From Actinomycetota bacterium (GTDB taxonomy: Bacteria > Actinomycetota > Aquicultoria > SKW223), in contig JAOADC010000018.1 of assembly GCA_026417515.1 (NCBI GenBank), positions 1 through 43,874 of the forward strand: a stretch of 43,874 nucleotides of DNA, in the 5' to 3' direction. Positions 1-43,874 of the stretch are shown here, piece after piece. Position numbers and translations under genes: made by a program. The stretch's first letter is position 1, and the number at the start of each line of letters is the position of its first letter. Under the pieces are notes generated by a model. That model was given only the letters and a program-made list of their open reading frames with translations, was not told the origin of the DNA and did no database searches.

Positions 1-527
1 ACCAGATAAACAAAAAGAGGATACGCCCAACCCAACTCAAGCACATAACCAGTTAGTGGTATTTCAATATAAGTTGGCAAGCCAGCGTAATTAATTGCAA
101 AATAACTGAAAGAAAGCGAAATCAAAAACTGTAAAAAAAGTTTATCTCGTGCCCTCAATCCAAGTGATCTTCTGCGTGCAGTTTTCATATAGTCATCGAT
201 AAGTCCAATGAGAGCGCATGAAAGAAGCACAAAGAGCGCAAGGAAACCTTTAAAAGAAAATCCACGTGTAAAAGAAATAGCCGCCCAGGATAGAGATGCT
301 GATATGACGATGGCCACTCCACCCATCGTTGGTGTACCCTGCTTTTTCAGATGAGGTTCAGGACCATCAGTTCTTACAATCTGCCCTATGTTTCTATTTC
401 TAAAGTATCTGATTAGCAGGGGCGTGATAAGAATGCACAAAAACATAGCCAAAGAAAGAGAAACAAATAATTGGAACGAAGGATACTTTGGAAACAGTTC
501 TAAAATTATTGATAAGAGATCAGACAT
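1..527 (-). CDS. mraY: Phospho-N-acetylmuramoyl-pentapeptide-transferase, N-terminal part (runs off the left window edge)
   Basis: Reverse-strand reading from ATG at 527 gives MSDLLSIILELFPKYPSF...RTDGPEPHLKKQGTPTMGG..., a typical MraY motif; directly downstream of murF. Confidence 0.93.
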   Translation of the reverse strand, partial: MSDLLSIILELFPKYPSFQLFVSLSLAMFLCILITPLLIRYFRNRNIGQIVRTDGPEPHLKKQGTPTMGGVAIVISASLSWAAISFTRGFSFKGFLALFVLLSCALIGLIDDYMKTARRRSLGLRARDKLFLQFLISLSFSYFAINYAGLPTYIEIPLTGYVLELGWAYPLFVYL

Positions 528-1911
528 ATTCTAGCACCCTTTCAAGACCAAGCGCTCTTGAAGCTTTAATGAGAACCACCGTTTTTTCAGTCAGCATACC
601 CTTTAATATATCTGCAGCCTCTTTGCAGTTAGATGCTCTAAAAATTCTTTCTTCCCCAAATCCTTTCTTGAAGCTTTCAAAAAAATCTCCTATGTAAATA
701 ACAGCATCAACGCCAAGGACCTTTGCCTGCCTGCCAGCCTCTTCATGCATTTCTTCTGAATAATCTCCAAGTTCAAGCATATCGCCAAGAACTGCAATCT
801 TTTTCTTGTCTGCTTCTTTTGAAAGAGTGAACAGAAACTCGAGAGCTGAGCGAAGTGAGGCAGGATTTGAGTTGTAGGCGTCGTTTATAAAAATTACCCC
901 TTCCTTTCTTAAAACTTCAAGTCGCATCTTTGGTAATCTTACTTCTGCAACTGCTTCCAGAAATTCTTCTTTTCCCAATCCATTCTTTAGTGCTAGAAGA
1001 GAGGCGATGGCGAGATTAGAAACATTATGAAGACCAGGCACGGGAAGTTTGAAATCAAACGTCATTTTTCTAAAAAAGAATCTGACCTCTGGATAACCAG
1101 CTTCATCAACTGAAAGAACCTGATAACGCAAATCATCGCTATCATTCCTACCACATGTATAGATCCTGCAACTGTAACCTTTAAGCTCTCTTATAGATTT
1201 CTCAAAAAAATCATCTTCAGAATTCAGGTAAACCTCTCTAACAGATTCTGCTTTTGCAAGTTTGATTTTTTCTTTAAAGATTGCTTCCCTTGAACCAAGA
1301 ATTCCTACATGAGCAAAGCCAATATTGGTGATAATCGCTTTTGTTGGTTTAACGATTTCTAAAAGTTCGTCCATATCGTTTTCTTTTCTAATACCATATT
1401 CAAAAAGGTAAAAATCAGCATTCGGTCTGGCATTCAATATCTCAACTGAAAGACCAAGTGGAGTGTTAAAACTCTTCCTTACTTTAAATACTTCGAATTT
1501 CAAACCAAGCAGGCAATATAGCATTTCTTTTACTGTAGTTTTTCCTGAGCTTCCTGTAATGCCGATAATTTCCCCTTGAATTCCCTTAGCTTTATTCTTC
1601 GCAGCACTTAATAGTGATTCTTGAGAATCCATACCCTCGATATAGAGGAAGGATGCGTTTGTATTCCAATTAATATACTTTTTTCTTATCTCTTCAATCC
1701 TTTTAGAATCGACGAAGAAAACTCTACTTCCACTGGCATATGCTTCTTCAATAAAATCGTGGCCATCATTCTTCCTGCCTTTTAAAGCTGCAAACGCTTT
1801 TTTTGGACCTGCTTCTCTGCTGTCAGTGACTATCTTTTCGAAACTCAATTCTTTAAGCCCGAAGATCTTAAACCCATATTCACTTGCAAAGTCACTTACT
1901 TTAAAAAGCAA
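520..1911 (-). CDS. murF: UDP-N-acetylmuramoyl-tripeptide--D-alanyl-D-alanine ligase
   Basis: Mur ligase P-loop GITGSSGKTTVKEM, NDAYNSNP motif; track ORF extends to 2016 but a TTG start at 1911 with upstream AGGAAAGG overlapping the murE end is more likely. Confidence 0.93.
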   Translation of the reverse strand: MLFKVSDFASEYGFKIFGLKELSFEKIVTDSREAGPKKAFAALKGRKNDGHDFIEEAYASGSRVFFVDSKRIEEIRKKYINWNTNASFLYIEGMDSQESLLSAAKNKAKGIQGEIIGITGSSGKTTVKEMLYCLLGLKFEVFKVRKSFNTPLGLSVEILNARPNADFYLFEYGIRKENDMDELLEIVKPTKAIITNIGFAHVGILGSREAIFKEKIKLAKAESVREVYLNSEDDFFEKSIRELKGYSCRIYTCGRNDSDDLRYQVLSVDEAGYPEVRFFFRKMTFDFKLPVPGLHNVSNLAIASLLALKNGLGKEEFLEAVAEVRLPKMRLEVLRKEGVIFINDAYNSNPASLRSALEFLFTLSKEADKKKIAVLGDMLELGDYSEEMHEEAGRQAKVLGVDAVIYIGDFFESFKKGFGEERIFRASNCKEAADILKGMLTEKTVVLIKASRALGLERVLEYV

Positions 1912-3400
1912 TCTTTCTCTTCCTTTCCTCGATAGCCTCTTTTGCCACTTCCCTATCATCAAAGTGGACTGTTCTATCCTTAAATATCTGATAATTCTCG
2001 TGCCCTTTTCCAGCAATCAAGACAATATCTCCACTTCTTGCCATCTCTATCGCTTTAAAGATTGCTTTCTTTCTATCAACCTCAACTATAACTTTATATT
2101 TTAAGTCCTCCTCTATTCCTTTCAGAATATCATCGATTATTTCTTCAGGTTCTTCACTTCTTGGATTATCAGATGTAACAATTACCAGCGAGCTCATACT
2201 CGCAGCAATGGCACCCATTTTTGGTCGCTTATCTTTATCCCGATCTCCGCCACAACCAAAAACTGTTATTAAGCGACCATTCCCTTTAAGGATGCCCAGG
2301 CAAGCATCGATAACATTTTTTAAACCATCTGGAGTATGGGCATAATCAACGATTACAAAAAATGATTCATCTGATTTTATCATCTCGAATCTTCCAGGTG
2401 GTGTTTCAGCCTCTCTAAGACCGGCAGCAATCTGCTCAAATGATATTCCAAGAGAATGACAGGCTGAAGCAGCGGCAAGAGCATTATATACATTGAAAAT
2501 CCCTGTTAAAGGAAGATAAACTGCTGCAACAGGCTTATCTTTAAATATCAACTTAAAATTTATACTTCCGATATCCACATTAATATCATCTGCTCTAATT
2601 TCAGCATTCTTTCCAAAACCATAGGTTACTAACCTAGATGATTTACTCTTTCCAATAGAGTAAAGTTCTTCACCTACAGGATCATCTAAGTTTACTATCC
2701 AGGGTACATCTGGATTATTAATAAAGAGGCTCATCTTAACTCTTGCATATTCTTCCATTGTGAGATGGTAATCGAGATGATCCTGAGAAAGATTTGTGAA
2801 AACTAATGCAGAAAAATTGGTACCTACTATTCTCTTCTGGTCTATAGCATGAGAGGAGACCTCCATTGAAACGATTTCAACATTTTCTCTTCTCATCGCA
2901 TCAAATAGACTTTGCAACTCATAGGAGTCTGGTGTCGTATGGGTAACAGGAATCACATCATCACCAATCTTATTGCGGACTGTTCCAATCAATCCTGTTT
3001 TAAATCCAGCTTTTCTAAAAATGCTTTCTATTAAATGTGTGGTCGTGGTTTTGCCGTTGGTTCCTGTAACTCCTATAACTTTCATGTATTTCGAAGGATA
3101 CTTAAATATTGCTGCCGATAGCAGAGCATAGGCCTCTCTTGAATCCTCGACAAAAATCTTCGCAACATTATGAGGAATATCAATTTCGCGCTCGCAAACA
3201 ACTGCAATGGCACCCTTCTTAACAGCATCCATAGCAAAATCGTGACCATCAACATTTGTGCCTTTGATGCAAACGAAGACATAGCCTTCCTCGACCTTCA
3301 TCGAATTTGAAGTTATTCCAGAAACCTCCAAGTAAGTATTCCCCTTTACATCCTTATATGGTATTTCTTTAAGCAGATCCGCTAACTTCAAGTTAATCAC
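1901..3400 (-). CDS. murE: UDP-N-acetylmuramoyl-tripeptide synthetase (MurE)
   Basis: GVTGTNGKTTTTHLIESIF, HTTPDSYELQ, DNPRSEEPEEII motifs; cluster context. Confidence 0.95.
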   Translation of the reverse strand: MINLKLADLLKEIPYKDVKGNTYLEVSGITSNSMKVEEGYVFVCIKGTNVDGHDFAMDAVKKGAIAVVCEREIDIPHNVAKIFVEDSREAYALLSAAIFKYPSKYMKVIGVTGTNGKTTTTHLIESIFRKAGFKTGLIGTVRNKIGDDVIPVTHTTPDSYELQSLFDAMRRENVEIVSMEVSSHAIDQKRIVGTNFSALVFTNLSQDHLDYHLTMEEYARVKMSLFINNPDVPWIVNLDDPVGEELYSIGKSKSSRLVTYGFGKNAEIRADDINVDIGSINFKLIFKDKPVAAVYLPLTGIFNVYNALAAASACHSLGISFEQIAAGLREAETPPGRFEMIKSDESFFVIVDYAHTPDGLKNVIDACLGILKGNGRLITVFGCGGDRDKDKRPKMGAIAASMSSLVIVTSDNPRSEEPEEIIDDILKGIEEDLKYKVIVEVDRKKAIFKAIEMARSGDIVLIAGKGHENYQIFKDRTVHFDDREVAKEAIEERKRKIAF

Positions 3401-5183
3401 CTGTCACATCTTTCCCTGCTGGAGTTTTCTCAGAATCGATTTCCTTCTCAGATTTATCAGGTGGCACCTTTAAATACTTTACACAGAACTCTGCAATCCT
3501 TGAAAATACCGGTGCAGCTACTGTACCACCGTAATGCGCCTTTTTGGGTTCATAAACGACAACCATAATCGTCAACCTTGGATCTGAAACTGGCAAGAAC
3601 CCTACGAAAGATGAGATATACTTACCGCGCTGGTATCCTGTTTTTCCTGGCACCTGCGCCGTTCCGGTCTTTCCTGCCACTCGATAACCATAGACCTTTG
3701 CTTTCTGTCCAGTACCATTATTGACAACTTCTTCAAGCATTTTTTTCATAATCTCCACAGTTTTATCAGAGACTATCTTAGTTTGTTTACTCTCTGTTCT
3801 AAATTGTTGAGAGCCTGTCTCTGGATCATACGAATATTTAAAAATATGGGGCTCAACGTAATACCCATTATTTGCAAAAACGTTTGTCGCCATGAGCATC
3901 TGTAGTGGCGTACAGGATATTCCCTGTCCAAAAGACATCGTGGCAAGTGTGGTTTTTTTCCATTGATCTGTTGGTAGAACACGTCCAACCTGTTCACCAC
4001 TCAAATCAAGACCTGTCTTACGACCAAAGCCAAAACAGGTTACATACTCATAGAACCTCTCTGGACCAAGTTTTTCTGCTATTTTTACCGCACCAATATT
4101 CATCGATTCCTGAAGAATCTGAATAACATTGTAACTTCCAGCAGGTCTGTGGTGTGCTTCCTTTATCGTATACCTTCCTATTTTAAGCTTCTCAGGTAAG
4201 TACATAATAGTTTGAGGACTTATCAACTGTTCATTGATAGCTGCTGCGATGGTTATTGTCTTAAACGTAGAGCCTGGTTCGTAAACCGCTCGATAACATT
4301 TATTTATATAGTAACTAATGTCATCTACTTTACCATGAGAATTTGGATCAAAATCAGGAAGGGAAGCCATCGCATATATTTCGCCTGTCTTGCTATTAAT
4401 AACCATAGCACAGGCACCTTTGGCTTCCTGTTCTTTTATAGCCTCTTTAAGAGCCTGCTCCACAAAGAACTGGATTTCTTTATCTATCGTTAGAACAAGA
4501 TTTTTGCCATCTTTTGCTTCTTGTTTTTTCTTAATGGTTTCAGGAACAATAGCCCCAACATTTGAGTAAAACTGCGCCTCAATGTAGCCTGGAGTCCCTT
4601 TTAATAAATCGTTGAAATAGTATTCTGCGCCTTCTTTTCCTACAAGTTCAAGATATCCATTTTCTGCTGAAGGAACAACAAAACCGATGACGTGACTAGC
4701 AAGGGTACCGTTAGGATAAATCCTTATAAAATCGTCCTCCATCCACAGCATATTCTCCCTGGCTTCACGGACTATCTTCTCAGCAGTATCAATTGAAACG
4801 TTTCGTGCAAGAACTACATACTTATTACTATTTTTCTCGAAAATGTCTTTTACCTTCTCATAATCAATCTTCAGATATTTTGCAATTATTCTTGCAACTC
4901 TTTCCTTGTCCTTTAAGTAATATGGATTTGTGCAAATTCTTTTCACAGGAATGGTTACAGCAAGTTTGTTTCCATTTGTGTCTTCTATATCTCCTCTTTT
5001 TGCAGGAATTGGCTTTTTTTGAGTGAGGTCAATCTCTGACTTCTTAATAAAATATTTAGGGTTAATAGCCTGAATAACAACAACTCTGTAAATTAAAAAA
5101 ATGAAACTGAGAAGTATGGAGAGAAATATCCAGAATGATCTTTTTATGTAATTGTTTTTCTTATCATATCTTTTCTTATCCAC
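3393..5183 (-). CDS. ftsI: Penicillin-binding protein 2 / FtsI-type transpeptidase
   Basis: EPGSTFKTIT (SxxK), KTGTAQVPG (KTG), N-terminal TM and dimerisation domain; dcw position. Confidence 0.93.
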   Translation of the reverse strand: MDKKRYDKKNNYIKRSFWIFLSILLSFIFLIYRVVVIQAINPKYFIKKSEIDLTQKKPIPAKRGDIEDTNGNKLAVTIPVKRICTNPYYLKDKERVARIIAKYLKIDYEKVKDIFEKNSNKYVVLARNVSIDTAEKIVREARENMLWMEDDFIRIYPNGTLASHVIGFVVPSAENGYLELVGKEGAEYYFNDLLKGTPGYIEAQFYSNVGAIVPETIKKKQEAKDGKNLVLTIDKEIQFFVEQALKEAIKEQEAKGACAMVINSKTGEIYAMASLPDFDPNSHGKVDDISYYINKCYRAVYEPGSTFKTITIAAAINEQLISPQTIMYLPEKLKIGRYTIKEAHHRPAGSYNVIQILQESMNIGAVKIAEKLGPERFYEYVTCFGFGRKTGLDLSGEQVGRVLPTDQWKKTTLATMSFGQGISCTPLQMLMATNVFANNGYYVEPHIFKYSYDPETGSQQFRTESKQTKIVSDKTVEIMKKMLEEVVNNGTGQKAKVYGYRVAGKTGTAQVPGKTGYQRGKYISSFVGFLPVSDPRLTIMVVVYEPKKAHYGGTVAAPVFSRIAEFCVKYLKVPPDKSEKEIDSEKTPAGKDVTGD

Positions 5184-5187
5184 CGCC

Positions 5188-5655
5188 CTACCTCATGCTG
5201 GGTATGGTGGATTTTGTGTAGTAGAGTTGTGTAGCTTTGGAAAGGACAGGTTTTTCCTCTTTTTCTTTGGGTTTTATATTTAATTCTATGAAGACAACCT
5301 CGGTTGCTTCGACCATGCCCAATCTTTTGCTTGCCAGGTTCTTAATTCTTATAGGATCGGAAAGTTTTGAAAATTCGACTTTTCTCTGCTGCAGAATCTG
5401 CTTTTCTTCTTCGATCTTCTTTAATAGCGCTCCTCTTTGAATTTCCATATTTGAGATGCTTGCATAAACACTGACAAGCGCTGTTCCTATGACAACCAGA
5501 GTTAGACAGGAAAATAATACTGTTAGGAACAGGGCTCGATATGTATTAAGAGCCCTGTTCCTACGGCCGGCGGCAGGCCTTTCTTTTGGCTGCTCTTTAA
5601 CAGCCTGATATGTATATTTCTGTATTTCAGTTTTTGCCAAAGAAGTAGAGCGCAT
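5188..5655 (-). CDS. FtsL-like cell division protein
   Basis: Single TM plus coiled-coil segment between rsmH and ftsI; synteny with ftsL. Confidence 0.7.
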   Translation of the reverse strand: MRSTSLAKTEIQKYTYQAVKEQPKERPAAGRRNRALNTYRALFLTVLFSCLTLVVIGTALVSVYASISNMEIQRGALLKKIEEEKQILQQRKVEFSKLSDPIRIKNLASKRLGMVEATEVVFIELNIKPKEKEEKPVLSKATQLYYTKSTIPSMR

Positions 5656-6609
5656 TTAAACCCTCTCAATTGCCCTCAATGTTGCACTTCTTGATCTTGG
5701 ATTCAACTCAACTTCCTCTTTTTTTGGTTTTAATGGCTTTTTTGTTATTAACTTTGCTATCGGTTTCCGCCCACAAACACAAACCGGCGATTTTGGAGGA
5801 CAGATACAACTCTTGGACCAATCTTGAAACTTGCTCTTCACCAATCTATCTTCAAGCGATTGGTAAGAAATCACAACAATACGCCCTCCAGGCTTGAGCC
5901 ATCTTATAGCCTGATCAAGCGATTTTTCTATTCTTTCCAATTCTTTGTTCACTTCAATTCTTAGAGCTTGAAAAGTCTTTTTAGCCGGATGGTGTCCCTT
6001 CCTTCTTTCAGAAGCCGGTATTGCATCCTTGATTATTTCAACCAGTTCTTTCGTGGTTTTTATTGGCTTTATCTTCCTTCTTTCTACAATGAACTTTGCA
6101 ATTCTTCTTGCAAACTTTTCTTCTCCATACTGCTTTATGATTCTTGCCAGTTCATCCTCACTGTATTTGTTTACAACCATCTCTGCCGTAAGCTCCTGTC
6201 TTGTATCAAATCTCATATCCAATGGACCATCCTGGTTATAACTAAAACCTCTTTCTGGTGTTTCAGCGTGATAGGAAGAAATTCCAAGATCATACAGAAA
6301 ACCATCAACAAGACCTGTTCCAAGTTCCATTAACACATCGTCCAATTTATCAAAACCGGACTGTACCAAACTTATCTGAATATGCTGGCCGAAGGGGGCA
6401 AGTACATTTCTTGCTGCATTTATAGCTGCGTTATCTGCGTCAAGCCCCACCAGCCAACCACCTGGGATGATTTTTTCTGCGATTTTTGCTGCATGTCCTG
6501 CTCCGCCTAAGGTGCAGTCAACGATAGTGCTGCCTTTTTTCAGATTCAAATACTGCAGCACTTCGGCCAGCATCACCGGTTGGTGGCGGTACCGATATTC
6601 ATTTTTCAA
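5656..6609 (-). CDS. rsmH: 16S rRNA (cytosine(1402)-N(4))-methyltransferase
   Basis: HQPVMLAEVLQYL, DCTLGGAGHA, YDLGISSYHAETPERGFSYNQDGPLDMRFD motifs. Confidence 0.97.
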   Translation of the reverse strand: MKNEYRYRHQPVMLAEVLQYLNLKKGSTIVDCTLGGAGHAAKIAEKIIPGGWLVGLDADNAAINAARNVLAPFGQHIQISLVQSGFDKLDDVLMELGTGLVDGFLYDLGISSYHAETPERGFSYNQDGPLDMRFDTRQELTAEMVVNKYSEDELARIIKQYGEEKFARRIAKFIVERRKIKPIKTTKELVEIIKDAIPASERRKGHHPAKKTFQALRIEVNKELERIEKSLDQAIRWLKPGGRIVVISYQSLEDRLVKSKFQDWSKSCICPPKSPVCVCGRKPIAKLITKKPLKPKKEEVELNPRSRSATLRAIERV

Positions 6610-6623
6610 GTTTCAACACCCAC

Positions 6624-7073
6624 CTAAATTGGCAAGCTCTTAAATTCTTCAAGCGGTTCACTTATCGACTGCCTATAAAGATCTGGGTCCCAAATTCGAT
6701 AATAGAGACCGTAGCCGACAATACGTGCTTCTTTGCTTATATTTGCGTATTCAAGATGTTCCTTAGGAATCAGAATTCTTCCTGATTTGTCAATCTTCTG
6801 CTCAGTTAGAAAGCTATAAATAATATTTTTGAACTTACCTAGTTTCATCGCCTGTTTTTCGTCTATTCCTTTCTCCAAAAAATCAATGCCTGAAAAATAT
6901 CTTTCTTCAAGTTCTGGAAAATTCTTTGGTGGAATAAGGATAAGGGACGGACCTGGCCAGACGGTGAGTAGAGCCTCCTCCCCAAAAACATGCCGATTCT
7001 TTGCTGGGAGAAAGATCCGTCCCTTTTCGTCTAATTTGTAAATACCATAACTGTAAAGTTTTTCTCCCACCAA
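6624..7073 (-). CDS. mraZ: Transcriptional regulator/division protein MraZ
   Basis: Two AbrB/MraZ-like repeats (KLDEKGRIFLPAKNR; KIDKSGRILIPKEHLEYA), upstream of rsmH. Confidence 0.93.
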   Translation of the reverse strand: MVGEKLYSYGIYKLDEKGRIFLPAKNRHVFGEEALLTVWPGPSLILIPPKNFPELEERYFSGIDFLEKGIDEKQAMKLGKFKNIIYSFLTEQKIDKSGRILIPKEHLEYANISKEARIVGYGLYYRIWDPDLYRQSISEPLEEFKSLPI

Positions 7074-7235
7074 TTAGCCCCACTTAATGAAACTGAGTGT
7101 AATTTTGCCCCATTTTTCTCCACAACGCAAGAATTTTATCGACATTTTTCTAAAAAACTTTAGACTTTTGAACTGCTGTTTTACGAAAACATTCGATTTT
7201 CGGGTAGATTTAACAATTTTTTTTATTCAAATGGG

Positions 7236-7264
7236 TTGAATTAGGTCAAAAATTCTTATATTAA
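7236..7264 (+). promoter_or_regulatory. Possible sigma70-type promoter upstream of small ORFs and HD-GYP gene
   Basis: TTGAAT (7236-7241), 17 nt spacer, TATTAA (7259-7264). Confidence 0.35.
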
Positions 7265-7297
7265 AAATAAAAAGCAGCTCAATCGGAGCAAAGACAA

Positions 7298-7444
7298 ATG
7301 AATTTAATTGCAGCAGTTACTGTAAAAGTTGATGCACTAAATCTAATTCCTTATATCCCCACTAACTCCTTATTTTTGTCTACTAAATCCTTTGCCAGAT
7401 CCATTTTATTTTGCCGCCAAATTTTTCAACGAAAGGAGGGATAA
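7298..7444 (+). CDS. Possible small ORF, 48 aa (MNLIAAVTVKVDALNLIPYIPTNSLFLSTKSFARSILFCRQIFQRKEG)
   Basis: ATG with GGAG 9 nt upstream; ends 3 nt before next small ORF; no recognised family. Confidence 0.25.
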   Translation: MNLIAAVTVKVDALNLIPYIPTNSLFLSTKSFARSILFCRQIFQRKEG

Positions 7445-7447
7445 AGC

Positions 7448-7531
7448 ATGAAGGCCAGACTCTACCTTATTATTATGGCATTGGCTGCTCTTGTTATGAG
7501 CGCAGGCTCACCAAATTTCTTCAGACCATAA
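7448..7531 (+). CDS. Small signal-peptide-like peptide, 27 aa (MKARLYLIIMALAALVMSAGSPNFFRP)
   Basis: ATG preceded by AAAGGAGGG SD with good spacing; basic N-terminus, hydrophobic core, small residues then SPNFFRP. Confidence 0.6.
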   Translation: MKARLYLIIMALAALVMSAGSPNFFRP

Positions 7532-7536
7532 GTTAA

Positions 7537-7576
7537 AGTTTCCGCACTAATTTCCGATTAAATTAGTGTGGAAACT
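7537..7576 (+). other. 17-bp inverted repeat / RNA hairpin between small peptide and HD-GYP gene
   Basis: AGTTTCCGCACTAATTT - CCGATT - AAATTAGTGTGGAAACT, complementary over 17 bp with one G-U pair; no U-tract. Confidence 0.75.
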
Positions 7577-8899
7577 GTGTATGACAAGAAGCCAACGCTA
7601 AGAAGGTTTTTGATTACTTTCTCTGTGTTTGTACTCGGACTATGTTTATTCAGCGTGCCTTCATTAAAATGGAGGCACGCTGAATCTTTATATATCTATT
7701 TTTTTATAATTCTTGCCGCCTATATTTTTAACAACTTAGGAACGAGCCTACCCACCCATGTGTATTTCTCCTTCTCCGAACCCATATACATATTTGCTGC
7801 GGTTATACTAAATCCACTGGAGCAACTGATTCCAATTTTTCTTGGATGTCTATTTACTGAAGTGGTCTATAACATTAAACATAAAAAAAATTACCCGTGG
7901 TACCAAATTACCTTTAACCCCTCAAACATTGCATTCAGCAATTTCATTGCGTCATTGGTTTTCCACGCTCTTGATGTTTATCTAAACGTATATGTTTGGG
8001 GGCTTTTTGTATCGATATTTTTGGCCATTATCGCCTTCGAGTTTGTAAATTCACTCATCACTTCGACTGCGATTGCCTTTCTTGAAGAATTTTCCGTAAT
8101 TGATCTTACTGTCTCGACCACATCTTTAAGTTTGGTGATTCCAACAACCTCGAATCTGGTCGTTTCAAGTATTTTGATCTGGTCATATCTGAACGATTTT
8201 CATTTGATAGCAATTGTCAGTTTGTTCTCGTTCTTTCTCGTTGCTGGAATTTATCAGAAAGAAGGCAAACTAATCCAGACGAGAAAGGAAATTGTAAACG
8301 CACTTATCGAAACAGTTGGTGCTCGCGATGATTACACAAAGAGGCATTCGATGAGAGTTTCTGAACTAGCAACGCTTGTTGCAAAAGAAATGAAACTGCC
8401 CTATCGAGTTGTAATGAATGTAGAATTTTCAGGAATGTTGCACGATTTAGGCAAAATAAATTTTCCAGATAAGGCATTCACTCAAAAACACATTGACCAC
8501 GAAACATGGGAACGAATAATCAAACATCCTGAGGTATCAAAAGATATTATGGACCAGCTATCGGATTTTGGTGAGGTCGCTGGATTGGTTGAACTCCACC
8601 ACGAACGATATGATGGTTCAGGTTATCCAGAAAAGATGAAGGGAGAAGAAATACCAATTGAAGCAAGAATACTTGCTGTCGTCGACTCTTTTGATGCAAT
8701 GACCTCACATCGAACATATCGAAGAGCATTTCCTGTTGAGTTTGCACTTAAAGAGATTAAGGACTACAGTGGAATTGCCTATGATCCAAATGTGGTGGAT
8801 GCCTTCTTAAAGGTTATTGAAAGAGTGTTAAGAGAAATTGAAGAAAGGCTTGAAAAAGAAGAACTTACTTACAGATTTTCACTAAAAAGGTATCAATAG
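7568..8899 (+). CDS. Membrane HD-GYP domain protein (putative c-di-GMP phosphodiesterase/signalling)
   Basis: Multiple N-terminal TM helices; HD-GYP motifs HSMRVSELA, HDLGKI, HHERYDGSGYP. Start uncertain: GTG 7568 lies inside the hairpin; TTG at 7610 has AAGAAGG upstream. Confidence 0.85.
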   Translation: METVYDKKPTLRRFLITFSVFVLGLCLFSVPSLKWRHAESLYIYFFIILAAYIFNNLGTSLPTHVYFSFSEPIYIFAAVILNPLEQLIPIFLGCLFTEVVYNIKHKKNYPWYQITFNPSNIAFSNFIASLVFHALDVYLNVYVWGLFVSIFLAIIAFEFVNSLITSTAIAFLEEFSVIDLTVSTTSLSLVIPTTSNLVVSSILIWSYLNDFHLIAIVSLFSFFLVAGIYQKEGKLIQTRKEIVNALIETVGARDDYTKRHSMRVSELATLVAKEMKLPYRVVMNVEFSGMLHDLGKINFPDKAFTQKHIDHETWERIIKHPEVSKDIMDQLSDFGEVAGLVELHHERYDGSGYPEKMKGEEIPIEARILAVVDSFDAMTSHRTYRRAFPVEFALKEIKDYSGIAYDPNVVDAFLKVIERVLREIEERLEKEELTYRFSLKRYQ

Positions 8900-8927
8900 T
8901 TATCTTGATTGTTTAAAATTAGGGCTT

Positions 8928-9497
8928 ATGGAGCTTTTTTTGCTTGCAATTCCGCTAGGGTTGCTTATTGGCTGGCTACGTGGTGGGAATACAAGAAATT
9001 TAGAAAACTCATATATTAGAGGATTATCACTGGTCTTAATTGCATTTTTACTTCGTTTTCTTGTTAATTCCCCTGATTTAGCAAAGGATTTGAATATCGG
9101 CTTTCTTATCGTTTACTTCCCATTTATAAATATCTTTGCCTATATTGTTCTTCTAATTTTTGCTTACTTGAATTTAAGGCTAATAAGCATCAGAGTTTTT
9201 GCTTTTGGCACATTACTGAACGCAATTCCTATCGTTCTTAACGGTGGAAAGATGCCCTTTGAATTAAATGAAGCAAGAAAAGTTGGCATGGCAGAAACTT
9301 TAATAAAGCTTTCGAAGGAAGGTTCAGCAAATATTCCATCAAATAGAGATGCCTTGTTCTGGCCCCTTGGTGATCTGATTCCACTGAGAGGAATCAGGTT
9401 CTACAAACTGGTTTCTATTGGAGATATTGTTCTTTTCTTTGCTCTCGTTCTACTAATTTCAGAACTGATGCTTGATAAATCTAAGAAGGATGTTTAG
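8928..9497 (+). CDS. DUF5317-like membrane protein
   Basis: N-terminal AIPLGLLIGWLRGGN, NGGKMPFE motif, multiple TM. Confidence 0.6.
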   Translation: MELFLLAIPLGLLIGWLRGGNTRNLENSYIRGLSLVLIAFLLRFLVNSPDLAKDLNIGFLIVYFPFINIFAYIVLLIFAYLNLRLISIRVFAFGTLLNAIPIVLNGGKMPFELNEARKVGMAETLIKLSKEGSANIPSNRDALFWPLGDLIPLRGIRFYKLVSIGDIVLFFALVLLISELMLDKSKKDV

Positions 9498-10068
9498 ACA
9501 GTTTCCTGAAGAAGTTTGCAGTTGATTTTAAAAGGCCGAAAGGAAATCCTTCAGCAAATTCAGCAATGACTTCAAAGAATCTTCCCTTTTGAGAAATTAA
9601 CACCAAAGTCAACCAGATTAAAGAGATTAAGAAAGATGCTATGTCAAGGTAATAGGCGAAAATAAAAGGAAGAATTGTCAGAGGAAAAGAAATAAGCATA
9701 ACCATTGATTTTGAATTAGAAATAAAAGCAATCAGCAATATTGCAAGTATATAAAAGGTGAAAAATTGTTTAGAGACAAGTCCTAAAATGAACAAATACG
9801 TAAAGGAAGAAATGATCAAGATTACGTCAACAATAAAATCGAAACTGGAAAGATAAGATGCCACTGAAGCACTTCTTGCAAACTTACCATCTAAGATATC
9901 CGTAGTCCATCCAAGCAAAAGCAAAAATATCATATAGCGGAAGGTTCTTAATTTCTTGTGAATTCCAAGGATAACTATCATTATCGATATGATCAATCTT
10001 GAAAAAGTGAAAAAATCAGCCAGTAAAGCCAATTTAATCACCCACTTACTCGAATAATCCTTCAGCAA
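9481..10068 (-). CDS. CDP-alcohol phosphatidyltransferase-like membrane protein (divergent motif)
   Basis: DILDGKFARSASVASYLSSFDFIVD resembles the CDP-OH-P motif; multi-TM. Confidence 0.65.
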   Translation of the reverse strand: MLKDYSSKWVIKLALLADFFTFSRLIISIMIVILGIHKKLRTFRYMIFLLLLGWTTDILDGKFARSASVASYLSSFDFIVDVILIISSFTYLFILGLVSKQFFTFYILAILLIAFISNSKSMVMLISFPLTILPFIFAYYLDIASFLISLIWLTLVLISQKGRFFEVIAEFAEGFPFGLLKSTANFFRKLSKHPS

Positions 10069-11140
10069 CCTTTACTATTTTTTCTTTTTCTATATTACTT
10101 ACAATTAAGAGGAATGTATTTCTATCATTAGTCCATGCTGCAAGAGCGCATGGTAGCGCAGCTGTATTAAATTCTCTATTATTAACTTTAAAGGGTTTAC
10201 CTTTCTTCAAAGGATTTAGATTAAATTTTCCCCTTGACTCGACTATATGTACAAAATAATGGGTATCGTAATAGGAGAACAGAATCAAATCTTTTTTTAT
10301 CTCCAATGCAGAAAATGGAGCCCTGTATCTGTTTAGCCTCATTATTCTCATTTGTTTAAGTTCAGGAGGAGCCCATGTGGGTGGATATATTGTGAATGGA
10401 GCCAAGTTTTGCACTTCTTCAGCTTCTAAAATGATACCAGGATATGAATCGACCGCCTCTTTTGCATCGATATGAAATGGTTCTTTTGTTGCATTTAATT
10501 CATCCGAGAAATCTATTGCTCTTGCCTTATAGATTATTCTTTCACCATCCTTCACTTCAATAGATAGAGGAAATCCTGTTTGTTCATCAAACAAAAATTT
10601 ATAAGATCTATTCAATTTGAAAGAATCCCTAAAGGACAAAAACAGGCATTTTCTACCTAAATGAATAAAACCGCCTGTTAATTTGAAGTTTTTAAGGTCT
10701 GAACTGTTTCTTTTTAAAAACTCAAGGAGAGAGTTCGAATAAGGAAAGAAGAATGGATTTAAAGCTCGTTCTAATCTTTTTATTTTACCCTGAGATTCTT
10801 GAAGTAGTTCGTCTTCATTATAGATATATCTGGTAACAGTATCATAGTCAGCGACTTCGACATAGGTTCTACTATTTAAAATCCAGATTCTTGTTACATA
10901 TTTCTTTTGTTCCTGTCCAGTAATCTCATTGACCTCAAAAACAGCACTCAAATTGTCATTGGTCTTCAGCCTTACATCAAATACAGGAATAAGTATCAAA
11001 CGGTAAAAAGCAAGAAATGATAGAACTCCAACCAAAATAAGTAAGAAAAGATCCCTCTTAAAAGAGTATCTTTTCTTAATAAAGATTGGTTTATTAATCT
11101 GTCTTCTTGACGACATTAAGATTTTCCTGAAGGGTGTCAA
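10046..11140 (-). CDS. RseB/MucB- or LolA-like protein with N-terminal membrane anchor
   Basis: Single N-terminal TM; sigma-factor regulatory/lipoprotein-carrier-like beta-rich region; weak by-eye call. Confidence 0.4.
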   Translation of the reverse strand: MTPFRKILMSSRRQINKPIFIKKRYSFKRDLFLLILVGVLSFLAFYRLILIPVFDVRLKTNDNLSAVFEVNEITGQEQKKYVTRIWILNSRTYVEVADYDTVTRYIYNEDELLQESQGKIKRLERALNPFFFPYSNSLLEFLKRNSSDLKNFKLTGGFIHLGRKCLFLSFRDSFKLNRSYKFLFDEQTGFPLSIEVKDGERIIYKARAIDFSDELNATKEPFHIDAKEAVDSYPGIILEAEEVQNLAPFTIYPPTWAPPELKQMRIMRLNRYRAPFSALEIKKDLILFSYYDTHYFVHIVESRGKFNLNPLKKGKPFKVNNREFNTAALPCALAAWTNDRNTFLLIVSNIEKEKIVKVAEGLFE

Positions 11141-11396
11141 CCAAAAAGTTAAGTAGGAGGAGAATCAGACCAATCAAGAAATAATTCATTATCTCTGCTG
11201 ATTTAGAATTTTTTATAAACGAACCCACTATATCAACTTTAAAAACAATTTTTTCTAAGAGCGGCTGATAGAAAATTCTGATAGATAAATAATTATTAAA
11301 GTAACTTGCAAGTGCAAGCAGGAAATAAACAACGGAATAAAAAACCAAAAATAATCGTAAAAAATCAATAAAAATGCCCTTCGGAGTCAACTTCAT
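11094..11396 (-). CDS. Small two-TM membrane protein of unknown function
   Basis: 100 aa ORF overlapping the next gene by 47 nt, two hydrophobic segments. Confidence 0.55.
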   Translation of the reverse strand: MKLTPKGIFIDFLRLFLVFYSVVYFLLALASYFNNYLSIRIFYQPLLEKIVFKVDIVGSFIKNSKSAEIMNYFLIGLILLLLNFLVDTLQENLNVVKKTD

Positions 11397-11423
11397 CTTA
11401 ATGTTATTTTACAACAAATTTAT

Positions 11424-12026
11424 TTATAAAAAACCTAAATCGGGCATATTATTGTGATATTCTTCCAAAATTTTCCTGCGTAGACGGTTTTCAAGTTCTA
11501 CTAAATTCATTACATCGTAGTAGTTATAAAGTTCAAGAAGAGAGAGTGCCTTCTTATCCCCCATTTCATATTCATTCCAGAGGTTTACAGCATCTAAGCC
11601 ATTCATTCCTTCAATGGTGCTATCTCTTATAATTCCCAATTCTTTTTCTACTTTTTTTAGACCACCATAAAGATCGAGTTCCCAGCACATATACATAAGA
11701 TCCAAAGATTGTATAGAAGGAGACAACCTAAAACCAACAAATCTTTCTAATATATCAAGATCAAATCTTTCTCCATTATACGTAATGACTACTTCAACCC
11801 CATCAAGCAACCTGTGTATAGTTTCTGCTTTTATATTAGGGCGAACTAACCTTCTGAAGCCTTCTTCCTTGATATATATACCTACCAGTGTTGGATTAAA
11901 TGATTCGTCTGTCTCGATATCGAGATAGGCTCTTTTAAGATCTTCGTTCATTAAAAGTTCGATAATTTGATTGACCTTGTGCCTCGGTACACAAACTCTT
12001 TTTTTTCTAACTTTGCGCTGTTCCAT
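11424..12026 (-). CDS. Ribonuclease H-like (YprB-type) 3'-5' exonuclease domain protein
   Basis: AYLDIETDES (ExoI-like), ITYNGERFDLDIL (ExoII-like), YNYYDVMNL motifs. Confidence 0.7.
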   Translation of the reverse strand: MEQRKVRKKRVCVPRHKVNQIIELLMNEDLKRAYLDIETDESFNPTLVGIYIKEEGFRRLVRPNIKAETIHRLLDGVEVVITYNGERFDLDILERFVGFRLSPSIQSLDLMYMCWELDLYGGLKKVEKELGIIRDSTIEGMNGLDAVNLWNEYEMGDKKALSLLELYNYYDVMNLVELENRLRRKILEEYHNNMPDLGFL

Positions 12027-12106
12027 TAAAAATCACTCAATTCTATTTTACAAGGTTAAAAGACTTTTACGCATAAATAAAACTAAAAAATTTTTTTAAA
12101 AAATAG

Positions 12107-12135
12107 TTGACTTACCTATGAAATAGTACTAAACT
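12107..12135 (+). promoter_or_regulatory. Promoter of structured ncRNA
   Basis: TTGACT (12107-12112), 17 nt, TAAACT (12130-12135). Confidence 0.55.
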
Positions 12136-12142
12136 TCATTAT

Positions 12143-12297
12143 AGCCCCGAGAAGCCTTAAGAAGGCTTTTCGAAAGCGAACATATTTAAACCTCGTAGGG
12201 CGAGCGAAAGCCCGAGCTGAGAAGCAAGGGCAGAGTAGCCAGCCAGAGGTTAGAGAGTGTTCGTAAGTAGAGATAGCCAAGGGTTTCTCGGGGTTTT
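12143..12297 (+). ncRNA. Structured orphan ncRNA (about 155 nt), family unassigned
   Basis: GC-rich island without ORF; terminal stem CCCCGAGAA/TTCTCGGGG; internal stems CGAACA/TGTTCG and AACCTC/GAGGTT; GGGC...GCCC hairpin; ends in GGGGTTTTATTT. Confidence 0.65.
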
Positions 12298-13270
12298 ATT
12301 TGTATATATCCAGTATTCTTTCAATTCTTTCTCTTGCTTTTTCTGCGATTTCTCTTGGCTCTACAATACTTACCTCTCCACTGAAGGGAAGAAGCCATTG
12401 ATAAACAATCCAGTCAATTGAGATCAATGGCACCTGAAAAAGAATCTCATTATCTGATAATTCTTCTTTCTTGAATCTTTGAAACATCTCGCTGAGATAT
12501 CTTGCTGAAAATCCAGTTGCCTTTAAAGTTACCATTTCATCCTGTCTTCTCTTTTTGAACTCCTCTATCTTAACTTTGAGCTCGTTTTCTATTTTGCTGT
12601 CAAGATTGAATGTTTCTGGAATTATTTCAATATCGGAAATATTCTCAAGTATGAAGGTTTTAATAAGTTGATCGGCAGTATCGACTGCCCAAAGATAAAA
12701 TCCCTTAAAGTAATAGTTAACCTGAATAGGAAGTACCTCATGAACGCCAAAACGTGAGCTTGTAGTGGAATAATAGCTTATTCTTATTTTTTTTCTTTCC
12801 TTAATGGCTTTTGAGATAAGATTTAGGACTTCAAAAACTTCTCGGTTTGGATAAACAGCTCGATGTTTTTCCAGGTCCTTTTTTACAGCCTCCACAAGCA
12901 ATTTTGGTAAGTTTCCTATTATCTTATCGATTAAATGTTTATAATCTTCATTTGCATCGCCAATATATTCCTTGAAAGCCAGTAGAGCAAAAAGGAATGC
13001 AAATAATTCTTTTTCGCTCAGAGCAAATGGAATCCTTATATCATAGGGCGAATAGAAACTGACCTTTTCGTCTTTCTCATCGATTTCGAGGTTAAATGTT
13101 ACCGCTGGCATAACCTCACAGAGGCAGATGATTTTTGCTATCTTTTTTAATTCACTCTTATCATAACCAAATAGTTCTTCCAGTTCCTTTATTGATGCTT
13201 CTCCGCCTTTTTGTTCAAGGTAGGCAAGCATAGATAGAAGCTTTTGAAAGTCGAAAGAATTTCTATTCAT
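12296..13270 (-). CDS. WYL domain-containing transcriptional regulator
   Basis: N-terminal HTH, WYL-like core (RISYYSTTSSRFGVHEVLPIQVNYYFKGFYLWAVD). Confidence 0.8.
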   Translation of the reverse strand: MNRNSFDFQKLLSMLAYLEQKGGEASIKELEELFGYDKSELKKIAKIICLCEVMPAVTFNLEIDEKDEKVSFYSPYDIRIPFALSEKELFAFLFALLAFKEYIGDANEDYKHLIDKIIGNLPKLLVEAVKKDLEKHRAVYPNREVFEVLNLISKAIKERKKIRISYYSTTSSRFGVHEVLPIQVNYYFKGFYLWAVDTADQLIKTFILENISDIEIIPETFNLDSKIENELKVKIEEFKKRRQDEMVTLKATGFSARYLSEMFQRFKKEELSDNEILFQVPLISIDWIVYQWLLPFSGEVSIVEPREIAEKARERIERILDIYK

Positions 13271-14229
13271 CAGAGGCTCTCCAGAACATTACAAAGATTC
13301 TGCTTAACCATTTGCCTCAAGAAATCTGGTTTAACTATCTCTGCAATTGATAAATATGGTGCAAAGTGAAGGAAGAATCTTTCAGGTGATTTAACGATTA
13401 ACTTCAGATAACAATCTTTATCAACTATCTTATAGGTCTCACCATTAAATTTCCTTTCTATCAAACTTTTCATATTTATAGGACATTTGATCTCAACTTC
13501 CACTTCATCGCCGACATCATACTGCCATGGTTTCTTGTAAAGTTCCTTTAAGATTTCGTCGATATTTGTTATTTCAATCTCTGCTTTCTTGTTGCTTACA
13601 CGCAGGTTTCTGATTCGCTTTAATTTAAAAAATCTAACTGCCTTATTCACCTCTGCAACCAGATACCATTCGCCATTCCTCAGACTTAAAAGTATTGGAT
13701 TTACTTCAAAATCCTTATAAGAGTCTGCGTCATATGCTCTGTACTCAAAGACAACTTTCTTTTTTTTGTCTATGGCTTCTTCAATCAGTCGGCTGGCAAA
13801 CTGCTCTTCTTCTGTAATATTGAGTGCAAATCTAAGCATCGGTTCTCTTTCAATAACCCTTGGATAGATTCCTAACCTGATTGCAACTTTGTATACTGCT
13901 GAGCGAAGTGCTTGAGAATTAACCACATCATCGAATGAAAGGATTTCTGCCAAAATATCAGCAAGGAGATTTTTCTCTGTCTGAATCAGATTTAGTTTTT
14001 CATTCAGGTTAAAACTATAATCAATATGATATCTGTTGCTTTCGTATAATATTCTTATCCCTTGTTCATTCAGGTACTCCTTATCTCTATTGAACATTCT
14101 ACGAAATGCTTCCTCAGATCTGCTTTTATGGTAACCTATAACAGTTTCCTGAATCTCCTCTAAGGTTAGAGGGCCTCTTTCATGAAGGGCTATTATCAGG
14201 CTTATTAATCTTTCTTGTTTTTTTGCCAT
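13270..14229 (-). CDS. WYL domain-containing transcriptional regulator
   Basis: [39 protein letters not shown]-type motif; coupled to the previous gene. Confidence 0.82.
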
Positions 14230-14327
14230 CAGTGAAAATTATATCAACTTTTAAAGTTAGATATATTTACACTTCGTCAATCTATAACTATCTAAAGATA
14301 AAGAATACTAAAACGATATTAAAAAAT

Positions 14328-15539
14328 ATGGTCGACGTTAAGGAGATTGAAAAAATACAAATATTTGAAATTTTTGGAAAGAAGATTAACCACAAGGGTC
14401 TTCTGCTTATTATGGAAATAGCAGGAATGTTTTTCGGCCTCATCTTTCCCCTGTTTATATATCCACTGGCAACCTTCAAATCACTCCTGCATTTTTTAGT
14501 TTTTTTTATTTTTTGTGTAATTTCTGGAATGTTATTAAGTTTTCTTTGCTATCGCTTTGCTTTGAAATTCGGCACCCAATTACTTTCTAACGCCACCAGC
14601 TTTGCAGAAGAAGCGCTTGCAAAAAACTTTATTTCAGATTATGAAACAGAAAAGAATATTGAAATGGTTTCTCTTAAATTCGCGAATTTGGTCCGTTTCT
14701 CAGAAAAGTTGATAGAACAAATTAAAGGCGCAGGATTAGAACTTCGTCAGGTGCTAATCGATATTCAAAAGATAGGAAACACCAATGCTGCAGCAACCGC
14801 ACAGCTGGCTTCATCAATAACTGAAATCTCTGCTACGATGGAAGAGATTGCAAGAACTTCTTCCCATATAGCAAAAAGTCTTGAGGTGCTTGCTATAAAC
14901 TCTCAAAAAACTCTTAAAGCATCCGAAGAGGGAAGGCGCGATATCGAACTTACAAACAAGTCCTTTACTGAAGCAAAGGAAGCAAACGATACTTTGACAG
15001 CCAGACTATCTGAAATACTTTCAAGAATTTCTTCTATAAATGATATTGTCAACTTTATAGAAGAGATTTCTGCAAAAACAAAAATACTGGCTTTAAACGC
15101 TTCTATTGAAGCAGCCCGAGCAGGTGAAAAAGGCAAGGGTTTTTCAGTTGTTGCAAGCGAAATCAGAGGCCTCACAGAAAGAATTTCAAGTTATACCTCA
15201 AATATAAAGTTAGCGACTCAGGAGATATTTGAGTTTGCTGAAGACCTGGAATTTCTAATTGAAGAAAATCACAAAAGATTTGATAAGGTATTTGAAGTCA
15301 GTAAAGCTACAATAGATAGGCTAGCAATCATAGAATCTGCTGCAAAGGAAACAGATATGTCTATTAAGAACATAAGAAATTCCGTTGAACACGAGAAGAT
15401 GGCTACAAATCAAATCGCTTCATCGATGCGTGAGGTTGAAAGGTCAGCTCAAAATTTGGTCAGACTGACCAGTTCCCTTATGGAAATATCAAACCGCATT
15501 GAAAATGAAATGGAAAGACTTTTCAAAAGTTTGAATTAA
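14328..15539 (+). CDS. Methyl-accepting chemotaxis-like protein (two TM, no obvious sensor domain)
   Basis: MCP signalling hairpin: [53 protein letters not shown] extends to 14223 but ATG 14328 is plausible. Confidence 0.88.
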
Positions 15540-16102
15540 TCTTCTTTGATTGTGAAACCATACCGTCCCACAACACTTCCTGTTACCACATATCTTTCTG
15601 GACAGTATGCCAAGGCATTGATTTTTTCATAATCAGGACGACGTTTGCTCGAATCCAGGTACTCAGCATCAACAAAAACACCGAGCACTTCTGCCAGAAA
15701 CAAATCATGAACTCCAAGATTTATGATCTGCTTTACTCTTGCTTCTATATTCACCGGACATTCTTTTATCCAATGGCCCTTAACCATCTGTGCTGCTAAA
15801 GGTGTAAGACCAGTCAATTCGAATTTATCTGCATTATTTCCAGAAACAGTTCCGCAGATATCGACCTCTCTAATCATTTCAGCAGTAGGAATATTGAGAA
15901 CGAATTCCATTTCCTTTTTTATTAATTGATTTGAATACCTAGTTGGTCTTACTGAAACGCTTACCATTGGTGGTTCTGAGCAAACGTTTCCTGCCCAGGC
16001 AATTGTTATAATATTGGATCTCTTTTTTTCTTCATCGTAAACTGTTAAGAGTAGTGCAGGAACTGGAAAAACTGCTGGATATGGCTTTAGAAACTCTTTC
16101 AC
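15536..16102 (-). CDS. Flavin reductase family protein (FMN-binding split barrel)
   Basis: [30 protein letters not shown]... typical flavoredoxin/flavin reductase. Confidence 0.85.
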
Positions 16103-16725
16103 TTCGGCACCTCCTCAAATTTCTTCTTCCAATCCAATATTTCCATGGCTACAGCCTCGTGGTCAGCTATAGAATGTAAAAAAATGCGCCCTGTAGTTGT
16201 TTCAATAATGATATCACCTACTCTAAAAACTTTTTGAAGCAAATTCTTACGCAAGTAAATTGAGACAATAGAACTATATGGAATAATTCTTGAGCGCTGC
16301 TTTCCAGCCCTTACTTTCAAATGTATGAAATAGTCTGTAATTATTATTTCCGTTCCTAAGATTTGAAAAAAAGCAAATACTAGATGGAGTGTTCTTTTCA
16401 TAAAAAATTTCATGCTGATGATAACTGCCAGAACTCCAGAAATTAGATTGTAGCTAATTAAACTATATAGATTAAATTTTTTCAGAATATCAAAGGTGAT
16501 GAATCTTGCAATCAATTCGTTGAAGATAAAAAAGAGCAAAAGAGCAAAAATTATCCCTGAGAAAAAGTTTGCCAGCACTGGAATTACCATCCAAAATGGC
16601 TTTGGATACAATTTCTCTTCAAAGGTTAAAATTTGGTGATAATCAACAAGATGAAGGTTTCGAGTTCTTATTTCTTCTTCGAGTTTTTCTTCTAAATTTT
16701 CAAAAGCTTCAGTTTCAAATCCCAC
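16099..16725 (-). CDS. Membrane protein with PH-like C-terminal domain
   Basis: TM segments followed by LGTEIIITDYFIHLKVRAGKQRSRIIPYSSIVSIYLRKNLLQKVFRVGDIII. Confidence 0.6.
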   Translation of the reverse strand: MGFETEAFENLEEKLEEEIRTRNLHLVDYHQILTFEEKLYPKPFWMVIPVLANFFSGIIFALLLFFIFNELIARFITFDILKKFNLYSLISYNLISGVLAVIISMKFFMKRTLHLVFAFFQILGTEIIITDYFIHLKVRAGKQRSRIIPYSSIVSIYLRKNLLQKVFRVGDIIIETTTGRIFLHSIADHEAVAMEILDWKKKFEEVPK

Positions 16726-16742
16726 AAATCTATTTTAAGTGT

Positions 16743-17534
16743 TTAAGCGGTGAGAACGCGAGAAAGGAACTCCTTCGTGCGGCGATTCTTAGGTGCAGTA
16801 AAAATTTCTTCAGGCTTGCCCTCCTCAACAATAACACCATGGTCCATAAAAACAACTCGATCTGAAACTTCTCTGGCAAATCCCATCTCATGTGTGACAA
16901 CAAGCATAGTCATACCGCCAGCAGCAAGTTCTTTCATAGCATCCAAAACCTCTTTTACCAGTTCTGGATCCAGTGCTGATGTAACTTCATCAAAAAGCAT
17001 AACATCAGGATCCATCATAAGTGCCCTTGCAATAGCCACTCTCTGCTGCTGACCACCTGAGAGTTGATCTGGATATGCACGCATCTTTTCAATCAATCCC
17101 ATTCTTCTTAGCAGTTTTTCAGCCTTTTCAAGACATTCTTCTCTGCTTCTCTTCTGTACCCTCATTGGTGCAAGCAAAAGATTCTGTTCAACTGTTAAGT
17201 GTGGGAAGAGATTATAACTCTGAAATACAATTCCAACCTTCTGTCTCACCTTATTTATATCAACACCTGGTTGTGTTAGGTCAATGCCCTCAAGAATAAT
17301 CTTTCCAGAACTTGGTTTTTCAAGAAGATTTACGCATCGTAAAAGGGTGCTTTTTCCGCTACCCGATGGACCAATTATACAAACAACTTCAGAAGGCTTT
17401 ACCTTTAGATTTACTCCCTTTAAGACTTCATTATCACCAAAACGCTTTCTTAAATCTTCTATTTCTATTATGAATTGCATATCTTTAAGCATGGGATTTA
17501 TACCTCGACAACCTTTTTTCCATATATGATGCAA
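16743..17534 (-). CDS. Polar amino-acid ABC transporter ATP-binding protein
   Basis: Walker [25 protein letters not shown], Walker B, H-loop; GlnQ/ArtP-type. Start may be internal (M near [10 protein letters not shown]). Confidence 0.93.
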
Positions 17535-18195
17535 AATAGGTAAGAGGAATGGTCAATGAAAGATAAATCAGTGCTGCTAAAGTATATGATGTGGCATTGA
17601 AACTTGCTGATGCAAGCGACCTCATTCTGTAAGCTATCTCTGGAACCTGGATAACGTACAGGAGTGAAGAGTCTTTTAAGAGAGCTACAAATTCGTTTGT
17701 GAGTGGTGGAATGACAACTCTTACAGCCTGAGGAATTATCACGTAAAACATTGCCTGCCCATAAGACATACCAAGAGACCTGGCTGCCTCCATCTGACCC
17801 TTGGGTATCGAAAGAATACCAGCCCTGAAGATCTCAGCGACATAAGCACCTGAGTTCAGGGAAAGACCGATGATGCCAGCGAGGTAAGGAGGTAAATTAA
17901 TACCCACATAAGGCAATGCATAGTAAATAAACATCAATTGTACAAGGAGAGGCGTTCCTCTAAAAAGATTAACGTATATGGATGCGGGATATGAAAGCAG
18001 TTTAAAACTCGAAATCCTTGCCAGGGCAATTACAAGCCCAATAATTATTCCAATGGACTCTCCGACAAGTGTATAAATAATTGCCCACCTTGCTGCTGAA
18101 AGCAGGTGTGGCAGGAACTCGAGAGCAAGTTTAAAGTTGAAATATTTATCTATGAGCTGTGCTAAATTAATTTCAGCAACAAAAAGCATGCCCAT
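17485..18195 (-). CDS. Polar amino-acid ABC transporter permease
   Basis: HisM/GlnP-type: [49 protein letters not shown]. Confidence 0.93.
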
Positions 18196-18251
18196 ACCTC
18201 ACGAATGATTATTACGTAACAACTCTTTAGTTTATTCAGGCAGAAATTTTC

Positions 18252-19064
18252 CTATTGGTTACCAAACCACTTTTTATAGATTTTTTCGTAGGTTCCGTCT
18301 TTTTTCATATCTGCAAGAGCCTTATTGATAGCTTCAAGTAAGGCTTTTGAATCCTTCCTTACCGCTATTCCATATTTTTCGCCAGTTGGAATCTCTGCAA
18401 CTATTTCAAAGAAAGGATCTTTCTTTACCAGATAGGCTGTAACAGGATAATCATTGATTACAGCGTCGATTCTTCCCGCTTTCAAATCTTCAAATGCCAT
18501 CAAAGTATCATCGTAGGATTTAATCTCTTTAATCCCATACTTTTCCTTGATTTCCTGAGCTTTAAGTTCCCCGGTTGTTCCTCTTTGAACACCCACTATC
18601 CTTCCTTTTAAATCTTCAATTGACTTGATTGGTGAACCAGACTTTACTGCAAGCGACTGGTTAGAATCAATATAAGGATCTGAAAAGTCAACCTGCTGTT
18701 TGCGCTCGTCTGTTATGGTCATTGCAGAAACCACGCAATCAAATTTCTTGGCGTTCAATGCTTGAATGATGGTATCGAAGGCTGCAGGCTGAATCTTCAC
18801 TTGAAGGCCAATTCTTTTTCCAATTTCTTTAATAAGATCAACATCAAAACCAACTATTTCCTGTGTCTTTTCATCTTCAAACTCAAATGGAGGAAAGGCA
18901 ACGTCACTTCCAACAGTCAAAACCCCAGGAGTAATGGTTTCTATCTTTGACTCTTTATTTTCTTTGGCTTCTTCCTTAGACTTTTCACTTTTGCCCGCAC
19001 AACCAGCAAAAATCAAAACAAGAGATAAAATAAGAAGTGTATAAAACAGCCTTTTTTTGTGCAT
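18252..19064 (-). CDS. Amino-acid ABC transporter substrate-binding lipoprotein
   Basis: Lipobox LIFAGC; VGSDVAFPPFEFED...FDVDLIKEI family 3 SBP motif. Confidence 0.95.
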   Translation of the reverse strand: MHKKRLFYTLLILSLVLIFAGCAGKSEKSKEEAKENKESKIETITPGVLTVGSDVAFPPFEFEDEKTQEIVGFDVDLIKEIGKRIGLQVKIQPAAFDTIIQALNAKKFDCVVSAMTITDERKQQVDFSDPYIDSNQSLAVKSGSPIKSIEDLKGRIVGVQRGTTGELKAQEIKEKYGIKEIKSYDDTLMAFEDLKAGRIDAVINDYPVTAYLVKKDPFFEIVAEIPTGEKYGIAVRKDSKALLEAINKALADMKKDGTYEKIYKKWFGNQ

Positions 19065-19147
19065 AATTATTACCTCCTTTGCATTTCTAACTTTTAAATT
19101 TTAACCCTTGGATTAAAAAAGTAAATTAGATTTATTTAAAGAAACGA

Positions 19148-20023
19148 TTAGTTTTCGTGGCCAAAAATTTCTGCAATCACCATAGAAACAAGAAGAAGGA
19201 TAGAACCTAAGACTTTTCTCATAGTAAAAATTTCATTCAGGAGAAGATAACCAAAAACTGCTGCAAAAACCGGCTCTGTTAGTAAAATTAGAGCTGTTTT
19301 TGTTGGACCGAGATGCTTCTGAGCAAATATTTGTATAAAAAAAGCAACAATCGTAGCAAAAATAGATGTTAAGAAGAGGGCAAAAATTGCATACCGCGAA
19401 GGAGTAGGAAGATTTGGTTGAATAATATAAGCCAGAATGAACATCTCCAGACCTGCCACTATTATTTGGGACATCGAAAGGTTCAAACTATTGAAACGAT
19501 GCGTAATATGATCAACTATAACGATGTGGATTGCATAACCAACAGCACAGAGAAATACAAGAACATCGCCTTTCTGAGGAATAAAGTTCTTTCCAAGAGA
19601 AAGTAGCGCAAGCCCTACAAGGCTAAGAAGGACACTTAAAGAAACTGCTGCTGAAGGTCTCTTTTTGAAAACAATTGAGGAGAATATGGGTACCAGAACT
19701 ACAAAAAGTCCTGTTATAAAACCAGCCTTTCCTGACTCTGTGTAAGCGAGCCCTACAGTCTGCGTCGTGTACCCAAAAGCAAGAAGAGAACCAAGAATAA
19801 AAGCGTAAGGGACCAATCCTTTCTCCTGGGAAAACTTCTTGCCGTTGAAAATGAGGACCAAGAAAGCAAGAATGGCTGCTATCAAAAATCGATAAGCATT
19901 GAACCAAAGCGCACCTGTTGATTCGATGGCAATCTTTATTACTGGAAAAGTCGCACCCCAGATCAGACCAACGAAAAGCAGTAGGACTGCAGAGATATAT
20001 TCTCCAGTTCTTGATTTCTGCAA
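19148..20023 (-). CDS. EamA/DMT family permease
   Basis: Ten-TM pattern with two EamA repeats (GLIWGATFPVIKIAI; LTEPVFAAVFGYLLLNE). Confidence 0.92.
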   Translation of the reverse strand: MQKSRTGEYISAVLLLFVGLIWGATFPVIKIAIESTGALWFNAYRFLIAAILAFLVLIFNGKKFSQEKGLVPYAFILGSLLAFGYTTQTVGLAYTESGKAGFITGLFVVLVPIFSSIVFKKRPSAAVSLSVLLSLVGLALLSLGKNFIPQKGDVLVFLCAVGYAIHIVIVDHITHRFNSLNLSMSQIIVAGLEMFILAYIIQPNLPTPSRYAIFALFLTSIFATIVAFFIQIFAQKHLGPTKTALILLTEPVFAAVFGYLLLNEIFTMRKVLGSILLLVSMVIAEIFGHEN

Positions 20024-20026
20024 AAA

Positions 20027-20947
20027 TTACTCCTTGCTATAGTTTTTTATTGGGTTTGTAAGAAAAATATCTAGATTAAAATCAGGAACCAGGAAAAGAT
20101 AATCAATTTTTGAGTCTTTTGCTAAGTAGTAATCGCTATCCTTCTTTGCAAAAACAATTTCCTTCCTTTCCTTTGTATAGAAGATGGTAAGTTTGATCTC
20201 AGGGTTTTTAAACAGTCTCTCTTCTTTTTGAGTTGGATCGTCGATAAAACCGTCGGCTTTAGCGCCTTCGATGTCTATCTTCAGCCTTTCAAAATCTTCT
20301 CCTTCAACCTTCAGAGTTTTACCCTGGTAATTGATTTCTGCTGATCGAGAACCAAAATCTATCGACCAATTTGTTGAAGTGGTTTCAACTTCTATCCTTT
20401 TTAGGTTGTTAATTCTTATTAATCGCTTTTCTCTCCAATCATCAGGATTCTTGGTTATTTCATCTGTAAAAGCGCCCGATACCAGATAAACATTATTTGA
20501 ACCTTCCAATACTAAATACCTCGAATGAAGGGTTGGTCCTGGTTTTCCAAAGATTAAACTCTGAGATTTTTTATCTGATTTGATCTCAACAACATACCTT
20601 GAAAACTTATCAAGAGAAAATTCACGCTCTCTATTTTTTAAGGGACCAAGATCTGACTCAACTGACATCGATAAGATTGAGTCAAGAAAATCATTTACTT
20701 TTCCTGAGTCAGCCGGCTTACCATTGACCAGCCATTGTTCTTCAGATTTTATTAAGGTTAACTTTAAAGAATTGCCCTGTTTGATGCTAATTTCTCTTGC
20801 TTTTTTAATAATTGAGCTATCTAAACCTATTTTCGAGGCTGAAAGGGTCTCTGGTATAGACCTATATTCATTTAAAAGCAAACCGGATATTAAAAGTGCC
20901 TGAATCAGTATTATTATGCTTAAGTTTCTAATTTTCCTGTTCAGCAT
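20027..20947 (-). CDS. DUF4340-like protein
   Basis: LTLIKSEEQWLVNGKPADSGKVNDFLDSI pattern and location next to a GldG-type gene. Confidence 0.75.
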   Translation of the reverse strand: MLNRKIRNLSIIILIQALLISGLLLNEYRSIPETLSASKIGLDSSIIKKAREISIKQGNSLKLTLIKSEEQWLVNGKPADSGKVNDFLDSILSMSVESDLGPLKNREREFSLDKFSRYVVEIKSDKKSQSLIFGKPGPTLHSRYLVLEGSNNVYLVSGAFTDEITKNPDDWREKRLIRINNLKRIEVETTSTNWSIDFGSRSAEINYQGKTLKVEGEDFERLKIDIEGAKADGFIDDPTQKEERLFKNPEIKLTIFYTKERKEIVFAKKDSDYYLAKDSKIDYLFLVPDFNLDIFLTNPIKNYSKE

Positions 20948-23168
20948 ATTTCTCCCTTAAGGATTTTATATGGACGTATCTGTATCCCAATCCAAAACCC
21001 ACAACCATTAAAGCCATAATAGCAAGTGTTGCATATCTTATTCCCTCTCTGATTGTCTTCGATGGGAAGTTGAATGCTTCTGGTCTCACATTTTTTTGCT
21101 TTAAACCTAATAAAATGTCATTTCTGGCAAGCCAGTGGATTGCTGAAAGAATAAAGCCAAGATTCTCCTGATTTTGCTGGATGAAGGAGTCATCAATAAA
21201 ATCACTGTCGCCGATTGCAACAAGCCGAGACCTTCTATCTTTCTGTTTTGATTCACAGGCCACACCTAGATTAAATGTCTCTTTTCTTTGTGCATACGCT
21301 TCAAAGTTCTGATTGGGTTCCAGCATATAGAAATTTTCCTGCTTAGCACCATAATCACTAGTTTTTAAGATAGGATAGTAAGAAATGTCTTTCATTTTAT
21401 GGATTTCTATCGAAGACGGCCATAGAAGCGCCATTCTGCGATAAGATGCACCTAAAGATCTTGCTACTGCATTTGAAGGAATTATTGGCCTTATCCAAAA
21501 CGGATAAGGGATAACATAGCTGTTTTCACCTGATACGACGACATTCTCGTAATTTTTAAGATCCATTACTATGTTGAAGTCCATAGTTAATCCGTATGGA
21601 CCGATTATCTCATTGATGTTTATCTTGGAATTTTCTCCGCTCATAGTTTGAGGATTAACATTTACTGTATCGGCTGCGATCAATAACGAACCACCTGCAC
21701 CCAGATACTGCCTTATTCTATTTATTGCCGTTGTTTCAAGGGTTGTTGTAGGACCTATAAGCAGAAGTACATCGTACTTGCTTAAATCGTACTCTTTTCT
21801 TGAAGCAAACACTTCTTCGACTTCATATTGTTTTGAGAGAAGATTTGCAGTGACGCTTAATCCAGAAAGCTGATTTTTCGCTCCTGCATCAGAAAGAATC
21901 CCGATTTTCTTTTTCTTTTTGTTTGTAACGCCATATATTGCTGATGTCAGTTTGAGTTCAAAATCACCGATACTTGTTACAATAGGAATTGTGTCGAATT
22001 TGCTGCCACTGAGAATTACAAGACCAAGGTAGCCTTCTTTTACTCTATATTCTTCATTTGAAATCACATTGAACTGAATAGGAGGAATACCATAATTTGA
22101 TGCTTCAATCTTATGTTTTGGATTAGCATCAGGTTGGAGATTGACTATTTCTATCTTGCCTCGCGATTGCTTCCTGTACTCTGAAAGCAAATCCTGCATA
22201 TCTCTGTAAACTGTCGAAATTTCAGGTGGTAACTCTTTCGAAGAAAAAACTTTTATTACAACCTTAGAATCCAATGAAGATAGCACCTTCTTTGTAGATT
22301 CAGTCAAAGTAAAAACCTGCTCGCGAGTCATATCAATCTTTGAGTTGATGAGCGAACTTAATACTAAAGCAAGAATCAAGGCAGAAACAGCCATCAACCA
22401 AACAATCAGGTAACGTTTCTTCTGATCTTTTTGAGTAATATAGGGCAATTTCAAATTCAAAGATGCCGAATAAAGAAAGAACCAGGTTGTGGCAATAAAA
22501 TAATATAGGGATGAGAAATCAATAAGACCTTTGGAAAAGTTACTGAAATGGACTAAAGGTGATATTAATTCAAGAACTGTCCTCAAGCTGGCTGGAAAAG
22601 CCAGTGAAACGATGTTCATAGAAGAAAGGTAAAGGATAATTGTAACTACCGTAGTTAAGAGAAAGGTTGCGTATTGGCTGGTTGTAAATGAAGCCACAAA
22701 AAGAGAAAGCGATACAAGAAAAGAAGTAAGAAGAACAGTGGCTAAGAAACCACCAATCACTTTACCAATGTCAAAAGCTGCAAAAGGCGAAATTATAGCT
22801 GGCAAAAGTAAGAAGAATGCATTAACAACTGTTGCAAGAACAAGAACAGAAATATACTTTCCACCAATCAGGATTTCTTCAGATATGGGGCTTGACATTA
22901 AAAGTTCATAGGTGCCTTGTTTTCGCTCTTCAGTAAGATGTCGCATTGAAAGAGCTGGAACAAATATGAGCAACGCCCATGGAATCGTATCAAAGAGAAA
23001 TCTCATATCAGCATAAGAGCTTAAAAATGCTTGGCGAAAATAAAGATACGTAGGAATAAGAAGGTAAGGAAGTGAAACAGCGTAAAAAGAAGGTGCAAAG
23101 ATGTAGGTATGAACTTCTCGTGAAAAAACTGATAAGATTTTTTCAACTTTTTCGCCTATCCTTTGCAT
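20928..23168 (-). CDS. GldF-GldG-type fused ABC permease/auxiliary protein
   Basis: N-terminal ABC-2 permease TMs plus C-terminal GldG-like soluble domain (FTLTESTKKVLSSLDSKVVIKVFSSKELPPE) and C-terminal TM. Confidence 0.85.
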   Translation of the reverse strand: MQRIGEKVEKILSVFSREVHTYIFAPSFYAVSLPYLLIPTYLYFRQAFLSSYADMRFLFDTIPWALLIFVPALSMRHLTEERKQGTYELLMSSPISEEILIGGKYISVLVLATVVNAFFLLLPAIISPFAAFDIGKVIGGFLATVLLTSFLVSLSLFVASFTTSQYATFLLTTVVTIILYLSSMNIVSLAFPASLRTVLELISPLVHFSNFSKGLIDFSSLYYFIATTWFFLYSASLNLKLPYITQKDQKKRYLIVWLMAVSALILALVLSSLINSKIDMTREQVFTLTESTKKVLSSLDSKVVIKVFSSKELPPEISTVYRDMQDLLSEYRKQSRGKIEIVNLQPDANPKHKIEASNYGIPPIQFNVISNEEYRVKEGYLGLVILSGSKFDTIPIVTSIGDFELKLTSAIYGVTNKKKKKIGILSDAGAKNQLSGLSVTANLLSKQYEVEEVFASRKEYDLSKYDVLLLIGPTTTLETTAINRIRQYLGAGGSLLIAADTVNVNPQTMSGENSKININEIIGPYGLTMDFNIVMDLKNYENVVVSGENSYVIPYPFWIRPIIPSNAVARSLGASYRRMALLWPSSIEIHKMKDISYYPILKTSDYGAKQENFYMLEPNQNFEAYAQRKETFNLGVACESKQKDRRSRLVAIGDSDFIDDSFIQQNQENLGFILSAIHWLARNDILLGLKQKNVRPEAFNFPSKTIREGIRYATLAIMALMVVGFGLGYRYVHIKSLREKYAEQEN

Positions 23169-23171
23169 TTT

Positions 23172-24110
23172 TTATCTCGCCTTCTCGGTCAGTTTAAGAA
23201 AAACCTGTTCCAATGTTGGTGATTCCTTGGATAACTCAAGCAAAACAAATTGGTTTTCTACGCAAAATTTAAAAACTTCTTCTCGAATATCCTTTTCAGA
23301 CCAGATACGTAGAAGTTTGGCACCTTCCTTATCCTCTAAATGTTCAATTTTTTCATTTCCGAATCGCTGCCTGAAGGCTTCCAGAACATTAACACCTTTT
23401 ACAAGCGCATAAAAAGACTTTGTCGAGAATCTCTTCAAAGCCGCTGAAATATCTTCGTCAAGGATTACCTCACCTTGGTTGATTAGAATAATGCGTTTGC
23501 AGGTTTCTACAACCTCTGTAAGAATATGTGTCGAAAGTATGACAGTCCTTTTCTTACCTAAGTCTCTTATTAGTTCACGAATCTCAATTCGTTGATAAGG
23601 ATCCAAACCTTCCTGCGGTTCATCCAAAACCAGTACCTCTGGATCAGAAATCAAAGCGGCTGCTAAACCAACCCGTTGCTTGTATCCCTTTGAAAGATTG
23701 CTGATCGGTTGAAGTAAATACTCCTTGAAATCAAGTTCTTTGGACAGTTCTTTAACTCTCTGTACTTCGTTTTTTACCCCCTTTGATCTGGCATGATATT
23801 CTAAATAGTCAGCAACAATCATCTCTTCAGGAAGCGGGTTGTTTTCTGGAAGATAACCGAAATTCTTCCTTATATATGGTATGGCTGAATCCTGAAAAAC
23901 TCCGTCGTAAGTAATCTTTCCAGAATCAGGATAGATAAAACCAAGCATCAACCGCATCGTCGTAGTTTTACCTGCGCCATTTGGACCGACAAATCCGATG
24001 ACCTCTCCTGAGGTGCATCTAAAACTTACATTGTTTAGCGCTTTTTTTCTTCCAAATGATTTCGATACTGATTCAAAAACGATATTCATAACAGGATATA
24101 AATTATACAA
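23172..24110 (-). CDS. ABC transporter ATP-binding protein (GldA/ABC-2 type)
   Basis: GPNGAGKTTTMRLMLG, LSKGYKQRVGLAAAL, LDEPQEGLDP. Confidence 0.92.
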   Translation of the reverse strand: MYNLYPVMNIVFESVSKSFGRKKALNNVSFRCTSGEVIGFVGPNGAGKTTTMRLMLGFIYPDSGKITYDGVFQDSAIPYIRKNFGYLPENNPLPEEMIVADYLEYHARSKGVKNEVQRVKELSKELDFKEYLLQPISNLSKGYKQRVGLAAALISDPEVLVLDEPQEGLDPYQRIEIRELIRDLGKKRTVILSTHILTEVVETCKRIILINQGEVILDEDISAALKRFSTKSFYALVKGVNVLEAFRQRFGNEKIEHLEDKEGAKLLRIWSEKDIREEVFKFCVENQFVLLELSKESPTLEQVFLKLTEKAR

Positions 24111-24136
24111 CCGTAAAAAAGGGTAACGTCAACTGG

Positions 24137-24541
24137 CTATTCCTTGTGAGGTTTCAAATCCAAGACGGGGGTTCCATCAACAGCATCTAATCCCTTTATT
24201 CTAAGGAACCTTCCTTCTTTTTTTATGAGTTTTACAGTGGAAAGAGCAATTGGATTTGGCCTGTGTGGACTTCTGGCTGCAAAAACACCGCGTATTTGAG
24301 AAGAATTTGGAGGCTTAACTTTTAAGATATCTGTTCTTGCTTGATGAAAGAAGTAAAGCACGTCGATTTCATCGTATTTTTCAATACCATCCAGACCTTC
24401 TTCAAATTCTTCAAAGATTTCAATCATGCCTTCTAAATCAGAAATGGTATACCAGCGTGGTGTTTCTTCTACACTTTTAAATGGGCTATGAAGTACACCA
24501 ATAGGCTTAAAGATAATTTCTAATTTTTTTATGTCTTCCAT
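24137..24541 (-). CDS. trmO: tRNA (N6-threonylcarbamoyladenosine(37)-N6)-methyltransferase TrmO (TsaA-like)
   Basis: FKPIGVLHSPF, RGVFAARSPHRPNPIALSTVKL, DAVDGTPVLDLKPH motifs. Confidence 0.9.
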   Translation of the reverse strand: MEDIKKLEIIFKPIGVLHSPFKSVEETPRWYTISDLEGMIEIFEEFEEGLDGIEKYDEIDVLYFFHQARTDILKVKPPNSSQIRGVFAARSPHRPNPIALSTVKLIKKEGRFLRIKGLDAVDGTPVLDLKPHKE

Positions 24542-24558
24542 ATTCTGGATTTTAGCAT

Positions 24559-25134
24559 TTAATCTTTCTCGTCTTTTATTTGCTTTATGTTTCTTTTCTT
24601 AAACAAAGTAGAAATTGTTGGTGTTAAATCGACTGGTGGGTAATGCACATCAATTCCAACCAATCCTTCTGATTCAAAGTTTTTTAGAAGGAAATCTTCC
24701 ACGCGTGCTTTCAATATTTTTGCTCTCTCGGGTGATGCATAAAATCTCAGACCAAAAAATAGGCAAACAAGTTCCTTTTTCTCATCCTTAAGTAAAACTC
24801 GATAGAAAATCTCAAGATCTCTCTTTGTTAGCGGTTTGTATAGATGCCCATCCTCATGAAGTGGCAAGTCATAATCGTCTGCATCGAGATAACTCATACA
24901 ATAGACACGCGGTATGCCATAGCTTTCTTTTAATTTTAGGATCGTTTCTTCAGATGATTTGTTGCCTTCAAATGAAAAACCTGAATCCAACACGCAGGCA
25001 TCGTAATTATTATTCTTTATAGTATTTTTAAAATCTGAGATATTCATAACTACTTGAGCATAAACTTCCTTTTCTCGAAGAAAACTTGCTAAAATTTTGG
25101 ATTCTTCGTCAACACCCAGAATGATGACTTTCAA
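24559..25134 (-). CDS. Hypothetical protein with receiver-like N-terminal fold
   Basis: VIILGVDEESKILASFL...YDACVLDSG resembles a receiver-type alpha/beta fold; otherwise unrecognised. Confidence 0.5.
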   Translation of the reverse strand: MKVIILGVDEESKILASFLREKEVYAQVVMNISDFKNTIKNNNYDACVLDSGFSFEGNKSSEETILKLKESYGIPRVYCMSYLDADDYDLPLHEDGHLYKPLTKRDLEIFYRVLLKDEKKELVCLFFGLRFYASPERAKILKARVEDFLLKNFESEGLVGIDVHYPPVDLTPTISTLFKKRNIKQIKDEKD

Positions 25135-25201
25135 TATTCTTCACCTTATAGAATTATCGTCGAATAAGAGGAAATTGTTAGGAAAAAGTGGTTTAAAAAA
25201 A

Positions 25202-25557
25202 GGGAGCAGGCCTGTAAGCCGGGTTCTGTTCTCGATGATTCGAGAGACAGCCATCTATCTAGGCTTTGCATTGCTGCAAAGCTCAAGCGGCCTACCCGGA
25301 AGGACTCGCGGCGGGCAACCGCATACCTTCCCTATTTGGCCTTGCTCCGGGTGGGGTTTGCCATGCCTGCTTCGTCACCGAAGCAGCGGTGGTCTCTTAC
25401 ACCACCTTTTCACCCTTACCGCCAATGGGTGGCGGCGGTATGTTTTCTGTGGCACTTTCCGTCGCTTGCGCAGACCCGGGAGTTACCCGGCATCCTGCCC
25501 TGTGGAGCCCGGACTTTCCTCCTGCAAAAAATGCAGGTGGCTGTCCAGCCTGCTCCC
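25202..25557 (-). ncRNA. rnpB: RNase P RNA, bacterial class A
   Basis: Reverse complement carries GCAGGAGGAAAGTCCGGGCTCC near the 5' end and GAACAGAACCCGGCTTACAGGCCTGCTCCC at the 3' end, followed by a T-run. Confidence 0.97.
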
Positions 25558-25570
25558 ATCTTAAATTTTA

Positions 25571-26470
25571 TCACTTTTGTTTCTTTTCCGATTGGATGGC
25601 ACGCACACGGCAAAGAGCACAGATTTCTTGAGTTGAGGGCTCTCCACAGATTTTGCAGTCAAAGATAAGATCCTTTTGCTTTTTCCCCACTTTCTTGTAG
25701 ATTCTTTTGAAGTTATCAAGTATTTGGCGCCTCATTCCTGGAGATACCTCATCAATCTGAGAAAAAACTGATTTTAAAGAATGCCCCTTCTTATCTGATA
25801 CGGGACATTCACCACTGACATAGTCAAGACCAAGGATATCGCAGTAAATTTTTGTTAAAGACTCTGGAATCCGATAAAGTGGTTTTATCTTAATTGGTAT
25901 TCCATCCCTCGAACTAACGAGATAAGAAGCAGGTATATTATCCTTCTTTGAAATAAAGTTCTTTATCGTGAAAAGAAAAATATCGTCAAATGTATGTGCC
26001 GTTGCCAGAACATTACAATTAAGATCTCTTGCAATACGGTTAAAAATATTCCTTTTAATGGCTCCACATACCGCACATGCAGGGAAACTTCCTATAGGTT
26101 CAATCCTTACTGAATAATCTTCAAGGTAATATACTTTAAGGTCGGTCCCAATTTTTTCTGCTGCCTTCCTTGCTTTTTCTAATACACTATCTGAATACGA
26201 CCCAAAACCAAGATGTAGGTGAAATGGAATTACCTTTACACCGATCTTTTTTTCAGCTTTCTTGAACACACTCAAAAGAGTTGTGCTATCTTTTCCTCCA
26301 GAAAAACCGAGAGCAACCTTTTGTCCTTGCTTTACCATTCTGTGAGAACGAATAGTTGAGATGACCCTTCTTGAAATAAATTCAGGTATGCAATCATTGC
26401 ATATATGGGCACCGAATTCTTTAAGTTCGAGCACCTGTTTATCACTATTTTTGCAGATAAAACACTTCAA
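25571..26470 (-). CDS. TtuA/TtcA/CTU1-family tRNA 2-thiolation protein
   Basis: CxxC zinc motifs at both termini (CFICKNSD; CKICGEPSTQEICALC), PP-loop ALGFSGGKDSTTLLSV, FPACAVCGAIKRNIFN. Confidence 0.88.
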   Translation of the reverse strand: MKCFICKNSDKQVLELKEFGAHICNDCIPEFISRRVISTIRSHRMVKQGQKVALGFSGGKDSTTLLSVFKKAEKKIGVKVIPFHLHLGFGSYSDSVLEKARKAAEKIGTDLKVYYLEDYSVRIEPIGSFPACAVCGAIKRNIFNRIARDLNCNVLATAHTFDDIFLFTIKNFISKKDNIPASYLVSSRDGIPIKIKPLYRIPESLTKIYCDILGLDYVSGECPVSDKKGHSLKSVFSQIDEVSPGMRRQILDNFKRIYKKVGKKQKDLIFDCKICGEPSTQEICALCRVRAIQSEKKQK

Positions 26471-26502
26471 GATTCTTTCTCCTCCAATGTAATAAAATAT
26501 GT

Positions 26503-26531
26503 TGACACTACGCAGTAGAAGCGCTTAAGAT
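26503..26531 (+). promoter_or_regulatory. sigma70-type promoter
   Basis: TTGACA (26503-26508), 17 nt, TAAGAT (26526-26531). Confidence 0.5.
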
Positions 26532-26537
26532 TTTAAA

Positions 26538-26612
26538 CACTAACCCAGACGGTGGGTAGAGCCTCCCCATGGCCGACAGCCAGCAGCGTGGCGAGGGCCC
26601 TCTGGGGAGCAA
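26538..26612 (+). ncRNA. GC-rich structured leader / small RNA, family unassigned
   Basis: Hairpin ACCCA-gacgg-TGGGT (26543-26557) and nested stem CTCCCCA/TGGGGAG (26563-26609) with inner GGCC/GGCC and GCC/GGC pairs. Confidence 0.45.
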
Positions 26613-26628
26613 AAAAAGAAAAGACAAA

Positions 26629-26763
26629 ATGCGATTCTTAGAGCAAATTAGAGAATTTGTAAAGAAAGAAGACCCTATATTATGGCTATCATTATTCTTA
26701 GCCACCATTATCTCAATTCTCTTCTATGCTTTCACTGTCTTTTACGTTAGATACTTCGGTTAG
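26629..26763 (+). CDS. Small single-TM protein (MRFLEQIREFVKKEDPILWLSLFLATIISILFYAFTVFYVRYFG)
   Basis: Track ORF begins at 26569 in the structured GC-rich region; internal ATG 26629 is the more credible start. Confidence 0.5.
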   Translation: MRFLEQIREFVKKEDPILWLSLFLATIISILFYAFTVFYVRYFG

Positions 26764-26768
26764 TCGCT

Positions 26769-27218
26769 ATGAAAGAAAGATTACTAACGATTAAAGAGGC
26801 TTCTGAAATTTTGGGCATTCAAGAAATTATGCTTATAAATGCTCTCTCACTAGATGGTTCACTCAGTTCAGAAAGTAGCATAAAAGAATCTGAACTCCTG
26901 AAATTATTATCAAACAGAGAAATAAAAGCGCGTATTAGTGATGAGTCTTCTTCTTATGAGATTGAGTTATCAAGAATTGAAGAGGTTGCTAACGAAACTA
27001 TATTATTTCTACTGTTAAAAAAGGAAAACGAAGATAAGAGTATTGATAATCTTTTTTTGGAGTTAAGGACCGATAAAACTAATTTCTCCCTGGTAGAATC
27101 CTTAAAGGTTATTAAAGAACTGATTCTAAGTTCTAAAATCTCTGAATCATGTTGTATTTTCATTGATAAAAACAAGGTTGAAGTTTCTGAATTTTTCAGA
27201 GATTTTGAAATCTTTTAA
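26769..27218 (+). CDS. HTH (MerR/excisionase-like) N-terminus, unknown C-terminus
   Basis: LLTIKEASEILGIQEIMLINAL HTH-like segment; rest unrecognised. Confidence 0.55.
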   Translation: MKERLLTIKEASEILGIQEIMLINALSLDGSLSSESSIKESELLKLLSNREIKARISDESSSYEIELSRIEEVANETILFLLLKKENEDKSIDNLFLELRTDKTNFSLVESLKVIKELILSSKISESCCIFIDKNKVEVSEFFRDFEIF

Positions 27219-27955
27219 TAGTTAAAAATTACCGGTAGATTTCTTTTGTGTTCAGAGTTTTTAATCATTTTGGTAACTTTTTCATAAATTGCTGGATCTA
27301 TTTTTTCTTCTTGTCTGGACTCAATAAAGTACAAGGCTTTATCAAGTTCCTGATATGTTATACCCATTTCTCCTTCATCAGTTTGATCTTTCCATAGACC
27401 AGCGCTTGGTGGTTTGGTTATTATTCTCTCTGGAATACCAAGATATCTGGCAAGCTCTCTAACCTCTGTCTTATAGAGCGAACCTATTGGCAGAAAATCG
27501 CAAGCACCATCCCCATACTTTGTAAAGTAACCAACCATTAACTCGCTCTTGTTTCCTGTTCCAGCAACGAGTTTATTGTGGGAATTTGAAAAGAAGTAGA
27601 TGGTCATCATTCTTAAACGAGGCTTTAGATTGGCTCTTGCAATCATATTTCCTTCAGGCAGTTTTGACGTAAGCAAGTTGAAAACATCTGTAACATCAAT
27701 CTCTTGATAGTTGAGATTAAACTTCTCTGCAACTAACCTAGCATCCATCTTGTCGTCTTCACTTGATTCAATTCCTATGAAGACAGCAAGGTGTTTATCT
27801 CCAAGTATTTGCTTGAGAAGAACAGAGACGACTGAAGAATCAATTCCACCTGAAATGCCTGCAACTGTTCCTTCAGCGTGTGAAACTTCAAAGAATGATT
27901 CAAACCAGGATTCAAACTTTCTTACAAATTCTTCTGGTTTAAAATCGCTTCTCAT
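27215..27955 (-). CDS. nadE: NAD+ synthetase (ammonia/glutamine-dependent catalytic domain)
   Basis: GISGGIDSSVVSVLL, GTGNKSELMVGYFTKYGDGACDFLPIGSLYKTEVRELARYLGIP, KPPSAGLWKDQTDE. Confidence 0.95.
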   Translation of the reverse strand: MRSDFKPEEFVRKFESWFESFFEVSHAEGTVAGISGGIDSSVVSVLLKQILGDKHLAVFIGIESSEDDKMDARLVAEKFNLNYQEIDVTDVFNLLTSKLPEGNMIARANLKPRLRMMTIYFFSNSHNKLVAGTGNKSELMVGYFTKYGDGACDFLPIGSLYKTEVRELARYLGIPERIITKPPSAGLWKDQTDEGEMGITYQELDKALYFIESRQEEKIDPAIYEKVTKMIKNSEHKRNLPVIFNY

Positions 27956-27963
27956 TACTTAAA

Positions 27964-28527
27964 TTATAAACCTAATTTTTCAACGAAGTGGCGTATCTTT
28001 TCTTTCAAAATATGACGATCAGGCAGATCTGAAGGATCTTCTACTTCAAGCAAGGAAAAGGTATCTAAGTACTCCCCTTCCATAGCATTGGATGCTGCCT
28101 TAAAAATGCTTACAGTATTTCTAAGATCAATTTGAGAACCTCGTGAACCAACTACGACGCCTGCGATTCTTAAAGGCTTTTCTCTAACTTTCTTTCTTAG
28201 TTTGTTTTTTAAAGCCCACAATGCTTGCAACCTATCAATGAACGCTTTTAATTGTGCTGAAGGTCCAGAGAAAAAAACTGGAGTTCCAATAATGATGAAA
28301 TCGGATTCTCTTATCTTCTCGTAGATAGATATCATAGAATCGAAGATAACGCATCCTTCTCTATCATAGCAGGCAAGACACTCTGTACATGGCGAAATCT
28401 TTAATACAGAGATCTGGAGATATTCAACCTGATGGCCTCTTTCAGTAAGAATCTCGCTAAAATTCCTGAGAACTCTTCCAGTGGAACCCTCAGATCTTGA
28501 GCTTCCATTAAGAATAAGGACTTTCAT
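27964..28527 (-). CDS. NADPH-dependent FMN reductase / flavodoxin-family protein
   Basis: LILNGSSRSEGSTGRVL, CTECLACYDREGCVIFD, GTPVFFSGPSAQLKAFIDR. Confidence 0.92.
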   Translation of the reverse strand: MKVLILNGSSRSEGSTGRVLRNFSEILTERGHQVEYLQISVLKISPCTECLACYDREGCVIFDSMISIYEKIRESDFIIIGTPVFFSGPSAQLKAFIDRLQALWALKNKLRKKVREKPLRIAGVVVGSRGSQIDLRNTVSIFKAASNAMEGEYLDTFSLLEVEDPSDLPDRHILKEKIRHFVEKLGL

Positions 28528-28528
28528 C

Positions 28529-28891
28529 TTACTTATAAGTCTTTTTCAGGTAATCAAGTAGTAAGGGGTAGTCTTCTTCAGTGAGGTTGGCACCATTATC
28601 GTACTGATACATCTTTTTAAGAACATTCTCCCACTCATCACCTCTATGTCCACTCTTTTCAATTCTATCGAGGTCATGACAGAAACCACATTTAGCAGCA
28701 AAGAATGCAGCTTGATCGAGTTCCTCTTTCTTTTTTTTATCGATCGATGCATCGACGTTATTTTCCTTTGTTTTTGAAGACGAGCAACCGATAAGAAGTA
28801 AAGAGAGTGCAAGAGAAATGATTAGAAGAATAGCAAGGATTCTTGATTTCAAAAAACCATCACCTCGCACCTTGTTTGTTAAACTATTCAC
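28529..28891 (-). CDS. c-type cytochrome-like lipoprotein
   Basis: Lipobox LLLIGCSS and heme motif CGFCH (AAFFAAKCGFCHDLDRI). Confidence 0.75.
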   Translation of the reverse strand: MNSLTNKVRGDGFLKSRILAILLIISLALSLLLIGCSSSKTKENNVDASIDKKKKEELDQAAFFAAKCGFCHDLDRIEKSGHRGDEWENVLKKMYQYDNGANLTEEDYPLLLDYLKKTYK

Positions 28892-28934
28892 CAGTTAAAG
28901 ATAAACTCCCCAGAATACTTTGTAAAGAAAAAAT

Positions 28935-31331
28935 TCAGAATAGAGTTGGCATATCTTCACTACCTGATTTCTGATAATCTAAGAGATTTTTATTGAAACC
29001 CAGGACTTCCAAAACCCTTAAGGCTGCTGGATATATCTGGTGATTTAAATAGTAATCGACATCGTAATTGCTTACGTCAACGAACTCCAGTGGTTCTGCT
29101 CTGTCAGCAATGGAGCCGCTACCTTCAACAATTATGTATCTTATTTGCTCTCCTTTGCTTATATCATATCCCCTATCTATTAATTTTCTCGCTGCTACAG
29201 CATGAGGAGTTTTTTGTTTATACTCGTCGAGTTCTTTTCCAAGTTGCGCAACCATCGATAGATCCTTTAAAGAAACTTTTCTCGACTTAACCTTAGAAAC
29301 AACATCTCTTACCTCACTGAGCGCTTCATCAATCTTTCCATCAAGAACTTTCCTCAAAACGCTCATTTGAAGTTTTTTTGCTAATTCGCACCAATCTTTT
29401 CTAACTGCTTCAAAACCTCTCACAAGTAACCTGTTTGAACTGTCCACTAATGCGTATCTTTTTTTAGCTGCTTTTTTCTCTCTTGTAAACGAGAATATTC
29501 CCTTTCTATAGACTCCCTGGAGTTCAAGTTCCATTATTCCAGGAAGCGAAGAATTTATCTCATTTAAGAAAGCAATCGCCTTCTCCTTAGAATCAACCTT
29601 AAGAAAGAGTGAATCTGTGTCACCATAGATTACCTCTCCAAAATTTTCGGCTTCTGAAACAGCAAGTTTTATAAAATGCCTACCGAAAGCAGCGCAGGAC
29701 TCTGCACACTGCCTGCAATACCAGCGTGCACCTGAGTAAGCAAGGTAACCATAGCTTGCATTCGCAAGCACTTTAAGTGCGCCTTGCATTTCTTTTGTGT
29801 AACTGAAACCCTCTTCATTTTCTTTTAAATTCTTAAGTTTTTCTTTGAGTTCAAACCTTCTTTTAAGGACTTCTTCAACACATGAGGAAATAAAACCCTT
29901 TCTTTCAGCACAGAACCAAAATTCCTTTTCAGGAACTTTGTGTTTCATTGTTGAATCTTTACAGCAATCGCAGTTAAGTGTTTCAGGCGAAATATTAAAA
30001 GAAACGATTATCGAAGGATAGAGCGAACGGAAATCAAAAACTGCCAAGTTTTCATGTAGGCCAGGTTTTGGTTCTATAACGTAACCACCTGCGTAAGGTT
30101 CTACTTTCCTTCTTTCTAAAATCTCATCCTGCTTTGGAAGATTAAGAGCAACAGCATTGAAATCTCTGGTCTTCTTAACAAGATAGTTGTCAACCAGCAG
30201 CCCATAGGTTTCTCTAGTTGCATCAAATGGAGTTTCTCCAGATATGTTTGACAATGAAAGTATCTGAGGTAGAAGTGACCTTGCTAATTTATATGTCAAA
30301 ATGGCATCGTTTCTGGAATATGCTACCAATTCTTCTCTTGGACCCTCTCTCCAGAGCATAATGATTTTTTCATATCCAATCTCTTCTTTGCCTTCTCCCA
30401 CTATTTCAGAAGCAACTTCGTTGAGAGTTAAGACCTCAGATTGCAGTTGGGGAGCAAGAATGTTCTGCACAAAAGGAAAAAGATCAATATGAACGGCGCC
30501 TTCAATTCTTGCAGCGTATCCCCTTCCCCTTCTAACCCACTTTAAGGTTGATCCTCCCTTTAAAAAGGGGAGTTTGAGACGATAATTCCTAATCTTTTCT
30601 CTAATGATGTCTAAGTCAAAACCATCTGAGTTGTACCCAACAATAAAATCTGGATCGTATTCTTTTAAAAATTCAACAAAACCCATTAAAAGTTCTTTTT
30701 CGTCTTCAAATTGCTTATCAGATCCTTCTGCGTAAGATGCAGCATATACAAAAGCCTTTTCTTCTGAGACTGCAAATGAGATAAGAACGATTTGACCATC
30801 AACGTACTCAATATCGAAAGCAAGAATCTTAAAATCAGGAAAACTGCCGATTTTTGACTGTTGAATCTCAACCAGTTTATAGGTTGGATAAGATGAAAGT
30901 TCTTGTATTTTTAAATCGCTTAAAGTAACCTCAGCTTCGACCCAACTTGCAGGAGAAATACACTTGTCCCTCAGAAATCTTTTGTATTGATTTAAGGTAT
31001 GTTCATAGCATTCATTTATGATTGGCTTGTGCTTTATAGCATCTCTTAATCTTTGAAGGTCCGATGGCTTTCTTGCATAAACTTTAAGCAATTCAACTTC
31101 TTTTCCATTAAGCAATTTATTTTCAATACTATGGCCAGAAAATTCTGGACATTTCTTTAATTCTTGAAGAGTCTTTTGAAGATCGTTAAAGTGAACATAA
31201 AAATATGGTTGAATGCTCTCATCAACTAAGACGACCTTGCTACCATCACTTTTCTTAGCAAGCAGGATATTTAAGGTTTGCTGGCCACTCTGCTGGTAGG
31301 TTGCATCAAAAACGAAAAAAACATCTTTCAA
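28935..31331 (-). CDS. Family B DNA polymerase (archaeal-like)
   Basis: Exo motifs (AFDIEYVDGQ, VGYNSDGFDLDII, YSRNDAILTYKL); pol motifs DFRSLYPSII, KVLANASYGYLAYSGARWYCRQCAES, YGDTDSLFLK. Confidence 0.95.
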   Translation of the reverse strand: MKDVFFVFDATYQQSGQQTLNILLAKKSDGSKVVLVDESIQPYFYVHFNDLQKTLQELKKCPEFSGHSIENKLLNGKEVELLKVYARKPSDLQRLRDAIKHKPIINECYEHTLNQYKRFLRDKCISPASWVEAEVTLSDLKIQELSSYPTYKLVEIQQSKIGSFPDFKILAFDIEYVDGQIVLISFAVSEEKAFVYAASYAEGSDKQFEDEKELLMGFVEFLKEYDPDFIVGYNSDGFDLDIIREKIRNYRLKLPFLKGGSTLKWVRRGRGYAARIEGAVHIDLFPFVQNILAPQLQSEVLTLNEVASEIVGEGKEEIGYEKIIMLWREGPREELVAYSRNDAILTYKLARSLLPQILSLSNISGETPFDATRETYGLLVDNYLVKKTRDFNAVALNLPKQDEILERRKVEPYAGGYVIEPKPGLHENLAVFDFRSLYPSIIVSFNISPETLNCDCCKDSTMKHKVPEKEFWFCAERKGFISSCVEEVLKRRFELKEKLKNLKENEEGFSYTKEMQGALKVLANASYGYLAYSGARWYCRQCAESCAAFGRHFIKLAVSEAENFGEVIYGDTDSLFLKVDSKEKAIAFLNEINSSLPGIMELELQGVYRKGIFSFTREKKAAKKRYALVDSSNRLLVRGFEAVRKDWCELAKKLQMSVLRKVLDGKIDEALSEVRDVVSKVKSRKVSLKDLSMVAQLGKELDEYKQKTPHAVAARKLIDRGYDISKGEQIRYIIVEGSGSIADRAEPLEFVDVSNYDVDYYLNHQIYPAALRVLEVLGFNKNLLDYQKSGSEDMPTLF

Positions 31332-31385
31332 TTGATTTTACCCTCCAATCGCTTATGGAGGTACTTGTATAAAGATTTTAGAACA

Positions 31386-32087
31386 TCAGTACTTAATTTT
31401 TAAAATCTGAAGCAAATAAACAATCAGTGGTGCAACAAAAACTGAAGGTAAGAGATTTGCCAATCTTATTCTTTTTATCTCAAGTAACATAATGCCTATT
31501 CCAATTATCAATATACCTCCAGCAGCTGTCATCTCATTAATCATTGCTTTTGTGACAAAGTTTCCTGCAAAAAACCCAAGCACGGTAAGGCTTCCTTGAT
31601 AAAGAAGAATCGTGATAATGGAAAAAACGACGCCCCATCCAAGACTGGCTGCAAGTGCCATACCAGCAAATCCATCGAGAACTGCCTTTAGGGCAAGGAT
31701 TTTATAGTCGCCTGAAAGCCCATCAGTTATCGAACCAAGGATTGCCATCGGTCCTACGCAGAAGAGAAGGCTTGCGGCAATAAAACCTTCGCTAAATCTT
31801 GAATCTCTTGATTTCAATATCCTTTTCACATTATCAGCAAAACTCTCAAGAGCAGATTCGATATCAATCAGTTCACCTATTATCCCACCTATTAAGACAG
31901 CAAACAGTGGTATAAGAATATTTTTTGACTTAAATGAGTATGAAAAACCTATTGATAATGTGAATATACCAATAGCATAGAGTAGTGTTGTTCTCATCTT
32001 TTGATTGAAACCCTCGCGAATCATAGCACCTAAGGTGCCACCTAAGATAACCGCAAGTATATTTATTAATGTGCCAATTCCTCTCAT
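31386..32087 (-). CDS. DUF554 family membrane protein
   Basis: GTLINILAVILGGTLGAMIREG, GALIGEL-like, GPMAILGSITDGLSGDYKILALKAVLDGFAGMALAASLGWGV. Confidence 0.92.
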   Translation of the reverse strand: MRGIGTLINILAVILGGTLGAMIREGFNQKMRTTLLYAIGIFTLSIGFSYSFKSKNILIPLFAVLIGGIIGELIDIESALESFADNVKRILKSRDSRFSEGFIAASLLFCVGPMAILGSITDGLSGDYKILALKAVLDGFAGMALAASLGWGVVFSIITILLYQGSLTVLGFFAGNFVTKAMINEMTAAGGILIIGIGIMLLEIKRIRLANLLPSVFVAPLIVYLLQILKIKY

Positions 32088-32156
32088 TTGCTTTACTCCA
32101 TTTGAAAGAATTAAAATTAAAAAGCTTCAATCACTAATTTTAAAGGAGTTGCTCTA

Positions 32157-33698
32157 ATGAATTATAAGTTTGACTTCACTTTTTCTCCAGATTCACAAAA
32201 AGTAAAGGAAATTGAATGGTATGACTATAAGGAAGGAATGAAAAAAGCATACGAAAATAATAAACTTGCCCTTCTTGTAATTTCTGCCGCTTGGTGCCAC
32301 TGGTGTCATGTGATGGATGAAACGACGTTCTCAAACGACAGTTTGATATCAAAGATAAATACCGAAATGGTTGCCATAAGATGTGATGCTGATCTTGAGC
32401 CTGAGATTGAAGCGAGATACGCAGGCGAAGGATTGCCTGCCGTTTTCATTCTTTCACCACATGGAATAACAATCGGCAGCGGCAACTTTTTTACCCAGCA
32501 TGAGCTACTCTCACTAATAAATGAAGCGCAGACTTTTTTTGAAACACAGAGGAAGTACTACTTTGAAAAAAAAGAGGATTTTGAACGCAATCTTGAGAAA
32601 ATCCGATCAACAAAAACAACATTTGAAAAGGATTTTGATTTAGAGACTGTTGTCAAAGACACCATAATTCAAGCAGTGATGAACCTTGACCACGAAGAAG
32701 TTGGATTTCTTGGCGAAGGAAAGTTTCCATTTCCTGAAATGGTATCCTTCTTGTTTTCGATTGCTGAATACGAAAATCAGGAAGAGCTATTAGAAATGCC
32801 ATCCGAAATTCTCAGAGCAATTGTTGATAACCTATTTGATAAAGTCGAAGGTGGATTCTTTCGCTACGCAAGGATGAGCGACTGGTCAAACCCACAAACA
32901 GACAAACATCTATACGACAATTCTTTAATGATTGAATTATTATGCTTGGGATACAGATTAACTAAAGATATTTTGTTTTTGAATGCTGCAGAAATGACTA
33001 TAGATTTCATTGATAAAAACCTAAGAACACCTTCTGGTCTCTACGGATTTTGTGTAGATGCAAACGACGAATATTACGATAAATCTGCTGAAGAAAGGCT
33101 TTTCTCGTCTGTAAAGCCAAGAAGAATTCTCCATCCTGTTTCTGCATACAATCTAAGATTTGCATCATCTCTTATTGATGCTTATCTTGTAACTGGTAAG
33201 AATATGTATCTTGAAATTGCTCAAAGAATTATAGACGTCTTGCTCAAGGAACCTTTCTTCGATGAAGAAAGGAATCTCTTGAAGCGCTCACCAATAAAAG
33301 AAGGTTTCTTGCTACAGGATTCTGCCGAATTATTGAACGCGTTACTTAAGTGTCATCAGGTAACTAAGAAAGCGTCATTGCTTGAAATTTCCAAATCTAT
33401 TTATGAATCAATTGTGAAATCATTCTATGACCATAATAAACTCAGCTTTAAGGATAGGGTTTTAGAATCAGATGATTTAGGTGCTTTAAGCATTAACTAC
33501 CATCCACTAAACGAGAACTGCCTGCTGGCAAGATGTATCTATTATCTTTCACGCCAGGACAGTAGTTTGAAAAATGAAATAGAAAGAGCCGAAACAGTAA
33601 TTAGATTGTACTCAGAAAACATCGAAAATCTCGGTCCAAACGCTGGCCCTATCGGTCTCGCTGCCCTTTCTGCACTGAAAGCAAAGGAGGCTAATTAG
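32157..33698 (+). CDS. DUF255 thioredoxin-like / six-hairpin domain protein (YyaL/SPATA20-like)
   Basis: EIEWYDYKEGMKKAYENNKLALLVISAAWCHWCHVMDETTFSN; AAAGGAG SD upstream. Confidence 0.9.
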   Translation: MNYKFDFTFSPDSQKVKEIEWYDYKEGMKKAYENNKLALLVISAAWCHWCHVMDETTFSNDSLISKINTEMVAIRCDADLEPEIEARYAGEGLPAVFILSPHGITIGSGNFFTQHELLSLINEAQTFFETQRKYYFEKKEDFERNLEKIRSTKTTFEKDFDLETVVKDTIIQAVMNLDHEEVGFLGEGKFPFPEMVSFLFSIAEYENQEELLEMPSEILRAIVDNLFDKVEGGFFRYARMSDWSNPQTDKHLYDNSLMIELLCLGYRLTKDILFLNAAEMTIDFIDKNLRTPSGLYGFCVDANDEYYDKSAEERLFSSVKPRRILHPVSAYNLRFASSLIDAYLVTGKNMYLEIAQRIIDVLLKEPFFDEERNLLKRSPIKEGFLLQDSAELLNALLKCHQVTKKASLLEISKSIYESIVKSFYDHNKLSFKDRVLESDDLGALSINYHPLNENCLLARCIYYLSRQDSSLKNEIERAETVIRLYSENIENLGPNAGPIGLAALSALKAKEAN

Positions 33699-33934
33699 TG
33701 AAAGATATATCTCGAGAAGAAACTCTGAGAATTTTTAAAAAAATCCTTGAAGAACAGGCAGATTATGATCTTGCTCAATTGGATGATGAAAAGCTGATTG
33801 AATTGATTTGCACTGGATGTCCATTTTATGATAAAGACAAGGAAAGATTAGAGTGTGGCGCTTTCAGAATACTTACAAGTATTTTGAAATCTGGCAAACT
33901 AAGATCAGATGATTTAAAGAAGATGATAGGTTAA
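33698..33934 (+). CDS. Small Cys-containing protein (CTGCPF...ECGAF), unknown family
   Basis: GTG start overlaps upstream stop by 1 nt; next gene begins 1 nt after its stop; motif CTGCPFYDKDKERLECGAF. Confidence 0.8.
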   Translation: MKDISREETLRIFKKILEEQADYDLAQLDDEKLIELICTGCPFYDKDKERLECGAFRILTSILKSGKLRSDDLKKMIG

Positions 33935-33935
33935 G

Positions 33936-35099
33936 ATGTATCTCCATAAAGATGTTTCCTTTAAATACTACAACGGAATTCCATATATTTACCAAAGAAA
34001 TACAGACGAAATTTTTGAGGCTGATGAGGAACTTATAAACTTACTTAAAGAGATTTTTTATAAACAGGAAACAAACTTCTCAATATCTGAGGATGTTCTT
34101 AAATATCTTGTCAAAGAAAAATTACTCACTTTTTCTGAAGGTGAAAAGAGCAAGAAGATTTCTGAAGGAAAATTTGCCTCTTCACACCATCCTCCGCTTC
34201 AGTATCTTCATTTAATAATCACAAGCAGATGCAACTTTAGATGCAAACACTGCTTTGTTGAACAAAAACCGTTAGATGCAAAATTGGAGCATCTTCAAAA
34301 AATATGTAAAGAATTCGAAGATATTGGTGGTTTAAGGTTGATTGTCTCAGGTGGAGAACCTCTCGAACATCCCGATTTTTTCGCCTTTAACGAGTTCCTT
34401 TCAAAAATAGATGGCGTTCGAAGAATTTTGCTGACCAATGGTTGGAAATTGTCGCTTCTTAGTGAACAAGAAATAAAGAATTTAAACTTCGACGAGGTTC
34501 AAATATCGCTTGATGGCAATGAAGAAATCCACGACTGGTTAAGGAGGAAGGGATCATTTAAGCGAGTCATTGAATCTGCAAAGAAGATAAAGAATTCTCA
34601 TATCGATCTTTCTTTTGCTACTGTAATTCATTCTCATAACATAGGCATCTTTAACGAAATAGAAAATATTGTAAAAGAATTTCAACCTTTTAGGTGGACT
34701 ATCGATTTTATCTGCGCAACGAATAAGTCAAGGAAGCACAATCTCATTCCTGATTTTGAATCGGCAAATTTACTGAAACATTCTTTCAATTCAAGATATC
34801 ATTCTTCATCTCCTGGCTTTGCTTGTGGACCAAATCTGGCATCTATTCTTCCAGATGGCAATCTCTGCAAGTGCGATTACTTCACAGAAATAAGTGGTGG
34901 AAATGCTTTTGAAAAAGGACTTCTTGCTTCATGGAACGACCTTAAGAAAATCAGGATCGAAGAAATAGATTGCAAAGGTTGTCCTTTTGCGGATTCCTGC
35001 CGCGGGGGTTGCAGGTATCGAGCATTGTCTTATAATGGAAATATGGCTGCCAAAGATCCGGTGGCCTGTGTTATTTTCAACTGCTACGAAAGCAGTTAG
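33936..35099 (+). CDS. Radical SAM/SPASM domain protein with possible PqqD-like (RRE) N-terminus; putative peptide maturase
   Basis: CNFRCKHC (CxxxCxxC); SPASM Cys pattern CGPNLASILPDGNLC...CKGCPFADSCRGGC...C; N-terminal ~70 aa resembles PqqD/RRE winged-helix. Confidence 0.92.
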   Translation: MYLHKDVSFKYYNGIPYIYQRNTDEIFEADEELINLLKEIFYKQETNFSISEDVLKYLVKEKLLTFSEGEKSKKISEGKFASSHHPPLQYLHLIITSRCNFRCKHCFVEQKPLDAKLEHLQKICKEFEDIGGLRLIVSGGEPLEHPDFFAFNEFLSKIDGVRRILLTNGWKLSLLSEQEIKNLNFDEVQISLDGNEEIHDWLRRKGSFKRVIESAKKIKNSHIDLSFATVIHSHNIGIFNEIENIVKEFQPFRWTIDFICATNKSRKHNLIPDFESANLLKHSFNSRYHSSSPGFACGPNLASILPDGNLCKCDYFTEISGGNAFEKGLLASWNDLKKIRIEEIDCKGCPFADSCRGGCRYRALSYNGNMAAKDPVACVIFNCYESS

Positions 35100-35122
35100 A
35101 CCCTGCGAAGGGGGGTAAGATT

Positions 35123-35185
35123 ATGAAAATCGTAAAGGTTTCCACCAGTTCTTCTTCAACCTGTAAGTGTTCTGGAAGCTGTTAA
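35123..35185 (+). CDS. 20-aa Ser/Thr/Cys-rich peptide MKIVKVSTSSSSTCKCSGSC, putative RiPP precursor
   Basis: SD-like AAGGGGGGT upstream of ATG; 23-nt gap from radical SAM gene; intrinsic terminator begins at the stop codon; missed by ORF track due to size. Confidence 0.75.
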   Translation: MKIVKVSTSSSSTCKCSGSC

Positions 35186-35216
35186 AAAAACCCGGCCATT
35201 ATGGCCGGGTTTTTTA
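35184..35216 (+). terminator. Intrinsic terminator (probably bidirectional)
   Basis: AAAAAAA-CCCGGCCAT-T-ATGGCCGGG-TTTTTT, perfect 9-nt arms. Confidence 0.92.
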
Positions 35217-35219
35217 TTT

Positions 35220-36332
35220 CTAAACATAATCTGCAATTGTTTTTAAGATATTAAGATAGGAGTTTACGAACCTTTCTTCCCCATCTTTAAGAAGGTATTT
35301 TCCAACATCTTCAAGGTCAATTCCCAGTTCATTGAGTTCTCTTTCGATATTTAGTTGTTCATCAAAGTCCATTTCAGCAATAACGGGTTTACCATGGTAA
35401 TTAAAGGCTTCAAAAGTTTGAGAAGGCACAGTTACTATGGTATCTGGATAGATTAGTTCTTGAACATACTTTATATCTGAGTAGCTTGGATTTTTGGTGC
35501 CTGTTGAGGCCCACAGGGGATTCTGGATGCGCGCACCACTATTCTCGAGAATTCTAAAGTCTTCAGAGTCAAATATTTCCAGAAACTTCTTGTAGACAAG
35601 TCTTCCAACAGCGATGGAAGCTTTTCCTCTTAAACCAAGTGCCTTTTTCTTTTTTTCTTCTGAAATATCGTCTCTTTCAGCCATTCTTTCAAGAAGTGCA
35701 TCAACATAGGTGTCTAACCTGCTCATAAAAACTGAAGCAACGCTTCTAATATTATTTAGAGGAAGCTTGGCATCGTATCTTCTTTTTAATCCTTCGATAT
35801 AGGCAAGAGCTACCTTCTCGTACTGCTTGACTGAAAAAATGAGTGTAACATTTATGTTATAGCCTTCGCTTATCAATTGCGTTATTGCAGGAATTCCTTC
35901 ATCAGTCGCTGGAACCTTAACCATTATATTTTCCAGTCCAACTTCACTGATAAGCCTTTTTACTTCACTAACAGTTTTTTCTGTATCATGCGCATAAAGA
36001 GGAGAAAGTTCGAGGCTTACAAATCCAAGTTCACCCCTTGAACTATCAAAAAGGCTTTCGAATGCTTGCGCTGCCATACGAATATCGTGTATCAGGAGTT
36101 CATCGTATATTTTTTCAGGTTCACGATAAGTTAAACAAAGCTTTTTTATATCTTCAATATAAACAGGATTGCTTTTAAAAGCATTTTCAAATATTGTTGG
36201 ATTGGATGTTATTCCTGATAAACCATCCTCTCTTATCATTTTTCTCAGTTTTCCAGTAGTAATAAGATCACGGCTCAGGTCATCGTACCAGACTTCCATT
36301 CCTAGGCTTGTTAATTCTTTCCATACAGACAT
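35220..36332 (-). CDS. tal: Transaldolase (long form)
   Basis: SLGMEVWYDDLSRDLI, GITSNPTIFENAF, VKVPATDEGIPAITQL, ASTGTKNPSYSDIKYV. Confidence 0.94.
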   Translation of the reverse strand: MSVWKELTSLGMEVWYDDLSRDLITTGKLRKMIREDGLSGITSNPTIFENAFKSNPVYIEDIKKLCLTYREPEKIYDELLIHDIRMAAQAFESLFDSSRGELGFVSLELSPLYAHDTEKTVSEVKRLISEVGLENIMVKVPATDEGIPAITQLISEGYNINVTLIFSVKQYEKVALAYIEGLKRRYDAKLPLNNIRSVASVFMSRLDTYVDALLERMAERDDISEEKKKKALGLRGKASIAVGRLVYKKFLEIFDSEDFRILENSGARIQNPLWASTGTKNPSYSDIKYVQELIYPDTIVTVPSQTFEAFNYHGKPVIAEMDFDEQLNIERELNELGIDLEDVGKYLLKDGEERFVNSYLNILKTIADYV

Positions 36333-36337
36333 TTAAC

Positions 36338-38251
36338 TTATCCCTCCAAATTTCTTTTTATTTCTTCCGATACAGAGTGAGGATCTAAATGAAGTAATCT
36401 GTAAATATCATCAGCTTTACCTGATGGTGCGTAATTTTCTACGCCTTTTGGCAATACCTTTAACGATACACCCTTTCTTACCAATCTCTTTGATAGTTCG
36501 GCAAAAAGGCCAGTATTTACATTGTGATCTTCATATGTAACAACCAAGCGAAAATCTTTAATTAAATCTATCAAACTATCGTCAAAGTCAAGGGGTGTAG
36601 GGATATTTATAACTTCAACTGATATGCCTTCATCTTTTAAAATATCGTGAACCATAATTCCTCTGTATGCGGTATTTCCATAGCAAAGGATTGCAACATC
36701 GTTCCCTTTTCTTAAAACATCATACGCGCCGTATTTGAATTCATAATTCTTCCCAAAATAAGGTTCACCATTCTCATCCGATATGACTGGAACGATTGAA
36801 CGACCCATTGCAATTACAAAATTTCCATGTGTGCTAGCAGCAAATCTAACAGCCCTGTCAGTTTGATTTGGGTCTGCAGGAACTATAACCTTGAATCCGA
36901 AGAAATTTCGCCAACCACCTACATAATCAAGACAATGATGAGTTCTTCCATCCTCACCAACATCAATGCCACAGTGAGTTAAAACTACCTTCAAATTTGT
37001 CGCATTTATATCGTTAAGCCTTTGTTGATTGTAAACTTCATCCAGTCCGAAAACACCAAAGTCAGCCAGAAATGTAAGAACCTTTTCAGTTGAAAGTGCA
37101 CCTGCAGTTGCTGCTGTGTTGTGCTCAGAAACACCTGCCTCAAAAAAGTAATTAGGAAATTCCTTTGCAAACATACTCAGTTTTACTGAGGAGGCCAGAT
37201 CACAATCAAATGCTGCAACCGGGATACCCTTGCTGATGTTTTCTCTTCCGATATCAAGCAGTGCTTTTCCAAAAGCTGTACGATTATCGGTTTTTTCTTC
37301 AATTGAATAGACAATAGGTACACCTTTCGATACGACAAATGGTTCCTGATGGGGCAAATGTTTTTCAAATCCCTCAAACGAAAACTGTCTCCTCATTTCT
37401 CTCCATTTGGTTAAATCATCATCAAAACCTAACTCAGCCATCGCTTTACTAAATTCACTTTCGTTCAGCGATCTTCCATGGTACTCAGGGTCGTTTTCCA
37501 TAAAACTGACGCCCTTGCCCATTACTGTTTCAGCAAGTATAGCAACAGGTGAATCTATCTGAACTGCTTTTTCTAAAGCGTCGAGGATCTGCTCGTAATC
37601 GTGCCCATCGATTTCAAGAACCTGCCAACCGTCAGCAAGATAGTTCTCCTTTATATTGACAGGCATAACATTCTCTACGCGGCCACTTATCTGCATATGG
37701 TTGTAATCAATAATTACAGTTAAATTGTTAAGTCCATATTTTTTAGCAAATCTTCTTGCCTCAGCTACCTGACCTTTCGCCTGTTCAGCATCACTCATTA
37801 GCACGAAGACATTGTAATCTAAATTTCTCAATCTGGATGCCAGTGCAAATCCACAACCAGCAGAAAGACCCTGTCCCAGGTTACCAGTTGTCCACTCAAC
37901 ACCTGGCAGATGTCTCTCAATATGACCTTCGAACTTTGAGCCTGCAAGCCTGAAGGTTGCAATTACTTCATCTAGATCGTGAAAACCATGAAGAGCGAGT
38001 GTGGTATAGACTGCAGGAGAAACATGACCATGGCTAACAACTATCCTGTCTCTTCTTTCGCTCAGATAAGTTTCTGGATGTATTTTAGCAAATGTGTAAA
38101 CAGCCATCAGTAGGTCGATTGTCGACATAGAACCACCTGGGTGTCCGGATCCTGCAACAGAGGTCATTCTCAAAATAGAAGCTCTTGCTAAATTTGAAAC
38201 ACTTTTTAGCCATTCTATCTTTTCTTTGCGCTGCTCTGGAAGATATGCCAT
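36338..38251 (-). CDS. tkt: Transketolase
   Basis: SGHPGGSMSTIDLL, GNLGQGLSAGCGFA, ISGRVENV, GVSEHNTAATAGAL, LTHCGIDVGEDGRTHH. Confidence 0.95.
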   Translation of the reverse strand: MAYLPEQRKEKIEWLKSVSNLARASILRMTSVAGSGHPGGSMSTIDLLMAVYTFAKIHPETYLSERRDRIVVSHGHVSPAVYTTLALHGFHDLDEVIATFRLAGSKFEGHIERHLPGVEWTTGNLGQGLSAGCGFALASRLRNLDYNVFVLMSDAEQAKGQVAEARRFAKKYGLNNLTVIIDYNHMQISGRVENVMPVNIKENYLADGWQVLEIDGHDYEQILDALEKAVQIDSPVAILAETVMGKGVSFMENDPEYHGRSLNESEFSKAMAELGFDDDLTKWREMRRQFSFEGFEKHLPHQEPFVVSKGVPIVYSIEEKTDNRTAFGKALLDIGRENISKGIPVAAFDCDLASSVKLSMFAKEFPNYFFEAGVSEHNTAATAGALSTEKVLTFLADFGVFGLDEVYNQQRLNDINATNLKVVLTHCGIDVGEDGRTHHCLDYVGGWRNFFGFKVIVPADPNQTDRAVRFAASTHGNFVIAMGRSIVPVISDENGEPYFGKNYEFKYGAYDVLRKGNDVAILCYGNTAYRGIMVHDILKDEGISVEVINIPTPLDFDDSLIDLIKDFRLVVTYEDHNVNTGLFAELSKRLVRKGVSLKVLPKGVENYAPSGKADDIYRLLHLDPHSVSEEIKRNLEG

Positions 38252-38932
38252 CTATCTCACCTTTTCATTAACTTTTTCTAAAAACTGATTGTAAGCCAGC
38301 TTTGGATTTTCAGCCTTCATAATTGCTGAACCAACACATATACGTCTTGCGCCTGCATCGATGAATAACTCCAGGTTATCCATCTTTACTCCGCCATCCA
38401 CTGCAATTAAAACATCAGGATGGTTGAGCGCAAAATCTTTCATCTTCCTTATTGCATCGATCTCAAGAGGACTGCCGTAAAATCCAGGCTTAACAGTCAT
38501 AAACATAATAAAATCAAAAACATTAATAATTTTTTCAACTGCTTCATTAGGGGTTTCAGGGTTTAGTGCAATTCCAACATCCAAACCCTTACTCTTGAAG
38601 AAAAGCGATGTTTTTTTAGGCGATTCAACAGCTTCAACATGAAAAATAACTGTTCTTACTCCACTTTCAACAAGTTCATCAGCATATTTCTCTGGATTTA
38701 AAACCATTAGGTGAGCTTCTAACTCAATCTTCGAAAGATCAAACTTCTTTGCTAAATTTTTTAAAGTAGAAACTTGAACACTTTTTGATGGCACAAACAC
38801 ACCATCCATAAAATCGAATTGCAGACGATGCGCAAATTCTGCCGCAGTTTTAGTTAGAGAAAAAAAACTTTCTTCGTCTTCAGCAAGAATTGCTGGGACT
38901 ATTTCGACCGGAAAATATCCTAATTTTTGCAT
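38252..38932 (-). CDS. rpe: Ribulose-phosphate 3-epimerase
   Basis: VEIVPAILAEDEES, LQFDFMDGVFVPS, LEAHLMVLNPEKY, MTVKPGFYG, AVDGGVK. Confidence 0.93.
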   Translation of the reverse strand: MQKLGYFPVEIVPAILAEDEESFFSLTKTAAEFAHRLQFDFMDGVFVPSKSVQVSTLKNLAKKFDLSKIELEAHLMVLNPEKYADELVESGVRTVIFHVEAVESPKKTSLFFKSKGLDVGIALNPETPNEAVEKIINVFDFIMFMTVKPGFYGSPLEIDAIRKMKDFALNHPDVLIAVDGGVKMDNLELFIDAGARRICVGSAIMKAENPKLAYNQFLEKVNEKVR

Positions 38933-39003
38933 GGATTAATATTTTAACCTTTGCAACAACCTTTACAAACCATAATGTAGGAACGACCGTCCCAACTCAT
39001 CGC

Positions 39004-39381
39004 TCAGCCTGGGACAGCCTTCAATAGAACTTCAGATGGGGCGTTAAAGGCAATCTCGCATCCAAGATTTTCAAAATACTCTGGATAATCAGTGAAGAAA
39101 TAGACAGCCATCTCTGGATAATATCTCTTTATACCTTCGATGACTTTTCTTACTATATTTTTGAAATCTTTCTCAGAAACGAAATTCCTAATAAAAGGAC
39201 CATTGAGTTCGGCATAGTTCTCATTTATCCTTACAAATCCAAAACCAACATACTCATCATCATCTCTTAATATCACAAACATATTATTGAAATCATCATC
39301 TAACAATGAAACACATGCGTAAAGGCTGTGCTCTTCTACAAAAGCTCTATACTTTTCTTCAAACCTCTTTAGTTTAAACAC
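39004..39381 (-). CDS. Hypothetical protein (possibly GNAT-like)
   Basis: 125 aa; VILRDDDEYVGFGFVRINENYAELNGPFI weakly acetyltransferase-like. Confidence 0.5.
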   Translation of the reverse strand: MFKLKRFEEKYRAFVEEHSLYACVSLLDDDFNNMFVILRDDDEYVGFGFVRINENYAELNGPFIRNFVSEKDFKNIVRKVIEGIKRYYPEMAVYFFTDYPEYFENLGCEIAFNAPSEVLLKAVPG

Positions 39382-39444
39382 TTAAAAACTCACCTTCTTA
39401 ATATAAGAATTCGCCAGAGCCATTATCTATCATATAATTAACGA

Positions 39445-39825
39445 ATGCGCTTGCTATTAATCTTCGTTGGTGGAGCAATAGGTTCAATTTTTAGGTATCT
39501 GACTTCTGGATGGTTCCATGATTGGCTAAAAACAACTTTTCCTGTTGGCACAGCAGCAGTAAACTGTATTGGTTGCTTCCTGTTCGGCTTTCTTGCTGAA
39601 CTGACTTCAGAAACCGTTCTTCTGTCCAATGAACTCCGCTCTCTAATATTTATTGGCTTCCTTGGAGGATTTACCACCTTTTCAACTTTTACTTGGGAAT
39701 TTTTTGAACTTATACGTAAGGGCAGTTATTATAACGGAATGCTTTACCTCTTTACAAATCTTTTTGGAGGCATTGTTTTTTTAATCGTCGGTACGCTTTT
39801 AGCAAGGGCGGTGTCATTGAGATGA
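39445..39825 (+). CDS. crcB: Fluoride efflux transporter CrcB/Fluc
   Basis: GGAIGSIFRYLTSGWF, FPVGTAAVNCIGCFLFGFL, GFLGGFTTFSTFTWE. Confidence 0.95.
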   Translation: MRLLLIFVGGAIGSIFRYLTSGWFHDWLKTTFPVGTAAVNCIGCFLFGFLAELTSETVLLSNELRSLIFIGFLGGFTTFSTFTWEFFELIRKGSYYNGMLYLFTNLFGGIVFLIVGTLLARAVSLR

Positions 39826-40157
39826 AACTGGATAAGGAAGGAGTCCTGCTGCGTATTTTTATAGGAGAAGCAGATAAGAAGGATGGTATTCCGCTATACC
39901 AAGCAATCGTAGAGAAAGCGAGAAAAGATGGTTTAGCAGGAGCCACTGTTTTAAAAGGAATAATGGGATATGGCGCAAGCAGCAGAATCCACTTTGCAAG
40001 TGTTTTAAGGTTATCAGAAGACCTGCCTGTAGTGGTTGAAATAGTTGATACCAGAGAAAGAATTGAAAATTTCCTGGATGAAATACAAGACTGGATTTCT
40101 GAAGGGCTTGTAACCATAGAAAATGTAAATGTTATGATTTATCGACATCGCACTTAA
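39822..40157 (+). CDS. DUF190 family protein
   Basis: LRIFIGEADKKDGIPLYQAIVEKARKDGLAGATVLKGIMGYGASSRIH. Confidence 0.93.
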   Translation: MKLDKEGVLLRIFIGEADKKDGIPLYQAIVEKARKDGLAGATVLKGIMGYGASSRIHFASVLRLSEDLPVVVEIVDTRERIENFLDEIQDWISEGLVTIENVNVMIYRHRT

Positions 40158-40480
40158 CTTTGTTCGTCAAACTCCCCTTTCTGAATCCTTAAACGAAACT
40201 CTTCAAGTCCTCGTTCAAATGCTTGATCCAGATCAACTTTCATTGTAAATGCCAGCATAAGGAGATCAAAGAGAACATCAAAGAATGCGTCATCGAGATC
40301 AGATTTTTTCCTAGATTTGAATTTGTGGCCCTGCTCAACAAGAAGGGCATTTGCTAGTTCTCCAATCTCCTCTACGAGATCAATCATAAACTCTTCTGGA
40401 CCCCATTTCACTTCTGGATACCTTTTCTTCATTTCTCCGTAAACTTCTACTACCTTTCTTTGTGCTTCTTTAAAAACCAT
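40154..40480 (-). CDS. MazG-like nucleotide pyrophosphohydrolase
   Basis: [20 protein letters not shown]...[15 protein letters not shown], EExxE...D MazG-type pattern. Confidence 0.75.
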
Positions 40481-40520
40481 AAAAGCCTCCTATTTTTTAA
40501 AGGTTATAATAATTTTTACT

Positions 40521-40991
40521 ATGAATATGCCAAGAATAGAATTCGCAAGATCAGTTAAATCCTCAGAAATTATCATTACAACTGCCTACCTAACTTTCAA
40601 TACCAAAAATAGATATGAATTGGTTAAAATTACCCCCATATTGGAAGAAATTGTCGCAAAAAGCGGTGTAGCTGAAGGGATCTGTTTCGTATCACCAATG
40701 CATATTACATCAAGCATTTTTGTAAACGATGATGAAAGTGGTCTCCACGAGGATTTCTTAAACTGGCTTGAAAAACTGGCGCCATATAATCCTAAGGGTT
40801 ACAAGCACAATTTAACTGGTGAAGACAATGCAGATGCACACCTTAAAAGAACAATAATGGGTCGAGAAACAATCATTGCAATAACTAATGGCCGTCTAGA
40901 TTTAGGCCCCTGGGAAGAGGTTTTCTATGGAGAATTTGATGGTCAACGACCAAAGAGAGTTATCGTAAAAGTCATTGGAGCAGGAACCTGA
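40521..40991 (+). CDS. YjbQ/UPF0047 family protein
   Basis: [87 protein letters not shown]. Confidence 0.93.
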
Positions 40992-40992
40992 T

Positions 40993-41967
40993 ATGTCTAT
41001 TGCTTTTTTTGGAACCGCCCTCGTTGACATAATACTCACAGAACTTTCTGAGAAATTGGAGCATGAATCCCTCTATGCTGCCAGATACCACCAAGTCTTT
41101 CCAGGTGGAAAAGCAATAAACCAAGCTGCCTGTGCCTCTCTTTTTGGTTCAAAAACCAAAATTCTTGCCAGAGTTGGTTCAGATGAATTTGGAAACCTGA
41201 TAAGAATCGAGATAGAAAAAAAGGGGGTTGAAACAGATTCTCTTCTAATCGATTATGCTCTGCCAACAGGATTTGTCGTGCTGGTACCAGAGACGAACAG
41301 CAATTTCAAGTCAATCCTTGTTTCTTACGGGGCATCTCTAAAGATCAGTGAATTTGAACTCAAGAAAGTAGAAAACCATCTACTCAATTCAAAAATAATG
41401 GTTGGGGGACTTGAATTAAACATTGGTTTAGTAAAAGAACTTCTTACAAAAGCAAAAAGGAAAGGGATGATTACAATCATTGATCCTTATCCCCCCGAAA
41501 AGGCAGACGTAGAAGTTTTAGCGCTTGCTGATATCATCACACCTAATAGAGAGGAAGGTTCAATAATCAGCGGAAGGGACATAAGGAGTATTTTTGCTGC
41601 CAAAATGGCAGTCAAAGAGTTGCTCAAAATGGGTATAAAAAACGTCTGCTTAAAACTTGGAGCCGATGGTATAGTTATTGGAAATAAGGATAGCATCGAA
41701 TATGTTAAACCAGTTAAGGTTCAGGCAATCGATCCCACAGGTGGCGGAGATGTTTTTGCTGGAGTTCTGTGCTCTCTAATCCTTAGAGGGCATTCAGTGA
41801 TAGAATCTTCCAAAATAGCCAACTATGCCAGCGCCCTTTCAGTAACAAGACAGGGTGCCTTTAATTCAATTCCTCTGCCCACAGAGGTAATGGAGTTTAT
41901 GATACATAGATCTGCAGAAGAAAACTTGATTAAAATAATTGATGATCTTGTTCATCAGAAGGCATAA
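40993..41967 (+). CDS. PfkB family carbohydrate kinase (ribokinase-like)
   Basis: PGGKAINQAACASLFG; DPTGGGDVFAGVL. ATG at 40993 preferred over track start 40975. Confidence 0.92.
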   Translation: MSIAFFGTALVDIILTELSEKLEHESLYAARYHQVFPGGKAINQAACASLFGSKTKILARVGSDEFGNLIRIEIEKKGVETDSLLIDYALPTGFVVLVPETNSNFKSILVSYGASLKISEFELKKVENHLLNSKIMVGGLELNIGLVKELLTKAKRKGMITIIDPYPPEKADVEVLALADIITPNREEGSIISGRDIRSIFAAKMAVKELLKMGIKNVCLKLGADGIVIGNKDSIEYVKPVKVQAIDPTGGGDVFAGVLCSLILRGHSVIESSKIANYASALSVTRQGAFNSIPLPTEVMEFMIHRSAEENLIKIIDDLVHQKA

Positions 41968-42877
41968 AAATTTTTAGAGGTTCTCTGTCTTCGAGAACAT
42001 TTAACATATCAGCAAGCATTCTGGCATTTTTTAACGCATAGTAAGCAAAACAGTTATTGAAGAGCAAGTAAACGTTTTCTACCGTTTCTTTTAGTTTTCC
42101 GATCCCATCGGCAAAGGGCTTCAATTCTTCCTCTGAATAAAGGTAACGAAATCTTTCCTGAACTGATACGCCCTTTTTTAACCAGTTGTCTCTGTTCCTT
42201 CCATGAAACCTGAAATAAACATTATCATCAGTAACTTCGAAAACAGTTGGAATGGAACCATAGATGCCCACCTGAGGTTCATCAACAATCACAAAAGCAA
42301 ATTTCAATTCTCTTAAGATTGAAAAGGTATCATTCCTCTCGCTCTTAAGTAGCCAAGTTCCGTTTCTAAACTCGATTGCAATCTTTGCATCAGGAAGCAA
42401 ATTTCGTATTTCATACAGATAGTAAAGATTTTCGTTGTTCTTCTTAAACCAGGGTGGAAATTGAAAAAGCAGATATCCTAATTTACTCGTATTTTTAAGT
42501 GGCATAAGCGATAACCAGAACATTCTAAAGCACTGTTCCTTCAATTCTTCGTTTGGAAATCCATACAACACTTCTTGATCGAAGCCAGATGGAAGGTAAC
42601 TTATCAAGGTTCGACCAAGACTTATCAATGGAGTTGGATGAAGGGTCATCAGTCTGAAAGCCTTGAAGTGAATTATGAAATCATCTGGTGTCCTTGATGC
42701 AAAAAGAAGAGAATTTCGTTCTGAAGGCATGCCGTAAAATGAACTATCGATTTCAACTGTGTTAAAGAATCTGGCGTAATAACTTAATCTATCTTTTGGC
42801 GCTAGCGTTTTAGGATAAAAGTATGGTATAACACTCTTATCAGCGAAACTACTGGTTCCTATGAAAATCTTTCCCAT
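41930..42877 (-). CDS. DUF72 family protein
   Basis: IGTSSFADKSVIPYFYPKTL...LSYYARFFNTVEIDSSFYGMPS; IAIEFRNGTWL; YFRFHGRN. Confidence 0.94.
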   Translation of the reverse strand: MGKIFIGTSSFADKSVIPYFYPKTLAPKDRLSYYARFFNTVEIDSSFYGMPSERNSLLFASRTPDDFIIHFKAFRLMTLHPTPLISLGRTLISYLPSGFDQEVLYGFPNEELKEQCFRMFWLSLMPLKNTSKLGYLLFQFPPWFKKNNENLYYLYEIRNLLPDAKIAIEFRNGTWLLKSERNDTFSILRELKFAFVIVDEPQVGIYGSIPTVFEVTDDNVYFRFHGRNRDNWLKKGVSVQERFRYLYSEEELKPFADGIGKLKETVENVYLLFNNCFAYYALKNARMLADMLNVLEDREPLKIFMPSDEQDHQLF

Positions 42878-43874
42878 ATGAAGCAGCCTTCCTTCTTAAT
42901 AGACCTTTTTCGTAAAAGTAGACCCAGAAAGAGAAAACAGTAAATGAAACAGCATAACCACCCAGGACATCGACAGGCCAGTGGTAGCCAAAGTAAAGCC
43001 TGGATAATCCAACACCAAGCGGTATGGCAAAAAACAAAAAGGATAGCCATTTAAGCCTTCCTTTTGATTCCCTGAATATTATCCACCCGAGTACCCAGAA
43101 AATGAGCGAAGATGCAACCACATGTCCACTGGGAAAACTGAAACTTCTCAAGGGCTCAACTATTAAGGGTATCTTTGGCCTCTCTGTTCTTATAACTATC
43201 TTTAATATTGCACTCAAAAGGTTTGAGATCGCAACAGCAACAGCAAAAAGAAGACCTTCGTAATATCTTTTTCTCAAAATAAAAGCGAAGAGAGCAGCTA
43301 TGATGGTGAAGGTAACAAAATAACCAGATCCAAATGCAGTAAAAATGGCAAAAACAATTGTAAGAAAATCGTTACTCATTGAAGAAAGGAAACGAAGTAT
43401 CTCAAGTTCAAAGATAATATCTGCCTGCCTGGCTTCTCTGCTAAGGTAAACGATGAGACCCAGGCCTGATAGAAAAGAAAGACTGAGAAGAAGTTCGCCT
43501 GCATACCTTCTACTTAAATTTTGAGCAGCCTTTACAGTACTCGTGATTACCTTACGACCTACAAGTACTGCAACTATTGAAAGAAAGAGAATTACCCCTC
43601 CACGACCTATATACTTCTCGACCAATGAGAAACTTTCACCCAGGTAAAATCCACCAAGTGCAAAGACAAGTGTCCAGGCAGATGCTCCAAGAAAATCAAA
43701 AAAAATAAACTCTCTAAATCTGGTTTTTGATGCACCTGAAAGAAAGGGTGCAGCTGCTCTTAAGAAACCGACAAACCTGGCGATTACCATTGTTTTTGCG
43801 CCGTAGCGGTCAAAAAATTCTTTTGTTTTTTCAATATAAGATGATGGTAAAAATCTGTTTCTCTTGAATTTTTC
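42849..43874 (-). CDS. DedA-PAP2 phosphatase fusion membrane protein (5' end beyond window)
   Basis: Frame stays open to the window edge upstream of M at 43790 (EKFKRNRFLPSSYIEKTKEFFDRYGAKTMVIARFVGFLRAAAPFLSG, DedA); C-terminal PAP2 motifs KIVIRTERPK, SFPSGH, SRLYFGYHWPVDVLGG. Confidence 0.9.
   Translation of the reverse strand, partial: EKFKRNRFLPSSYIEKTKEFFDRYGAKTMVIARFVGFLRAAAPFLSGASKTRFREFIFFDFLGASAWTLVFALGGFYLGESFSLVEKYIGRGGVILFLSIVAVLVGRKVITSTVKAAQNLSRRYAGELLLSLSFLSGLGLIVYLSREARQADIIFELEILRFLSSMSNDFLTIVFAIFTAFGSGYFVTFTIIAALFAFILRKRYYEGLLFAVAVAISNLLSAILKIVIRTERPKIPLIVEPLRSFSFPSGHVVASSLIFWVLGWIIFRESKGRLKWLSFLFFAIPLGVGLSRLYFGYHWPVDVLGGYAVSFTVFSFWVYFYEKGLLRRKAASYGKDFHRNQ

Follow-up and report, generated by a model that had tools for sequence, protein, structure and literature searches.

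A probable RiPP-type family pairing a radical SAM/SPASM maturase with very short cysteine peptides

What is a 20-codon open reading frame (ORF), lying between a radical SAM gene and a terminator, doing in a small actinomycetotal genome? The window, by which we mean the whole 43,874-nt stretch of DNA analysed here, carries a DUF255 (Thioredox_DsbH) protein of 513 aa with an AAWCHWCHVM motif (32157–33698, + strand; PF03190, E 9.6e-18), a 78-aa cysteine protein with the pattern CxxCPFY...ECG (33698–33934, + strand), a radical SAM/SPASM enzyme of 387 aa (33936–35099, + strand; Radical_SAM PF04055, E 1.5e-19) and the 20-aa peptide MKIVKVSTSSSSTCKCSGSC (35123–35185, + strand), with a putative leader beginning MKIVKV and a core of TCKCSGSC. 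The TAG of the DUF255 gene (33696–33698) and the GTG of the 78-aa ORF overlap by one base, a gap of 1 nt precedes the radical SAM ORF, and 23 nt separate the latter from the peptide ORF. The operon ends in an intrinsic terminator hairpin (35185–35215, + strand) of 14 bp and -22.4 kcal/mol (z = -6.2; 0 of 200 shuffles equally stable), which a consensus terminator scan of the window did not pick up, probably because the T-run belongs to the stem. The coordinates agree with the initial annotation, which described four packed plus-strand ORFs with a terminator at the end (here the ORFs span 32157–35185), and the flanking genes are, as it stated, on the minus strand. Elsewhere in the window we observed a family B DNA polymerase of 798 aa (28935–31331) and a lipoprotein-like ORF of 120 aa (28529–28891) with a single CxxCH and a weak cytochrome c match.

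The short ORF is a genuine gene, not a chance reading frame, because its protein sequence is conserved with synonymous changes, its Shine-Dalgarno sequence is kept, and its motif tracks the enzyme across genomes. In the loci and genomes of relatives the peptide takes the form M-x-I-x-K-...-T-C-K-C-x-x-S-C, and enzyme and peptide occur together in Actinomycetota, Nitrospirota, Nitrospinota and deltaproteobacterial lineages. We gathered 108 distinct peptides of 19–21 aa, with a strong Shine-Dalgarno sequence before nearly all of them; that of the window is AAGGGGGGT (35108–35116, + strand). The search pattern fixed C14, K15, C16 and C20, so conservation was counted only at other positions, among them I3 (107/108), K5 (106/108), T13 (93/108) and S19 (108/108). 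An earlier search of the radical SAM loci left K15 free, and this residue was nevertheless present in every convincing peptide. Among the closest relatives, the ORF that follows the enzyme gene encodes MKIKKVTRRISATCKCSGSC (with a TTG start) and MRITKIPRRKGGTCKCNKSCG, and within the Geothermincolaceae group the codon differences in the peptide ORF are mostly synonymous. A loose CKC pattern matched 10 places in the window's own genome, where the only recognised family peptide is the one already described. Searches of NCBIfam, Pfam and PDB sequences gave no assignment for the peptide; the thiopeptide precursor model TIGR03892 scored it at 15.2 bits against a cut-off of 25 bits and did not match seven relatives.

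Radical SAM relatives were collected by whole-genome searches and by a profile scan of genome contigs; scanning these contigs with a single sequence gave no match, and a three-sequence profile returned 432 candidates, of which 80 were kept. A peptide gene lies near the enzyme gene in 52 of 71 non-redundant loci. It may be downstream, or upstream in either divergent (L046–L048, L058) or the same orientation (L060, L096, L099, L106). Homologous loci lacking the peptide had been named at the outset as evidence that would speak against the pairing. Such loci do occur, and we rejected them as a refutation, since the motif is usually elsewhere in the genome: it was found in 15 of the 19 genomes concerned, with the genome of L071 outside the set searched, and the genome search did not find it in G330, G402 and G404, which have the enzyme. 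Among Nitrospirota with a peptide-less radical SAM locus, the motif was found elsewhere in 11 of 13 genomes, and a reversed-pattern control gave 0. Across 398 Actinomycetota genomes, 28 of 29 with the enzyme contain the motif versus 12 of 369 without it (a rate similar to the reversed-pattern background), and across 217 Nitrospirota genomes the counts are 70 of 71 versus 5 of 146; the Fisher p values of 2e-32 and 1e-49 are too small, because shared ancestry is ignored. The tie between peptide and enzyme persists where the two genes are unlinked. In the phylum of a Syntrophaceae member, the enzyme was found in about 10% of a 247-genome sample and a nearby peptide at 10 of 12 enzyme loci; at loci of radical SAM proteins from outside the family the motif was found in 0 of 30.

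The window enzyme has an RRE-like N-terminus (approximately residues 1–75), followed by a radical SAM core with C99/C103/C106 and the SPASM cysteines C297/C313/C346/C349/C355/C359/C378. All 61 family members compared contain CX3CX2C, and all 61 contain C297, C313, C349, C355, C359 and C378, so that six of the seven SPASM cysteines are invariant; the first cysteine of the SPASM CX2C has moved to CXC in many relatives, and the window protein has CX2C. An AF2 model of the enzyme (pLDDT 92.9) found its best solved fold matches in CteB, SkfB and SuiB, with alignments covering nearly the whole protein, and also matched PqqE; a profile search concurs (SkfB, PqqE, CteB). The N-terminus, which consists of three strands and then helices, aligns in register with PqqD in hhalign (p 3e-4), with a probability of 40% versus under 1% for column shuffles. 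Fold and hhalign speak for an RRE, but single-sequence scans of Pfam and NCBIfam gave weak RRE matches and a PDB sequence search gave none; we treat the domain as a putative, likely RRE. The NCBIfam radical SAM models (NirJ, PqqE, CcpM, ACGX, GeoRSP, StsB and WgkB) score the window protein at no more than 88.9 bits, far below their cut-offs, and the same generic models come out on top for the 61 members, judged there by E-value without comparison to cut-offs. A 61-row profile scores family members, truncated ones included, at 273 bits or more (median 540) and other radical SAM proteins at no more than 148, and a tree places the family on one side of a branch from 12 outgroup radical SAM proteins (SH-aLRT 99, with a long-branch warning).

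The CxxC protein of about 78 aa is the second core partner of the enzyme, adjoining its gene in most loci as judged by a family HMM. C38, C41, F43 and C53 are invariant in 30 of these small proteins, and an AF2 model of the window protein shows four helices (pLDDT 87.8); there was no match in Pfam, in PDB sequences or among PDB folds. It may be an Fe-S or metal protein. In Nitrospirota the small protein often takes a divergent two-repeat form, and at one locus (L077:4260–4946) two repeats are followed by a cupin-like domain in a single fusion, divergent from the maturase gene. The DUF255 protein had been proposed as a further member of a four-gene RiPP-type unit. This part of the proposal did not hold: among all fetched loci, a homologue occurs near the system only in the window and in one related genome (G001, locus L059, which ends at a contig edge), and we rejected it as a core gene. 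The DUF255 gene is a lineage-specific addition to the operon, peripheral to the enzyme, the small cysteine protein and the peptide, which are conserved well beyond this genome.

The system works like known radical SAM RiPP and cofactor systems. CteB, SkfB and SuiB share with the family enzyme the radical SAM and SPASM cysteine set and an N-terminal domain, and in their systems, too, the precursor gene often adjoins that of the enzyme; they differ in having only 14–20% identity to it over the structural alignments, and the family precursor differs from their substrates in its length of only 19–21 aa and its one fixed TCKCxxSC core. The window enzyme falls far under the cut-offs of sactipeptide and ranthipeptide models. 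We have not filed the family under either class, because thioether chemistry is only a candidate here and because the SCIFF/ranthipeptide feature is six Cys in about 45 residues, whereas this peptide has three in 20. The PqqA-PqqD-PqqE system is similar in its tiny precursor, radical SAM/SPASM enzyme, RRE-like domain and housekeeping-like conservation. However, its RRE is a separate protein (PqqD) rather than a fused domain, its precursor core is Glu/Tyr rather than Cys, no other pqq genes were noted among the family's neighbours, and the window enzyme scores 69 against the PqqE cut-off of 381. The clostridial model CcpM (TIGR04068), whose enzymes act on Cys-rich peptides, matches over the N-terminal domain and core, but with 52.5 bits for the window enzyme against a cut-off of 500; no Clostridia were among the family loci seen.

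Bufferins and methanobactin are cysteine peptides linked to copper stress and modified after translation by MNIO (DUF692) enzymes, and bufferin precursors have Sec signal peptides (PMC12452194). One variant of the family peptide, described below, is likewise linked to copper, but the enzyme of the family is a radical SAM protein rather than an MNIO, and its 20-mers are too short for a Sec signal peptide. The peptide strings were not found in open-access literature texts, and no description of the gene set was found in NCBIfam, Pfam or the open literature on radical SAM RiPPs, Nitrospirota and copper.

A second precursor type, CKCHxSC (H-type), is often present in Nitrospirota, unlinked to the enzyme gene, and each genome that has it shows a single strong maturase match. 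A gene for a P-type ATPase, YHS or Met-rich protein lies within 4 kb at 21 of 22 H-type loci, versus 0 of 18 loci of K/R-type peptides beside the enzyme; these flags are motif-based, with Pfam confirmation on examples. The latter is a second control set, placed beside the radical SAM gene and used because the first K-type set (2/12) was biased to one clade. The ATPases checked at H-type loci mostly carry CPC, the Cu/Ag-type motif of P-type ATPases. Such operons, away from the maturase gene and with P-type ATPase, YHS, SHOCT or Met-rich proteins, were seen at L258–L272 and L277–L283, and in the nitrite oxidiser Nitrospira Ru_enrich the H-type peptide lies downstream of a large putative metal ATPase. 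The copper link belongs to the Nitrospirota H-type. No such link was seen at the window, where Ser takes the place of the H-type His in the peptide. A further copper-type operon (L284, G400:C8) contains CKCLSSC and a stop with no close in-frame start, possibly a decayed or frame-shifted peptide. In one Nitrospirota group (L286–L296), an unlinked 19-aa K-type peptide, MIKKVSGK..TCKCxxSC, has a fixed place before genes for a TPR-like protein, an ispE-like and a prs-like product.

Fe/Mn SOD, rubrerythrin, pyruvate/2-oxoacid:ferredoxin oxidoreductase (POR) and nitroreductase-like genes often adjoin the enzyme gene in Nitrospirota, which may reflect the shared synteny of one order; the SOD, rubrerythrin-like and POR genes occur in varying combinations at L061, L069, L072, L077–L081 and L103. 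No exporter, protease, immunity or dehydrogenase gene recurs beside the enzyme loci.

A short encoded precursor is tied to a putative modifying enzyme by linkage and by co-occurrence, and a RiPP-type assignment is well supported. We consider it likely that the locus belongs to a previously undescribed RiPP-type family with one maturase and short cysteine precursors. The N-terminal RRE-like domain would bind the basic N-terminus of the precursor (M-x-I-x-K-V/I-x-K/R), its predicted ligand in the window being the putative leader MKIVKVSTSSSS. The enzyme would then act on the C-terminal end of the precursor, the invariant core T-C-K-C-x-x-S-C; the most plausible change is a radical cross-link, or an oxidation, on the cysteines or right beside them. 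The small CxxC protein may act as an accessory, whether as an Fe-S or metal protein or as a chaperone. The product is probably retained inside the cell, since no exporter, protease or immunity gene recurs beside the enzyme, and could act as a metal- or redox-handling peptide, a role that on its own we propose only tentatively. In Nitrospirota one maturase would serve several unlinked precursors, the H-type being encoded in copper-type operons. Extended to the family, this suggests a modular arrangement, possible though short of probable, in which one housekeeping-like maturase per genome serves several unlinked 20-aa precursors, each placed in the operon for which it works, with residue 17 helping to set the partner or metal. 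With the same reserve, H-type peptides might serve in copper defence and K-type peptides beside the maturase gene or at conserved loci elsewhere.

Alternatively, the 20-mer might be a disposable scaffold from whose TCKCxxSC core a redox cofactor is cut, as in the PQQ and mycofactocin pathways. A short precursor with a near-invariant core across phyla, the missing exporter and immunity genes, the PqqE fold match and the SOD, rubrerythrin and POR genes beside many Nitrospirota loci are all in keeping with this, but no peptidase or dehydrogenase recurs beside the genes, and several unlinked precursors differing at residue 17 and in context suggest that the peptide itself matters; we consider a cofactor pathway unlikely. 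A product of sactipeptide or ranthipeptide type, acting as an antimicrobial or signal, would suit an enzyme whose fold is closest to CteB and SkfB and whose gene adjoins that of a Cys-rich peptide. It is nonetheless highly improbable, given a core that hardly diversifies, precursors located in copper operons, a maturase far under the CcpM, StsB and AlbA cut-offs, and recurring neighbours that include neither transporter nor immunity genes.

The peptide might also go unmodified, as a metallothionein-like molecule, with the radical SAM enzyme targeting something else in a shared metal or redox response. Three cysteines with a basic tail, and the CKCHxSC form within Cu-type operons, would fit such a role; against it, peptide and enzyme nearly always share a genome, also where their genes are unlinked, and the conserved basic N-terminus suits a recognition leader, which makes this explanation very unlikely. 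A Cys-codon attenuator leader, or a chance ORF before a terminator, is a further reading of the short ORF, prompted by the hairpin and T-run directly 3' of it. This idea is already contradicted and deserves virtually no weight: the amino acids are conserved with synonymous variation over several phyla, the ORF has a strong Shine-Dalgarno sequence, varied positions and different downstream genes, and in the window no gene follows on that strand.

The RiPP-type reading with a modified, metal- or redox-handling product makes this family a good candidate for an undescribed peptide class. Peptide-modifying radical SAM systems are mostly lineage-limited bacteriocins or belong to a few cofactor pathways, and an almost invariant core, together with the copper link of one variant, sets this system apart. 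Of the genomes sampled, about one third from Nitrospirota, about one tenth from the Syntrophaceae member's phylum and 7% from Actinomycetota have the enzyme, and the hosts include a nitrite-oxidising Nitrospira enrichment genome. Its precursor would escape the usual annotation cut-offs because it is so short. If confirmed, the system would represent a further class of modified peptides that work inside the cell, and a broad group of so far unassigned radical SAM enzymes in environmentally important bacteria would gain a function.
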